Origin: Leptolyngbyaceae cyanobacterium clean351
GTDB lineage: Bacteria; Cyanobacteriota; Cyanobacteriia; DAIDHW01
Direction: 5' to 3'
Assembly (NCBI GenBank): GCA_027451865.1
Contig: DAIDHW010000001.1
Coordinates: forward strand, 1,127,329-1,191,328
Length of the DNA: 64,000 nt
Under the pieces are notes generated by a model. That model was not told the DNA's origin. It saw nothing but the letters and a program-made list of their open reading frames with translations, and did no database searches. Shown here one piece after another: positions 1-64,000 of this stretch. The position numbers and the translations under genes were made by a program. How positions within the stretch are numbered: the first letter of the stretch is position 1; each line of letters opens with the position of its first letter.

Positions 1-461
1 GAGCTGGTGATGCCAGCCGCTCGCCAAAGATAAAAGAAGCCGGACGTGATCTGAATACCGTGGAAGCCACCGCCCACGTCGGCATTGAGGATTTCTTGAC
101 CAAAAATAGGCCAGACCACCTGGGCACTAGGCTTGATCGCAGTGGGGTTGGATAGCCAAGCTTCGTAGTTTGAGAAGCGGGCCCCATGGAAGTACATACC
201 ACTCAACCAGACGAACACTACAGCCAGATGGCCGAAGTGGGCGCTGAAGATCTTGCGGGATACGTCTTCTAAGTCGCTCGTATGGCTGTCAAAATCGTGA
301 GCATTGGCGTGCAGGTTCCAAATCCATGTGGTTGTCTTTGGTCCCCGGGCCAAGGTGCGGTCGAAGTGACCCGGCTGAGCCCACTTCTCAAAGGAAGTAG
401 GTACTGGGTCCTTATCTACCACCACTCTGGCTTTAGGCCGCTCAGGGGGGCTGATCGTCAT
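1..461 (-). CDS. psaA: Photosystem I P700 apoprotein A1, N-terminal part (runs off the window)
   Basis: PsaA is one of the two large thylakoid membrane subunits that bind P700 and most of the antenna chlorophyll of photosystem I. About 153 N-terminal residues are visible. They begin [17 protein letters not shown] and include [14 protein letters not shown] and [19 protein letters not shown], which are the stromal extension and the start of the first membrane helix with its chlorophyll-ligating histidines. The ATG at 461 has AGGAGAG just upstream on the minus strand. The rest of the gene, and psaB if it follows as in other cyanobacteria, lies beyond the left edge. I am very sure of the family; the truncation is only the window edge. 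Confidence 0.97.
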
Positions 462-870
462 TGAGACTCTCCTGTCTGAAAACAAGGGATTGAGAAGTTC
501 CCCATCTGGGTCGTTACTGATGCATCAACATGAATTTTCCGATCCTCGGTAGCCTTAACACCATGAAGTTTTATGCGAGTTTGTAACAGACATGGGCAGG
601 GGCAACCCAGGGATTCGGAAAACGAGCGCTCAAGGCTAGCAGTTCTAACCCCAACAAGGCCGAAACAATTACAGAGACTGCTTTTGGAGTACCCAGCCAG
701 TATTATAGGCCTTGAGTCCCACTCGCCCCGGTCGCCGTTAACAATAATTCAAACTTGTTCAAGTTGGCTTTAGGGGAGGGTCATGATCCCCCCTGCCTAT
801 ATTAACCAAGCCTAGTTTTAGCGATAATCAGAGGTGATTAGCGCCTGTTTGGATCCTCAACTATTGTGTG

Positions 871-892
871 GGTCCGCAGTCTGCCGCGGATC
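871..892 (+). repeat. Hairpin GGTCCGC / GCGGATC in the leader region of the lipoprotein gene
   Basis: Seven base pairs, one of them G-U, enclose an eight-base loop (878-885). A smaller AGCG/CGCT pairing follows near 900-917. No T-tract follows, so this is not a simple terminator. It may be part of a structured 5' leader. Confidence 0.4.
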
Positions 893-953
893 AGGAGTAG
901 CGGTTTACCGAGTCGCTTTCCCCCTCATGAGCAACACCGGGAAGTATCTCAGG

Positions 954-973
954 CTAGACCCTACGGGGTCTAG
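954..973 (+). repeat. Perfect inverted repeat CTAGACCC-TACG-GGGTCTAG
   Basis: An eight-base-pair stem closes a TACG tetraloop 46 bases before the ATG at 1020. It is not followed by a T-run. It could be an operator or the last hairpin of a leader RNA; the sequence alone does not decide. Confidence 0.5.
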
Positions 974-1019
974 GGCAGTTCGCGAAAGTTAATTTAAATG
1001 TACTAAAATTCACTTAGCC

Positions 1020-2255
1020 ATGCAGAATTACTTTAGGGTTCGGGTAGTCCGGCACAACCACCTGGGCAGGAGTCTGGCTGCCATCATCACAGTGGTAGTG
1101 GTCGCCTTTGGCCTTCTCGGTTGTACGGAGAGTTTGGAAGTCAAGGATGCCCCACCCCCCCCCGATCCCTTGGGTATAGACCTAGTAGAGGTCAATCCCC
1201 CGGACCTGATTCGCCAACTAGACCAGTTCCTAGAGCAGTATCAGCCCCAGGTCAAGATTGTTAGTCCTACACCCGACCAGGTAATCGAAGACACTAAGCT
1301 TTCTCTAAAACTACAGGTGCAGGGCCTACCGATCTTTCGGGACCCCCAGTTGGGGCTTGGGCCGCACTTGCATATCTTGGTTGATAATCGGTCTTATCCG
1401 GAAATCTATGACCTCGATCAACCCATAGTCCTAGATAACCTAGAGCCTGGCACCCACACTCTCCGGGTCTTGGCCGCTAAACCCTGGCATGAGAGCTTTA
1501 AGAATCAGGGCGCCTTTGCCCAGGTAACTTTCCATCTATTTGCTAAAACCCCAGGCCATACTCCTGACCCACAAAAGCCTCTACTCACTTACCATCAACC
1601 GGAAGGAGTCTACGGCGCCGAACCGTTATTGTTGGACTACTACCTGACCAACGCCCCCCTGGATCTTGATTCCGAACAGACCTCCTGGCGAATTCGCTGC
1701 ACCATCAACGGTCAGAGTTTTGTGATGGACCGCTGGCAGTCGGTTTACCTGCAGGGGTTTCACCGGGGTCGTAACTGGGTGCAATTAGAATTTCTGGACA
1801 GCCAAGGCCAGCCGGTAGACAACGTTTTCAACAGTACTGTCCGGGTTGTCACCTACGACCCTAGCCAGAGGGACCCCCTAGCCCGTCTCCTGCGAGGGGA
1901 ATGGCGCCTAGGAACCGCTCAAAGGATAGTCAATCCAACCTACCAGGAAGACGCCAGCCCCGCGGCGGCAGTCCCAGAAATCCCCACCCGGGAACCGGCT
2001 AGCCCCGCGGCGGCAGTCCCAGAAATCCCCACTCCGGAACCGGCTAGCCCCGCGGCGGCAGTCCTAGAAATCCCCACTCCGGAACCGGCTAGCCCCGCGG
2101 CAGCAGTCCTAGAAATCCCTAGGTCAGGGGATAGCCTGGGATCAGCCCGAGTGGTTTCGACCACGGAGATCCCCGAAGTATTTCTAGACGAACCCTCCCC
2201 AGAACCCTCCCTTGCTGATGTAGACCCGGAAACCCCTTCCCCGTCACCGGATTAG
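1020..2255 (+). CDS. Predicted lipoprotein with a Pro/Ala-rich repetitive tail
   Basis: The 411-residue product is of unknown function. Residues 17-35 form a hydrophobic signal ending in the lipobox LLGC, so Cys35 should be lipidated and the protein membrane-anchored outside the cytoplasm. Residues about 60-310 look like a folded, beta-rich region. From about residue 312 the chain turns into four near-identical 15-residue repeats (core ASPAAAVPEIPTPEP), then an acidic, proline-rich end that suggests a spacer through the cell wall. The stop codon overlaps the GTG start of the next gene (TAGTG), so the two are probably translated together. I see no clear ribosome binding site before the ATG. 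Close homologues occur in cyanobacteria as conserved unknowns, as far as I recall. Confidence 0.75.
   Translation: MQNYFRVRVVRHNHLGRSLAAIITVVVVAFGLLGCTESLEVKDAPPPPDPLGIDLVEVNPPDLIRQLDQFLEQYQPQVKIVSPTPDQVIEDTKLSLKLQVQGLPIFRDPQLGLGPHLHILVDNRSYPEIYDLDQPIVLDNLEPGTHTLRVLAAKPWHESFKNQGAFAQVTFHLFAKTPGHTPDPQKPLLTYHQPEGVYGAEPLLLDYYLTNAPLDLDSEQTSWRIRCTINGQSFVMDRWQSVYLQGFHRGRNWVQLEFLDSQGQPVDNVFNSTVRVVTYDPSQRDPLARLLRGEWRLGTAQRIVNPTYQEDASPAAAVPEIPTREPASPAAAVPEIPTPEPASPAAAVLEIPTPEPASPAAAVLEIPRSGDSLGSARVVSTTEIPEVFLDEPSPEPSLADVDPETPSPSPD
1956..2122 (+). repeat. Four 45-base in-frame tandem repeats in the lipoprotein gene
   Basis: Units start at 1956, 2001, 2046 and 2091 (exactly 45 bases apart), and the last is cut off after about 30 bases. 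Copies differ by only a few substitutions, such as GTCCCAGAA versus GTCCTAGAA. Each encodes a 15-residue Pro/Ala unit. Near identity at the DNA level implies recent slippage or unequal recombination, so copy number is expected to vary between strains. Confidence 0.9.
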
Positions 2256-3304
2256 TGGAAGTCCTAGTGGTTGGCAGTGGTGTGGTGGGGGCGACCATTG
2301 CCTACTACCTAGCTAAGGGAGGGCTGGAGGTGACCCTAGTCGATCAATCGTCTCCTGCCCAAGGATCTACAGGTGCTGCCCTGGGTCTGCTCTACGGAGT
2401 GCTCAGCCAGAAACTCACGGGCCTGGCCCTTGATCTGCGGCTGCGCAGTCTCCACGCCTACGACCAATTGATCGGGGAATTAACCTATGAAATCCCCTAC
2501 AACCGTCAGGGAATCTTAAAGCTGGCCTACTGCGAGGCCGAAACTGAGGCTTGGGACCAGTTGATCCAGGTGCGGGCCGCCCAAGGTTGGCCCCTAATCC
2601 GCCTCAGCCCTCCCGAGGTCAGTTGGTCAGGAATAAATCCCACCGACTTGGTGGCAGCCCTTTACTCTCCCCGAGACCGCCAGGTAGACCCCAGGGCTTT
2701 GACCCTAGCCCTAGGGGCCAGAATTAGGCACTTAGGAGGACAAATTCACTTAGGAACAAGGGTAGAGATGCTGCAGGAAAGACCAGGGGGATGGGTAGTC
2801 CATACCTCCGAAGGAGTGATAAGGGCAGACTGGGTAGTGGTAAGTGCTGGTCTGGGCTCAGCAACACTCACCCCAGCAGTAAACTTAACCCCAGTCCTAG
2901 GCCAAGCCCTAGAGTTAGCCTGGCCTTGTCCACCCGGGCAACCCGTAATCACCCACAACGATGTGCACCTAGTCCCCCTGGGAGAGCAGGGCTATTGGGT
3001 AGGCGCAACTGTAGAGTTTCCCGGGGAGGATGCTTTCCCCGAGCCCGACCCGGCAGCCCTCCAAAAATTACGGGAGCAATCGGAAAAGTTCTATCCTGGT
3101 TTATCTCAGGCGCCTGTACGGCGGGCTTGGTGGGGGCTGCGGCCTCGGCCAGTAGGAGAGCCAGCCCCAGTAGTCCGGGCGGTAGGGGACCGGCTGATCC
3201 TGGCTACCGGCCACTATCGCAATGGGGTGTTGCTTGCCCCAGTTACCGCTGAGCTGGTACAGGCTTTGGTCCTGGGAGATAAAACACCTGGGCAGCTAAA
3301 ATAA
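2255..3304 (+). CDS. FAD-dependent amino-acid oxidase (ThiO/DadA family)
   Basis: The product is a 349-residue flavoenzyme of the D-amino-acid/glycine oxidase fold. The N-terminal GSGVVGATIAYYL is the GxGxxG FAD-binding motif and VTLVDQ is the ribose-binding strand end. The C-terminal ATGHYRNGVLLAP is the second FAD-contact motif of the family and is common to ThiO proteins, which oxidise glycine to iminoglycine for thiamine thiazole synthesis. In several cyanobacteria ThiO is fused to ThiG; here it stands alone, so the substrate is uncertain. It starts with GTG overlapping the previous stop. Its last 62 bases overlap the convergent glycosyltransferase gene. Confidence 0.8.
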   Translation: MEVLVVGSGVVGATIAYYLAKGGLEVTLVDQSSPAQGSTGAALGLLYGVLSQKLTGLALDLRLRSLHAYDQLIGELTYEIPYNRQGILKLAYCEAETEAWDQLIQVRAAQGWPLIRLSPPEVSWSGINPTDLVAALYSPRDRQVDPRALTLALGARIRHLGGQIHLGTRVEMLQERPGGWVVHTSEGVIRADWVVVSAGLGSATLTPAVNLTPVLGQALELAWPCPPGQPVITHNDVHLVPLGEQGYWVGATVEFPGEDAFPEPDPAALQKLREQSEKFYPGLSQAPVRRAWWGLRPRPVGEPAPVVRAVGDRLILATGHYRNGVLLAPVTAELVQALVLGDKTPGQLK

Positions 3305-4409
3305 TCACCGCTAGAGGGATCCACCACAGGGAGTAGTTGCGGTCCCCCGAGGGAGACCCGAGTAAGGTGGTAATAATTGCTATCAAGCCCAGGAAACAGC
3401 GGTCTAGGAGGGGGGGGCGGTAGTGCCAGATGTAGACAAACACCCCGGCAATCACTAAGGCTCCCCCCAACCGGGCGATCTTTCCCACTAGGGGAGGTAA
3501 ACCGTACAGCCAACTGGTAGAAACCATGGTTTGCTGGCCCCCGAAGAGGACTGCGTTGTCCACAAAAGCCTGGGGAGCAAGGCACAGATACACTAGCGCT
3601 GGGGTGAGTCCCAACAGAATCGCTCCCCCATACCGCCACCGCCCTACGCCTGGCAGACATAAGCCCATAAATAGCACCCCAGGAAAGAGCTTAGCCGCCG
3701 TGGAAAAGCCTACTAGTAGGCCAGCCCACATTGGTCGCTTTTCCCCGAGCCCCAGGGCAGCTAACAGCAAACTCACCGGCACGAGATCCACAGCCCCTTT
3801 AACGTAGGTCTCCTTGACTACCAAGGGCAACATCAAATAGAAAACTATTCCTACCAGGGCTGCCTGGCTACCCCTGACCTGCTTCAGCAGCAGGTATATC
3901 AATCCTGATACCAGGAGGTTGAGCAGAAAATTAGTCACCTGCACCCCCCTTTCACCCCCCAGGACACCCAAGGGCAGGTAGGCAAGGGCCATGACAGGCA
4001 GGTATTTCCAGCCGTCGTAGGTTATGGCTCCATGGTCCATAGCCGGTTTGGGGTTGATGGGCAGGAGGTAGGGATTTTGTCCGTGGAGAATAGCCTGGCC
4101 AGCCGCGAGGGTGTCAGTGGACATATCCAAGAGGTGGGGATGGACTAGGTCAAACCCCAAGCTGATCAGGTGGTAGAGAAAAAACAACCAGGCAGCTACT
4201 TTCAGGTTACGTTTTAGAGCCGGGGTTAGGGTTTGGGGGACACCCCCGCGGGACTTGAGCCACAGGGCCCCACCCAGGACCACCAGGAGCATCAAGGCCC
4301 GCTCTTTACCAGCTCCCCAGTCAAAGATATCGACCAAGCCGATGATCACCCAAAACCCTAGCCCTGTCAGCGCTAGGGTGCGTCCGAATCTCCGGCCTTC
4401 AATACTCAT
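3243..4409 (-). CDS. Polytopic GT87-type (DUF2029) glycosyltransferase
   Basis: The protein of about 388 residues is almost entirely made of hydrophobic helices. Short basic loops and the pattern of PYLLP and YPPF-like segments are typical of GT87/DUF2029 polyprenyl-phosphate-sugar mannosyltransferases, which add sugars on the outer face of the membrane. I chose ATG 4409 (MSIEGRRFGRTL); an in-frame TTG at 4442 would add 11 residues. The first luminal loop carries charged residues (QNPYLLPINP and following), as in the family. The acceptor cannot be read from the sequence. Its 3' end runs 62 bases into the oxidase gene on the other strand. Confidence 0.6.
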   Translation of the reverse strand: MSIEGRRFGRTLALTGLGFWVIIGLVDIFDWGAGKERALMLLVVLGGALWLKSRGGVPQTLTPALKRNLKVAAWLFFLYHLISLGFDLVHPHLLDMSTDTLAAGQAILHGQNPYLLPINPKPAMDHGAITYDGWKYLPVMALAYLPLGVLGGERGVQVTNFLLNLLVSGLIYLLLKQVRGSQAALVGIVFYLMLPLVVKETYVKGAVDLVPVSLLLAALGLGEKRPMWAGLLVGFSTAAKLFPGVLFMGLCLPGVGRWRYGGAILLGLTPALVYLCLAPQAFVDNAVLFGGQQTMVSTSWLYGLPPLVGKIARLGGALVIAGVFVYIWHYRPPLLDRCFLGLIAIITTLLGSPSGDRNYSLWWIPLAVIILAAQVFYLPGPKPVPAQR

Positions 4410-4502
4410 AAAAGATTTGGCAGCAAAGTCGACAACAGCCAACCTAGGGAGACTTGCGCCCTAGGAGATTACATTCACGGGCAGCCGAGACCAAGAAGCC
4501 GC

Positions 4503-4778
4503 CTATTCTCTGGCCTCTCCATCATAACCTGGAGAGGATTTGTAGAGGGCGTCAAGTTGCGCCCGCACATCCTCGACACTCATAGAGTGCAAAACCAATA
4601 GGGGCTCATTAATGGGATGGCCCGTACCATCTAGCATTTCCGGATGGCTTGACCATTGGTGAGGAGGGGGGCCGGAACGCTGGGATTCCAAGCCGAGAGT
4701 GAGGAGACTGCGAACTAAATTAACCATAGCTAAAATGGCGATCACGGTAAAGGCGAAAATGTAGATCAAATGAAACAT
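4503..4778 (-). CDS. DUF2973 small membrane protein
   Basis: A 91-residue protein with one N-terminal membrane helix (LIYIFAFTVIAILAMVNLVRSL) followed by a polar tail ending with a short helix, MSVEDVRAQLDALYKSS. This layout is that of the cyanobacterium-specific DUF2973 family, of unknown function. It lies 66 bases downstream of a DUF2605 gene in the same direction. The two families are usually neighbours in cyanobacteria, which supports both calls and suggests a shared role. Confidence 0.8.
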   Translation of the reverse strand: MFHLIYIFAFTVIAILAMVNLVRSLLTLGLESQRSGPPPHQWSSHPEMLDGTGHPINEPLLVLHSMSVEDVRAQLDALYKSSPGYDGEARE

Positions 4779-4844
4779 TGTGTCTCTCTCCAGGCAGCTT
4801 ACAGTTGGTCTATGAAAAACAAGTGTTATATTTGCGGGAATAAA

Positions 4845-5162
4845 CTAGGCGGTGGTTTGACGGGCACGGAAAAGTAAGGCAGCTTGCCAGCATTCACTGA
4901 CCAACTGATGCCAGCTCATGAGCACTGCGGTCTCAACCCCAGCCTTCGCATCGGTAGCCTGAACCAGGGCTTGGACGATAGTAGCTTGGCTTTGCGCTTC
5001 CTTGACCCGGGCTAATAGTTCTGCCTGCCCTTGAGCCCCCAAAAACTCCAGAGTCTCAGTCTCCAAAAGAGTCCGAGAGTTACTAAACCAGTACAAAAAG
5101 TCTTCTAGGAGGGGCTCAAGGATACTTTTGAGCAGTTCAGGTTCTGGGGAGTTAGAGTGCAT
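4845..5162 (-). CDS. DUF2605 protein
   Basis: A soluble, helical protein of 105 residues if started at ATG 5162 (MHSNSPEPELLKSILEPLLEDFLYWF). A second ATG at 5189 would add nine residues. The segments LLEDFLYWFSNSRTLLE and SWHQLVSECWQAALLFRAR match the cyanobacterial DUF2605 family, which has no known function. It probably heads a two-gene operon with the DUF2973 gene at 4503. The opposite-strand thrS starts about 110 bases away, so the promoters share this short region. Confidence 0.75.
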   Translation of the reverse strand: MHSNSPEPELLKSILEPLLEDFLYWFSNSRTLLETETLEFLGAQGQAELLARVKEAQSQATIVQALVQATDAKAGVETAVLMSWHQLVSECWQAALLFRARQTTA

Positions 5163-5297
5163 GGTGGTGAAACCTATAGCTGAATTCATTCTAATCTTAA
5201 ATAGTGTTTATAATTCTTCATTTTTGGCCCTAGTCTGGGGCGATTTCCCAGTTCCACTAGGGAAGTTTATGATAGGAAGACCCCCACGCCGGTTTCC

Positions 5298-7121
5298 ATG
5301 TCTGATTCTCCTACTGTGGAACGGGTGTATCTACCCCGCTCTAGTGAGTCTATCCAACTCCTGAAGATTCGCCATACCACTGCCCACGTTCTGGCTATGG
5401 CAGTCCAAAAACTTTTCCCCCGGGCCCAGGTGACTATTGGGCCTTGGATTGAGAATGGTTTTTACTACGACTTCGATCATCCAGAACCCTTCAGTGAGAA
5501 GGACCTAAAGGCCATCGAAAAGGAGATGGGCAAAATCATTCGCCGTAAGCTACCAGTACAGTGCGAAGAGGTAACCCGGGCTGAAGCCCAACGGCGAATC
5601 ACCGCCCTTGGGGAAATCTATAAGTTGGAAATTCTGGCGGGTTTGGCCGAGCCGATTACCATTTATCATCTGGGGGATGCCTGGTGGGACCTGTGTGCTG
5701 GCCCCCACGTAAGTAATACTGGCGACCTGAACCCGGACGCCATCGCCTTGGAAAAGGTGGCGGGGGCCTACTGGCGGGGGGATGAAACCAAAGCCCAGCT
5801 GCAGCGCATCTACGGCACGGCCTGGGAAACCCCTGAACAGCTTGCGGAGTACCAGCGACGCAAGCTAGAAGCTCTGCGCCGGGACCATCGACGCTTGGGT
5901 AAGGAATTAGGTCTATTTGTCTTCAGTGACCTGGTTGGTCCCGGACTCCCCCTCTGGACTCCACGGGGCACGATTCTCCGGTCAACCCTGGAAGATTTCC
6001 TGAGGCAAGAGCAGGTCCGGCGGGGCTACCAACCGGTAGCTACCCCCCACATTGCCCGTGTGGACCTATTTCGCGCCTCGGGCCACTGGCAAAAGTATCA
6101 AGAGGACATGTTCCCTTTGATGGCTGAGGATGACTCCCATCGGCAGCAAGAGCAGGGCTTTGTCCTCAAGCCCATGAACTGCCCCTTCCACATTCAGATT
6201 TATAAAAGTGAGCTGCGTTCCTACCGGGAGCTACCCTTGCGCCTGGCGGAGTTTGGCACTGTCTACCGTTACGAGCAGTCAGGAGAGCTTGGGGGATTAA
6301 CCCGAGTTCGCGGCTTTACCGTGGATGACGCCCACCTGTTTGTTACCCCTGATCAGCTCGGAAGCGAGTTTCTCCGGGTGGTGGATTTAATTTTGTCGGT
6401 ATTTGGGAAGTTACAGCTGCACCAGTTCCGAGCCCGGTTGAGCTTTCGTGACCCTGGGGCTGATAAATACATTGGCTCGCCAGAAAACTGGGATAAGGCC
6501 GAAGGAGCTATCCGACAAGCGGTCGAAACTTTGGGAATGGATTACTTCGAGGGAATTGGTGAGGCCGCCTTCTACGGACCCAAGCTAGACTTTATCTTTC
6601 AAGATGCCCTAGAGCGGGAGTGGCAGCTGGGTACAGTTCAGGTAGACTATAATCTGCCGGAGCGCTTTGATCTAGAGTATATTGCTGAGGATGGCTCCCG
6701 CCAGCGGCCGGTGATGCTGCACCGGGCTCCCTTCGGATCCCTAGAACGACTAATCGGGATTTTGATCGAGGAGTACGCCGGGGACTTCCCCCTGTGGCTA
6801 GCCCCTGAACAGGTGAGGATTCTGCCCGTGGGAGAGTCCCAGCTAGCCTATGCCCAAGCCGTGCAAGCCCAGATGATGACCCAGGGAATCAGGGCCACCG
6901 TGGATACGAGGGGAGAACGCCTCAACAAGCTGATCCGGGATGCGGAGAAAGACAAGATCCCCGTGATGGCCATAGTGGGAGCTAAAGAGCAACAAATCAA
7001 TCAGGTGAGCCTGCGGTTGCGCCCCGCCCAGGACCTAGGAGGCGTACCAGTCCCCCAGGTGATCGCGGCCCTTGAGGCGGCCATCTCCACCTACTCCAGC
7101 TTGCAGATCCCCCCCACCTAA
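5298..7121 (+). CDS. thrS: Threonyl-tRNA synthetase
   Basis: Charges tRNA-Thr in the cytoplasm. The 607-residue protein starts directly with the editing (N2) domain: HTTAHVLAMAVQKLFP and the late DLCAGPHV are its metal/substrate motifs. The class II catalytic core follows, with MNCPFHIQIYK (zinc-binding Cys), RGFTVDDAHLF and a C-terminal HRAPFGSLERLIGILIEEY (motif 3). An anticodon-binding domain closes the protein. The N-terminal TGS domain of the E. coli enzyme is absent, as is common for cyanobacterial ThrRS. It is a single gene; about 110 bases separate it from acs. Confidence 0.96.
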   Translation: MSDSPTVERVYLPRSSESIQLLKIRHTTAHVLAMAVQKLFPRAQVTIGPWIENGFYYDFDHPEPFSEKDLKAIEKEMGKIIRRKLPVQCEEVTRAEAQRRITALGEIYKLEILAGLAEPITIYHLGDAWWDLCAGPHVSNTGDLNPDAIALEKVAGAYWRGDETKAQLQRIYGTAWETPEQLAEYQRRKLEALRRDHRRLGKELGLFVFSDLVGPGLPLWTPRGTILRSTLEDFLRQEQVRRGYQPVATPHIARVDLFRASGHWQKYQEDMFPLMAEDDSHRQQEQGFVLKPMNCPFHIQIYKSELRSYRELPLRLAEFGTVYRYEQSGELGGLTRVRGFTVDDAHLFVTPDQLGSEFLRVVDLILSVFGKLQLHQFRARLSFRDPGADKYIGSPENWDKAEGAIRQAVETLGMDYFEGIGEAAFYGPKLDFIFQDALEREWQLGTVQVDYNLPERFDLEYIAEDGSRQRPVMLHRAPFGSLERLIGILIEEYAGDFPLWLAPEQVRILPVGESQLAYAQAVQAQMMTQGIRATVDTRGERLNKLIRDAEKDKIPVMAIVGAKEQQINQVSLRLRPAQDLGGVPVPQVIAALEAAISTYSSLQIPPT

Positions 7122-7230
7122 TTGGGTCCGGACTAGAGTTAATGATTTCCGGAGATTTACCGGGGCTCTGGGTCTGGTAAGTTGTTGCTAAGTCACCCCT
7201 AGTTTTCCGGCCCCTCCGAGCGCAATTCCT

Positions 7231-9183
7231 ATGGCAGACTCCTCCATCCAATCCATCCTCCGCGAACATCGGCTATTCTGGCCATCGGAATCCTTTGCTC
7301 AAGCTGCCCACATTGGCAGCCGCGCCCAGTACGAACAACTGGCTGCCCAGGCGCGGGAGGACCCCGAGGGGTTTTGGGCCGAGCAAGCCACCCGGGAATT
7401 GGAATGGTTTACGCCCTGGAACCAAGTGTTGGACTGGCAGCCACCCTCAGCCCGGTGGTTTGTGGGAGCTAAGCTCAACATCACCCACAATTGCCTAGAC
7501 CGGCATCTGCAAACCTGGCGGCGTAATAAGGCAGCCCTAATCTGGGAAGGTGAACTAGGGGACACCCGTACCCTTACTTATAGTCAACTGCACTGGGAAG
7601 TGTGCCAGTTTGCCAATGCTCTGCGGGCTCTCGGGGTGGAGGAGGGAGACCGGGTGGGGATTTACTTACCCCTGATTCCCGAGGCGGCCATTGCCATGCT
7701 GGCGTGTGCTCGCCTCGGAGCCATCCATACAGTGGTGTTTGGCGGCTTCAGTGCTGAGGCCCTGCGGGAGCGGTTAATTCATTGCCAGGTCAAATTGGTG
7801 GTGACAGCGGACGGTGGTTGGCGCAAGGACGCGATTGTCCCCCTGAAAGCCCAGGTAGACCAAGCCCTAGTGGGAGTGGAGACGGTAAAAAATGTCCTAG
7901 TGGTCCAGCGGACCGCTACCCCCATCACCATGGAGCCCGGCCGGGACCACTGGTGGCACGACCTGCGCCAGGGCATGTCTGCCGTCTGTCCCCCTGTAGA
8001 CCTCGATAGTGAACATCCCCTTTTTGTCCTCTACACCTCTGGGAGCACCGGCAAACCGAAGGGGGTAGTGCACACCACTGGTGGTTATAACCTCTATACT
8101 CACCTGACCACCAAGTGGATTTTTGACCTGCGAGACACGGATGTGTACTGGTGCACTGCGGATGTAGGTTGGGTAACTGGCCACAGCTACGTGGTGTACG
8201 GCCCCCTGTCTAACGGGGCGACGATCCTGATGTACGAGGGGGCCCCGCGCACCTCCCGGCCTGGTTGCACCTGGGAGCTGATCGAAAAGTATCAGGTGAG
8301 CGTGTTTTATACTGCCCCTACTGCTATTCGGGCCGCCCTCCGCCAAGGAGAGCACCTGCCTCGAGCCTGCGACCTTAGTTCCCTACGGCTATTGGGGACA
8401 GTGGGAGAACCCATCAACCCGGAGGCTTGGATATGGTTTTACCGGGTAGTCGGTGGGGAACGTTGCCCGATTGTCGACACTTGGTGGCAAACCGAGACCG
8501 GCGGCATTATGGTCAGTGCTTTACCGGGAGCGGTCCCTCTCAAACCTGGTTCGGCTACCCTACCCTTCCCAGGGATTCAAGCGGACGTAGTCAATCACAA
8601 AGGGGAAGGTGTCCCCCCCAACAGCGGCGGATATCTAGTTGTGCGCTACCCTTGGCCGGGGATGGCCCGCACCCTCTACGGTGACGAAGAACGTTTCCGG
8701 CGCACCTATTGGGAGCACATTCCCGGGCAGCTGTACTTCTCAGGGGACGGGGCGCGCCGGGACGAGGAGGGCTATTTTTGGGTGATGGGCCGGGTCGATG
8801 ATGTGATCAACGTGGCAGGTCACCGATTAGGGACCATGGAGATCGAGGCGGCTCTGGCTTCTCACCCAGTGGTAGCAGAAGCGGCAGTGGTAGGCCGGCC
8901 AGACCCAGTCAAGGGGGAAGAAATCGTGGCCTTTGTGATCCTCGAGCAGGGGAGCAGTTACCATGAGGGACTGCATCAGGCTCTCAAACAACACGTAGTC
9001 CAGGAGATCGGCGCCATTGCTCGGCCGGGGGAGATCCACTTTACCGAGGCCTTACCGAAAACCCGCTCTGGCAAGATTCTCCGCCGTTTGCTGCGCTCTG
9101 TAGCCGCTGGAGAGGAGGTGACTGGAGACACCTCAACTCTAGAGGACCGGGCAGCCCTAGACCAGCTGCGGGAGACCAACTAA
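7231..9183 (+). CDS. acs: Acetyl-CoA synthetase
   Basis: A 650-residue AMP-forming enzyme that activates acetate to acetyl-CoA through acetyl-AMP. The ATP-binding loop [18 protein letters not shown], the adenylate motif [10 protein letters not shown] and the hinge motif [16 protein letters not shown] are all present. [13 protein letters not shown] near the C-terminus carries the lysine that acetylation controls in this family. Length and motif order are those of bacterial Acs. It lies alone between thrS and the convergent nblA. Confidence 0.95.
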
Positions 9184-9287
9184 GCAGCGCCGGCCAGGCA
9201 CATCCCTAACTTCTACCACCCTGGGACTAAAACCGGAAGAGAAAATAAGGAGGGCCTCCTGGGCCAGAATCTCAACCCCTAAGAAGA

Positions 9288-9467
9288 CTAGATCACTGCC
9301 ACCTGCTTTACCAAGCTTTTAATCACATTGTCCTTGAGCATCAAGAGGCGAGATGCTTGGGTCAACAATTCTAAGAGTTGCTCCCGCGGCATCTGCTCTA
9401 GAGATTCACGCATCAGGCGCATCTGAAATTGCTGCTCAAGAGTTAGTTCGTAGGCATTAGCGTCCAT
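9288..9467 (-). CDS. nblA: NblA phycobilisome degradation adaptor
   Basis: NblA is a small adaptor that delivers phycobiliproteins to Clp protease when cells are starved. The 59-residue frame from ATG 9467 (MDANAYELTLEQQFQMRLM) has the family pattern: ELTLEQQF at the start, a two-helix body, and LLMLKDNVIKSLVKQ at the end. The ATG is preceded by AAGGAG, which settles this start over a longer in-frame ATG at 9569. The size is typical for NblA (about 55-65 residues). Its presence implies that the organism has phycobilisomes. Confidence 0.88.
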   Translation of the reverse strand: MDANAYELTLEQQFQMRLMRESLEQMPREQLLELLTQASRLLMLKDNVIKSLVKQVAVI

Positions 9468-9589
9468 AAGCTCTCCTTGGAAAGGTCTAAGGGCAGGGAG
9501 CGAAAGCGGTGCAATTGTTAATAAATATAACATCAACTTGACAAAAAAACACAACCTCCTGTGAATCATAATTTATGGTAATTGGATCC

Positions 9590-9607
9590 ATCAGCAGTGC
9601 TGTTGAT
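9590..9607. repeat. Imperfect 18-base dyad between nblA and the copper ATPase gene
   Basis: The two nine-base halves, ATCAGCAGT and GCTGTTGAT, are inverted copies at seven of nine positions. The dyad sits in the shared divergent promoter region, so a regulator site is possible. No known consensus fits. Confidence 0.25.
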
Positions 9608-9713
9608 TTCCCATTGCCTGGGAATGAAGCTCTTGTAGCAGTTCAAACTAGGGGAAACCGTTCTGAATGAACAAAATCCTGGTTCAGCCTGGTCCCAGGA
9701 GCCAGGGGAATCT

Positions 9714-11996
9714 TTGTTAGACTCTAGGCACGATTACTCACCCAATCCCCCTCAACCTATGGTCCAGTATTACCCCTACACGATTTCCCTAGAGGTAAAG
9801 GGAATGAGGTGTGCGGGATGTGTTCAGGCGGTAGAAAAAGAGCTCAATCGCACGCCCGGAGTCCTAGGAGCCCAGGTGAATCTAGTGACCGCAGTAGCTA
9901 CGGTCACCTGTGCTCCCGGGCAAGTTGACTCCCAGACTCTAGCAGCAAAGCTGACAGGCGTAGGATTTCCCAGCCGAGTCCAGCATACTCCTAGCTTACC
10001 TGACCTCCAGAACCCCACTGGGCAACTTCTAAGGGCTGCTCTGCTCATCCTCCTCTCTGGCCTAGGACACCTTGGCGTCTCGGGTCTGACCAGCCTGGGC
10101 TTTCATGCCGCCCTGGCCACCATCGCCCTGCTAGGTCCTGGCCGAGAGATCCTCTGGCAGGGGTGGCTCGGTATCCGCCACGGCCGACCGAACATGTACA
10201 CCCTAGTTAGCCTAGGAGCGCTAGCCGCCTACCTGACTAGTTGGGCAGCCCTGCTGTTTCCTGCCTTAGGCTGGGAGTGCTTTTTCGATGAGCCCGTGAT
10301 GCTCGTAGGGTTTATCCTACTTGGCCAGGGGCTAGAGCAGCGAGCCCGGGGTCAGATGGTGGCGGCTCTACGGCGGTTAGTGGACCTCCAACCTCCCACT
10401 GCCCGGCAGATCAGAGACCTCCTAGACCGGGGCCAAGAGGTACCAGTGAATCAAGTCCAGGTAGGAGACTGGCTACGGGTATTGCCGGGAGAGATCATAC
10501 CGGTAGATGGATTTGTGGTGACCGGGGAGACTAGCCTAGATGAGGCAATGTTGACTGGGGAATCAGTGCTAGTCACCAAAGGTCCCGGAGACCAGGTCCG
10601 GGCCGGTACCCTGAATCAACAGGGAGTGGTGGTAATAGAGACTACCCATACGGGAGCGGCAACCACCCTGGCTCAGGTAATTCGGTTAGTGGTGACAGCC
10701 CAAGCCCGCAAGGCGCCGATTCAAAAAGTAGCTGACCAGGTAGCTGGCTACTTTACCTACGGGGTGCTCAGTCTAGCCTTAGCCACCTTTAGTTTTTGGT
10801 ATTTCTGGGGAGCTGCCTGGTGGCCTCAAGTCCTAAACAAGGTTTCCGCAGCGGGCATGCACCTAGCAAATGCCTCCCCCTTGGTCCTCAGTCTGCAGTT
10901 GGCCATCTGTGTTTTAGTGGTGGCCTGTCCCTGCGCCCTCGGTTTAGCCACCCCGACGGCGATCCTAGTGGGCACAGGCTGGGGGGCAGAACGGGGATTA
11001 CTGATCCGGGGGGGGGATGTTCTAGAACAAGCCCAAGGGATTGACACAGTAATTTTTGACAAGACTGGCACCCTGACCATGGGCTCCCCTCGGGTAGTTG
11101 ATTACTTGACCTGGAATGACTTTTCCCTACCGGCCTTGGCCCAGCTGGCCGCCGCTGTAGAACGGGGAACCCACCATCCTCTAGCGGGGGCGATCCAGGC
11201 CTGGGGAGCAAGCTATGATCCCCTGACAGCCGTTGACTTTTACACCGTACCTGGCAAAGGAATTGGGGCAAGGGTCGCAGGAGAACTAGTGCGCCTAGGG
11301 AGTGGCGAGTGGTTAGCTAATCAAGGTATCACCATTCCCGAGGCTGCCCAAGCCCAAGCCTTGACCTGGAACCAGGCTGGTCTGACGGTGGTTTTTGTCG
11401 CCAAGACCGAGCAATTGGTGGGCCTGATCGCCATTACTGACCCTTTACGCCAGGATGCTCTAGAAACAGTCGAGGCTCTGCAGGGCCTTGGTCTGCGCCT
11501 GATTCTGTGTACGGGAGACCGGCCGGAAGTGGCCTACAACGTAGCTAGTCTACTTGGGTTGGCGCCCGAACAGGTTCTAGCCACCCAAGATCCAATGGCC
11601 AAAGCTGCCGCAGTCCGGCAACTGCAGTCCGAGGGCCATCGGGTAGCAATGGTAGGAGATGGAATTAATGATGCCCCGGCCTTAGCTCAGGCAGACTTGA
11701 GCATTGCCCTCGGGGGGGGCACAGGGGTGGCCTTGGAAACCGCCCAAATCGTTTTAATGCAAGACCAGTTGGCAGCGGTAGCTACCGCCTTGCGTTTGAG
11801 CCGGGCTACTTTCCAGAAGATTCGCCAGAATTTGCTGTGGGCTTTTGCCTATAATGTGATCGGAGTGCCGATAGCCGCGGGGGTACTACTTCCTAGTCTT
11901 GGCTGGCTGCTTGATCCGGCTTTAGCTGCCGGTTTGATGGCCTGCAGCTCCCTTAGCGTAGTGGCCAACTCGCTCCTACTGAGACGTCTCACTTAA
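9714..11996 (+). CDS. ctaA: Copper-transporting P1B-type ATPase (CtaA/PacS type)
   Basis: A 760-residue pump that moves Cu(I) across a membrane, in cyanobacteria to supply plastocyanin and cytochrome oxidase. Residues 30-36 (GMRCAGC) form the N-terminal HMA copper site. CPC at 405-407 is the transmembrane copper site. Asp449 in DKTGT is phosphorylated, and GDGINDAPAL is the hinge motif. The TTG start at 9714 follows a GGGGAA element; ATG 9759 is an alternative that would keep every domain. A 17-codon frame starting at 9667 overlaps the TTG. Whether this is the CtaA or the PacS paralogue cannot be decided from one copy. The FHA gene starts four bases downstream. Confidence 0.9.
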   Translation: MLDSRHDYSPNPPQPMVQYYPYTISLEVKGMRCAGCVQAVEKELNRTPGVLGAQVNLVTAVATVTCAPGQVDSQTLAAKLTGVGFPSRVQHTPSLPDLQNPTGQLLRAALLILLSGLGHLGVSGLTSLGFHAALATIALLGPGREILWQGWLGIRHGRPNMYTLVSLGALAAYLTSWAALLFPALGWECFFDEPVMLVGFILLGQGLEQRARGQMVAALRRLVDLQPPTARQIRDLLDRGQEVPVNQVQVGDWLRVLPGEIIPVDGFVVTGETSLDEAMLTGESVLVTKGPGDQVRAGTLNQQGVVVIETTHTGAATTLAQVIRLVVTAQARKAPIQKVADQVAGYFTYGVLSLALATFSFWYFWGAAWWPQVLNKVSAAGMHLANASPLVLSLQLAICVLVVACPCALGLATPTAILVGTGWGAERGLLIRGGDVLEQAQGIDTVIFDKTGTLTMGSPRVVDYLTWNDFSLPALAQLAAAVERGTHHPLAGAIQAWGASYDPLTAVDFYTVPGKGIGARVAGELVRLGSGEWLANQGITIPEAAQAQALTWNQAGLTVVFVAKTEQLVGLIAITDPLRQDALETVEALQGLGLRLILCTGDRPEVAYNVASLLGLAPEQVLATQDPMAKAAAVRQLQSEGHRVAMVGDGINDAPALAQADLSIALGGGTGVALETAQIVLMQDQLAAVATALRLSRATFQKIRQNLLWAFAYNVIGVPIAAGVLLPSLGWLLDPALAAGLMACSSLSVVANSLLLRRLT

Positions 11997-12000
11997 CCCA

Positions 12001-12456
12001 ATGCCCCAAGCCCCCCACCAAAATCACATCCTTATAATCGAGGATGACAAGGGAAGGAGAGAATTTCTCTTGGATGGGCCTGTTTACGTTATCGGTCGAG
12101 ACTCCAAGGCGGATATTCGTCTTGTATCTCAGTTTGTCTCCCGCCGGCACGCCACCCTAGTGCAACTACCTGGTCAAGATAATAGCTTCCATTACCGAAT
12201 CACCGACGGAACCCTAGACGGCAAACTGAGTGCTAATGGGATTCTGGTCAACGGTCGTAAGGTGGCTGTCCACGACTTGGTTAACGAAGACGAAATTGTT
12301 TTTGGTCCTCGAGTCAAGGCATTGTACTATCTCCTGCGTCGCGACGCCATCTTCACCCTACCGCCAGACGAGTTTGATATTACTCTAATCAGCCCAAATA
12401 TGATTGAGGATGAAGAGCCCTTAGCCGAAGATGATATCCCCACTGATAATTTTTAG
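12001..12456 (+). CDS. FHA-domain protein
   Basis: A 151-residue soluble protein with one forkhead-associated domain, a phosphothreonine-binding fold. VIGRDSKADIRL and SRRHATL are the conserved Gly-Arg and Ser-Arg-His motifs (about residues 30-55), and SANGILVNGRK is the Asn-Gly turn near 78-88. The tail after about residue 115 is acidic (EDEEPLAEDDIPTD) and probably disordered. It follows the copper ATPase by four bases, so the two are co-transcribed, although a functional link is not evident. Its stop shares TTAG with the stop of the convergent Mini-RNase III gene. Confidence 0.88.
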   Translation: MPQAPHQNHILIIEDDKGRREFLLDGPVYVIGRDSKADIRLVSQFVSRRHATLVQLPGQDNSFHYRITDGTLDGKLSANGILVNGRKVAVHDLVNEDEIVFGPRVKALYYLLRRDAIFTLPPDEFDITLISPNMIEDEEPLAEDDIPTDNF

Positions 12457-12815
12457 GGGACCTCTAGGCGGCCCAACAGCTCCTCCAATCGTTCCGGGTC
12501 AGTAATGTACAGAAACCCAAGCAGAGTTTCGAGGGCGCTCGCTTGACCGTAAATACCCGACTCCAGCCGCCTAGGCCCTGAACCTGCACTGTTGCGCCCT
12601 CGCCGCACCCATCCTTGCTCCTCCTCCGTCAAGTCCGGCAGCAGCCTTAGGAGATGCTGGGCCTGCTTTTCTGCCCTGGTTTGGGCTATCACCTGATTAT
12701 GGTAGTCTCCCAAGCGCTTTGGGGGCCACAGTAATAATCGACGAATATGCAATTCATAAACTGCATCCCCCAGGTAGGCCAAGGCCGCCGGCGAGAGTTC
12801 AGCGCTGCTCCTCAA
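12453..12815 (-). CDS. mrnC: Mini-ribonuclease III
   Basis: A 120-residue RNase III-type catalytic domain without a double-stranded RNA-binding domain, as in Mini-III, which trims 23S rRNA precursors. The signature YLGDAVYELHIR near the N-terminus and ALETLLGFLYI near the C-terminus hold the acidic metal ligands, and VRRGRNS is the family's internal motif. The ATG overlaps the stop of the upstream protease gene by four bases, so the two genes form a coupled pair. Confidence 0.9.
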   Translation of the reverse strand: MRSSAELSPAALAYLGDAVYELHIRRLLLWPPKRLGDYHNQVIAQTRAEKQAQHLLRLLPDLTEEEQGWVRRGRNSAGSGPRRLESGIYGQASALETLLGFLYITDPERLEELLGRLEVP

Positions 12816-14038
12816 GGCACACCGGCTACTTGGGAGGGAGCGGACAACAACTGCAGGGCTACCTGGTACTGTCTATCGGCAGCGGTAGCTAGCAAGCTAG
12901 GGTCAGCAATCTTACTTGGTACTTCCACATCCGGGTGGATCCCTTGCCGATGGATGTCCCGGTGGTTCGGCGTTTGGTAGCGGGCTACGGTGATCGCCAG
13001 GCCTGACCCATCACTTAGTTCGAACAGAGACTGAATCAGGCCCTTGCCGTAGGTAGTCTCTCCTACCAGTTGGGCCCGGTGATTATCCTGGAGAGCTCCG
13101 GCCAAGATTTCGCCAGCACTGGCCGTACCCTCATTAACCAGAACCACAAGGGGGGCACAGGTCACCGCAGTCCCGTTGGCCAAAAAGCTACCGAGGATTC
13201 CCTGACGATTAACAGTGTAGACGATGGTACCTTTGTCCAACCACAGACGGGCAATTTCGATCCCTGCCTGAAGCAGCCCTCCCGGGTTATTGCGCAAGTC
13301 TAGGATGTAAGCCCCTACCCCCTGGGCCTGCATGGCTTTGATGCTGCTGCTGAGCTCAGTTACCGCATTGGCATTGAATTGGTCGAGGCGTAGATAACCC
13401 ACCGGGACTGGACCAACTTCCAGGTGGGTGGAGACTGGATTAACACTGATGTGGTCCCGGGTAAGGGATACTGGCCGGGCTGGTGCAGACCCGGTTTGAA
13501 TCATCAGCACAACTTGAGACCCCGCCGGGCCGCGTAGCCGCGCCGCCGCTTCATCAAGGGTAAAGTTGGGGGTGGGCTGGCCGTCAATAGCTAGAATTTG
13601 GTCACGGGGGGCAATCCCGGCAGCTGCCGCCGGGGAGCCGTGGAGGGGAGCAATCACCTCTAAAATTCCAGTCTCAGGATTGCGGGTGACCTGGAGTCCC
13701 ACCCCCATCAGTTCCCCCGCCGTGGCACTCTGTAAACCCTGATACTGATCAGGGGGCATAAACCGAGTGAAGGGGTCATCGAGGGTATTTAGTAGCTTCT
13801 GAATCGCAGCATAGGTAGCCTGCCGGTCCGGGAGGGGCTGCCTGAGTCCTTCCTGGCGAAGAGCCCACCAGTTTTGGTGATTAAAGGAGGGGTCTACGTA
13901 GGCTTGGTCTACTAGGCGCCAGGCTTCACTAAACAGTTGGTGTTCTGCACTCAGGGCCTGGGCTGGGGTGGCCCCAGTTCCCCACACCAGCACTAACGCT
14001 AGGAAGAACCGCCAGAGGCGGGGAATAAGCATGCTCAT
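12812..14038 (-). CDS. Carboxyl-terminal processing protease (S41 family)
   Basis: A 408-residue secreted serine protease of the CtpA/CtpB group; in cyanobacteria CtpA trims the D1 precursor of photosystem II. A signal peptide ends near residue 29 (TPAQALSAE). A PDZ domain follows at roughly 95-180 (GVGLQVTRN, IAPRDQILAIDG). The catalytic Ser lies in GTASAGEILAG and the Lys in TTYGKGLIQS. There are usually several paralogues per genome, so I do not assign CtpA or CtpB. The start may be ATG 14038 or ATG 14032. The stop overlaps mrnC by four bases. petB lies divergently 119 bases away. Confidence 0.88.
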   Translation of the reverse strand: MSMLIPRLWRFFLALVLVWGTGATPAQALSAEHQLFSEAWRLVDQAYVDPSFNHQNWWALRQEGLRQPLPDRQATYAAIQKLLNTLDDPFTRFMPPDQYQGLQSATAGELMGVGLQVTRNPETGILEVIAPLHGSPAAAAGIAPRDQILAIDGQPTPNFTLDEAAARLRGPAGSQVVLMIQTGSAPARPVSLTRDHISVNPVSTHLEVGPVPVGYLRLDQFNANAVTELSSSIKAMQAQGVGAYILDLRNNPGGLLQAGIEIARLWLDKGTIVYTVNRQGILGSFLANGTAVTCAPLVVLVNEGTASAGEILAGALQDNHRAQLVGETTYGKGLIQSLFELSDGSGLAITVARYQTPNHRDIHRQGIHPDVEVPSKIADPSLLATAADRQYQVALQLLSAPSQVAGVP

Positions 14039-14157
14039 GGAGTTGATTCTAACTTAAGATAACTAAGGCTTATGCTCCCAATGGCGAGGTTAAGGCGTGT
14101 TAAGATGAATACCAGACCCCCAAGCCCTTGGGGACGCCATTTTTACGCCCTGGAATC

Positions 14158-14826
14158 ATGTTTACCAAACAAGTTACTAACTCTAAAGCCTTCCAGTGGT
14201 TTCAAGAGCGCCTAGAGATTCAAGCCCTAGCAGATGATATTTCTAGCAAGTACGTGCCTCCCCACGTCAATATCTTCTACTGCCTGGGGGGCATCACCCT
14301 AGTCTGCTTCTTGATCCAGTTTGCCACCGGCTTCGCCATGACCTTTTACTATCGGCCTACCGTAGCTGAAGCCTTTACCTCGGTGCAATACCTAATGACC
14401 GAGGTTAGTTTCGGCTGGCTGATCCGGTCGGTACATCGCTGGTCCGCCAGCATGATGGTGCTGATGATGATTCTGCACGTGTTCCGGGTTTACCTGACCG
14501 GGGGCTTTAAAAAGCCTCGGGAGCTAACCTGGGTCACAGGAGTCATCCTGGCCGTGATCACGGTCTCCTTTGGGGTAACTGGTTACTCCCTCCCCTGGGA
14601 CCAGGTCGGTTACTGGGCGGTCAAGATTGTTTCTGGGGTTCCCGAGGCTATACCCGTGGTTGGTACCCTAGCAGCTGATCTGCTGCGCGGCGGCTCCAGC
14701 GTAGGTCAAGCAACCCTCACCCGCTACTACAGTGCTCACACCTTCGTCTTACCTTGGTTGATTGCGGTCTTCATGCTGATGCATTTTCTGATGATCCGCA
14801 AACAAGGCATTTCTGGTCCCCTTTAA
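14158..14826 (+). CDS. petB: Cytochrome b6
   Basis: The haem-bearing core of the thylakoid cytochrome b6f complex. Starting at ATG 14158 ([19 protein letters not shown]) gives exactly the canonical 222 residues; an in-frame ATG at 14128 would add a non-conserved extension. Four membrane helices carry the bis-histidine ligands ([22 protein letters not shown] and [20 protein letters not shown]), and Cys35 in IFYCLGG is the residue that binds haem c-n. petD follows 22 bases later, so the two are co-transcribed. Confidence 0.98.
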
Positions 14827-14848
14827 TTGGTTAAGGAAACCTCCCTCC

Positions 14849-15331
14849 ATGAGTATTATCAAAAAGCCTGACCTGAGCGACCCGGAGTTACGGGCTAAAC
14901 TGGCCCAAGGCATGGGTCACAACTACTACGGTGAGCCCGCTTGGCCCAACGACTTGCTCTACGTATTCCCGGTTGTGATGTTGGGCACCCTAGCCCTGTG
15001 CGTGGGCTTAGCAGTACTAGACCCGGCTATGGTCGGTGAGCCCGCTAACCCCTTTGCCACTCCCCTGGAAATCCTGCCCGAGTGGTACCTATACCCAGTA
15101 TTTGATATTCTGCGTACGGTCCCCAACAAGCTGCTAGGAGTGGCGCTCATGGGCTCGATTCCCTTGGGTCTGATCCTAGTGCCGTTTATCGAGAGCGTTA
15201 ACAAATTTCAAAATCCCTTCCGCCGGCCCGTGGCCATGGCCATCTTTTTGTTTGGTACCTTCGTGACCATCTGGTTGGGTATTGGGGCGACCATGCCCAT
15301 TGATAAGGCAATTACCCTGGGGCTTTTTTAG
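14849..15331 (+). CDS. petD: Cytochrome b6f complex subunit IV
   Basis: A 160-residue, three-helix subunit that completes the quinol-oxidation site of b6f with petB. The motif [14 protein letters not shown] contains the conserved PEWY of the Qo site. Length and start ([18 protein letters not shown]) are canonical. It is preceded by AAGGAAA. A clear terminator follows 27 bases after the stop, ending the petBD operon. Confidence 0.98.
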
Positions 15332-15357
15332 ACCCGCTACTGCGGTGGAGAAATGGG

Positions 15358-15387
15358 AAAGGCCTGTTTTTTAGACAGGCCTTTTTT
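15358..15387. terminator. Bidirectional rho-independent terminator between petD and rplL
   Basis: AAAGGCCTGT pairs with ACAGGCCTTT around a seven-base loop, and both strands end in a run of T. It sits between two convergent operons and can stop both. Confidence 0.92.
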
Positions 15388-15407
15388 GTAACTATTGGCG
15401 TAACTGC

Positions 15408-15809
15408 TTACTTGATCCCGACCTTAGCTCCAGCTTCCTCTAGCTGCTTTTTCAGGTCTTCCGCTTCTGGCTTGGGAACACTTTCCTTGACAGCCTTAGG
15501 GGCTGCCTCGACTAAGTCCTTGGCTTCCTTCAGACCGAGGCCGGTGATGGCCCGCACCACCTTCAAAATGGCGATCTTCTTATCGGCGGGTACGTCCTCA
15601 AGGATGACTGCAAATTCGGTTTGCTCTTCTACCTCCTCTACAGGGGCTGTCGCTGTCGCTCCCGGGGCCGCCGCCATCATCATCATGCCGCCAGCGGGGG
15701 CTGCCGCACTGACCCCAAAGGCTTCCTCAATTTGCTTGACTAGTTCGGAGGCTTCTAGCAGGGTCAAGGATTTTAGTTGTTCGAGAATTTCATCGGTTTT
15801 AGCAGACAT
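15408..15809 (-). CDS. rplL: 50S ribosomal protein L7/L12
   Basis: The stalk protein that recruits translation GTPases. The 133-residue product has the N-terminal dimerisation helix ([20 protein letters not shown]), an Ala/Met-rich hinge (about residues 37-57) and the C-terminal domain with [30 protein letters not shown] precedes the ATG. It is the last gene of the leftward ribosomal cluster, 47 bases after rplJ. Confidence 0.98.
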
Positions 15810-15856
15810 GGAATTAACTCCTGTAAGTGAGAGGTCTTCGTAACTAATTTGGTAGC

Positions 15857-16423
15857 CTAGGAGGCCGCCGGTTCTCGCTCGGACACGGCACGAATAGCTC
15901 GCACCAGGGAACCTGGCACTTCCTGAACACCCACCGCCAGTTGGGTCGGCACGGCGTGGAGGCCAACGGCCAATCGGGTAGGAACTGCGACCAAGGCTCC
16001 GGCAATGCGGCCCATCAACTCCTCGCGCGAGGGAAGCTCGGTCAAGGCTTTGACATCGTCTGGGGTCAAGGCCTGGCCAGAGAATACCCCGCCCCGCAGT
16101 TCGGTCTTTTTGCTGACCCGCTGGAATTCCTGGTAGGCCTTGATGGCCCCCTTCATGTCCTCCTGCACCAGCAAAAAGATTGATGCCCCCTTGAGGAACT
16201 TACGCATCGGCTGCCACTGGGGGTCTTCTCTGACTGCCAATTCCATCAGAGTATTTTTAGCCATGCGGCACTGGGTACCACTAGGCTGCATCCGGCGGCG
16301 TAGGTCAGTCATTTCGGCTACGCTCAGACCCTGGTACTCGATCACTAGACCAAGCTGGCTTTGACTGAGGGTGGTTTTTAGCCGCTCCACAATGTGTTCT
16401 TTATCTTCTCGAGTTCTACCCAT
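15857..16423 (-). CDS. rplJ: 50S ribosomal protein L10
   Basis: A 188-residue stalk base protein that anchors L7/L12 dimers to the 50S subunit. [19 protein letters not shown] and KNTLMELAV are family motifs, and the C-terminal helix that carries L12 is present. A strong AGGAGGTGA lies upstream of the ATG. The 188 bases before the gene hold the L10-type leader and an attenuator, so expression of rplJ-rplL is probably autoregulated separately from rplK-rplA. Confidence 0.97.
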
Positions 16424-16461
16424 TTTCTGAATCTCACCTCCTGAATTGGGGCTAAAACATC

Positions 16462-16488
16462 AAAAACCCCGTCAATAGAGCCGGGGTT
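16462..16488 (-). terminator. Attenuator/terminator hairpin ahead of rplJ
   Basis: On the minus strand AACCCCG pairs with CGGGGTT and is followed by a T-run, which is a rho-independent terminator lying between rplA and rplJ. It directly follows the L10-leader-like element, so premature termination is likely its regulatory output. Confidence 0.8.
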
Positions 16489-16600
16489 ACACATGCCAAT
16501 TAGGGATTGGCAAACTTGTGCAAACCTAGGCAGGAAATTAAACATGCGCACCTGCTGTCTCGGGCTTGGCCTATGCAGTTGTGGAATTTTGCGACCGGTT
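16489..16600 (-). promoter_or_regulatory. L10-type ribosomal protein leader
   Basis: The minus-strand transcript between rplA and rplJ contains GCCCGAGACAGCAGGTGC, then CCTGCCTAGGTTT, which can pair as CAGG with CCTG around an internal bulge. This is the arrangement I recall for the L10 leader, bound by L10-L12. A second hairpin, GCCAAT/ATTGGC (16495-16511), follows and then the attenuator. The match is from memory of the motif and was not computed. Confidence 0.7.
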
Positions 16601-16611
16601 AACCCCCAAGG

Positions 16612-17319
16612 TTAGATAACTTCAGCCAACTTCAGGTCGCGCAGAGCACTTACGTCTACCTGAATAGCCGGACCCATGGTGGCACAGACAAACACAGTCC
16701 GCCAGTAGCGCCCCTTTGCTCCACTGGGACGGTTGCGGTCTATGGCCTCCTGGAGGGACTTGAGGTTGACTAACAGGTCACCAGCGGCAAAGGCGGCCTT
16801 ACCGAACAGGACATGGACAATTCCGGTCCGGTCAACGCGGAACTCTAGTTTCCCGGCCTTGAATTCGGCGATTGCTCCTGCCAAGTCAAAGGTGACTGTG
16901 CCGCCTTTGGGGGAGGGCATTAGCCCCCGGGGCCCTAGCATCTTCCCTAACTTAGCCACCTGGGGCATCATGTCGGGGGTAGCAATCAATTTATCAAAGT
17001 CAAGCCGGCCCTTTTGAATCTCCTCGATTAGGTCCTCTGAACCGACAATATCAGCACCAACCGCTTCATTGACTTTTTCTCCCCGGGCAATCACTGCTAC
17101 CCGTACGGTTTGACCAGTCCCCTTGGGCAGGACTACGGTAGTACGCAGTTGCTGATCAGCGTACTTAGGGTCAATTCCGAGGCGGATATGGGCCTCTGCC
17201 GACTCGGGGAATTTGGCAGTGGCGGTTTCCTTAAGAAGTTGTAGGGCCTCTAGGGGCGAGTAGGGACGGTCAGCAACCTGCTGGCTGAGCTGGGCCAGAC
17301 GACGGGAAATTTTCTTCAT
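16612..17319 (-). CDS. rplA: 50S ribosomal protein L1
   Basis: A 235-residue protein of the L1 stalk, which moves deacylated tRNA out of the E site. [20 protein letters not shown] and the signature [15 protein letters not shown] are diagnostic. AAGGAG precedes the ATG. It lies 61 bases downstream of rplK in the usual pair. In bacteria L1 represses its own operon by binding the rplK leader. Confidence 0.98.
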
Positions 17320-17380
17320 CAGAACTCCTTGGGGTCAGTGGCGAGGTGTTAGCTCTCCCCCAGATATAAAGATCAAGCAA

Positions 17381-17806
17381 TCAATCGACTACGGTCACAC
17401 CCATGTTCCGAGCGGTGCCGGCGACAATCCGCATGGCCGCTTCGATGTCATTGGCATTCAGGTCGGGTAACTTGATTTGGGCGATTTCCCGCAACTGGCT
17501 TTGGGTAATTTTGCCTACTTTCTTTTTGTTAGGTTCTCCCGAACCTGAGGTTACTCCTGCCGCCTTGGCGATCAGCTTCGAGGCGGGGGGGGTTTTGAGG
17601 ATGAAGGTAAAACTACGGTCCTCAAAGACAGAGATTTCCACAGGAATAACCATCCCCACCTGGTCAGCGGTACGGGCATTGTATTCCTTACAGAACATCA
17701 TAATGTTCACCCCGTGCTGACCCAAGGCGGGGCCAACGGGAGGGGCAGGATTAGCTTTCCCGGCCGGGAGGGCTAATTTAATAATTGCAACAACTTTCTT
17801 GGCCAT
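17381..17806 (-). CDS. rplK: 50S ribosomal protein L11
   Basis: A 141-residue protein of the GTPase-associated centre. The start [20 protein letters not shown], the [15 protein letters not shown] motif and the C-terminal [10 protein letters not shown] are canonical. I chose ATG 17806, which has GAAGG upstream, over the TTG at 17815. It follows nusG almost directly. Confidence 0.97.
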
Positions 17807-17815
17807 AACCTTCAA

Positions 17816-18433
17816 CTAGCTCTGTTTTTCTACCTGATTAAACTCCAACTCCACCGGGGTGTCCCGACCGAAGATCGACAGCAACACTTTCAGCTTGCTC
17901 CGCTCTGGGCTAACCTCCACGACTTCCCCTTCAAAGTCCTTGAAGGGGCCAGACAGCACCAGAATCTTGTCTCCAGGCAGCATGTTGACCTTGATAATGG
18001 CCTTCTTTTCTTGGGTTTGCTTGAAGACCCGGTCCACCTCCTGTAGATTCAAGGCCATGGGCTTGACGTGGCCCCGGCCCCGCCCAGAGCGGCCCCGCTG
18101 TTCAGCCCCCACAAAGTTGATTACGTGGGGGGTACTTTTGACCACCTGCCAGGTTTCATCATCCATGATCATGTACACCAACACATAACCCGGGAAGACT
18201 TTCTCCTCCGCATTGTGGCGACTACCATCCTTGCGTACCTTTACCACGGGGCTTTGGGGAATTTCCACCTGTAGGATACGACTGGCCACATCGAGGGTCT
18301 GAGCCCGCTGCTCCAGGTTAGTCTTGACTCGTTTCTCACAACCCGAAGCCACCTGGACAGCGTACCAAGAGGCTGCTCCTACTGGGTTGAGATGATCCGC
18401 GTCGGTGACTTCGGTGCCAACTCCGGAATTCAT
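17816..18433 (-). CDS. nusG: Transcription termination/antitermination factor NusG
   Basis: A 205-residue factor that binds RNA polymerase and links it to Rho or ribosomes. The N-terminal NGN domain starts at WYAVQVASGCEKRV, and the C-terminal KOW domain contains PGDKILVLSGPFKDFEGEV. The ATG overlaps the secE stop (ATGA), so the two are translationally coupled. Confidence 0.97.
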   Translation of the reverse strand: MNSGVGTEVTDADHLNPVGAASWYAVQVASGCEKRVKTNLEQRAQTLDVASRILQVEIPQSPVVKVRKDGSRHNAEEKVFPGYVLVYMIMDDETWQVVKSTPHVINFVGAEQRGRSGRGRGHVKPMALNLQEVDRVFKQTQEKKAIIKVNMLPGDKILVLSGPFKDFEGEVVEVSPERSKLKVLLSIFGRDTPVELEFNQVEKQS

Positions 18434-18654
18434 CTGAACACCTGACCTGCTATCCAGGTAAATAAGTTATCGACCACGTAGATTAAGGAGGCAAGCAAAA
18501 CTACCATCAACAGCACGGCCACAGACTCACTGATCAGCTGCTGCCGACCGGGCCAGACTACCTTATCTAGTTCCTCTTTCGTCTCCCGAAGGAAAGCCAC
18601 CAAACCGAACCGGGGCTGTTCCTCTGGGGGGGTTGCCAGGTCTCTCTTCGCCAC
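18430..18654 (-). CDS. secE: Preprotein translocase subunit SecE
   Basis: A single-helix subunit that clamps SecY. The conserved amphipathic stretch FLRETKEELDKVVWPGRQQL precedes one membrane helix (SVAVLLMVVLLASLIYVVDNLF). The open frame reaches back into the tRNA-Trp gene, so the first in-frame Met cannot be the start. GTG 18654, six bases after GGAAGG, gives 74 residues and is my choice; GTG 18660 is possible. It is coupled to nusG by ATGA. Confidence 0.9.
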   Translation of the reverse strand: MAKRDLATPPEEQPRFGLVAFLRETKEELDKVVWPGRQQLISESVAVLLMVVLLASLIYVVDNLFTWIAGQVFR

Positions 18655-18687
18655 AATCACCCTTCCCTTTGGTAGTTCTTGCTCAAG

Positions 18688-18760
18688 CGCGCCCTGGAGG
18701 ACTTGAACCCCCGACATCAGGTTTTGGAGACCTGCGTTCTACCAACTGAACTAAGAGCGC
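18688..18760 (-). tRNA. trnW: tRNA-Trp (CCA)
   Basis: The 73-base cloverleaf has acceptor GCGCTCT/AGGGCGC, anticodon stem CAGGT/ACCTG with loop CTCCAAA (anticodon CCA) and a GGTTCAAGTCC T-arm. The discriminator is G and the 3' CCA is not encoded. It lies between rplS and secE and is probably co-transcribed with the cluster. Confidence 0.96.
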
Positions 18761-18816
18761 CCACCTCAACCATGCAAATACAGTGTAGCAGGGATAATAT
18801 CCCCGCCAGGTGTTAG

Positions 18817-19173
18817 TTAGCGGTCAAACCGCTGCTTCAGACGTGTGGCCTTGCCAACCCGGTCACGGAGGTAGTAGAGCTTAGCACGACGGACCTTGCT
18901 GCGGCGCAGGACCTTAATGCTTTCGATCTGAGGAGAGTGAACTAGGAGCACCCGCTCTACCCCCACACCCTGGAAAGTCTTGCGGACCGTGATTGCGGTA
19001 TTGATGCCAGTGCCATGGCGAGCAATAACCACTCCTTCGTAGGGCTGAACGCGTTCCTTGCCCCCTTCCTGGATCACCACTCCCACCTTCACCGTGTCTC
19101 CAATCCGAATTTCGGGGAGAGTCGACTTCAGGTACTCAGCTTCAATTTGGCGAATAATTTCCTGGGCGTACAT
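18817..19173 (-). CDS. rplS: 50S ribosomal protein L19
   Basis: A 118-residue protein at the 30S-50S interface. [40 protein letters not shown] and [19 protein letters not shown] are diagnostic. It is the first gene of the leftward cluster, 56 bases upstream of trnW; AAAGG precedes the ATG. This gene order is typical of cyanobacteria. Confidence 0.97.
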
Positions 19174-19277
19174 GGCCTTTGCAAACTCACGGTCTTACAT
19201 CGTAACTCCAAGTTAGGAGTTTTGTCTAGATGTTCAGCTCCTAGATTCCCGCTCCAGATCCCTTAAGATGGTGGGGT

Positions 19278-19351
19278 GGGTGCGTAGCTCAGTAGGATAG
19301 AGCAGCGACCTTCTAAGTCGCTGGTCACAGGTTCGAATCCTGTCGCACCCG
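19278..19351 (+). tRNA. trnR: tRNA-Arg (TCT)
   Basis: The 74-base cloverleaf has acceptor GGGTGCG/CGCACCC, anticodon stem GCGAC/GTCGC with loop CTTCTAA (anticodon TCT, reading AGA) and T-arm ACAGGTTCGAATCCTGT. The discriminator is G and CCA is not encoded. It ends three bases before the convergent ruvC stop. Confidence 0.97.
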
Positions 19352-19354
19352 TAG

Positions 19355-19822
19355 TCAGCTCAGCTGAGATTGCCAGAGGGCAGTTAAGGCCAGAGCAATC
19401 GCGTCCGCCGCATCGTCAGGCTGGGGGATCGACTCCAGGGCAAATTCCCGAGCCACGGCCTGCTGAACCTCAGCCTTGGGGGCCCGGCCGTAACCGGTGA
19501 TTCCCTGCTTAACCTGGGCCGGGGTAAACTCCACTATCGGCAGCTGCTGTTGAGCCAGCGCCAGCAGCACTACCCCTCGGGCTTGGGCTACTAGGATGGT
19601 ATTGCCCATGCGGTAGAAGAATAGCTTCTCCAGGGCTACCAGGTCCGGTCGCATCTGTGCCACCAGGGCCTGCATATCCTCGTATAAAACACAAAGGCGT
19701 TCCCCCACCGGCGCCCCAGCTGGGGTGGAGATGACCCCAAAATCTAGCAGCTCCAGGGGTTTAGACTCGATGAGGCCAAAACCCACCGTGGCTAATCCCG
19801 GGTCGATACCTAAAATCAGCAC
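19355..19822 (-). CDS. ruvC: Holliday junction endonuclease RuvC
   Basis: A 155-residue resolvase that cuts Holliday junctions after RuvAB branch migration. Acidic metal ligands are visible: Asp7 in ILGIDPG, Glu65 in VALEKLFF and the pair in [14 protein letters not shown]. Length is typical. It starts three bases after chlI ends and is likely co-transcribed with it, an association with no obvious functional reason. Confidence 0.96.
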
Positions 19823-19825
19823 CCC

Positions 19826-20911
19826 CTAGCGGACCCTACCATTTCCATCCCCTAGGACCACGCCAAAAGTTTCACTGAAGGCCTTTTCCACCTTGTAGCC
19901 AGAATCAATGGATTCTAAGGGGTCCTTGCGCAACCGGTGGCGCAAACACAGGGGGATGACCCGGCGGATGTGGTCGACAGTAACCACAGTCTGGCCCTCC
20001 AAGGCAGCGAGGGCCCTGGCAGCCCGGTTGGTGACAATATCTCCCCGCAGACCATCCACATCAAGGTCCGCACACACCTGGGAGATCTGCAGTCGGAGTT
20101 CCTGGTCAATGGTGACGGCAGGCAGGAGCGCCTGGGATTGGCCTAGTTTTACTCGCAGCTGGTCTTGCTGTATCTGATACTGGTTGAGGAAGTCATAGGG
20201 CTGAGCATCAAATTGGGAGCGCTGCTCTACAATTTGCACTCGTAGTTGAGGGTCCCGGACAGTACGGATCTCGGCGTGCATGCCAAAGCGGTCTAGTAGT
20301 TGGGGTCGTAGTTCCCCCTCCTCCGGGTTACCAGAACCCACTAGAACAAAGCGGGCGGGGTGGCGAATGGATATGCCCTCCCGCTCCACAGTATTCCAAC
20401 CAGAGGCAGCCGCATCGAGGAGCACATCTACCAGATGGTCATCGAGTAGGTTCACCTCGTCCACGTAGAGAATACCCCGGTTAGCCCGGGCCAGCAGGCC
20501 TGGCTCAAAGGCTTTCACCCCCTCAGAGAGAGCTTTCTCAATGTCGATGGTGCCGCAGACCCGGTCCTCGGTGGCCCCTAGGGGCAGGTCCACCATGGGC
20601 ACCTTTTTTTTCACCACCGGCAAGCTGTCCCCCTGCTCTAGGTGTTGGCGAGCCAGGTCTCCCATTAACTCCGGATCCTTAGGGTCACTATTAAAGGGGT
20701 CTCCTTCCACCACCTCAATTTCCGGCAGCAGATCGGTCAGGGCCCGAATTGTGGTGGATTTACCGGTACCACGGTCGCCCATGATCATCACCCCCCCAAT
20801 CTTGGGGTCAATCACATTCAGGAGGAGCGCTAGCTTCATCTCCTCCTGCCCGACAATGGCAGTGAAGGGAAACACGGGGCGGCGCCGGACGGTGGATAGG
20901 GTGGTGGTCAC
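19826..20911 (-). CDS. chlI: Magnesium chelatase subunit I
   Basis: The AAA+ ATPase that drives Mg insertion into protoporphyrin IX at the first committed step to chlorophyll. [19 protein letters not shown] opens the conserved domain. GDRGTGKST is Walker A, and [21 protein letters not shown] contains Walker B. GTG 20911 ([16 protein letters not shown]) gives 361 residues, close to the usual 350-360. The open frame continues 50 codons further upstream, but that extension is unlike ChlI. Confidence 0.94.
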
Positions 20912-21055
20912 AGAACTTTGCCTACAAGCAGCCAATTGATAACCTAATTGTGCCACACGGAACACCCCGGGGGGGGATGATGCCGTCTGGGGAGCTAATG
21001 AATAACATATTAATAGCAATGTACTATATAAATATACACTATTTCCTTCCCTCCC

Positions 21056-21232
21056 ATGCATACCCCTCCTCCAAACCAGCTCTTCGAAGATGTGTTGGCG
21101 GAACTGAAGGCCATCAAGAAAGAACTCGTGTCAGTCAAGCGTCAGATGTCCTCATCAGTCGCCGCAGGAGCACTAGTCAGCTTCGTATTTTTATCTATCG
21201 TGTATGGGTTATTGCGGTCCCTCTCGGGTTAG
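21056..21232 (+). CDS. Small coiled-coil membrane protein, 58 residues
   Basis: A previously easy-to-miss frame encodes [13 protein letters not shown] and onward to a TAG at 21230. Residues about 10-31 are a charged heptad-like helix ([18 protein letters not shown]), and about 33-55 form one membrane helix ([19 protein letters not shown]). The combination of short coiled coil plus C-terminal helix is unlikely by chance. An A/T-rich block with TATATA elements precedes it, but there is no Shine-Dalgarno. It ends two bases before the convergent cydB stop. I do not recognise the family. Confidence 0.55.
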
Positions 21233-21234
21233 AG

Positions 21235-22245
21235 CTAGCCGTGGGCATCCCCTGCTACCTTCCCGCGAAACACCACATAGTTATAAATGTTGTAAAACAA
21301 CATAATCGGGATCAAAAACCCAACGAAGATAAGCATAAACACCAGCGCACTCGGAGAGGCGGCGGCCTGATAGATGGTAATGTGGTTGGGAATGATGTAG
21401 GGGAAGATAATTAATCCGAGGCCGAGAAAATTGAGCAGGAAGAGCAAAATTGTCCAGACTAAGGGCGTGGCTTCCTCCTGGCGGTTAAGGCTACGCACCA
21501 GCATCCAAACCAGCAACATCGCCAATATAGGAATTAGGGCAAAAACATAAAGCAAGGGCGGACTGAATAAACGGGCCCGAGCTACCTGATAGAAAATGGG
21601 GGTCGTAATCGTGATCAAGAGTGCGCCCAGGACTGTAGTGGCGACAGCTAGTTTCGCTGTGCGATAGTGGGTTTTCTGCAGTTCTCCCTCAGTCTTTAGG
21701 ATCAGATACGTAGAACCGATGAGGACGTAGCCCTGAATCAAGGTCAGGGAAACTAGAATTGATCGCCAATCTAGCCAATCCCACGGGGAACCGTTGAAGT
21801 GACCTGCCTCATCAACGGCAATACCTTCAATAACACTGCCTAGGGCAAAGCCTTGGCCGAGAGCCGCCAGAAAGCTCCCGGCTCCAAAAGCCAAGTTCCA
21901 GAGAAACTTACGATCGGAGTGTTCTCGGAATTCAAAGGCCACAGCTCGAAAAATCAGCCCAAATATCATCATGAAGATGGGGATATACAAGGCGTTGAGG
22001 ATAGTGGCATAGGCTAGGGGAAAAGCTCCGAACAAAGCCCCTCCCACCAGTACTAGCCATGTTTCGTTGGCATCCCAAATGTTACCTAGGCTCGTCATCA
22101 GTAGACTCCGGCGTGATTCGTCGGAGGTGGTGAGAGAAAGGATACCCACCCCTAGATCAAACCCATCTAGCATGACGTAGAGAAATAGGAATAATGCCAG
22201 AATGACAAACCACACCTGGGGCAGGAAGTGTACTAGCGCGTCCAT
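21235..22245 (-). CDS. cydB: Cytochrome bd-type quinol oxidase subunit II
   Basis: A 336-residue membrane subunit of the bd oxidase. The N-terminal ILALFLFLYVMLDGFDLGVGIL is the family signature, and GNIWDANETWLVLVGGALFGAFP is its second hallmark. It lies 22 bases after cydA in the same operon. No CydX-like peptide is evident downstream. Confidence 0.95.
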   Translation of the reverse strand: MDALVHFLPQVWFVILALFLFLYVMLDGFDLGVGILSLTTSDESRRSLLMTSLGNIWDANETWLVLVGGALFGAFPLAYATILNALYIPIFMMIFGLIFRAVAFEFREHSDRKFLWNLAFGAGSFLAALGQGFALGSVIEGIAVDEAGHFNGSPWDWLDWRSILVSLTLIQGYVLIGSTYLILKTEGELQKTHYRTAKLAVATTVLGALLITITTPIFYQVARARLFSPPLLYVFALIPILAMLLVWMLVRSLNRQEEATPLVWTILLFLLNFLGLGLIIFPYIIPNHITIYQAAASPSALVFMLIFVGFLIPIMLFYNIYNYVVFRGKVAGDAHG

Positions 22246-22267
22246 CTTAGTTACCTGGATGTAGGGT

Positions 22268-23710
22268 CTATTGCTGGGCCTCTAGGGGGCGTTGATCGGG
22301 CACGAAGGCGGCGGGTTGGGTCGCGATGGCAGGCTGATTATCTAGCCCGGGACAGGGTAGGTGCAGATTAGGGCCCTGCTGGATGATCCGGCTGCCAAAG
22401 TACAAAGCCGAGACTAGTAGGACAGAGTAGACGAGGGCAAACAAGGTCAAAGAAGTCAGCACATTACTCGCAGGAATCCTAGAGGCAGCATCAACGGTGC
22501 GGATCTGGCCGTATAGGGTCCAAGGTTGGCGGCCAACGCAGCGCACGATCCACCCCGCCTCAACGGCAATATAACCCAGAGGGGCAGCAAAAACCCAGGC
22601 CCGCAGTAACCACCTTTGCTGGGCGATCCTCTCGGCTGCAAGACCACCGAGTAGCCAGCGCCATGCGCTCCAAAGCATTAACCCAGCCAAAAAGAAGCCA
22701 ATTGCGCTCATGACTCGGAAAGAGTAATAGATCAAAGCCACCATAGGCGGGCGGTCACCAGGGGCCCACTCCTTCAACCCCCGGACTGGTAGGGATAGAT
22801 TCTTCCTAAATTCCAGAATGTAGCCCAGCCCGTTGGGAATCACGACTTCCCACCTATTTCTCTGCCCCGCCTCATCCGGCAGAGCCAACAAGCTCCAATC
22901 AGCGGGTTTTCCGGCGGGGCTAGTTTCCCACTTCGCCTCCATGGCCGCCAGTTTCGTCGGTTGATAGTGGGCAACTTGTTCGGCACTCAAGTGGCCAATA
23001 TAAATTTGGAGTGGCGTGACGGCAATTGCCACGACTAGAACAATCTTGAGGGACTGGCTAAAGAAGGTTTGATGATGGTTCTTAAGGATATACCAGGCAC
23101 TAATTCCCCCAATCACAAATAGGGAGGTCTCCAGGGTGGCGAAAAACATGTGCAGCACGCTTTTCACCATGAATGGGTTAGCAATTGCCTGAAGGTAATC
23201 AGTCACAATAAATTTACCATTTACAAGTTCACCACCCTCCGGAGTTTGCAGCCATGAGTTGGCCACTAAAATCCAGAAGGTAGACAGGTTGGCACCGAAG
23301 GCAACCATGATCGTGGCTAGGTAGTGGATTACTGGATGTACTCTTCCCCAACCAAACATCATGATCCCCAGAAACCCTGCCTCAAGCATGAAGGCCATGG
23401 CCCCCTCAAAACCGAGAATGCTGCCGAAAAAGTCCCCGACCGCCTCCGATAAGGGGGCCCAGTTTGTGCCGAACTGAAATTCCATGGGCAGACCTGAGGC
23501 CACCCCAACGCCAAAGTTCAAGATATAGAGTTTTGCCCAGAACCGAGCATGGTGGTAGTAATTGGGGTTACGGGTTTTTAGCCACATCCCCTCCACGATA
23601 ACTAGGTATATTGCCATGCCAGTGGTCAGGACCGGCCAGAGCATATGGAAAATGGCGGTCAAGGCAAATTGCATCCGCGAGAGCGCGACCGTATTTGATA
23701 AGAGATCCAT
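22268..23710 (-). CDS. cydA: Cytochrome bd-type quinol oxidase subunit I
   Basis: The 480-residue haem-bearing subunit that oxidises quinol and reduces oxygen; it gives the cell a terminal oxidase besides cytochrome c oxidase. LSRMQFALTAIFHMLWP opens the protein with the distal haem-ligand His, and GRQPWTLYGQIRT is the diagnostic C-terminal motif. The loop after the fifth helix (the Q loop) is of intermediate length. It heads the cydAB operon. A hairpin lies in the leader. Confidence 0.95.
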   Translation of the reverse strand: MDLLSNTVALSRMQFALTAIFHMLWPVLTTGMAIYLVIVEGMWLKTRNPNYYHHARFWAKLYILNFGVGVASGLPMEFQFGTNWAPLSEAVGDFFGSILGFEGAMAFMLEAGFLGIMMFGWGRVHPVIHYLATIMVAFGANLSTFWILVANSWLQTPEGGELVNGKFIVTDYLQAIANPFMVKSVLHMFFATLETSLFVIGGISAWYILKNHHQTFFSQSLKIVLVVAIAVTPLQIYIGHLSAEQVAHYQPTKLAAMEAKWETSPAGKPADWSLLALPDEAGQRNRWEVVIPNGLGYILEFRKNLSLPVRGLKEWAPGDRPPMVALIYYSFRVMSAIGFFLAGLMLWSAWRWLLGGLAAERIAQQRWLLRAWVFAAPLGYIAVEAGWIVRCVGRQPWTLYGQIRTVDAASRIPASNVLTSLTLFALVYSVLLVSALYFGSRIIQQGPNLHLPCPGLDNQPAIATQPAAFVPDQRPLEAQQ

Positions 23711-24516
23711 TAGGTCCTCTAGGGGCGGAAAATTATTGGTCCTTCAGCTGCCGCACCAACTGAAGGCCTGTAGGTGCTACCACGGCGGCCATGAAAACCC
23801 TGACCTACACGTTAGTTGTCCGCAATACGCCCACAACCAGAGAGTATTTTAGGGTTTAGCCTACCTATCGTTCCCAGGGTAAACAGGTCCGGGAAGACAG
23901 TGAGTTTCTAACATAAATTCCCGGGATCGTCAAGGCACAGGCCGGCACCCTAACTTAAACTGAGGTCATAATAACAGGTATTCCGGCGTGTTTAAGCCGA
24001 TAGAATAAATACCTCAGGCTCATTAAACTCCTATCAAGCCCAAAGGATAGCCAGATTTCCAAGAGTGAGCGCGCGCTCAAAACTGAGTAGTCATTCGGTG
24101 ATAGTCGGTTTAGGAGAGACTTGAGAATATTTGGCAGTGACATTATCATCAGACATCATTGTCGAGTCAATAGGAAGTGGAATACTCTTTCTGTTCTCCT
24201 TTCTTTCAACACCTCTGCACTACTTGATCAGCAGGGAGAACGGCACCCCTTTTTGTACTCTTTCCGTCCCCCTTAAGCTTTTTTGACACTTCTGGGTAAT
24301 CACAATTGTTCACCGCTGGACGTCCATCGATTAATCTATAGATAGTGGTATGGTGGTGCGGAATACCCCTTTAACCAGGCAGTTTTAATCTGGCAGACCT
24401 GGGGGGCATATCTCCACGGGCAAGCGCGCTATACCCCATCCCACACATTTCCTACCCCAGTGTGCGCTCCCCCTTGGTGCCCCGCTGCTTATCTTTTTAT
24501 ACCGCCACCTAGTTTT
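23711..24516. other. 806-base gene-poor region
   Basis: It lies between divergent cydA and the phytochrome gene. It holds a hairpin near cydA (CCTTCAG/CTGAAGG, 23741-23766, 12-base loop), a probable transposase remnant (23955-24149), and then about 370 bases in which I can identify no gene. The 22-codon frame at 23790 is too short to call. Confidence 0.55.
23955..24149 (-). pseudogene. Probable transposase N-terminal remnant (IS4-like)
   Basis: The 64-residue frame begins MIMSLPNILKSLLNRLSPND and contains SLMSLRYLFYRLKHAGIPV. This resembles, from memory, the N-terminus of cyanobacterial IS4-like transposases, where SxRDLFxRLxxxGI is followed by VDISTFSKA. Here the likeness stops after GIPV and the frame ends six residues later, with no DDE core downstream. 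I saw no terminal inverted repeats or target duplication, so it looks like a decayed fragment. A short unrelated protein cannot be excluded. Confidence 0.4.
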
Positions 24517-27500
24517 ATGGACCATGCCCATCAAGGACTACTGAGACTGGCTGCCGCCTCCCTGGACCAGGAGAGCGAGGAGTCGATTTATGCCCCGGGT
24601 TATATTCAAGCCTACGGGGCCCTGCTGGTACTCCAGGAGCCGGGCCTGAGGATTGTGCAGGCCAGTGAGAACGTAAGGCAGTTTTTCGGGGTGGCCGCCA
24701 CCGACTTGCTCGGTAAGTCCCTGCGCAAGCTCCTGACTGCGGCCCAAGTCTCCCAAGTTGCTGATCTGTTGGCCCAAGACCCCCAGGCCCTACGCTACCC
24801 CTTTGAACTCAAGGTTTACCCCCGGGGAGAGCACTCGCGGTTGCGCCAGGGGGTGCAAGTATTCAAGGGCATTCTCCACCGGTTACCCGAGGTTCTGGTT
24901 CTAGAGCTTGAACCCCTAGCTTCCACCACCAATAGCAACCTGATCCAGGTTTACAACCGTCTGCAAGAGGTAATCCGGCAACTGCGCCGCACCCACAGCC
25001 TCAGCCGCCTGGCCCAGGCTCTGGCGACAGGGGTCAAGCAGCTGACTGGTTTTGATCGGGTAATGGTCTATCAATTTGCAGCGGACGGCCATGGAATGGT
25101 AATTGCCGAGGCGAAGGAGGAAGACCTTGAGAGCTACCTGGGTCTGCACTACCCGGCTACGGACATTACTACTGCCGCGCGCCTCCTATTGCAGCGCAAC
25201 TGGGTACGCCAGATTCCCGAGGTATCCGCAGCTCCTGTGCCCTTAGTCCCGGCTCTCAATCCCCTGACTAAAGCTCCCCTAGACCTGGGGAGTTGCCTGG
25301 TGCGGGGGGTCTCACCCTGTCACGTGGAGTACCTGCAGAATATGGGGGTGGGTAGTTCCCTAACTATCTCCCTGGTAGATGACCAGAGTCTGTGGGGTTT
25401 GATCGCCTGCCACCACTCCCAACCTAGGCGCGTCGACTACGAGACCCGCAAAACCTGCGAATTGATCGGTCAGTTTGCCTCCATCGAGTTAGTCCACCAA
25501 CAGGAGCGCGACCTAGACACCTACCGCCAGCAAACTAAGGCCATTCAGGTCGCCTTGCAAAAAGCCTTGCTAGTGGAGCCCAACTTTATCGAGCTGGTGC
25601 TGGCGCGCTCTGGCGAGCAATTGCTGAATCTGGTGCACTCCCAGGGGGTGGCAATTCTACTCGACGGGTCCCCCACCCTCATCGGCCAAACCCCTTCTGC
25701 CGAGCAGGTGGTGAGGTTAAGCGGCTGGTTAGGGCAGACCCAAAAAACTGCCCTCCAGGCAGACCGAGTCTACGCTACCGATTGCCTGGGGGCAGCCTAC
25801 CCTGAGGCCCAGTCCTTGACCCCGGTAGCCAGCGGGATTTTGGTGATCTCCGTAGTCCTTACCAATCATGAGTACTATATTATCTGGTTTCGTCCCGAGC
25901 AGACCCAGGTGGTCTCCTGGGCCGGCCAGCTCCAGAACTCCATCACCACTAACTCCCAGGGGGTGCCGCACCTGTGCCCCCGTTGCTCCTTCGCCTTGTG
26001 GGAGGAAATCGTTCAGGGTAAATCTCTGCCCTGGCTGAGGGTAGAACTAGAGGTGGCCCTGGAGATGCAAAACATCCTGATGTTGGCGGCATTGGGGTTT
26101 GCCCAGGAAGCCCTAGAGGAAGCAGTTGAGCGGGCCAACATTGCCAACCAAGCTAAAACCCAGATCCTGGCCAAGATGAGCCACGAACTGCGCACCCCCA
26201 TCAATGCCATCCTTGGGTTTACCCAGCTGATCTCCCGCCATCCCCAAACCCCCCCCGCGATCCAGGAGGACATCGAGATCATCAACCGCAGTGGCGAGCA
26301 TCTCCTAGAGCTGATCAACGATGTATTGGATATGTCTCGCATCGAATCTGGTCAGCTGGTCCTGCGCGCGACTACCTTCTCCCTCCCCAGCCTGCTACAG
26401 AATGTTGCTAACTCCTTTGCCCTCCAGGCCACCCAAAAGGGCCTGGTGATCACCGTTGAGGAGTCAGCTGAGCTGCCGCGTTTTATCTCCACCGATGAGG
26501 GAAAACTGCGTCAAATACTCCTAAACTTGATCGGCAACGCTGTCAAATTTACTTCCCAAGGCCAGATCACCGTCCGGGTCTGGGCCACAGCCCTGGACCA
26601 GCCGTCCGAATACACCCCTTGTACGGCTGATGTCCCCTGTTCTCCTCTCCTACTATCCCTGGCCGTAGAGGATACGGGCTGTGGCATTGAGGCTAGTAAC
26701 TGGGAGGCGATTTTTGAGCCCTTCATGCAGACCGAGCAAGGTTACCATCGCCAAGGCACAGGCTTGGGTCTTCCCATCAGTCGCCAGTTTGCCCGCCTCA
26801 TGGGGGGGGATATTACTGTCCAAAGTACCCTCGGCCAAGGGTCAATCTTTACCTGTCAGGTGATGGTAGGCCAAGCCCCAGACCTAGAACCGCTGAAAAC
26901 CCCGGGCCCCCGGGTGATAGGTCTGGCCCCTGACCAGCCTCCCTACCGGATTCTGGTGGCGGAAGACTCCCCCGAGAGTCGTCAGTTACTCAGTCATCTC
27001 CTCAGCCTAGTAGGCTTTACGGTGCTGGCGGTGGAGAACGGGGCAGCGGCAGTAGCCCAGTGGCAGGTGTGGCTGCCACAGCTGATCCTGATGGACATTC
27101 ACATGCCGGAGATGGACGGGTACGAAGCAGTCCGCCAGATCCGGGCCTGGGAACAGCAGACTCCTAAGTCTACCCCCACCAAAATCATTGCCCTTACCGC
27201 CTACGCCTTCGACACTGACCGGGCTGCTAGTTTGGCAGCCGGCTACGATGATCACTTGGCCAAGCCCTTCCAGGAAAAGCGCCTCCTGGAGTTAATTGCC
27301 CTCCACGGAGGGGTACGCTACCAGTATGAGGTCCCCCTCGGCACAGCCGAGACTAAGTCCGAGTCACATCCCTTAACTCCCCAGGATCTAGCCCTAATGC
27401 CTCAGGCTTGGGTTGCCCAGGTGCATGAGGCCGCCCTTGGGCTCCAGGACCACCAAGTGCGTCAACTGCTAACGGAAATTCCCGCCACCGCCGCTTGGCT

Positions 27501-27570
27501 AGGAGATTCCCTGAGGCAGATGCTGGAGGAATTTCAGTTGGAAGCGATCGCTAACCTCACTCAACCCTAG
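24517..27570 (+). CDS. Phytochrome hybrid histidine kinase (PAS-GAF-PHY-HisKA-HATPase-REC)
   Basis: A 1017-residue red/far-red photoreceptor. An N-terminal PAS domain (about 20-130) is followed by a GAF domain in which Cys268 of SPCHVEYLQNMGVG is at the position that binds phycocyanobilin in Cph1-type proteins; YPATDIT stands in for the usual PASDIP motif. The PHY domain has LCPRCSFALWEE (the PRxSF tongue). The kinase has His556 (MSHELRTP) and NxxxN/GxGLG motifs, and a receiver domain follows with Asp860 (LILMDIHMPEMDG). ATG 24517 is used; an upstream ATG at 24460 adds a non-conserved stretch. The next gene, 11 bases on, encodes a likely partner kinase. Confidence 0.9.
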   Translation: MDHAHQGLLRLAAASLDQESEESIYAPGYIQAYGALLVLQEPGLRIVQASENVRQFFGVAATDLLGKSLRKLLTAAQVSQVADLLAQDPQALRYPFELKVYPRGEHSRLRQGVQVFKGILHRLPEVLVLELEPLASTTNSNLIQVYNRLQEVIRQLRRTHSLSRLAQALATGVKQLTGFDRVMVYQFAADGHGMVIAEAKEEDLESYLGLHYPATDITTAARLLLQRNWVRQIPEVSAAPVPLVPALNPLTKAPLDLGSCLVRGVSPCHVEYLQNMGVGSSLTISLVDDQSLWGLIACHHSQPRRVDYETRKTCELIGQFASIELVHQQERDLDTYRQQTKAIQVALQKALLVEPNFIELVLARSGEQLLNLVHSQGVAILLDGSPTLIGQTPSAEQVVRLSGWLGQTQKTALQADRVYATDCLGAAYPEAQSLTPVASGILVISVVLTNHEYYIIWFRPEQTQVVSWAGQLQNSITTNSQGVPHLCPRCSFALWEEIVQGKSLPWLRVELEVALEMQNILMLAALGFAQEALEEAVERANIANQAKTQILAKMSHELRTPINAILGFTQLISRHPQTPPAIQEDIEIINRSGEHLLELINDVLDMSRIESGQLVLRATTFSLPSLLQNVANSFALQATQKGLVITVEESAELPRFISTDEGKLRQILLNLIGNAVKFTSQGQITVRVWATALDQPSEYTPCTADVPCSPLLLSLAVEDTGCGIEASNWEAIFEPFMQTEQGYHRQGTGLGLPISRQFARLMGGDITVQSTLGQGSIFTCQVMVGQAPDLEPLKTPGPRVIGLAPDQPPYRILVAEDSPESRQLLSHLLSLVGFTVLAVENGAAAVAQWQVWLPQLILMDIHMPEMDGYEAVRQIRAWEQQTPKSTPTKIIALTAYAFDTDRAASLAAGYDDHLAKPFQEKRLLELIALHGGVRYQYEVPLGTAETKSESHPLTPQDLALMPQAWVAQVHEAALGLQDHQVRQLLTEIPATAAWLGDSLRQMLEEFQLEAIANLTQP

Positions 27571-27581
27571 GTGGTTAACCG

Positions 27582-31268
<3,687 letters not shown>

Positions 31269-31286
31269 CTAGTAACCGCAACTATT

Positions 31287-33848
31287 CTAGCATTCTCCCG
31301 CTACCAGCTCCCCCCCCTGGTTAAACTCCGGCATTTGGTCGAAGTTGAGGTAATGGTACAGTTGCGTCGCTAGGGGGGTGATCCGTTGGCCTACCACCTG
31401 CTGATACTCGGCAGGGGTGGGGATGCGGCCGAGGCGGGCGCACACAGCCGCCAATTCCGCTGAACCGAGATAAACCCGCGCTCCTTGGCCCATGCGGTTA
31501 TTAAAGTTGCGCGTGGAGGTAGAAAACACAGTGGTGTTGTCCGCTACCCGGGCCTGGTTACCCATGCACAGGGAGCACCCCGGCACCTCGGTGCGGGCTC
31601 CCACGGCCCCAAAGACGCTGTAGACTCCTTCGGTCTTTAGTTGCTGCTCATCCATGCGGGTCGGGGGGCAGATCCACAGCCGGCCCTGGACTGCCGGCCC
31701 CCCCTGGAGCACCTGGGCCGCGGCACGGTAATGACCAATATTAGTCATACAGGAGCCAATGAACACCTCCTGGACCGGGTCTCCTGCCACCTCCGAAAGG
31801 GTCTTTACGTTGTCAGGGTCGTTGGGGGCAGCCACAATAGGTTCGCAGATATTATCTAGGTTGATCTCTATAACTGCCTTGTACTGGGCATCCGGGTCCG
31901 GCTGCAGCAGCACTGGGTTAGCCAGCCAGGCTTCCATTTTCTCAATCCGCCGCTGGATGGTCCGCTGGTCCTGGTAACCCTGGGCCACCATGGTCTTGAG
32001 CAAGGCCACGTTCGAGCGCAGGTACTCAGACACTGTCTCTACCCCCAAGTGAATGGTGCACCCGGCGCAGGAGCGCTCCGCCGTAGCATCGGTCAACTCA
32101 AAGGCTTGTTCTACCTTCAGATCTGGCAGCCCTTCAATTTCCATAATCCGGCCGGAAAAGACATTGCGCTTGTTTTCCTTGGCCACAGTCAGGTAGCCCT
32201 GCTGGATAGCCACGTAGGGAATCGCATTGACGATGTCGCGCAGGGTGATCCCGGGCTGGAGACTACCCCGAAAGCGCACTAGCACCGACTCGGGCATGTC
32301 TAGTGGCATCACCCCTAGGGCGGCGGCAAAGGCCACTAGCCCCGACCCGGCCGGGAAGGAAATTCCCAGGGGGAAGCGAGTGTGGGAGTCGCCACCGGTG
32401 CCGACCGTATCTGGCAGGAGCATCCGGTTTAACCAAGAGTGGATGATGCCGTCCCCCGGCCGCAGGGCAATCCCCCCCCGGGAGGCGAAGAAATCCGGCA
32501 GTTCCCGTTGGACCTGGACGTCGGCGGGTTTGGGGTAGGCGGCCGTATGACAAAAGCTCTGGAGCACCAGGTCAGCACTAAAGCCCAGACAGGCTAGCTC
32601 CTTCATCTCATCCCGGGTCATGGGGCCGGTGGTGTCCTGGGAACCGACGGTGGTCATCACCGGTTCGCAGGCGGTGCCTGGGCGTACCCCTGGCAGGCCA
32701 CAGGCCCGACCGACCATCTTCTGGGCGAGGGTGAACCCCCCCTCTCCCTGGGGCGGGCGGGGACGGACAAAGAGGGGACTCGGAGTTTGACCGCGGCTAG
32801 CCCGGACCTTGTCGGTTAGGGCCCGGCCAATGATCAAGGGGATCCGGCCCCCGGCGCGCACCTCATCGAGCAGGGTTGGTGAAGGGAGGCTGAACTGGGA
32901 TACAACTTCCCCGGCTTGGTTTTTGATCAACCCCTGGTAGGGATAAATAGTCACCACCAAGCCGCTTTCCAGGGAGCGCACATCACACTGGATCGGTAAG
33001 GCTCCGGAATCCTGGGCCGTGTTGAAGAAAATCGGCGCGATTGCCCCCCCGAGAATATAACCCCCGGAGCGCTTGTTGGGGACATGGGGGATGTCGGTGC
33101 CAATGTGCCACAGCAGGGAGTTAATCGCTGATTTGCGGGAGGAGCCTGTCCCGACCACATCCCCCACAAAGGCGACCGGGTGACCAAGCTGACGCAGGGC
33201 GGCGATCTGCGCTTGGGCTCCGGGGGCGCGGGTCTCAAGCATAGCTAGGGCGTGTAGGGGAATGTCGGCCCGGGTGGAGGCCTGTTGGGCTGGCGATAGG
33301 TCGTCAGTATTAATTTCCCCAGCTACCTTGAAGATGGTAACGGTAATCGCCTCAGGCACGGGGGGGCGGCTGGTGAACCAGGTAGCCTCAGCCCAAGCCT
33401 CCAGTACCTGGACGGCCCAGGGGTTGGTGGTCGCTAGCTCTGCTATGTCGTGGTAGTTATCAAACACTAGAAGGGTGTGGCTGAGGGCCACCGCAGCCTC
33501 GGGGGCAAGCTCCGGATGACCTAGCAGCTTGACCAGGGCCGGTACGTTGTAGCCGCCGATCATTGTTCCTAGGATCTTCACGGCCCTGGAAGGGCTAATG
33601 AGGGGGCTAGCTAGCTCCCCGAGGGCAAGGGCATTCAGGAAGGTGGCCTTCACGTAAGCAGCCGGGTCAACCCCGGGGGGTACCCGCTGCTCAAGCAGGT
33701 CTAGGAGGAACTCTCCCGGCACCTCCCCGGGGGTCTGCAGCAGTTCTACCACGGCGGCGGTTTGGGGAGCACTCAGGGGGAGGGGGGGAATGCCCAGGGC
33801 AGCGCGCTCAGCTAGGTGGTGGCGGTAGGATTCGAGAATTGAGGACAT
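31287..33848 (-). CDS. acnB: Aconitate hydratase B
   Basis: An 853-residue iron-sulfur enzyme that interconverts citrate and isocitrate, and may dehydrate 2-methylcitrate. The order is that of AcnB: an N-terminal HEAT-like domain, then the swivel domain ([31 protein letters not shown]), then the catalytic core. The Fe-S cysteines are recognisable in [10 protein letters not shown] and [14 protein letters not shown]. Length is typical for cyanobacterial AcnB. gyrB follows closely. Confidence 0.96.
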
Positions 33849-33908
33849 AGGGGGGAGGGGGAAAAAGTTAACACCGGAGACCAGGCCTTGGGCGACCCTG
33901 CCCGCACC

Positions 33909-33935
33909 TTGGGCCTTCCAACTGTATGCTATACT
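33909..33935 (+). promoter_or_regulatory. Predicted extended -10 promoter for the ferredoxin-cyclase gene
   Basis: TATACT at 33930-33935 is preceded by TGC, giving an extended -10 box; a weak -35 (TTGGGC) lies 15 bases upstream. The start would leave a leader of about 125 bases before 34067. Confidence 0.45.
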
Positions 33936-34066
33936 TTGCGCGAAGTAAGTGAGAGCATCCCCCGGTCAAAGACTCTGGGAGCAGTCCTAGTTAAGTCCTA
34001 GCTATTGCCAAGCCCACCCGACCCCCTTGTATTGCCTGTAGAGTTCAGACCCTATCCTCTCCTACC

Positions 34067-35053
34067 ATGCCCAAAATCACCTGTCTCCCGGACCAGCAGA
34101 CCCTAGAAGTCGCCCCCACCGACACTATCCTCCAGTCATTGCTGAAAGCGGATATCCCCCACGCCCACGTCTGCGGTGGCAATGCCTACTGCTCCACTTG
34201 CCGGGTGATGATCCTGCAGGGGATTGAGGAGTGCAGTCCCCCGACTACGGCCGAGCGGACCTTGAACCGGAAACTAGAATTCCCGATCCATGTCCGCCTG
34301 GCCTGTCAGACTAAAGTCCAGGGGGATGTGACCCTGCGGCGGTTAGTTTTAGACAGTGGGGACCTGGATATTGTTGATGCCCAGCTGGCTACGGGGGCTA
34401 CCGGCCAGCAGAAAACCGTCGCCTTGCTGTTTGCCACCCTTAAGGGGGCCGCTGATTTCGATGAGATCAACTTTCCTTACGACTTGATCTATATCCTCGG
34501 GCGCTATTTCCATTGCATGAATCAGGTGATCGAGCGGTACGGGGGAGTAGTACACAACTATATGGGAGTGTGGTTTCTAGCAGTGTTTCAGGATGGGGTC
34601 CAGCCGGCGAGTAGGGCGGTATGGGCCAGTCTGGAGATGCTTGAGGCCCTAGAGGAGCTCAACTCCTCCCTAGAGCGCCTATCCTATCGCCCCCTGAGCC
34701 TAAACCTGGGGGTCCACTACGCCCCTACGGTCCTGGTGCCTGTGGACCCACGCCGGCCGGACCGCCTGACCGTGGTCGGCCAAGCGGTTAGCCAGGTTAG
34801 TCGGGTAGAAGCTGCTAACCGGGAGCTAGGCAGTAAACTGTTGGTTTCCGAGACGGCCTATGGCGAGATTAAAGGCCAGGCAGTGGTCAAAAAAACTCAC
34901 GCTACCCCGGCCTTGGGGGAGTTAGTGGAGGTGGCTGCTATGGAGGGGGAGCCACCTGAGATAGTCACAGCAGGGCCTCCCGCCATGCCTCTAAAAGACC
35001 GTCTCGGAGAGTTTTGGCAGAAGTTTTCTCGCTTCTGGGGCCCTCGTTCCTAA
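34067..35053 (+). CDS. 2Fe-2S ferredoxin fused to a degenerate adenylate-cyclase domain
   Basis: A 328-residue two-domain protein. Residues 1-95 are a ferredoxin: Cys36, Cys42, Cys45 and Cys80 give the CX5CX2CX34C pattern of a 2Fe-2S cluster. Residues 115-290 resemble a class III nucleotide cyclase (LLFATLKGAADF, YGGVVHNYMGVWFLAVF, LSLNLGVHYAP, VVGQAVSQVSRVEAANRE). Both metal-binding Asp positions are changed: Thr124 in place of the first, and Val168 where GD is expected. The domain is therefore probably a non-catalytic sensor or binding module. Similar fusions occur in other cyanobacteria. An isolated gene with its own promoter. Confidence 0.85.
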   Translation: MPKITCLPDQQTLEVAPTDTILQSLLKADIPHAHVCGGNAYCSTCRVMILQGIEECSPPTTAERTLNRKLEFPIHVRLACQTKVQGDVTLRRLVLDSGDLDIVDAQLATGATGQQKTVALLFATLKGAADFDEINFPYDLIYILGRYFHCMNQVIERYGGVVHNYMGVWFLAVFQDGVQPASRAVWASLEMLEALEELNSSLERLSYRPLSLNLGVHYAPTVLVPVDPRRPDRLTVVGQAVSQVSRVEAANRELGSKLLVSETAYGEIKGQAVVKKTHATPALGELVEVAAMEGEPPEIVTAGPPAMPLKDRLGEFWQKFSRFWGPRS

Positions 35054-35173
35054 ACTTCCTCCCTAGGGTCTGGAAAGGGAACCTGGCTGAGTGTAGGCAG
35101 TCATCTAGTTGACAAGTCCCTAGCCGCTAGGGTCTAATCAAACCAAAAAATTCTCCCAGGGAAGCCACCACTT

Positions 35174-36496
35174 GTGAAAGACTCTGCACCCCTTGCCACC
35201 CCGGCCATCACTACTACGGGCAATTCTCAGGTCCTCAACATCTGGGGTGGCTTTCCCCTGGCTGGTGAAGTGCGCATCAGTGGGGCCAAAAACTCAGCCT
35301 TGGTGGTGATGGCCGGGGCCCTCCTCGGCGCCCAAGCCTGCCGGATCCATAACGTGCCCCACCTGGCCGATGTCCGCAAGATGGTGGAGATTTTGTTGTC
35401 CTTGGGGGTGAAGGTGGGCCATTCCGCGGGCGGTGTCTTGGACGTCGATGCCCGTGACCTCCAAGGGGCTAGCCCCTCCTACGGCCTGGTTAGTCAAATG
35501 CGGGCCAGCTTCTTTATCCTGGGGCCCCTGTTGGCCCGTCTGGGGGAAACCTGGGTGCCGCTCCCGGGGGGCTGTGACATCGGGGCGCGACCGGTGGAAT
35601 TACACGTGCGTGGACTCCAGGCTATGGGGGCGGAGGTGGAGATTGACCACGGCATTGTCCATGCCTGGGTGAAAAACCGCCGCCTGCAGGGGACTCGCAT
35701 ATACCTGGACTATCCCAGTGTCGGGGCCACGGAAACTCTGATGATGGCGGCGGTACTGGCCGAGGGAGAAACCATTATCGAGAATGCAGCCCAAGAACCC
35801 GAGGTGGAGGACCTGGCAAACTTTTGCCGCAGCCTGGGAGCCAAAATCCGTGGTGCCGGTACCAACACCATCATTATTGTCGGGGTCCAAGACCTCCACG
35901 GGGCCGAATACAGCATTATCCCCGACCGGGTGGAGGCGGGAACTTTTCTGGTAGCTGGTGCCATTACCCACTCCTCCATTAGTGTTTTTCCCGCTGTCCC
36001 CGAGCATCTAACGGCAGTCACTGCCAAGCTCCAGGGGTTAGGCTTCGACCTAGTCAGCGACTATCCGCGGCAGCTGCGGATCCTCTCTCCCCTGGTCTAT
36101 CCCGGTACAGACATCGAGACGATGCCCTATCCGGGGTTTCCCACCGATATGCAAGCCCAGTTCATGTCTCTATTGAGTCTGAGCAGCGGCGATAGCGTGG
36201 TTACAGAAACGGTGTTTGAAAATCGCCTCCGCCACGTGGCAGAACTAAACCGTCTGGGAGCAGATATCCGGGCGAAGGGAAACCACGCCATCATCCGGGG
36301 TGTACCCCACCTGTCTGGGGCCCCCGTCATGGCCACAGACCTGCGGGCTTCCGCCGCCCTAGTGTTAGCTGGCCTGGCTGCCCAGGGCCAAACCACAATC
36401 CGGGGGTTGCACCACTTAGACCGGGGCTACGAGAGTCTGGAGGTTAAGCTCCAAGCTCTCGGGGCTAAGGTAGAGCGGACTTACCAGCCCGACTAG
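35174..36496 (+). CDS. murA: UDP-N-acetylglucosamine 1-carboxyvinyltransferase
   Basis: A 440-residue enzyme that transfers enolpyruvate from PEP to UDP-GlcNAc at the first committed step of peptidoglycan synthesis; it is the fosfomycin target. [16 protein letters not shown] opens the fold. [15 protein letters not shown] contains the Cys that fosfomycin modifies. [33 protein letters not shown] marks the second half. Translation starts with GTG at 35174. It is transcribed alone, tail to tail with the E2 gene and only 10 bases from it. Confidence 0.96.
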
Positions 36497-36506
36497 GAAA
36501 GTCAGG

Positions 36507-37712
36507 TTAGAGGGTGAGGCTCTGGGGGCTGGTTTCCAAAAGTTGAGCTAAGTCTTGCAGGAAGGCTGCCCCGTGGGCCCCATAGATCACCCGGTGGTCG
36601 CAGGTAAGATTAACCTGCATCTGAGAGCGCACCCCTAGCAAGCCCTCCCGGGTGGCCACCACTTGGGGTCGGGAGGCTCCCACTGCCAGGATTGCTCCCT
36701 GGTTGGGGGGAAGAATAGCATCGAAGCGGTCTACCCCAAACATCCCCAAGTTGGAAATTGTAAAGGTGCCCGTAGTATACTCAGCTGGCTGTAATTGCTT
36801 GGTCCGGGCTCGCTCCACTAAGTCTTTCCAGGTGCGACTGAGGCTGTAGATGTCCAGTTGGTCGGCCTGTGCCAGGACCGGGGTAATCAGCCCTCCATCT
36901 TCCATAGCCACCGCCACCGCCACATTAATGGTGGCAGGCTGCTGGGGACCCTGGGGAGTATAGGCCCAGTTGAGCCGGGGATGCCGCCCTAGGGTGAGAG
37001 CGACCGCCTTAGCCAACAGGGCCGTCATGGTCACCCCCTTGGGCTTAAGCTGTCTACTTAGGGCCTCAAGGGCATCGGTGGTGATGGTATAACCGACCCG
37101 GAAGGTGGGCACCTCCAGGGAAGCATTCATATTGCGGATCACTGCCTGTTGGGCGGTAGTCCAGCCGCCGGCGGGGGCAGTCACCTGGGGGGTAGAGGGC
37201 TTAGGGGCCGGGGCCACTAGCGGGGGTGGAGTTGAGGACACGGGCCGGATCCCCTCCACGTCTGCAGCCACCACCCGGCCGTGGGGACCACTGCCCTGCA
37301 GTTTACTAAGGTCGACTCCCAGGGTTTGGGCTAGTTTGCGGGCTCGGGGGGAGGCGATCACCCGGCCGTGGTTGCGCACCGGCTCGGGTGATCGCTCCAC
37401 AACTGCTGGGGGAGCGTTAACAGCAGCAGCGGGAGCCCTGGGGGCTTTACTCTGGGCCAGGGGAATTTCTGCAGTTGTCTCGGCCAAGTAGCCAATCGTG
37501 GCCCCCACGGGGGCGGTCTCTCCCACCGGGGTAAGGATCAGGGCTAGGTAGCCAGACTGAAAGGACTCCACTTCCATGTCTGCCTTGTCCGACTCTACCA
37601 CCACTAGGGTTTCCCCCTTCTCCACCTTATCCCCCGTGGCCTTAGTCCAGGAGACCACTTTGCCCTCGGTCATAGTGGAGCTCAAAGCCGGCATAAAAAC
37701 TTCGTGAATCAT
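36507..37712 (-). CDS. pdhC: Pyruvate dehydrogenase E2 (dihydrolipoamide acetyltransferase)
   Basis: A 401-residue subunit that transfers acetyl groups to CoA. The lipoyl domain at residues 1-78 has the lipoylated Lys in VVESDKADMEVES. A Pro/Ala linker leads to the E3/E1-binding domain (ASPRARKLAQTLGVDLSKLQGSGPHGRV, about 120-155), then a second linker and the catalytic domain ending in NLTCDHRVIYGAHGAAFL with the active-site His. The specific E2 type (pyruvate rather than 2-oxoglutarate) is inferred from cyanobacteria lacking a conventional 2-oxoglutarate complex. Confidence 0.92.
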   Translation of the reverse strand: MIHEVFMPALSSTMTEGKVVSWTKATGDKVEKGETLVVVESDKADMEVESFQSGYLALILTPVGETAPVGATIGYLAETTAEIPLAQSKAPRAPAAAVNAPPAVVERSPEPVRNHGRVIASPRARKLAQTLGVDLSKLQGSGPHGRVVAADVEGIRPVSSTPPPLVAPAPKPSTPQVTAPAGGWTTAQQAVIRNMNASLEVPTFRVGYTITTDALEALSRQLKPKGVTMTALLAKAVALTLGRHPRLNWAYTPQGPQQPATINVAVAVAMEDGGLITPVLAQADQLDIYSLSRTWKDLVERARTKQLQPAEYTTGTFTISNLGMFGVDRFDAILPPNQGAILAVGASRPQVVATREGLLGVRSQMQVNLTCDHRVIYGAHGAAFLQDLAQLLETSPQSLTL

Positions 37713-37724
37713 AATCCCAATGCC

Positions 37725-38165
37725 CTACACATCGCCACGGATTTCTTCGACTATCCCGTCTCTAATTAGGACTTCTACCTGCATCTTGGCCACTAAGTTA
37801 TCTCCTAGTTCGATGCGGCAAAACCCCTCCATTTGAGCCTGAACAACCTCCTGGTCTAATTCTAAAACCTGAACCTGTTGGAGATTCTGCAGGATCTGAT
37901 TTTTCTGCTCTAGTAGTTCACTTTTCTTTTGGTTAGCTTGAATCTGAATGTTATCGATCTGCTGAGTTACCAAGGGGCCGGGGGGTTGCAAGCTCTGGCG
38001 CTGGATTTCCGAGACCATCCGCTGAGCCTGGGCCTCTACCTGTTGATACTGACTGTCTAGGAAATTAATTTGGTCTTGCAGCTGTTGGCCCATTTCCTCT
38101 TTCCAGCGGTCAGTGACCACCACCTTGAGGGTAATCGGCCGTTTGAGGAGCAAATGGGTATTCAT
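37725..38165 (-). CDS. YlqD-family protein
   Basis: A 146-residue protein of unknown function. It starts MNTHLLLKRPITLKVVVTDRW at ATG 38165; upstream ATGs would add up to seven residues. Residues about 25-110 form a long Gln-rich coiled coil (EEMGQQLQDQINFLDSQY), and the end is beta-like (GDNLVAKMQVEVLIRDGIV). This layout is that of the YlqD family found in cyanobacteria and firmicutes. It sits between the acyl-CoA synthetase and E2 genes, in the same direction with short gaps, so the three may be one transcript. Confidence 0.75.
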   Translation of the reverse strand: MNTHLLLKRPITLKVVVTDRWKEEMGQQLQDQINFLDSQYQQVEAQAQRMVSEIQRQSLQPPGPLVTQQIDNIQIQANQKKSELLEQKNQILQNLQQVQVLELDQEVVQAQMEGFCRIELGDNLVAKMQVEVLIRDGIVEEIRGDV

Positions 38166-38191
38166 AGCTTCCATAGGGGGAGACAAGCGAT

Positions 38192-39988
38192 TTAGGCAAA
38201 CATCTTGTCGATCATACCCTGGTACCGCTCCATCACAACTGAGCGTCGCACCTTGAGGGTCTGGGTGAGTTGGCCATTTTCCACCGAGAAAGGCTCCTCT
38301 AGTAGCACGAAAGGACCAATGCGCTCGTCAGGCCGGTAGGCAGGTCGACTTTGCACCTCCCGGGTGATCTCCCGGCGGAAAAGCTCCTGAATCGCAGTGG
38401 GTTCCTGGCCCTCCAGGGCCTCCCAGTTAGGCACAATTAGGGCCCCCAGGCTCCGTTGGTCTTGGCCTACTAGCATAATTTGGTGGATGTAGGGGCTGCG
38501 CAGGCAGGCCTCCTCAATTGCCTCAGGCTCAATGTTTTCCCCGTTGCTCAGGACAATGGTATCCTTGGCCCGGCCGGTGATCACCAGGTCACCCTGGGTA
38601 CTGATCCAGCCTAGGTCCCCGGTATTAAACCACCCCTGGGGGTCTAGAACTTGGGCTGTAGCCTCGGGCTTGCCGTGATACCCCTGCATGACCTGCAGCC
38701 CCCGGACCAGGACTAGGCCTGGCTGACCAGGGGGCTGGGGTTGCCAGGTTTGGGGGTCGACTACCCGCGCCTCGGTATTGGCTAAGGGCTGGCCATCGGC
38801 ACCGCGCAGGTTACGCTGTGGCCGGCGCACATGGGTAATGGGAGAAGTCTCTGTTAAGCCGTAGCCTACCAGGATCTCAAGGCCTACCACCTCGAAAAAG
38901 TCCTCTAGGTGCTCCGCAATTGAGCCTCCCCCACTGACTGCGAATTTCAGTTCTCCCCCCGTACCCAGGCGTACTTGCCGATAAACTAGCTGCTCTGCAA
39001 GCCAATGGAGGGGCCACAACAGCCCTGAGCTCCCCAGGGCGACCAACTTTTCCAGCAGGTTAGGGTAGAGGTGTCGGAGGTTGAGCCCCTGCCAGGTGCG
39101 CCGGTTATGGATGTAACTATGACTGCGCGCCAGGAGAAACTTAACCAGGGCTTGTTGCCAGGGGGAGCGCTCCCGAAATTGCTTTTGGATCCCCTCGTAG
39201 AGAGACTCCCAGATCCGGGGCACAGCCACCATGTAGTGGGGCCGATATTCCCGGAGGTCTTTTTTGATATGGCGGATACTGGTGTAGACCTGGGTGCAGC
39301 CGTGGGCAAGAACAAAGTATTCAAAGGTCCGCTCGTAACTGTGCCAGATGGGCAAGATGCTCAACACTCGTTCCCCTGGCCGAGGCTGAAGCACCTGGGC
39401 GCTGGAGCGGATCTGGGCCAACAGGTTGCCGTGGCTAGTCATCACTCCCTTAGGTTTACCCGAGGTCCCCGAGGTGTACATGAGGGTAGCCAAGCTGGGG
39501 TAGGCTACTGGTTCCGGAGGCTGGTCCCGGAGCACTTGACGGAAATTAATTACCCCCGCTTCGGATTCATCCGTCAGCAGGATGAGAAAGCGCAGAGGGG
39601 GAAGGTAGTCCTGGAGTTTGGTGAAGGTAGAGGCGTCCTGGAGGATTAGGCCGACTGCTTGACTGTCCTCCAGAATGTAGAGCAGCTCCTCAGAACTGGC
39701 CTGGGAACCCCGCACCACCCCCACCCCGCCAGCGGTAAGGATGCCCTGGTCAGCAATTAGCCAGCGGTGACTATTGTCGGCAAACAGACCTACCCGCTCT
39801 CCCGGAAGCAGGCCTAGGCTCTGCAAACCAGCAGCGAACCCTTGAATACCTCGGTATAGCTCAGCGTAGGTGAGACGACCCGGGGGATGACCGTGGGGGT
39901 CATCGAGGGCCACAAGGGAGCTATGGCGCTCAGCTAGCCCCGCCCAAATTTGGGGCAGAAACTGCAAGAAAGGGTAATCTGGTCCCAT
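38192..39988 (-). CDS. AMP-dependent acyl-CoA/acyl-ACP synthetase
   Basis: A 598-residue adenylate-forming enzyme that activates fatty acids. The P-loop YTSGTSGKPKGVMTSHGN, the motif GYGLTETSPITH, and TGDLGWISTQGDLVITGRAKDTIVLSNGENIEP (ligand-binding and hinge motifs) are intact. It is shorter than the roughly 650-700 residue cyanobacterial Aas, so I do not assign that symbol. Cyanobacteria use such enzymes to recycle free fatty acids. Divergent from DUF427, 81 bases away. Confidence 0.85.
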   Translation of the reverse strand: MGPDYPFLQFLPQIWAGLAERHSSLVALDDPHGHPPGRLTYAELYRGIQGFAAGLQSLGLLPGERVGLFADNSHRWLIADQGILTAGGVGVVRGSQASSEELLYILEDSQAVGLILQDASTFTKLQDYLPPLRFLILLTDESEAGVINFRQVLRDQPPEPVAYPSLATLMYTSGTSGKPKGVMTSHGNLLAQIRSSAQVLQPRPGERVLSILPIWHSYERTFEYFVLAHGCTQVYTSIRHIKKDLREYRPHYMVAVPRIWESLYEGIQKQFRERSPWQQALVKFLLARSHSYIHNRRTWQGLNLRHLYPNLLEKLVALGSSGLLWPLHWLAEQLVYRQVRLGTGGELKFAVSGGGSIAEHLEDFFEVVGLEILVGYGLTETSPITHVRRPQRNLRGADGQPLANTEARVVDPQTWQPQPPGQPGLVLVRGLQVMQGYHGKPEATAQVLDPQGWFNTGDLGWISTQGDLVITGRAKDTIVLSNGENIEPEAIEEACLRSPYIHQIMLVGQDQRSLGALIVPNWEALEGQEPTAIQELFRREITREVQSRPAYRPDERIGPFVLLEEPFSVENGQLTQTLKVRRSVVMERYQGMIDKMFA

Positions 39989-40069
39989 GGGGGGCAGGGG
40001 GCAATAGAATAGTGGCTTTTAAAGCCAGAATACATTAAGTCTAGCTACCACACCTTACATCATTTAGTC

Positions 40070-40354
40070 ATGGCCAAAGCAACTTGGAATGGAGCAGTAA
40101 TTGCTACTAGTGACCAGTGCGAAGTCGTGGAGGGGAACTACTATTTCCCTCCTGACTCCGTCGACCAGCAGTACCTGCGCAGCAGTGACTACCACACCAC
40201 CTGTAGCTGGAAAGGCGTAGCCAGCTACTACGACCTGGTAGTTGGGGACCAGACCAATCCGAATGCTGCCTGGTACTATCCCGAACCCAAGGCGGCGGCT
40301 CAAAACATCAAGGGATACATCGCCTTCTGGAAAGGTGTTCAGGTGCAAAAGTAG
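40070..40354 (+). CDS. DUF427 protein
   Basis: A 94-residue single-domain protein. ATSDQCEVVEGNYYFP, SSDYHTTCSWKGVASYYDLVVG and NAAWYYPEPKAAAQNIKGYIAFWKGV are the diagnostic motifs of the DUF427 (NTP-transferase-like) family. No biochemical role is firmly established. A monocistronic gene with a good hairpin at its end. Confidence 0.88.
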   Translation: MAKATWNGAVIATSDQCEVVEGNYYFPPDSVDQQYLRSSDYHTTCSWKGVASYYDLVVGDQTNPNAAWYYPEPKAAAQNIKGYIAFWKGVQVQK

Positions 40355-40365
40355 TTCCTTGGGCA

Positions 40366-40392
40366 TCCGTAGGGCCCCGGCAGCCCTACGGA
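40366..40392 (+). terminator. Hairpin terminator between DUF427 and RlpA genes
   Basis: TCCGTAGGG pairs perfectly with CCCTACGGA (nine base pairs, nine-base loop). The downstream tract is only moderately T-rich, so termination is probable but not certain. Confidence 0.6.
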
Positions 40393-40409
40393 GTTGTATT
40401 GCTCTTTTG

Positions 40410-40781
40410 CTAGCGGCCCAGAACTTCTAGCTTGACGGGAGCTGAGCCAGTCATGCCTAGAATTTCGGCGGCAGCTTGGGAAAGGTCAATAGCGATGGCC
40501 GGATTGCCGGGTCGGTCGTTGATGCGCACCACTACTGTGCGGTTGTTATCCAAGTCGGTAACACGCACTTGGGTGCCGAAGGGCAGGAAAGGATGGGCGG
40601 CCGTAAGCTCCCTAGGATTAAAAGTTTCGCCGTCAGCTGTCGGCCAGCCACTGAAACCGGGACCGTACCAGGTTGCCAAGCCCCGATAAACCGTCCCAGC
40701 TTGGGCTGCTGCCTGGACCCCTAGGGCAGAGGCGGCCACAGCCGCAAAGCAAAGGAAGTGAAAGATTTTATTCTGGTGCAT
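40410..40781 (-). CDS. rlpA: RlpA-like secreted double-psi beta-barrel protein
   Basis: A 123-residue protein. A signal peptide occupies about residues 1-28 (FLCFAAVAASALGVQAAAQA). The mature part is one double-psi beta-barrel: ATWYGPGFSGWPTADGETFNP, LTAAHPFLPFGTQVRVT and VVVRINDRPGN, with the family's catalytic Asp. RlpA proteins are lytic transglycosylases that cut naked glycan strands. The SPOR domain of E. coli RlpA is absent. ATG 40781 is preceded by TAGG. Confidence 0.85.
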   Translation of the reverse strand: MHQNKIFHFLCFAAVAASALGVQAAAQAGTVYRGLATWYGPGFSGWPTADGETFNPRELTAAHPFLPFGTQVRVTDLDNNRTVVVRINDRPGNPAIAIDLSQAAAEILGMTGSAPVKLEVLGR

Positions 40782-41709
<928 letters not shown>

Positions 41710-41719
41710 CCCTAAGTCA

Positions 41720-42745
41720 GTGGCCCGAGGTCGCACACTCCTAGCCTATTTGCTTACCCGTCTCCTCCTGGCACCCCTAATGCTTTGGGTGGTGGTGTCA
41801 GTGGTGTTCCTGCTGATGCGAGCTTCCCCTGGAGACCCCGTAGATGCGATCTTAGGCCCCCGGGCGCCCGTGGAGGCCAGGCTGGCTCTGCGTCAAGAAC
41901 TTGGTCTGGCCCTGCCTCTCCCGGTGCAGTATTGGCAGTATTTAATTCGTCTAGTCCACCTAGACCTAGGGACCTCCCTCACTAGTCGTGGCCAGGCGGT
42001 GCTGACGATCATTCAGGAAACCTTCCCGGCCACGGCGGAACTAGCCCTGTTCAGCTTGGCAGTAGCCCTCGGCTTGGGAGTTACCCTGGGTGTCCTCTCT
42101 GCTAGCCACCCTGACACCGCCTTGGATCTGGGTGGCCGCTTGTTTAGCATCATCACCTACGCCCTGCCCTTGTTTTGGGTGGGTATGCTCCTGCAACTAA
42201 TTTTTGCAGTCCAGCTGGGATGGTTTCCCCTCGGGACCCGCTTCCCCTTGGGGCTGCCCCCGCCAGGGGGGCCGAGTGGCCTCTACACCCTCGACAGCCT
42301 GCTGCAGGGCAACTGGCAGAGTTTCTGGGTGGCTTTAGATTACCTCGCCTTGCCTAGCATTACCTTGGGTACCCTGATTAGCGGTATTTTCGAGCGGATT
42401 GTGCGTGTCAATCTGCGTCAAGCCCTCCAGTCTGACTACGTGGAGGCGGCCGAGGCTCGGGGCATTTCCCCCAGGCGGGTTTTGCTAGTGCATGCCCTCA
42501 AAAACGCCCTTATCCCGGTGATCACAGTTCTAGGCTTGACCTTGGCAGCTCTCCTGGGGGGGGCCATACTGACTGAGGTCACCTTTTCCTGGCCAGGACT
42601 GGCTAACCGCCTCTACGAAGCCATATCCCTACGAGACTACCCAACCGTGGAAGGGATTGTCGCTTTCTTTGCCGGGGTGGTGACCTTGCTGAGCCTGTTG
42701 ATCGACTTGATTAACGCCTGGATTGATCCTCGCCTGCACTACTAG
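41720..42745 (+). CDS. ABC transporter permease, dipeptide/oligopeptide type (DppB-like)
   Basis: A 341-residue inner-membrane permease with about six helices. LLTRLLLAPLMLWVVVSVVFLLMRASPGDP is the N-terminal signature of the family. EAAEARGISPRRVLLVHALKNALIPVITVLGL is the EAA loop that contacts the ATPase. The GTG start at 41720 is 10 bases after psaC. The partner permease, ATPase and binding protein are not in this window. Cyanobacteria often scatter such genes. The last 35 bases overlap the convergent CobD-like gene. Confidence 0.88.
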   Translation: MARGRTLLAYLLTRLLLAPLMLWVVVSVVFLLMRASPGDPVDAILGPRAPVEARLALRQELGLALPLPVQYWQYLIRLVHLDLGTSLTSRGQAVLTIIQETFPATAELALFSLAVALGLGVTLGVLSASHPDTALDLGGRLFSIITYALPLFWVGMLLQLIFAVQLGWFPLGTRFPLGLPPPGGPSGLYTLDSLLQGNWQSFWVALDYLALPSITLGTLISGIFERIVRVNLRQALQSDYVEAAEARGISPRRVLLVHALKNALIPVITVLGLTLAALLGGAILTEVTFSWPGLANRLYEAISLRDYPTVEGIVAFFAGVVTLLSLLIDLINAWIDPRLHY

Positions 42746-43835
42746 CCCCGACAGCTTCTAGGGCTTCCAAGAGTCTTTCCTGTTCCTCAATGGTACGCAC
42801 GGCCACGCGAAAGTAGTGACTACCTAGTTCTGGGAAGCTCATACAGTCGCGGATCAATACCCGGGCCTGGGTCAGGAGGGCATGCTGGAGGACTAGAGCT
42901 GATAGGGGAGTGTACCCGAGGAGGAAATTGGCGGCTCCCGGGAAGGGGACCTGAAGATTACAGGTGGTTAAGCCAGTGCGGAGGTGGGGCCTAGCTGTCC
43001 CTAGCCAGTCCCGGGTAGTCTGTTGAAAGTCCAGGTCTGCGAGGGCTGCAATCCCCGCCGCCGCCGCCAGGCAGTTCACCGGCCAGGGGTCGCGCCAGGC
43101 TTGCCAGGTCCGGCAGCGCTGGGGGTGGGCTAGGGCGTACCCCAACCGCAGACCCGGGAGGCTGTAGAACTTGGTCAGGGAGCGCAAAACCACTAGGTTA
43201 GGATAGTGGGGTACCAGGGAGGCAAGGCTCTCCTGGTCAGCAGGTGCCACAAAGTCCATAAAAGCTTCATCAACCACCACGAGGCCAAAACTCTCTACCA
43301 GAGGTAACAGGTCTTGGTGGCGCCACAGGAGGCCGGTGGGGTTATGGGGGTTATTGACAATGATGCCGCAGGCTTGGGGAGCCTCAGCTAGAGCAGCCAG
43401 GAGTCCCTTGGCCCCTGACGCTTGCCAAGAGGGGAGAGCATAGGCCCAGCTGACTCCGCCAGCGCTAGTTAGACACCGCTGGTACTCCCCAAAGCTGGGG
43501 GTCATAAGTACAGTCAGGGTGAGACCCGCGAGGTCTCGCCCCGCCCAGGTGAGTAGCTCTGCTGCCCCATTCCCAGGCACCACCCACTCCGGGTCAAGCC
43601 CGTGGACGGCCGCGACCGCCCGCCGTAGCTGCCGGTACTGGGGGTCGGGGTAGGAGCGCAGTTGCCCTAGGCTTCCCTGCAGGGCAGCGAGTACCGATCT
43701 AGGAGGGCCGAGGGGATTGATGCTGGCGGAAAAGTCCAGAATGTCTCCTGACCTACAGCCCGCTACCTGGGCGGCCCAGGACAGGTTTCCCCCGTGGGCC
43801 GGAGTAGAAAAATTGGTGCCGGAGGTTACCGTCAT
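42711..43835 (-). CDS. cobD: Threonine-phosphate decarboxylase-like aminotransferase (CobD/CobC)
   Basis: A 374-residue PLP enzyme of the HisC/CobD fold. It would supply the aminopropanol linker of cobalamin, or its cyanobacterial pseudocobalamin equivalent. HGGNLSWAAQVAGC and FSASINPLGPP open the chain, NNPHNPTGLL is the PLP phosphate motif, and the PLP Lys lies in RSLTKFYSLPGLRLGY. The start ATG 43835 overlaps the stop of the upstream GT2 gene (ATGA). Histidinol-phosphate aminotransferase is a less likely alternative; the HGGN opening favours CobD. Confidence 0.8.
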   Translation of the reverse strand: MTVTSGTNFSTPAHGGNLSWAAQVAGCRSGDILDFSASINPLGPPRSVLAALQGSLGQLRSYPDPQYRQLRRAVAAVHGLDPEWVVPGNGAAELLTWAGRDLAGLTLTVLMTPSFGEYQRCLTSAGGVSWAYALPSWQASGAKGLLAALAEAPQACGIIVNNPHNPTGLLWRHQDLLPLVESFGLVVVDEAFMDFVAPADQESLASLVPHYPNLVVLRSLTKFYSLPGLRLGYALAHPQRCRTWQAWRDPWPVNCLAAAAGIAALADLDFQQTTRDWLGTARPHLRTGLTTCNLQVPFPGAANFLLGYTPLSALVLQHALLTQARVLIRDCMSFPELGSHYFRVAVRTIEEQERLLEALEAVGASSAGEDQSRR

Positions 43836-44761
43836 CCCTCTAGGGTGCTCCCCCAAAGAGCTTTTAACCTAAACCAGCCCTCCCGCAGCCGCCAAAACTT
43901 GCTGCTTGCCATGGCGTCGACTTGGGCTTGAGCCAGGTGCAACTGGTGTTGGGTAGTGGCTAGCTGCTGTTGGGTAGTGGCTAGCTGCTGTTGGGTAGTG
44001 GCTAGGAGGTCGCCAGTTTCCCAGAGTTTCAAGACCCCCCCCAAGAGGGTATCAATATGATCAAGGTATAGCTGACGGTGATTATTAAACAGCTGATGGT
44101 AGGTCTTAAGCAAATGCTCTCGTCTGCTGTCTAGGGTGCTGCCCCGGGACTCGGGGATGTAGCGCTTAAAGTGGAGAACCTCAGGGATCCGCCAGACGCG
44201 CACCCCAGCCTCAAGTAAAGAAAGCCAAAGGTCATAATCTTCCCAACCCCAGACCATATTTGGGTTATAGCCGCCGACATTTTGCCAATCGGAGCGCCGA
44301 AATAGACTGCAGTTGAAAATTGTGTTACCAAGCAAAATGTCCGGGAAAGCAAACTCTGGCAGCGGCCACTCCCCCTCCCGCCCACCGAAGAACTGGGCTC
44401 GACAGTAGACGATGCCAACTTGGGGGTCAGCGATAAAAACCGCTAAGGCTTTTTCTATATAGGTGGGGGCGATCTTGTCATCGGCATCCAGAGGCAGGAT
44501 ATACTCCCCCTGGGCCTGGGTGATGGCTACATTCCGGGCCACCGAGGGACCCTGGCCGGGTATAAAGAATACCCTCACCTGGGATGGCCAGGGATGGCTG
44601 TTCAGTAAATCAAGGGTAGCCGGGTCCTGGGAGCCATCATCAACAATCACCACCTCCACCCTGGGGTAGGTTTGCTGTAAGGCGGAATCTACAGCTTCTT
44701 CCAGGTAGGCGCCGTGGTTATGACAGGGTACGATTACCGAGACGAGGGGGGCAGCGGCCAT
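43832..44761 (-). CDS. Family 2 glycosyltransferase with a C-terminal heptad repeat
   Basis: A 309-residue GT-A enzyme. VSVIVPCHNHGAYLEEAVDS is the nucleotide-sugar-binding opening, VVIVDDGSQD the first acidic motif, and PLDADDKIAP the DXD motif. From about residue 255 three copies of the heptad LATTQQQ form a short coiled coil (43947-44006), which may mediate oligomerisation or membrane contact. The acceptor is unknown. Its ATG overlaps, on the opposite strand, the predicted ATG of the next gene. It is coupled to the CobD-like gene by ATGA. Confidence 0.82.
   Translation of the reverse strand: MAAAPLVSVIVPCHNHGAYLEEAVDSALQQTYPRVEVVIVDDGSQDPATLDLLNSHPWPSQVRVFFIPGQGPSVARNVAITQAQGEYILPLDADDKIAPTYIEKALAVFIADPQVGIVYCRAQFFGGREGEWPLPEFAFPDILLGNTIFNCSLFRRSDWQNVGGYNPNMVWGWEDYDLWLSLLEAGVRVWRIPEVLHFKRYIPESRGSTLDSRREHLLKTYHQLFNNHRQLYLDHIDTLLGGVLKLWETGDLLATTQQQLATTQQQLATTQHQLHLAQAQVDAMASSKFWRLREGWFRLKALWGSTLEG
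43947..44006 (-). repeat. 21-base tandem repeats encoding LATTQQQ heptads
   Basis: Two complete 21-base units and a third, 18-base one are identical at the DNA level (starts 43947, 43968 and 43989). They encode consecutive heptads of the glycosyltransferase tail. Exact identity implies recent expansion. Confidence 0.85.
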
Positions 44762-45452
44762 GGTGCGACGACAAAAAGTACTACCTATTCTACCCTGGCC
44801 TGCGGGGCTGACGACCGCGGCTACCCTGGGACTGGGGGAGGTGCAGGTCTGGTGGACCGAGCTAGACCTTGACCTTGACTACTTGCCCCCCCCCCAGGAT
44901 CTTTTGGGCCCTGATGAGCAGGCACGGGCCCAAAGATTACAGTTGCCCCAGGTCCGCCGGCGTTTTGTGGTCGCGCGCAGCCGCCTCCGTCAGATTCTCG
45001 CTAATTACCTGGGGGTAGCTCCCCAGGCTGTAAACTTTGCCTACGGCCCGCGGGGCAAGCCGGCTTTGGCCTGGCCTGAGTGCGGTTTGGAGTTTAACCT
45101 AGCCCACTCCCAGGGGTTAGCAGTTTATGCTGTCAGCAGAGCCGGACCGGTGGGCATTGACCTGGAGGGACAGCGAGCTATGCCGGAGGCTTTGGAGTTG
45201 GCTGAACGGTTTTTCCATCCCCAGGAAGTTTCCCTTATCGCCAGCCACCCCCCCTGGGAGCAAGGGAGAGTATTTTTGCGCCTGTGGACAATTAAAGAGG
45301 CAGTCCTCAAGGGGACAGGGGAGGGCATAGGCAACCTGGGGGCTGTAATCGTGGAGAAGTCAGAGGGGGGCTGGGTCACCTCTACCCCCTGGTATGTCTA
45401 TCCCCTGGCGATTCATCCCGACTACGTGGCTACCTTAGCCCTTGAGGCTTAG
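44760..45452 (+). CDS. Sfp/HetI-type 4'-phosphopantetheinyl transferase
   Basis: An enzyme of up to 230 residues that loads the phosphopantetheine arm onto acyl or peptidyl carrier proteins. VVARSRLRQILANYLG is the P1 motif region. VGIDLEGQR carries the metal-binding Asp/Glu, and FLRLWTIKEAVLKGTGEG the catalytic Glu-Lys motif. In cyanobacteria the Sfp-type enzyme often serves both fatty acid and secondary metabolite carrier proteins. The first ATG (44760) overlaps the ATG of the opposite-strand glycosyltransferase, so translation may instead begin at an internal GTG such as that in GEVQVWW. Shares TTAG at the stop with bcp. Confidence 0.9.
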   Translation: MVRRQKVLPILPWPAGLTTAATLGLGEVQVWWTELDLDLDYLPPPQDLLGPDEQARAQRLQLPQVRRRFVVARSRLRQILANYLGVAPQAVNFAYGPRGKPALAWPECGLEFNLAHSQGLAVYAVSRAGPVGIDLEGQRAMPEALELAERFFHPQEVSLIASHPPWEQGRVFLRLWTIKEAVLKGTGEGIGNLGAVIVEKSEGGWVTSTPWYVYPLAIHPDYVATLALEA

Positions 45453-45886
45453 TAACCTAGAGCGGCAAGAATATCCCGGGCGTGGGTGTCGGTCTTGACA
45501 GAGGTATACACCTGGCTAATTACGCCTTCCCCATTGATCACGTAGGTGACCCGTTTGGCGTAGCCTCCCCCATCCACGTCGTAGGCCTTGATCAGGCTCT
45601 TATCCACGTCGGCTAGGAGGGGAAACGGCAGACTGAATTTGTCGGTGAACTTTTGGTGGGAGGTAGGGTCATCGGTGCTGACCCCGAGGACGATGATGTC
45701 TTTGCCCTGGAATTCACTGTAGTTGTCCCGAAAGGAGCAGGCTTCTTTGGTGCAGCCGGGGGTGTCGTCCTTGGGATAGAAATAAAGTACGACTGTTTTG
45801 CCGACAAAGTCGGTCAGGGAGACTTGATTTCCCTGGGTGTCCTGGACACTGAAGTGAGGCGCTGGAGTACCAACGGTCAAAGCCAT
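45449..45886 (-). CDS. bcp: Peroxiredoxin Q / bacterioferritin comigratory protein
   Basis: A 145-residue thiol peroxidase that reduces peroxides with thioredoxin electrons. The peroxidatic Cys is in YPKDDTPGCTKEACSFRD (about residue 45) and the resolving Cys is five residues further, the usual PrxQ arrangement. VTYVINGEGVI is the conserved beta-strand. The size is typical of the family. Shares overlapping stop codons with the phosphopantetheinyl transferase gene. Confidence 0.94.
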   Translation of the reverse strand: MALTVGTPAPHFSVQDTQGNQVSLTDFVGKTVVLYFYPKDDTPGCTKEACSFRDNYSEFQGKDIIVLGVSTDDPTSHQKFTDKFSLPFPLLADVDKSLIKAYDVDGGGYAKRVTYVINGEGVISQVYTSVKTDTHARDILAALGY

Positions 45887-46010
45887 AGATATTTTTTCCC
45901 TAGCAACTGCATTAACGATCCTTTTTAACCTTAACAGAACTTCATGCCCTCCGCTGGAGAGGGGCAGACCTGGAAACCAGGCTCATCGAGCAAATCTTCC
46001 CCCCCCTCGC

Positions 46011-46016
46011 TACAAT
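46011..46016 (+). promoter_or_regulatory. Predicted -10 box (TACAAT) for the EbsA-like gene
   Basis: TACAAT follows CGC and lies about 130 bases upstream of the ATG at 46150. A 56-codon frame starts at 46020, immediately after it; I prefer the promoter interpretation. Confidence 0.35.
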
Positions 46017-46149
46017 CGGATGGTGACCACAAAAGCAATCCGCCAAGACCTCGGGCGAGTTCTTCCCCAGCCAAGGCAGTGCCTAGTGGGTCTTGGGGCC
46101 TTGGGCGGGAACCGTCAACAAATCCCTGATCACTTCCTGATGAAGACCT

Positions 46150-46548
46150 ATGTTCCTCGAAAAGCTCCAGCACCTTCAGCCTGCCGGTAATCAAGAAGTA
46201 AACGTGTTTGCGCCCTACTTTCAAGGGAAGAAGCGGGCTTTGATTCCCCTGGCCTTGAGCCTTCTAGGTCAAGGGTCCTTAGAGGGGGAGAGGGGGATTG
46301 AGGGAGGTGAAAGTGTGCCATTTCTGGCTACCTGGAATGTTGCCAAGCTGCCCCTCGACGTAACTCGGGTGCGAATTCAATTTGACGGTAACCCTGAGTT
46401 GACCTACGAGGTGATGATGCACAACTCGGAGCTCATGGACAACCTGATCGACGTTATGATCAAAGCTAGGACTGCCCAGGTGGTGGATTTTCCCCAAGCC
46501 TTTTACCGTAAGCTCTTGGCGATTGAGCTATCTGCTACCCAATCCTAG
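46150..46548 (+). CDS. ebsA: EbsA-family protein (type IV pilus/biofilm-related)
   Basis: A 132-residue soluble protein. FAPYFQGKKRALIPLALSLL, SLEGERGIEGGESVPFLATWN and RVRIQFDGNPELTYEVMM agree with my recollection of cyanobacterial EbsA, which is needed for type IV pilus assembly and self-suppression of biofilm in Synechococcus elongatus. No signal peptide or membrane helix is present. No pilus gene lies nearby. The family call rests on memory of the motif pattern. Confidence 0.6.
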   Translation: MFLEKLQHLQPAGNQEVNVFAPYFQGKKRALIPLALSLLGQGSLEGERGIEGGESVPFLATWNVAKLPLDVTRVRIQFDGNPELTYEVMMHNSELMDNLIDVMIKARTAQVVDFPQAFYRKLLAIELSATQS

Positions 46549-46601
46549 ACCTGGATCCTCAGGATTTGCAGGCTAAGCCTAGTCTAGGTCCCGGCCTGAT
46601 C

Positions 46602-46610
46602 TGCTAGAAT
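46602..46610 (+). promoter_or_regulatory. Extended -10 promoter (TGC-TAGAAT)
   Basis: TG at 46602-46603 plus TAGAAT at 46605-46610 gives an extended -10 element. It lies 32 bases upstream of the TTG start at 46642, in a 93-base gap. Confidence 0.5.
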
Positions 46611-46641
46611 TGTCCCGTTATTTCACAACTTAGGATCTTCC

Positions 46642-47145
46642 TTGAGTCAATCCATTGGCTTGCCTAGGGTAGATGAGTTTCTGCAAGAGCTAGCTACCAT
46701 CCAGCAAACCGGTCCGAAGCGGATTGCCCTGCTCGGGTCACGTCATGTGCCCATCACCCATCAGCACCTGATCGAGATGCTTAGTTACGCTCTAGTGCTG
46801 TCGGGAAATCGCCTGATCACCTCGGGTGCTACGGGCACCAATTTGGCGGCAATTCGGGGAGCCTTGCGGGCCGATGCGTCCCTCCTCACCGTTATTCTCC
46901 CCCAGAGCATGGACCGGCAACCCCGAGAGTCCCGGGAGCAGCTTGACCAGGTGATGCATCTGGTAGAAAACCCCGCCAATGACCATCTGTCCCTGGGGGA
47001 AGCTAGTGCCCTTTGTAATTGGGAAATCGTCTCCCGCTGTCAGCAGCTGATTTGTTTTGCCTTCCACGATAGTCACACACTCTTGAAGACCTGCCGTGAT
47101 GCAGAGGAGCAGTGTAAAGTAGTCACTTCCTTCTTTTTTGATTGA
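46642..47145 (+). CDS. Cyanobacterial DprA-like (Rossmann-fold) protein
   Basis: A 167-residue protein with a single Rossmann-like domain. RIALLGSRHVPITHQHLIEML, SGNRLITSGATGTNLAAIRGAL and VILPQSMDRQP form a nucleotide-binding surface like that of DprA/LOG folds. Such cyanobacterial proteins are labelled recombination-mediator A, but are much shorter than true DprA, so a role in transformation is unproven. Starts with TTG, after AGGA. Confidence 0.65.
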   Translation: MSQSIGLPRVDEFLQELATIQQTGPKRIALLGSRHVPITHQHLIEMLSYALVLSGNRLITSGATGTNLAAIRGALRADASLLTVILPQSMDRQPRESREQLDQVMHLVENPANDHLSLGEASALCNWEIVSRCQQLICFAFHDSHTLLKTCRDAEEQCKVVTSFFFD

Positions 47146-47158
47146 CCCTGAGTAATCC

Positions 47159-47590
47159 ATGGCCAACCTGAATACTAGTGCAGTTTTAGTGATTGCCATC
47201 CTTGGCAGTGGCTTCCTGATTTATCTGCCGGTGCTAGTAGTTTCCTATGCCCGCGCCCAGATTGGGCTTGAGGCCCTGACTACTCCCCGCGCTGCTAGCG
47301 TCTTCGAAAAATTACCGGGTTATGCTAAGCGGGCTACTTGGGCCCACCAAAATGCCCTCGAGGCTTTTCCCTTGTTTGCTGCGGGGGCTTTGCTGGCTCT
47401 GGTGACTCGGGTTGATTCCCCCTGGGCAGCTACCGCCGCCTGGGCATTTTTAGGGTTCCGGTTGCTCCATGCGGTTTTCTACATTGCTAATAACCTGCCT
47501 GGTCGGTCCTTAACGTTCATGTTTGGCAGTCTATGTACTTTGACTTTGATGGGCCTGAGCCTGCAGCAAGCTTTGTCCGGTTCCTTCTAG
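47159..47590 (+). CDS. MAPEG-family membrane protein
   Basis: A 143-residue, four-helix membrane protein. LPVLVVSYARAQIG, the AHQNALEAFPLFAAGALLA motif and FRLLHAVFYIANNL are characteristic of MAPEG proteins (eicosanoid/glutathione metabolism superfamily). Eukaryotic members are glutathione transferases or peroxidases; the bacterial function is not established. It starts 13 bases after the previous stop and probably shares its transcript, with yajQ to follow. Confidence 0.85.
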   Translation: MANLNTSAVLVIAILGSGFLIYLPVLVVSYARAQIGLEALTTPRAASVFEKLPGYAKRATWAHQNALEAFPLFAAGALLALVTRVDSPWAATAAWAFLGFRLLHAVFYIANNLPGRSLTFMFGSLCTLTLMGLSLQQALSGSF

Positions 47591-47601
47591 GGTAGAGTGC
47601 C

Positions 47602-48096
47602 ATGCCAGAAGCTTTTTCCTTTGATGTAGTCAGTGACTTTGACCGCCAAGAACTGGTAAATGCTCTTGACCAAACCCGCCGGGAGATCCAGGGTCGTTAC
47701 GACCTGAAAGATACTAACACCACCCTAGACCTAGGACCCGAGGCGATCACGATTGAGACTGATAGTGAGTTCACCCTAGAGGCAGTCCAGAGCACTTTGC
47801 AGATGAAGGCAGCCAAGCGCCAACTTTCCCTGAAGATCTTCGACTTCGGTAAACCCGAGAGTGCCTCCGGCAGCCGGGTCCGCCAGGAGGTGAAGCTTAA
47901 GCGCGGCATCCCCCCGGAAATCGCCAAGCAAATTACCAAGCTGATCCGGGATGAGTTCAAAAAAGTCCAGGGGTCGATTCAGGGAGAAGCAGTCCGAGTC
48001 TCCTCCAAGTCCAAAGACGATCTGCAGCAGGTAATGCAGCGCCTGCGGGATGGTGACTGGCCGGTGGCTCTGCAATTTACCAACTATCGCCCCTGA
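47602..48096 (+). CDS. YajQ-family nucleotide-binding protein
   Basis: A 164-residue protein with two ferredoxin-like repeats. It opens with [29 protein letters not shown], and has [19 protein letters not shown] and [19 protein letters not shown]. YajQ homologues bind cyclic di-GMP or RNA. It lies 11 bases after the MAPEG gene. The convergent glutaredoxin-like gene ends only five bases away. Confidence 0.94.
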
Positions 48097-48101
48097 GGGG
48101 G

Positions 48102-48374
48102 CTATCTTTGGATTAGCCGGGTTAGGTCCGACACCGAGCAACGGGGAGAGGGGCGGGGGATAGTTTGCAATTTCCCAGTTTGGGGGTCATAGCGCAGGAG
48201 GACGGGTACCTCGTATTCGTAGGCAGCGAGCCACTCGGCGGTAGTTTCGATGTCCCGTTTCTCTAGCTTGACTGTGGGAATTTGAGCCAACTTCTCCTCT
48301 AGGGCGGCGCACAGGTGACAGCCCTTTTTCGTGTAAAGGACTAGATAAATAGGCTTAGGCGCTGTACTGGTCAT
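48102..48374 (-). CDS. Glutaredoxin-like thioredoxin-fold protein
   Basis: A 90-residue thioredoxin-fold protein. YLVLYTKKGCHLCAALEEKL contains a CHLC active site, and YEYEVPVLLRYD has the cis-Pro. It belongs to the DUF836/glutaredoxin-like group, of uncertain role. ATG 48374 is used; ATG 48386 is possible. It overlaps the 3' end of phoH by 20 bases and is likely coupled to it. Confidence 0.82.
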   Translation of the reverse strand: MTSTAPKPIYLVLYTKKGCHLCAALEEKLAQIPTVKLEKRDIETTAEWLAAYEYEVPVLLRYDPQTGKLQTIPRPSPRCSVSDLTRLIQR

Positions 48375-49296
48375 AGGCGGTGACAATTTTCTGGACGAGG
48401 GGGTGACGGGTTACATCGACACTGCCCAGATGACAGAAGGCAATTCCCTCTACCTCCCGGAGTACGTGGGTGGCTACAGCTAAGCCAGAGGGCTGTTGGG
48501 GACTGAGGTCGGTTTGGGTCAAGTCACCAGTGACCACCATTTTGGCATGGTCTCCCAACCGAGTCAGCACCATTTTCATCTGGGCCGGGGTGGTGTTTTG
48601 GGCTTCATCAACAATTACAAAGGCGTTGTTCAAGGTCCGGCCCCGCATGTAGGCAAGGGGGGCTACCTCCAAAATCCCCCGCTCCATAAGAGAGGGCATT
48701 TTCTCAGGGTCGATAAATTCTGCCAGGGCATCGTAGAGGGGACGCAGATAGGGGTCAATCTTCTGCTGGATATCCCCGGGTAGAAAACCCAACTTCTCCC
48801 CTGCCTCCACCGCCGGGCGGGTTAACACCAAACGATCATACTGATGATCTAAAAGCGCCTGGACTGCTACCACCGTGGCCAGAAAGGTTTTGCCGGTGCC
48901 CGCCGGGCCAGTGCAGATGGTTAGATCATGGCTGCGCACTGCCTGGACGTAGGAATGTTGGCCGGGGGTCTTGGCCCGCACCACCTCCCCCCGGCGGGTC
49001 CGGGCTAACACATCCCGGTCGGGAGAGCGAAGATCGGTCTGGAGGGACTGGTAGGCAGTGCGGACATCCACAGGGGCAATTCTTTGGCCTTGGCACCACA
49101 GGGGGGCGAGGACCTGAACCACCTCCTGACACTGCTTTACCTGGTCATCTGTGCCCCAGATGTCTAGGTCTTGACCCCGCAGTACTAGAGAGGCACCGGT
49201 AACCTGGCTGAGGATCTTGAGATTCGCCTCCCTGTTGCCCCCGAGGGCTAGGACGCTTTCAGGGGATGGTAGGGGGATGGTGATACGGGAGGCCAT
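48355..49296 (-). CDS. phoH: PhoH-like ATPase
   Basis: A 313-residue protein. A KH-like N-terminal region (ALGGNREANLKILSQVTGA) is followed by the ATPase: TGPAGTGKTFLATVVA (Walker A) and FVIVDEAQNTTPAQMKMVLTRLG (Walker B), then VTGDLTQTDL. PhoH proteins act in RNA metabolism or as helicase-like ATPases. ATG 49296 (MASRITIPLPS), with AGGGAGCGG upstream, gives no overlap with gatA; ATG 49338 would extend 31 bases into it. Confidence 0.92.
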   Translation of the reverse strand: MASRITIPLPSPESVLALGGNREANLKILSQVTGASLVLRGQDLDIWGTDDQVKQCQEVVQVLAPLWCQGQRIAPVDVRTAYQSLQTDLRSPDRDVLARTRRGEVVRAKTPGQHSYVQAVRSHDLTICTGPAGTGKTFLATVVAVQALLDHQYDRLVLTRPAVEAGEKLGFLPGDIQQKIDPYLRPLYDALAEFIDPEKMPSLMERGILEVAPLAYMRGRTLNNAFVIVDEAQNTTPAQMKMVLTRLGDHAKMVVTGDLTQTDLSPQQPSGLAVATHVLREVEGIAFCHLGSVDVTRHPLVQKIVTAYDQYSA

Positions 49297-49307
49297 GGCA
49301 CCGCTCC

Positions 49308-50759
49308 CTAGGAGAGGGGGGAAGGGCGCTGATGCCAAGGGGTAGCCTGTTCGTAGGCGTAGGCAACCCGGAAGACTAGGTCTTCCCGCAGGACATTCCC
49401 GATCACCTGCAAACCGATGGGTAAACCCTGGTCATCAAAACCACAGGGGAGGCTCAGAGCTGGTAGACCAGCTAGGTTAGCCGGAATAGTCATTAGGTCT
49501 GACAGGTACATACTCAAGGGGTCAGCACTTTTGCTGCCGGCGGGGAAGGCAGTAGTGGGGGCTGTGGGACACACCAAGGCGTCAACCTGAGCAAAGGCCT
49601 GGTGGAAGTCTTCCTTAATCAGGGTGCGCACCTTCTGGGCTTTAAGGTAGTAGGCGTCGTAGTAACCGGCCGAGAGGGTGTAGGTCCCCAGCATAATCCG
49701 GCGTTTCACTTCGGCTCCAAAGCCCTCCGCCCGGGTGCGCTGGTACATATCCATTAGATTGGTGCAGGTTTGGTCCCGCAGGCCGTACTTAACCCCATCG
49801 TACCGGGCCAGGTTAGCGGAAGCCTCAGCGGGGGCCAGGATGTAGTAGGTGGGCAGACCATACCGGAACCGGGGACAGGAAAGCTCTAGGACCTCAGCTC
49901 CCAGGTCTTGCAGTTGCCGCCAAACCGTCTCCATGGCCTGGGCAACCTGGGGGTCTAGCCCAGTCCCTAGGGTTTCCTGGATGATCCCGATCCTCATGCC
50001 CTTAAGGTCCGGTACTAGGGCTTGGGTGTAGTCTGGCACGGGTTCAGGAATGCTGGTGCCATCACGGGGGTCGTGACCGGCTATGGCCCCTAGCACTAGG
50101 GCGGCGTCTTCTACGGAATTGGTCAGGGGGCCAATTTGGTCTAGGGAAGAGGCAAAGGCCACCAGGCCAAACCGAGAAACTAGACCATAGGTAGGCTTGA
50201 GCCCAACAATGCCACAGAAGGAAGCGGGTTGGCGAATTGAGCCCCCGGTGTCAGAGCCAAGGGCAGCCACACACTCGGCTGCAGCCACCGCTGCTGCTGA
50301 CCCCCCCGAGGAACCCCCCGGTACCCGGTCGAGGCTCCAGGGATTAGCCGTAGGCCCAAAGGCTGAGGTCTCGGTTGAGCTGCCCATGGCAAATTCATCC
50401 ATATTGGTTTTGCCTAGGAAAACCGCTCCAGCGGCCTTGAGTTTTTGGGTGACGGTGGATTCGTAGGCTGGCACAAAATCCGCCAGCATCCGGGATCCAC
50501 AGGTAGTCCGTATCCCTTGGGTGCACAGATTATCCTTGAGGGCCAGGGGAATTCCCGCGAGGGGGCCAATCGGCTCGCCGGCGGCGATCTGGGCGTCTAC
50601 CTGCCGGGCCTGGGCTAGGGCGGCCTCCCCATTCACCCGTAAGAAGGCGTGGACTTGAGGCTCTAGGGCTGCAATCCGGTCCAGGTAATCCTGGGTAAGC
50701 TCTACCGCCGTGCGGTCTTTGGCGATCAATTGTTGGTGCAGCTTACGAATTTTGGCCAT
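49308..50759 (-). CDS. gatA: Glutamyl-tRNA(Gln) amidotransferase subunit A
   Basis: A 483-residue amidase that generates ammonia for converting Glu-tRNA(Gln) to Gln-tRNA(Gln). The Lys-Ser-Ser triad is visible: [23 protein letters not shown] and [28 protein letters not shown] is the signature. gatB and gatC are not in this window. phoH follows in the same direction 11 bases later. Confidence 0.96.
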
Positions 50760-51012
50760 GCAGGTCCTCGGGTATATTTTGGCGCGGCCCCGCAGGAGAG
50801 GGGTCCTATAAGAATATTATGGGGGCCTAGAATGTCAGCAAGAACATTGCCAGAACCCGTTCCCAAAATTGTTTACTATAAACTAATATCCCCCCTTTTC
50901 AGGTCTCCTGATCATTGGGGGAAAAGAGAGGGATATATCAAAAATATGGGTCAAACCCTCCACTCTTCTCAGACAACGTTGCTTTTGGTGAGCGTCTTGA
51001 AGGCTAATTGAC

Positions 51013-51405
51013 TTGCGGCTTGAATTTGTTCCCGTCGAAGAATTTTATTTTGCCCTGACCCTAGCAGTGCGTACCCTGACAGACCTAGACCAGCCCGGTT
51101 TAGCGTCAAGAGTGGGGGAGCGCCTGGCTGGCCTGCTGGGGGAGCCTTCCACCGTTGCTTCTGCTAGACAAAATACCTACAACTATGTATTCCGGGTCCG
51201 GGACTACGACCACGCCCCAGCCCCCCAACTAGTAGTTTCCCTGGCAGACTGGCAAGGCAAACTCCGCCTCAGTAGCGATTATGGCTGGATGCTTGATGGG
51301 GAGCGCAAACCCGTGCGCACCAGTCAGTTTGAGCTGCGGCCCCAGTTCTGTAGCCACCTCCAAGCCCATCTTACGGATTGGCTCCAGATTCCTTTGATTC
51401 TCTAA
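51013..51405 (+). CDS. Conserved-looking hypothetical protein
   Basis: A 130-residue soluble frame starting with TTG at 51013, after a 253-base gap with no other gene. RNGVQ-like motifs are absent and I do not recognise a family. It ends with DWLQIPLIL three bases before the GTG of the DUF4346 gene, a spacing that suggests co-translation and supports its being real. Composition resembles the neighbours. Confidence 0.55.
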   Translation: MRLEFVPVEEFYFALTLAVRTLTDLDQPGLASRVGERLAGLLGEPSTVASARQNTYNYVFRVRDYDHAPAPQLVVSLADWQGKLRLSSDYGWMLDGERKPVRTSQFELRPQFCSHLQAHLTDWLQIPLIL

Positions 51406-51407
51406 AG

Positions 51408-51800
51408 GTGACCGGCTTGACTAACCCTACCGCCCGTCTAAGCGCCATTGACGATCAGCTTTCCCGCCGGCCCTTAGCCCTAGACCCCCAGGGCTACTTC
51501 CTCATCTACCTGCAGCCGGCGGAAGGGTTAATTTGCGCCAAGCACTTTAGCAATGTGATTGATGAGCGAGGCTTAGCCTGCGACCCGGAGACAGGTAAGC
51601 CCCTACCGGCCCGAGGTAAGTTAGACCGCTCAGCGGCGGCGGTGTTTCAGGGCCGCACTGCCAAGGAAGTGTGCGTGGAGATTTTCGAGCGCGCCAACCC
51701 CTGCCCGGTCAGTCAGTTGGATCACGCCGCCTACCTCGGCCGGGAACTGGTGCGGGCAGAAATTGCCCTAGTGTGCGGTGAACCCTACTGTCAGGACTAA
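51408..51800 (+). CDS. DUF4346 protein
   Basis: A 130-residue protein from GTG 51408. DPQGYFLIYLQPAEGLICAKHFSN and GLACDPETGKPLPARG lead to RTAKEVCVEIFERANPCPVSQLDHAAYLGRELVRAEIALV, which fits the DUF4346 domain found alone or fused in cyanobacteria. Function is unknown. The frame stays open upstream to a TTG at 51378, but that start would overlap the previous gene by 28 bases. The next gene, CARF-RelE, begins 78 bases later with its own promoter. Confidence 0.65.
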   Translation: MTGLTNPTARLSAIDDQLSRRPLALDPQGYFLIYLQPAEGLICAKHFSNVIDERGLACDPETGKPLPARGKLDRSAAAVFQGRTAKEVCVEIFERANPCPVSQLDHAAYLGRELVRAEIALVCGEPYCQD

Positions 51801-51826
51801 AGTATTAAGCAACCAGTCAAGATAAG

Positions 51827-51853
51827 TAATCTTGAATTATACTGGAGCCATAG
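51827..51853 (+). promoter_or_regulatory. Perfect inverted repeat beside the -10 box of the CARF-RelE gene
   Basis: TCAAGAT-AAGTA-ATCTTGA (51827-51845) is a perfect seven-base inverted repeat. A near-consensus -10, TATACT, follows at 51848-51853, so the dyad occupies the -35 to -10 spacer. That is a classic position for a repressor operator. The ATG is 26 bases past the -10. Confidence 0.6.
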
Positions 51854-51878
51854 TTGTATCTCCTGGGGTGGATTTCCT

Positions 51879-52982
51879 ATGCCTAAACTGATTCTCTCTC
51901 CCTGTGGTACTAGTCTACTAACTAATAAGGCCAAAGATTTTGAACGGAATCTAATCACCAATCATGCCAACGCCAAAACCGAGGAGGCAATTGCTGCTGG
52001 GGAGGAGCGTCGGGTTCTAGAGGAGCGCTTGAAGGCAGTGGAGGGCCGACTAGACTCGGCCGACTATCAACAGGCTGCTAGGATGTCGGCGGAACTCAAC
52101 AGTATCATTAAAATCTATGACGGGAAGATCGATCCCCCCAATGACACCCATATCTTGCTGCACACAGACACCTGGTTGGGGAAGAAAACTGCTCAGCTGG
52201 TAGAGAGTTGGCTGCGCGGTCGCGGCTTCACTGATGTTCAAATGCTCTCGGAGCCGGGACTAAGTACCGCGAAACTGGATGACTTTCAAAACGCCTTGTC
52301 AGGTCTAGTGGAGTGGTGTTCGGAGACACTACCTGGCTATCGTCAGGCTCAATACAAGATCATATTCAACCTGACTGGGGGATTTAAGTCTGTGCAGGGT
52401 TTTCTCCAGACTCTGGGCATGTTTTACGCCGACGAGATTGTTTATATCTTTGAGCAGTCAGAGTCTTTGCTGCGCATTCCCCGCCTGCCTGTGCGGATTG
52501 AGGCTGAAGAATATATCCAGAAGCATTTACAAAAGTTTAGGCGGCTAGGGCAAAACCTACCCGTCGAGGACCAGGACCTGAGGGGGATTCCCGAAACCCT
52601 GCTGACGAGGGCGGCTGGCCTGGTAGACCTGTCCCCCTGGGGTAGATTGGTTTGGGATCAAGCCAAGGAACAGATCTATCAGAAAAAGATTTATGATGCT
52701 CCTAGCTCCAAGATCAAGTTTGGTCCCAGATTTCTGGACTCGGTTGAGGACTTACCCGGTGACCGCCGCCTATTAGTCAATAAGAGAACCGATCAGCTCG
52801 CCAAGTACCAGGAACAGGGGGTCAATCTTAAATCCCTGGACTTCAAGCAACTCCGGGGTAATCCCTGCCCTCCCGCCACCCATGAGATGGATGCCTGGTC
52901 AGATAAGGATGCCCAGCGGATCTTTTGCCACTACGAAGGGGACGTAGTAGTCTTGGACCGCCTAGACAAGGGATTGCACTAG
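51879..52982 (+). CDS. CARF-RelE protein (Cami1-like type III CRISPR effector), orphan
   Basis: A 367-residue protein. The N-terminal CARF domain is of the APE2256/Cas_APE2256 type: SPCGTSLLTN (7-16) and FNLTGGFKSVQGFLQTLG (163-180) are the ring-nucleotide contact motifs of that family. A charged coiled insert occupies about 28-80. The C-terminal part (about 255-367) looks RelE-like: THEMDAW near 334-340, then RIFCHYEGDVVVLDRLDKG. CARF-RelE proteins such as Cami1 are ribosome-dependent mRNA interferases turned on by cyclic oligoadenylate from Cas10. No cas gene or CRISPR array is visible in this window. The RelE assignment rests on motif resemblance. Confidence 0.75.
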   Translation: MPKLILSPCGTSLLTNKAKDFERNLITNHANAKTEEAIAAGEERRVLEERLKAVEGRLDSADYQQAARMSAELNSIIKIYDGKIDPPNDTHILLHTDTWLGKKTAQLVESWLRGRGFTDVQMLSEPGLSTAKLDDFQNALSGLVEWCSETLPGYRQAQYKIIFNLTGGFKSVQGFLQTLGMFYADEIVYIFEQSESLLRIPRLPVRIEAEEYIQKHLQKFRRLGQNLPVEDQDLRGIPETLLTRAAGLVDLSPWGRLVWDQAKEQIYQKKIYDAPSSKIKFGPRFLDSVEDLPGDRRLLVNKRTDQLAKYQEQGVNLKSLDFKQLRGNPCPPATHEMDAWSDKDAQRIFCHYEGDVVVLDRLDKGLH

Positions 52983-53118
52983 ATTGTGTTCCGGGCCCGG
53001 TCTGGGTTCCTACATACTAAACTCCACCAAGGGTGCCTTACAGTCGTGGGTAAGGGGCAACTAGCCTGCCTATGAAAGATCCGGGAAAGATGCTTCCCTT
53101 AGGGCTGTGGGGCATGCC

Positions 53119-54150
53119 TCATCCCCTCCCCCGCCGAGACTCCCATTCGATCCGCCGCCGCTGGTTAGCACCGGTGATCCGGAAGGCCAGTTGCCTGACT
53201 CCCTCGTAGAGGCTGGCGGGGAGCAGCCAGAGAGCCAAGGCGGCTCCCCAGGTGAGCAGGGTGCGGCGGGGCTCTTCTAGGATGATCTGCCAGTGGGACC
53301 ACACAGCTTGGTTTATTAGTTCTAATGCTACCTTCCCGTCCTTAAGGTTGACGGCCCGCCGGGCCAGGTAGCGCAGTTGATAGGCCCGGGAGACCGGCTC
53401 CCAGGTAGCCGCAAATTCGGGGGCGTAGGTGCGGATCTTGGCAATCAGCTTTTCCCAGGAGGCGAGCTGCTTAAACACTTGGGCAGAAAGACCCCCGGAG
53501 TGAATGCGATACAAGGTCAAAACCTCGGGAATGCCGGCAATCTGCCAGGGGGTCTGCAGCACAATCCGCATCCAGCACTCCACATCCTCCGACTGGCGGA
53601 AGTGCTCATCGAAATAACACTCTTCCGGCGTCCCGTGCAGGTCATCGATAAAGGCAATATCCCGAAACACCTGGGCGCGGATCACCGGTGTTGACCCATT
53701 GCTGATGGGGTTACGACACAGCAGATACCCCGGGTCCATACGGTCTAGTTTGGGGATTTGATAGGTGCCGAGAGGTCGGCTGTGCTCATCAATAAAAGCC
53801 GATCGACAGAAGCTCACCCCCACCTGGGGATGAGCATCCAAGTGGGCCACGTGCAAGGCTAGTTTAGTGGGCAGCCACAGGTCGTCCGAGTCCAAAAAAG
53901 CCAGGTATTCCCCCCGGGCATGGCGAATACCAGTATTGCGCGCCCCGGCCAGGCCCCGGTTTTTCTGGTGGATAATCTTGATCCGCGAATCCGAGAAAGC
54001 TTCCACTAGGGCAATGCTTTGGTCCGGGGATTCATCGTCTACCACCAGCAGTTCGAAGTCTCGATAGGTCTGGGACAAGACCGATTTGATGGTCTCGGTG
54101 ATGAACTGTTCGACGTTATAGACGGGCAGAATTACTGACACCTTAGGCAT
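53119..54150 (-). CDS. Family 2 glycosyltransferase
   Basis: A 343-residue GT-A enzyme. VSVILPVYNVEQFITETIKSVL opens the domain; LLVVDDESPDQS and AFLDSDDLWLP are the acidic motifs, the latter being the DXD-like metal site. Acceptor recognition in the second half includes SEDVECWMRIV. It is the last gene of a four-gene polysaccharide operon, 10 bases after the flippase. The acceptor is unknown. Confidence 0.87.
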   Translation of the reverse strand: MPKVSVILPVYNVEQFITETIKSVLSQTYRDFELLVVDDESPDQSIALVEAFSDSRIKIIHQKNRGLAGARNTGIRHARGEYLAFLDSDDLWLPTKLALHVAHLDAHPQVGVSFCRSAFIDEHSRPLGTYQIPKLDRMDPGYLLCRNPISNGSTPVIRAQVFRDIAFIDDLHGTPEECYFDEHFRQSEDVECWMRIVLQTPWQIAGIPEVLTLYRIHSGGLSAQVFKQLASWEKLIAKIRTYAPEFAATWEPVSRAYQLRYLARRAVNLKDGKVALELINQAVWSHWQIILEEPRRTLLTWGAALALWLLPASLYEGVRQLAFRITGANQRRRIEWESRRGRG

Positions 54151-54160
54151 GGAAAGTAAC

Positions 54161-55411
54161 CTAGTGGTTGCGACGGGGAAATACGTAGCGGGTAGTCCAA
54201 ACCGCGAAGATCCCTAAAAATAGCCCGTGGGCAATAAACACCGCCGTTGCCACCCCTACTATTCCCCAATGGGCACCCAGAATCAAGGCCATAGCAAACA
54301 AAACCGTAAATACCAAGCTCCAGCGCAGATTCAACACCGGCTGACCAATAGCCAACAGCAGTTGAGAAGCTGCATCCCCGTAGGGTCTGGGAATAGCAGA
54401 CAGACAAATCAAGACCAAGACCGGAATTGCCGCCACCCACTTGTGGCCAAAAATAATTGGTACATACCAGTGAGCCAGGCTTGACTGCAGGATGACCAGG
54501 GGGATAATCACAACACTGATGATTTTGAGACTATCTAGATAGCGGCCCCTAAAGTCGGACCAGACAGCTCGAGCAGCGCATAGATGGGGGAACAGGGCGG
54601 TGTTAATGGCATTGATAAAGCTTAAACTTATGCCCAGCCCGGCATTAAACGCAAAGTAGTATATCCCCAGTTCCTGCACTCCTAGCAGCTTCCCCACCAG
54701 CAGGTAATCAATGTTATCCCGCAGGGTTTTTAGCAGTTCCACTCCCAGGACACTCCGGCCAAACCGCATTAAGGTTCCCCAGTGCTTGGCGGTGAACCGG
54801 CCGTGGGGCCGCCAGGGGTGGTTGAGATAGTTCATCCCAATCCAGATTGGGGCTACCAGTAATTTAGGCAGCACAATTGCCCACATACCCATGCCCAGCA
54901 GGGCAAAGACAGCGGTGATCATGTTGTCTACGGTTACCTGGAGCGTGTCCGCCAGGGCGGTAATCTTTAAGCGGTTTTCCCGCACGATCAAGGCTGACTG
55001 TACTCCTCCAATGGGGTCCATTAGATAAACCAGGGCCAAGGTGCAAATCGGCACAATCAGGCGGTTTTCGTGGTGATAAAACCAGGCAATGGGAAAAGCT
55101 GCTAGGCACTGAATGACGAACAAACAGCTATAGATTACCCAGTTGAGCCAGTAGGCGGAAATAGCTAGTTCCTCAATCTGTGCAGCCTCAGCCTGAATCA
55201 GTTGCGTGTCTAATCCCGTCTGGGTAAATACTCGGACAAATTGACTAGTAGTCAGGACAATGGCCGCCAAGCCGTAGTCGTAGGGGCTGAGCATCCGGGC
55301 GAGGATGACTGTGGTAACTAGGCGAGACACCCTGATGACTAGTTGTCCGGCACCTAACCAACCTAAGTTGCGAATGAAAGGGTTAGCTAGCAGGCGTTGC
55401 AGGGGGGTCAT
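54161..55411 (-). CDS. Polysaccharide flippase, Wzx/RfbX type (MOP superfamily)
   Basis: A 416-residue, roughly 12-helix transporter that moves lipid-linked oligosaccharides across the membrane. RNLGWLGAGQLVIRVSRLVTTVILARMLSPYDYGL is the typical N-terminus, and FGRSVLGVELLKTLRDNIDYLLVGKLLG marks the second half. The ATG overlaps the PIG-L stop (ATGA), so the operon genes are coupled. Its position among glycosyltransferases fits an O-antigen or exopolysaccharide pathway. Confidence 0.88.
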   Translation of the reverse strand: MTPLQRLLANPFIRNLGWLGAGQLVIRVSRLVTTVILARMLSPYDYGLAAIVLTTSQFVRVFTQTGLDTQLIQAEAAQIEELAISAYWLNWVIYSCLFVIQCLAAFPIAWFYHHENRLIVPICTLALVYLMDPIGGVQSALIVRENRLKITALADTLQVTVDNMITAVFALLGMGMWAIVLPKLLVAPIWIGMNYLNHPWRPHGRFTAKHWGTLMRFGRSVLGVELLKTLRDNIDYLLVGKLLGVQELGIYYFAFNAGLGISLSFINAINTALFPHLCAARAVWSDFRGRYLDSLKIISVVIIPLVILQSSLAHWYVPIIFGHKWVAAIPVLVLICLSAIPRPYGDAASQLLLAIGQPVLNLRWSLVFTVLFAMALILGAHWGIVGVATAVFIAHGLFLGIFAVWTTRYVFPRRNH

Positions 55412-56175
55412 GGGGGTTTAGGGCCCGGTAGATATATCTCCCACTGGCTAGCGTGCTGGGCTACAAACCGCCGGGGGAGAATCACAAACTGTGAGGTGTA
55501 GGCGGCGATAGCCTGGAGTTTTTGGGTTCTGACCTGACTGATGTCAAGCCGCCGGGCCCCCTGGAGGTCACGCCAAGCTAAGTCTCGGCCGAGGCGGCGA
55601 TGCCAGATCATCCAGATGGGATAATACCACAGCTCACTTGAGCTCTGGGTTTGGTCTAGCGCCGCCCTCACTAGCGCACTGGTGCTTTCGTGGTCTGGAT
55701 GGGCGTCCCGGGGATGGGTGACGTAGACTTCCTGGGCTTGGGTTTGCCGGAGAATCTCACCTAGGCGATTAATTAAGGTTTGCCGTTGGTGGGGAGTGAG
55801 GTGGCTGAGCCCACCATCCGGTAAATTCAGGAAGTGGGTGTGGGCGGAGTCTACCCCCAAGGTGGCCAGGGCGGTTGTTGCCTCGCGGACTCTAGTCTGG
55901 ACCAGGTTGGGATCATAGGTCGAGCCTAGGCTGTCTGAGGCGGCACCATCGGTCAGGAACACTACCCACACCGGCACCTGGGCTGACCTTTTTAGGGCGA
56001 TCAGACCCCCACACCCTAGGGTTTCGTCATCCTGGTGGGGGGCAAAAACCACCGCGCTTCCGGTTTGAAAGTCCCGGGGCTGACTGCCAAGGGATGCCCA
56101 CCACCAGAAAACCAGGTGGGCCTGGAGTACTCCCAATCGCCAGCGCAGAGCCCGGTTAAGCCTAGGTAGTAACAT
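55408..56175 (-). CDS. PIG-L-family zinc deacetylase
   Basis: A 255-residue enzyme that removes N-acetyl groups from sugars. VVFAPHQDDETLGCGGLIAL is the AHPDDE-type zinc motif and THPRDAHPDHESTSALV the second metal-binding motif. A membrane-proximal N-terminus (LVFWWWASL) may tether it. ATG 56175 gives a 14-base overlap with the upstream GT2 gene; the longer frame to 56214 is less likely. Probably modifies the same glycan as its neighbours. Confidence 0.85.
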   Translation of the reverse strand: MLLPRLNRALRWRLGVLQAHLVFWWWASLGSQPRDFQTGSAVVFAPHQDDETLGCGGLIALKRSAQVPVWVVFLTDGAASDSLGSTYDPNLVQTRVREATTALATLGVDSAHTHFLNLPDGGLSHLTPHQRQTLINRLGEILRQTQAQEVYVTHPRDAHPDHESTSALVRAALDQTQSSSELWYYPIWMIWHRRLGRDLAWRDLQGARRLDISQVRTQKLQAIAAYTSQFVILPRRFVAQHASQWEIYLPGPKPP

Positions 56176-57145
56176 CACGGGCGGCGAAATTCCGGTTGAT
56201 TTTGCGCAGTACAAGCCGGGCCAACTTAAGGGGTAACAGGGTGAACACCACCAGGCTAGCTAAAAGGATTAAGGTGCTGCTTTGGCAAATGGATGATGGA
56301 GCCAGGATCAGAGATTTCTGGATGTAGCTGCGGGCTCTCAGGACCTGTTTGCGGTCGGTCACCTGGGCTAGATGCATGCGAGTGATCGTTTGGTAGAGAT
56401 TAGCCTGGGCATGGCGCTTAAGAAACTTTAATTCAGGGGGGGCATTCTGAAATATCCGGTCGATGGTATTGAGGGTCGCCCGTTCTAGTTCCTCCAGCCG
56501 GTAGGAGGTGGAACTGCGCCGTTGGCGGTAGAAGATCTGGGGTTTAGGGACGGCCACTACTTGACCTAGGGCCGCTACTCGACAATAGAACTCCCAATCC
56601 TCCCCCTGGGTTAGGTCTGGGTCAAAGCCCCCCGCCTCGATCCAAGCCTGGCGACGCACCAGGGCACTAGAGCCATTAATCATAAAATTGTGCTGTAACA
56701 GATCTGGATACACATTCCCCTGGGGGAGCCTGGGCATGCGGACTGGGGAGATCCGGTCTCCAGAATGACTCATGAGGTAGGTGCGGCTGTAGACCAGGAG
56801 GCCTTGGGGGGAGGACTGCAGGGCTGCTACCTGGTCAGCTAATTTGTCCGCACTCCAGAGGTCATCTGCATCGAGGAGGGCGATAAATTCCCCCTGGGCA
56901 TGGCTAAAGGCGCGGTTGCGAGCCGTGGAAACCCCAGCGTTGGGATAGGAAAATAAGTGCACTCTCGGGTCGGTGCAGGTGGCCACTAAGGACCGGGTAT
57001 TATCGGTGGAGCCATCATCAATAACGATCAATTCCCAGTCGGGAAAAGTTTGGGCTCGCACCGACTCAATGGTGGCCAAAATAAACTCAGCGGCATTGTA
57101 GGCTGGAATAATTACTGATACAAGTACCTTAGTAGTTATAGGCAT
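56162..57145 (-). CDS. Family 2 glycosyltransferase with a C-terminal membrane helix
   Basis: A 327-residue GT-A enzyme. VSVIIPAYNAAEFILATIESV, LIVIDDGSTDNT and ALLDADDLWSA are the sugar-nucleotide and DXD motifs; NGSSALVRRQAWIEAGGFDPDL and GEDWEFYCRV are the acceptor-side motifs. A hydrophobic segment near residue 285-310 (LILLASLVVFTLLPL) suggests membrane attachment. It heads the leftward polysaccharide operon. Confidence 0.86.
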   Translation of the reverse strand: MPITTKVLVSVIIPAYNAAEFILATIESVRAQTFPDWELIVIDDGSTDNTRSLVATCTDPRVHLFSYPNAGVSTARNRAFSHAQGEFIALLDADDLWSADKLADQVAALQSSPQGLLVYSRTYLMSHSGDRISPVRMPRLPQGNVYPDLLQHNFMINGSSALVRRQAWIEAGGFDPDLTQGEDWEFYCRVAALGQVVAVPKPQIFYRQRRSSTSYRLEELERATLNTIDRIFQNAPPELKFLKRHAQANLYQTITRMHLAQVTDRKQVLRARSYIQKSLILAPSSICQSSTLILLASLVVFTLLPLKLARLVLRKINRNFAARDVTT

Positions 57146-57450
57146 AAGACTAGTGCAATTACCGGCCTACTAGAGATGGCCACCGACCCCTTGCCGGACC
57201 GACTGTGCTGATAAGATACACCATTATTTATAATTATCCATCTGCGATGCCTGAGCACCCGGGGAAGGGATCCCAAGCAGACAGCCTTTGTCAGGGAGGC
57301 AAGTTCCCAGGCATTGATAGGCGCTTGCAACCCCTAATCTAAGTGACTCTAAGCAGCTATGGCTCAGTATAATCACCCTGGAGGTTTGTGAATAAAAGTT
57401 AGCATTCCCTCTGATTTCTGCGGGGTTGGGTATTGACAAACTCTAGGGAT
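57146..57450. other. 305-base intergenic region, no gene seen
   Basis: It separates the DUF697 GTPase from the polysaccharide operon. A/T-rich TTATTTATAATTAT near 57220-57235 may belong to the operon's promoter. Open frames here have no recognisable product. Confidence 0.5.
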
Positions 57451-58890
57451 TCAATCTGCCTGGTGAGGCGGTTTTAGATCCAACTTGGCCGTCAACTCCG
57501 CCTTCAGCTGGGCCAGAATCGAGGTCTCCTCCAAAGTGGAGAGGATGCGGCTAACTACGGCTTTGGGTCCCTCCGGTCCCCACCGCGCTCCGTTAGCCAG
57601 GTAAGCCTTGGTGATTTGGCCAATACCGTAGGATGACAGACCAGCTACCCCCGCCTGGGTAATGGCTACGGAGGTGTAGGCCCCTAGGCTCAAGCCGGCG
57701 GTGGCGGGGGCAGCCAGGCCAAACAGAGTCTTGAGGGACCCCAGCCCCAGGTTTACCAACAGTTCACTGGCACTGATTCCCCCCATGCTCAGGGCGATCC
57801 GCTGCAGGAGGGCGAGGGCAGCGGTGCGAGTCATGGGCAGGCCGTACAGACGCGACAAGGCTAGGATCATCGCTACATCAATGACTCCCCCACTCACCAT
57901 ATCTAGAACCGTCACGGGATTAAGGGCCGTGGCCACAGCCTTAGTAACGGCTGACTGCCAGATCAGTTGGTTGGCTTTTTCGTCTCGGAGGGTGAGTTTG
58001 CGCTGGACGATCTGTTCCTGAACCGTGCCAGCGTAGAGCATGGTATTGAGAGCTAGAAGGGACTTACCTTCGCGGTCAAGGATTTGGAGGATTTTCGCCT
58101 TCAACTCTTCTACCTGGGGCAGGCCCACTACTAGTTCTACCTCGCGCCGGCCGCCTGGCTGCTCAACTAGTCGCGGGACCCGGGGGGAGGCGGCCGCCAT
58201 GACCATATCATCGGCGAGTAAAAGGCCCTGGAGGCGTTCGTCACGGATTTTGGCGCAGATGGCCTGTCGCTCAGCGCTGGTGTACTGGTCTGACTTATTA
58301 AAAACTAACAGCACTGGCTTTTGGCTTTGCCTAAGTTCTCCTAGGGCTTGGTATTCCACTCGGGTTAGGTCACCAGCTACCACAAACAGGACCAGGTCTG
58401 CCTGTTGGGCTACCTGCTGGGCTAAGGCCTCGCGCTGTTCCCCGTCTACCTCGTCGATTCCAGGGGTGTCAATTAGCTCAACTCGGGCATAACCCAGGCC
58501 CGGCAGAACTACCCGCCTAGTTTCCCCCTCCTCGAGGATAGGCCAAGGGGTTTGGTCTTGAACCAAAGTTACCCCATGCACAGCTCCGGTAGGGAAAACC
58601 GGCTGGCCCAGGATCGCATTCAGGAGGGAGGATTTGCCCCGGCCAACCATCCCGAAGACAGCAATATGAACTATCTGCTGGTCTAATTTAGCCAGCATAT
58701 CGTTGAGGCCTTGAATTTGCTCTTCTAGGCCTTGACGTTCCTGGGCAGTCAAGTCTAAGTTACCAACAAGTTCCTGCAGGGCTGCCCGGGCTTGTTGATA
58801 GTTCAGATCCGCCTGAATCCCTTCAAGCCCGGCTAGGGCTTGTTCCATGTCCCAATTGTCTTCCGGGTCGTTGACACTCAAGGGAACCAC
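57451..58890 (-). CDS. Era-like GTPase with DUF697 membrane domain
   Basis: A 479-residue GTP-binding protein. An N-terminal coiled coil (about 15-70) is followed by a G domain: GMVGRGKSSLLNAI (G1), LIDTPGIDEV (G3) and LVFNKSDQ (G4). From about residue 315 it becomes hydrophobic helices typical of DUF697, so it is probably membrane-associated. Such proteins are common in cyanobacteria and of unknown role. A GTG at 58890 begins the frame; ATG 58848 is an alternative. Confidence 0.8.
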   Translation of the reverse strand: MVPLSVNDPEDNWDMEQALAGLEGIQADLNYQQARAALQELVGNLDLTAQERQGLEEQIQGLNDMLAKLDQQIVHIAVFGMVGRGKSSLLNAILGQPVFPTGAVHGVTLVQDQTPWPILEEGETRRVVLPGLGYARVELIDTPGIDEVDGEQREALAQQVAQQADLVLFVVAGDLTRVEYQALGELRQSQKPVLLVFNKSDQYTSAERQAICAKIRDERLQGLLLADDMVMAAASPRVPRLVEQPGGRREVELVVGLPQVEELKAKILQILDREGKSLLALNTMLYAGTVQEQIVQRKLTLRDEKANQLIWQSAVTKAVATALNPVTVLDMVSGGVIDVAMILALSRLYGLPMTRTAALALLQRIALSMGGISASELLVNLGLGSLKTLFGLAAPATAGLSLGAYTSVAITQAGVAGLSSYGIGQITKAYLANGARWGPEGPKAVVSRILSTLEETSILAQLKAELTAKLDLKPPHQAD

Positions 58891-58923
58891 ACCCCGGTCA
58901 GAGCTGGCTAAGGGGCAATAATT

Positions 58924-59106
58924 TTAACGGAACCGACGAGTCTTGCGGCGAGCGGCGATGGTCTTGCGCTTGCGCTTCTCGAGGGGAGTCTCAAAGTGTC
59001 GGTGGGCTTTCACGTCGGCTAGAATGCCAGCCTTAGAGACCTGCCGCTTAAAGCGTCGTAGCGCCGATTCAATACCTTCATTTTCGCCGAGCACGACTTG
59101 GGTCAT
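58924..59106 (-). CDS. rpsU: 30S ribosomal protein S21
   Basis: A 60-residue basic protein. [27 protein letters not shown] and the Arg/Lys-rich tail [16 protein letters not shown] are canonical. ATG 59106 has AAAAGG upstream; the much longer open frame behind it has no homology. Transcribed leftward, divergent from the Hik2-like gene. Confidence 0.95.
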
Positions 59107-59303
59107 GGAAGATCGCCTTTTAAGTGGAAGAGATAGGGTTTGAGCAAACAAATCAAGAGAAGGTAAGCACCGGCGCCCCATCCCCCTGGGAAACACTCCC
59201 CAGAAATCTGAGCTGGAGCGCCAAATATCCAAATATGCTGTGATGTTAATATATCGTAGGCTTTTCCCTATCCCATTGCCAACCCCTGTCACCAGTTTCC
59301 CCT

Positions 59304-60458
59304 ATGGTGTTGCCTACCAGTGTAGAATTTGTTGCCCTGTGCCGCTGGCAGGTCTCCTTGTTGAGTAAGATTTTGGGGGCTTCGGGGGTAGCTGTATACC
59401 TGGCAGAAGACTGGGGGGGGAGTGATCGCCAACTGACCCCGGTAATCGTCTACCCCGATCCGCCCCTGGAGCGGCTTAACCTCCCCGCCCTCCCGAGTTC
59501 CCCCACCGCCGCCCTAGTGCCGACGGGATTACCCCCCACTCCTAATCAGCAGCAAATGGTCTTGCCACTGGTCTATGAGCACGAGATGCTGGGGCTGTTA
59601 GTAGTGAGTCGCGAAGACCACCCCTGGGGAGATTGGGAACGCCTGCAGGCGGAGGGGGTTGCCCACACCTTAGCAATTGTCCGGGTCCTCGACTGTCGGT
59701 GCCAGGTCCAGGAATTGGTGCAGGCCCAACAGCGCAACACCCTAGATGCCCTCCTGCACCAGCTGCGCAGCCCCCTGACAGCTGTGCGCACCTTTGGTAA
59801 GTTACTCCTCAAACGTCTTCTGCCCTCGGACCCTAATCACTCTCCCGTAGCTAGTATTCTGCGGGAAACTAACCGGCTACAGGAGTTGCTGCAACAGGTT
59901 GACCAAGTTCTGCATCAGGAGGAGTATCTGTCCCTAGAAAGCGCTCCCCCGGCCCTCTTGCCCTCAGGGCCCCCCGAGTCCTGCCACATCCCAGCAATTC
60001 TCTCTCCTCTCATCGACTCGGCACAAGTAGTTGCCCAGGAGCGTCAGCAGGAATTAACCTGGGAGGCACCTGCTCCCTTGCCGCCCGTGCGGGCCAACCC
60101 TACAGCCTTGCGAGAGGTCCTGAGCAACATCCTTGACAATGCTCTGAAATACACCCCACCCGGGGGCAAAATCCTCGTGGAGCTAATGGATGAGACCCCC
60201 CACGTCATCCTGGAGGTCAGCGACACTGGCCCTGGGATCCCTGCTGCGGAACAGGCCCGGATTTTCTTACCCCACTACCGAGGCACCCAGGTACGCGATT
60301 CAACTCCCGGTAGTGGTTTGGGCCTAGCAATTGCCCAAGAGTTGGTACATCATTGGGGCGGGGAGATTCGAGTTTTTAGCCCCGGGCGTCTGTCTCAGCT
60401 GCAGTCCTCCGGGCTCCCTGGTACCACTGTGCAAGTCTCTCTCCAGAACCACGCTTAA
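59304..60458 (+). CDS. hik2: Hik2/CSK-like redox sensor kinase
   Basis: A 384-residue cytoplasmic kinase: a GAF domain (about 5-130), then HisKA with His152 in LLHQLRSPLTAVRTFGKLLLKRLLP and a HATPase ending in GSGLGLAIAQELVHHWGG. The H-box with FGKLLLKRL matches cyanobacterial Hik2 and the chloroplast sensor kinase CSK, which senses plastoquinone redox state and controls photosynthetic gene expression. Cys13 (ALCRWQ) sits where Hik2 has the Cys proposed to bind a 3Fe-4S cluster. Family call is from motif memory. Confidence 0.65.
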   Translation: MVLPTSVEFVALCRWQVSLLSKILGASGVAVYLAEDWGGSDRQLTPVIVYPDPPLERLNLPALPSSPTAALVPTGLPPTPNQQQMVLPLVYEHEMLGLLVVSREDHPWGDWERLQAEGVAHTLAIVRVLDCRCQVQELVQAQQRNTLDALLHQLRSPLTAVRTFGKLLLKRLLPSDPNHSPVASILRETNRLQELLQQVDQVLHQEEYLSLESAPPALLPSGPPESCHIPAILSPLIDSAQVVAQERQQELTWEAPAPLPPVRANPTALREVLSNILDNALKYTPPGGKILVELMDETPHVILEVSDTGPGIPAAEQARIFLPHYRGTQVRDSTPGSGLGLAIAQELVHHWGGEIRVFSPGRLSQLQSSGLPGTTVQVSLQNHA

Positions 60459-60462
60459 CCCT

Positions 60463-61185
60463 ATGACTCCCCTGACTTCCCACCAGTTAGAACAGCTCCA
60501 GAGCATCATCCCCATCCTCGCTCAACAGCGTCAAGCCTTGAATATTTCCCTGGAGGAGATTTCCCTCAAGACCCACATTCCCCTACGCACCCTCAAGGCC
60601 CTCGAAGGTTTGGAGGCCCAAACCCTACCCGAGGCGGTATTTATCCAGGGATTCATCCGCCGGTATGCCGACGCCCTAGGCCTGGCGGGTCAGGAGCTGG
60701 CTAGCCAATTTTCCGTAATGCCAGCACCCATGTCGGCAGTCAGCCCCCTGCCTTCAGCCCCGCGCCCTGGCAGCTGGCGGGTCGTTGCCGGTTTGCTAGG
60801 CGTGGGGTGTCTGGCGGCGGGGGGCTTGATGTACAACCTAACTCAGCCCCGTATCGCCAGGATTAGTCCCGGTCCCACCCCAGTGCGATCAAGCTTGCCC
60901 GTCTTGCCTCCCCCCCAGCCCCCTTCCCTGGCCACCGTAAATCTACAATTGCTAGGCCGCTCTTGGGTGCAGGTGACTGCTGATGGGCATCTGACCTACA
61001 CGGGCATACTGACTAAGGGGGACAACAAATCCTGGTCTGCCAAGCACAAGATCGAGGTAGTTCTGGGCAATGCCGGGGCAGTTCAAGGCTCCTTGGACCA
61101 AGGCTCCCTCAAGGTCTTGGGGTTGCCTGGCCAGGTCAAAACTATCATAGTCATTCCCCTCAAGCATCCCCCCACAGGTTCCTAG
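60463..61185 (+). CDS. RodZ-like HTH membrane protein
   Basis: A 240-residue protein. An N-terminal HTH_25-type helix-turn-helix (about 16-85; LNISLEEISLKTHIPLRTLKALE, QGFIRRYADALGL) leads to a linker, one membrane helix (about 107-127) and a C-terminal DUF4115-like beta domain. This is the RodZ layout, which links the cytoskeleton to cell shape; it lacks extra RodZ-specific support here. ATG 60463 is four bases after the kinase stop. Shares CTAG at the stop with gtrA. Confidence 0.8.
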   Translation: MTPLTSHQLEQLQSIIPILAQQRQALNISLEEISLKTHIPLRTLKALEGLEAQTLPEAVFIQGFIRRYADALGLAGQELASQFSVMPAPMSAVSPLPSAPRPGSWRVVAGLLGVGCLAAGGLMYNLTQPRIARISPGPTPVRSSLPVLPPPQPPSLATVNLQLLGRSWVQVTADGHLTYTGILTKGDNKSWSAKHKIEVVLGNAGAVQGSLDQGSLKVLGLPGQVKTIIVIPLKHPPTGS

Positions 61186-61679
61186 GACCGTCGGCTCTCG
61201 TACCAAGTCCGAAAACGTGCCCGCAGCCCCTGGCCAAAACTCAGGTAACGGTGACCAAGAAAGCCGATGGGGACATTGATTGCTACTGCCAACACCTTAG
61301 CCATCACTGGTGACAAGCCGAACCAGCTCACCCCAGTCTGAATCACCAGTATGGTAATCATCCAGCAGACAAAAATGACGATGAGGTAGGTTTTTAGCTG
61401 GTGGAGAATCGAGCGCTCGAAACTTTTGAAGTTTAAAAACCGATTCAAGTTAAAGTGCAAAACAATGGCCAAGGCAAAGGAGAGGGTGACCGCCAGGGTC
61501 GAACCCATCCCAGCCATCAGCAACAACTGGAAAGACCCAACGTCGATCACAAAAACGAAGGTGCCAATTCCCAGGTACAGAGCCAAAGAGCGCGCTGTCT
61601 TGGGGTCAAGACGGCTAGGGTGCCAAGCCGGGAGCGGTGTGCGCCGGGGGCGCTTTGGTCTGGTGGGGGTTTTGGCCAT
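61182..61679 (-). CDS. GtrA-family membrane protein
   Basis: A 165-residue, four-helix protein. LYLGIGTFVFVIDVGSFQLLL, LHFNLNRFLNFKSFE and NVPIGFLGHRYLSFGQ are family motifs. GtrA-like proteins move polyprenyl-linked sugars or take part in glycan synthesis. A basic N-terminus precedes the first helix. ATG 61679 is used; the frame continues to 61709. Convergent with the RodZ-like gene. Confidence 0.85.
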   Translation of the reverse strand: MAKTPTRPKRPRRTPLPAWHPSRLDPKTARSLALYLGIGTFVFVIDVGSFQLLLMAGMGSTLAVTLSFALAIVLHFNLNRFLNFKSFERSILHQLKTYLIVIFVCWMITILVIQTGVSWFGLSPVMAKVLAVAINVPIGFLGHRYLSFGQGLRARFRTWYESRRS

Positions 61680-61753
61680 GATTGTTCTGGTATTTTGGCG
61701 AGTATACACTGAAACTCCAGCTGCAGGGGGGAGAGCCCCCCTAGAGTGCCATC

Positions 61754-62416
61754 CTAGGCCTTTTGACCCATTTGGGCAGCCACTTCCTCAGCAAAGTTGC
61801 TGACTTCCCGTTCGATCCCTTCTCCTAGGACAAAACGGGCAAAGCGGCGGACCCTAATGTTCTCCCCGAGCTGGGCCACGGCTTGTTTTACCAGCTCATC
61901 AACACTGATACTCTGGTCACGAATGTAGGGCTGTTCGAGGAGGGCAAGCTCCTTGAGGCGCTTTTCGATCCGGCCTAGGACAATTTTCTCCTTGATATTG
62001 GCGGGTTTACCTCCCAGGTCATCCCGGCCCATTTCAATTTCTTTTTCCTTTTGCACTACCTCCGCCGGGATGTCTTCCACTCGGACGTACTCTACGTTGG
62101 GACAGGCAGCCACTTGCATGGCAATACTGCGCACTAGGGTTTGGAATTCTTCGCGGCGGGCCACAAAGTCAGTCTCACAGTTGACCTCCACTAAAACGCC
62201 TACCCGGCCGCCAGTGTGGATATAGCTCCCCACTAGGCCCTCGGCCGCCACCCGGCCTTGTTTTTTTTCTGCCGAGGTGATGCCTTTTTTGCGCAGCCAC
62301 TCTTTGGCTTTCTCCATGTCCCCACCGGCTTCCTGGAGGGCCTTTTTGCAATCCATCATGCCGGCCCCAGTCTGCTCCCGCAGGTCCTTCACCACTTTCG
62401 CTGATATGTCTGCCAT
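61754..62416 (-). CDS. tsf: Elongation factor Ts
   Basis: A 220-residue nucleotide exchange factor for EF-Tu. [39 protein letters not shown] is the diagnostic N-terminus, and [14 protein letters not shown] the core. The C-terminal part is short, as in other cyanobacteria. It follows rpsB by 29 bases in the standard rpsB-tsf operon. Confidence 0.98.
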
Positions 62417-62445
62417 GAGGTTTTTGCTCTTATCTGGGTTGTATT

Positions 62446-63240
62446 CTAGCTAGCGGCTGGTTCTAGGCTCAAGTCATCATCCCCGATGCCTAGGTCCTCT
62501 GGGTCAAAGTCCCCCTCAGCCCCCTCGTAGTCTTCGTACTCGGCATCGCTGTCGGGCTGGCCATGGCGCCCTTCGTAGATAGCATCGGCAATCTTACCCA
62601 TGATCAGCTTGATGGAGCGGATGGCATCATCGTTACCGGGAATGGGGATGTCCACCAGATCCGGGTCACAGTTGGTATCTAGCAGGGAGATGATTGGCAA
62701 CTTGAGCTTGCGGCACTCCTGGACGGCGTTGTACTCCCGCCGCTGGTCAATGATCATCACCACGTCTGGCACCCGCCGCATGGCTTTGATCCCCCCTAGG
62801 TATTTGCGCAGCCGTTCCATCTGCCGGCGCAGCACCGAGGCTTCTTTCTTGGGCAACAGGTCTAGGGAGCCGTTTTCCTCCCGGCGCTCTAGGTCCTTGA
62901 GTCGGTCAACCCGAGTCTTGATTGTCGTCCAGTTGGTGAGCATACCTCCCAACCAACGCTGGTTAATGTAGTAGGCGCCGCAGCGTTCTGCTTCCTGAGC
63001 GACAATCCCCGCCGCTTGGCGTTTGGTGCCAATGAACAGAAACTTCTTTCCCTGCTCCGAGGCAGCGCGCACGTAGCTGTAGGCTTCGTCCATGAATTGG
63101 GCAGTTTGGACCAGGTCAATGATATGCACCCCATTACGAGCAGTGTAGATGTAGGGGTCCATTTTCGGGTTCCACCGGCGGGTCTGGTGACCAAAGTGGA
63201 CACCGGCTTCCATCATCTGGGCAAGGGTCAAAACGGGCAT
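62446..63240 (-). CDS. rpsB: 30S ribosomal protein S2
   Basis: A 264-residue protein of the small subunit. [34 protein letters not shown] and [19 protein letters not shown] are canonical. The acidic C-terminal extension ([21 protein letters not shown]) is longer than in E. coli. AGGAGAA precedes the ATG. Confidence 0.98.
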
Positions 63241-63302
63241 GGAAATTCTCCTGATTCGGGTTTATCTTCCCCTTGAGCTCGCATCTCCGCCGGTTGGGGG
63301 AG

Positions 63303-63324
63303 ACACCCGAAATTTCAAGGGTGT
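63303..63324 (-). repeat. Hairpin ACACCC/GGGTGT in the rpsB leader
   Basis: Six base pairs enclose a ten-base loop containing AAATTT. It lies 63 bases upstream of the rpsB ATG, in the divergent rpsB/menG region, and may be part of the rpsB leader RNA. Confidence 0.4.
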
Positions 63325-63404
63325 AATTTTGGCAGCTTTATCAGCGTAGCATGAATATCAAGTGCTCCGGTCGCCCCCTGTATTGACTAGCACTTCATAC
63401 AGCT

Positions 63405-64000
63405 ATGACTAGTCCTATTGCTCAGCTCTTTAACCGGATTGCCCCCACCTACGACCAGCTCAACCACCAGCTCAGCTGGGGCTTAGACTGGGTCTGGAAA
63501 CAGATGGCAGTGGACTGGGCGGGGTTAGCCAGTCCGGCCCTAGACCTGTGTTGTGGCAGCGGCGACTTGGCTTTTTTGTGGGCTAGGGCCCTTGGTCCGA
63601 CCGGGCAAGTGTGGGGGGTAGACTTTGCCGCCGCCCAGTTAAAGATCGCCCGCCGGCGTTTCCCGCAGCTGCAAAAGCGCCTTACCTGGGTAGAGGCGGA
63701 TGCTTGTCAGTTACCCTTCGGGAATGACACCTTTGCCGCCGCCACCATGGGCTACGGCTGGCGCAATATTCCGGACCGTTTAGGGTCTCTACTAGAGCTG
63801 AAGCGGGTCCTGCAACCGGGGGCTAAGGCAGCAATTTTGGATTTCCATCTCCCCTTTGAGCCACCCCTAAGAGCTTTTCAGGACTGGTATCTATCCCAAG
63901 TAGTGGTCCCCACTGCCCAGGCCTTGGGTCTGGAGCCTGAGTACGTTTACCTGCGCACTAGCCTGGCTGATTTTCCCCAGGGACCTGAACAGGTGAGCCT
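63405..64000 (+). CDS. menG: Demethylphylloquinone/ubiE-type methyltransferase (partial, runs off window)
   Basis: The first 198 residues of an S-adenosylmethionine-dependent methyltransferase that adds the methyl group to demethylphylloquinone, the photosystem I quinone. LFNRIAPTYDQLNHQLSWGLDWVWK is the family opening, ALDLCCGSGDLAFLWA is SAM motif I, and MGYGWRNIPD a UbiE/MenG hallmark. The 3' end is cut by the window. Other ubiE-family enzymes are possible, but the motif favours MenG. Confidence 0.88.
   Translation, partial: MTSPIAQLFNRIAPTYDQLNHQLSWGLDWVWKQMAVDWAGLASPALDLCCGSGDLAFLWARALGPTGQVWGVDFAAAQLKIARRRFPQLQKRLTWVEADACQLPFGNDTFAAATMGYGWRNIPDRLGSLLELKRVLQPGAKAAILDFHLPFEPPLRAFQDWYLSQVVVPTAQALGLEPEYVYLRTSLADFPQGPEQVS

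Follow-up and report, generated by a model that had tools for sequence, protein, structure and literature searches.

To our knowledge, class III cyclase domains without catalytic function have been recognised chiefly within heterodimers, as one of the two halves. Asymmetric cyclase heterodimers in fungi and mammals are described in the available part of PMC12264004, and the accessible passages of PMC4821796 place a ferredoxin between the membrane anchor and the catalytic domain of proteobacterial class IIIb cyclases. A ferredoxin fused to a cyclase domain lacking the metal-binding aspartates was not found in titles and abstract openings of the open literature, and the accessible passages of PMC4284462, PMC4821796, PMC12264004, PMC4886424, PMC2447327, PMC4284465 and PMC10117731 contain nothing on such a fusion.

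Here we analysed a protein of this composition encoded in a 64,000-nucleotide stretch of cyanobacterial DNA (the window). Its reading frame is open, starts with ATG and comprises the following domains:

34067..35053, + strand: candidate ferredoxin-pseudocyclase gene, 328 amino acids (open reading frame, Pfam Fer2 and Guanylate_cyc, member of a 29-protein clade)
34085..34321, + strand: [2Fe-2S] ferredoxin domain Fer2, residues 7-85 (Pfam E 4.1e-11; ligands in 54/54 fused homologues)
34355..34393, + strand: linker helix between the two domains, residues 97-109 (DSSP on the predicted model)
34397..34957, + strand: class III cyclase fold, model residues 111-297 (Pfam 114-269; 2w01_A Z 24.1)

The Fer2 match scores 43.1 bits, above the curated Pfam cut-off, and the Guanylate_cyc match (residues 114-269, E 6e-8) reaches 32.9 bits compared to a curated cut-off of 21.9. 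A predicted model of the protein, built with 53 sequences (mean pLDDT 88.8, pTM 0.80), shows the ferredoxin domain followed by the linker helix 97-109, the cyclase domain, a poorly predicted stretch and a C-terminal helix comprising residues 309-321. The class III fold is credible because the cyclase part of this model matches the structure of Cya2 (2w01_A) with Z 24.1, an rmsd of 2.4 and 24% identity over 184 aligned residues, in line with the Pfam score. The ferredoxin part matches ferredoxin 1i7h and the adrenodoxin homologue 2mjd.

Fused homologues were found as 54 proteins in 52 of 388 genomes of the same class at E <= 1e-30, scoring at most five candidates per genome, and weaker fused forms may be missed at this threshold. 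All relatives listed belong to the same class as the source genome. Asp occupies both metal-binding columns in 25 of these proteins (D/D) and neither column in 29 (lost), while exactly one Asp occurs in none. When 386 genomes were drawn anew from the whole phylum, 17 had a match, and only four new proteins were added, all D/D. In a single-protein search of genome contigs there were three matches, each confined to the ferredoxin part.

The ferredoxin half of the window protein carries all four cysteines expected to bind the cluster, with the spacing CX5CX2CX34C:

34172..34174, + strand: Cys36, cluster ligand (Cys in 54/54 fused homologues)
34190..34192, + strand: Cys42, cluster ligand (Cys in 54/54 fused homologues)
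34199..34201, + strand: Cys45, cluster ligand (Cys in 54/54 fused homologues)
34304..34306, + strand: Cys80, cluster ligand (Cys in 54/54 fused homologues)

Their invariance bears out the original prediction that these ligands are intact, and we infer that a [2Fe-2S] cluster is still bound in this domain. Two further cysteines are not among the expected ligands: Cys56 (34232-34234), a fifth cysteine shared by every one of the 54 cyanobacterial fused proteins, and Cys6 (34082-34084), which occurs in 26 of the 29 lost proteins and in no D/D protein.

The cyclase half is altered at the positions that we take to be catalytic (metal-binding Asp, phosphate-loop Phe, transition-state Asn and Arg), named after the class III literature. 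The positions concerned, together with two residues that are characteristic of the lost proteins, are:

34436..34438, + strand: Thr124 at the first metal-Asp position (Asp in 25/25 D/D proteins; Thr, Ser, Gly, Ala, Arg, Asn or Lys in the 29 lost proteins)
34568..34570, + strand: Val168 at the second metal-Asp position (Asp in 25/25 D/D proteins; 12 residue types in the 29 lost proteins)
34790..34804, + strand: Ser242 to Arg246, transition-state Asn lost and Arg kept (Asn and Arg in 25/25 D/D proteins)
34460..34462, + strand: Asp132, an invariant specific to the lost clade (29/29; Ser or Ala in 25/25 D/D proteins)
34685..34687, + strand: Tyr207, an invariant specific to the lost clade (29/29; at most 10% of D/D proteins)

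The window protein thus has neither of the two metal-binding aspartates of an active class III cyclase. That Thr124 and Val168 replace them had been proposed from the window sequence, and the alignment agrees: besides the D/D proteins, Asp stands in both columns in 18/18 unfused cyanobacterial cyclases and in 4/4 fused relatives from other phyla. The transition-state pair is incomplete as well, with Ser242 in place of Asn and Arg246 retained; both residues are kept jointly in 12 of the 29 lost proteins, the window protein not being one of them. The phosphate-loop Phe, found in 25/25 D/D proteins, is missing from all 29 lost proteins, and the base-recognition and transition-state positions vary among them. 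The Lys/Glu expected for base recognition, in the column of residue 164 of the window protein, is replaced by Asn, Val or Ile in all 25 D/D ferredoxin-cyclases including L061 (347 amino acids).

Cyclic nucleotide could still be made if other residues had taken over metal binding, and Asp132, located eight residues after Thr124, would be a candidate given its invariance in the lost clade. However, the two Asp columns have drifted to 7 and 12 kinds of residue, respectively, the phosphate-loop Phe is gone throughout, no other acidic residue takes the metal positions in the alignment, and acids within three positions of the metal-Asp sites occur in only 3 of the 29 lost proteins, none of them conserved. 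Together with the relaxed conservation of the active site described below, this makes a replaced metal site very improbable.

To compare constraint on the active site with that on the remaining fold we used 28 active-site columns, chosen by us around the known catalytic positions. Over these columns the mean pairwise identity is 0.42 in the lost proteins compared to 0.90 in the D/D group, while over the rest of the cyclase domain it is 0.45 and 0.58, respectively. Since the active-site identity of the lost clade (0.42) lies no higher than that of the rest of its domain (0.45), the active site has ceased to be under any special constraint. Nucleotide binding by lost-clade proteins looks unlikely, because the phosphate-loop Phe is absent, the positions for base recognition and the transition state are variable, and conservation in the active-site columns is no longer elevated.

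The fold itself has been kept. Across the lost clade, Pfam recognizes Fer2 in 29/29 and Guanylate_cyc in 26/29 proteins. The dN/dS of the cyclase domain lies between 0.03 and 0.23 in all lost pairs for which it was computable (40 of 41), using a simple Nei-Gojobori count that is near saturation for distant pairs and groups that we chose ourselves. On this estimate the cyclase fold of the lost clade is under purifying selection, which argues for a ferredoxin-pseudocyclase module and against a decaying gene. A gene in decay might be suspected from the greater divergence of the cyclase domain compared to the D/D group, but the lost-clade homologues have full-length open frames and have acquired new invariant residues, and together with the low dN/dS this leaves decay with next to no credibility. 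Besides Asp132 and Tyr207, Phe136 is present in 29/29 lost proteins and in at most 10% of D/D proteins, and Leu25 in 28 of the 29 lost proteins.

A more serious alternative is that the ferredoxin alone works, as an electron carrier, and that the cyclase fold serves as a dimerising or stabilising scaffold without any switching. Within the lost clade the ferredoxin has a mean pairwise identity of 62% compared to 45% for the cyclase domain, and it is the more conserved of the two domains in 405 of 406 lost pairs but in only 98 of 300 D/D pairs; the vanished active-site constraint points in the same direction. On the other hand, a dN/dS far below 1 in the cyclase domain, the residues Asp132, Phe136 and Tyr207 and the motif on helix 1 seem more than a bare scaffold needs. 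We consider this alternative rather unlikely, although it deserves to be kept in mind.

The helix-1 motif is typical of ferredoxin-fused cyclases:

34475..34510, + strand: helix-1 motif PYDxxYxxxRYF, residues 137-148, here PYDLIYILGRYF

It is found on helix 1 of fused proteins, catalytic and non-catalytic alike. Arg146 is present in 62/62 fused proteins (29 lost, 29 D/D and 4 from other phyla) compared to 1/18 unfused cyclases, Asp139 in 62/62 compared to 5/18, and Tyr138 in 60/62 compared to 0/18. Judged from this distribution, helix 1 is likely where the cyclase fold touches the ferredoxin or is coupled to it. Alternatively, the motif may mark common descent and not an interface.

The alignment with cyanobacterial homologues shows that the loss is conserved across a clade of 29 proteins; it is not peculiar to one genome. 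In an unrooted tree of all 54 proteins a single branch with an SH-aLRT support of 100 separates the D/D from the lost proteins. Rooting with 18 unfused cyclases (rows: 18/29 lost, 25/25 D/D and 18 unfused proteins, L024 being dropped as belonging to the same match class as L023) places the 18 included lost proteins in one clade with a support of 100/99, and the 43 fused rows likewise form one clade apart from the unfused cyclases (100/99), as expected for a ferredoxin-fused lineage. The three longest end branches of this tree belong to the lost-clade rows L074, L004 and L050, and their placement inside the lost clade is unsure for this reason. With four fused outgroup proteins from Rhizobium, Sinorhizobium and Hymenobacter, added to 47 of the 54 homologues, 24 of the 29 lost proteins form one clade (100/98). 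L059, which is very close to L061, was omitted from alignments A1 and A3, and one thinned sample comprised 19 lost and 22 D/D proteins.

All 22 outgroup cyclases, i.e. the 18 unfused and the 4 fused proteins from other phyla, are D/D. The history is most simply explained by one ancient loss of both aspartates, early in cyanobacterial evolution, because the 29 lost proteins form one clade and both aspartates are present in the fused proteins from other phyla. A topology in which the D/D group is the sister and not the source of the lost clade is allowed (p-AU 0.115), and one loss is the simplest history either way.

The genomic surroundings are less informative. In the window the gene is flanked by genes for aconitase B (31287-33848) and an EPSP-synthase-family, murA-like protein (35174-36496), an arrangement that is not common to the 35 related loci compared. 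Clustering of the open reading frames around the window gene and these 35 loci gave no recurrent neighbour family beyond close relatives, and a scan for a promoter or terminator of the ferredoxin-pseudocyclase gene gave nothing convincing. Since neighbours are not conserved across families, gene context does not suggest a pathway. Two PsaA_PsaB genes, located at and just before the start of the window, mark the genome as belonging to an oxygenic phototroph.

We considered whether the window protein might be a half-cyclase with a regulatory role, joining an active class III cyclase as its partner, by analogy to C2 of animal adenylyl cyclase, and adds redox control. Asymmetric class III heterodimers are established according to the available part of PMC12264004, 12 of the 29 lost proteins keep the transition-state Asn and Arg together, and the genome of the window encodes one other class III cyclase, of the CHASE2 type and with D/D intact (L111). 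However, the window protein does not retain the pair that a C2-like partner would keep (Ser242/Arg246), and the pair is absent from 17 of the 29 lost proteins. No common partner cyclase is apparent, because the other cyclases, searched for in 16 of the 29 lost-form genomes, differ by lineage, being of the CHASE2 type in the window's genome and of the FHA type in G004 and G067. Pairing with the fused D/D sister is rejected as a general role, since among the homologues retrieved just 2 of the 29 lost-form genomes have both forms (G191 and G318, with one D/D and one lost form each). Overall we regard a half-cyclase as improbable. The FHA-domain class III cyclases, with D/D (L136 in G004, L138 in G067), are the sole PF00211 match found in these two genomes besides the fused protein. 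The converse idea, that no active cyclase is left in the cell, is ruled out by the D/D enzymes of the CHASE2 and FHA types in these three genomes.

On balance we favour, with modest confidence, the reading that the window protein belongs to a conserved kind of ferredoxin-pseudocyclase, in which a scaffold without catalysis is probably coupled to the redox domain, because catalysis has been lost but the redox domain, the fold and the helix specific to the fusion have all been retained. Two points speak against this reading: the cyclase domain diverges faster, as it might if the ferredoxin part alone mattered and as would suit a passive scaffold, and a conserved gene neighbour is lacking. The original prediction was that the fold may be kept as a redox-controlled binding or regulatory module; the retention of the fold without enzyme chemistry in a 29-protein clade under purifying selection supports a module, of which redox control and binding are possible attributes, and the changes in the active site speak against a nucleotide-binding role.

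For the ferredoxin-pseudocyclase, an ancestral fusion of a ferredoxin with a class III cyclase would have lost both metal-binding aspartates, and the non-catalytic form would then have been retained. The pseudocyclase fold may still dimerise, and the oxidation state of the cluster could alter the shape or exposure of the scaffold such that a partner protein is bound or released. Its signal would then be passed on by contact between proteins and not as cAMP or cGMP. Both the redox control and the partners are inferred here. A specific version, in which the ferredoxin reads the electron supply and, by way of helix 1, shifts a catalytically dead cyclase dimer docking on its partner, is possible but tentative. 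If true, a redox-linked second-messenger enzyme of cyanobacteria would have become a protein switch, with the message lost and the sensor kept. The automatic label 'adenylate/guanylate cyclase' overstates the capacity of these cyanobacteria for cAMP or cGMP synthesis, and the D/D and lost sisters, both present in two genomes, offer a natural comparison for the coupling of the ferredoxin to the cyclase fold.

Among known systems, the window protein is close to the soluble D/D ferredoxin-cyclases of cyanobacteria (L061) and those of Hymenobacter and Rhizobium (L120, L119), with which it shares the domain order, the cluster ligands and the helix-1 motif at 34-49% identity over the matches. In contrast to the window protein, those fusions retain both metal-binding aspartates as well as the Asn and Arg. 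L119, encoded on the Rhizobium gallicum plasmid NZ_CP006880.1 (499-1980), carries in addition a C-terminal Rieske [2Fe-2S] domain, so that a single D/D cyclase combines two kinds of iron-sulfur domain. As far as the available parts of the sources show, the membrane class IIIb cyclases (Rhodopseudomonas palustris Q132R4 cluster, Sinorhizobium CyaC; L121) likewise have the ferredoxin directly before the cyclase domain, but they possess a 6TM anchor and intact catalytic Asp, whereas the window protein begins directly at the ferredoxin; L121, judged by eye, has a long N-terminal membrane part. Cya2, a guanylyl cyclase (PDB 2w01), is the closest solved fold but has no ferredoxin. The degenerate heterodimer halves of animal tmAC and NeoR/RGC1 share with the window protein a cyclase fold whose site is non-catalytic and, according to the accessible part of PMC12264004, serves regulation there. 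However, those halves still contribute residues that are essential for a joint active site, whereas the window protein has neither the metal-binding aspartates nor the Asn.
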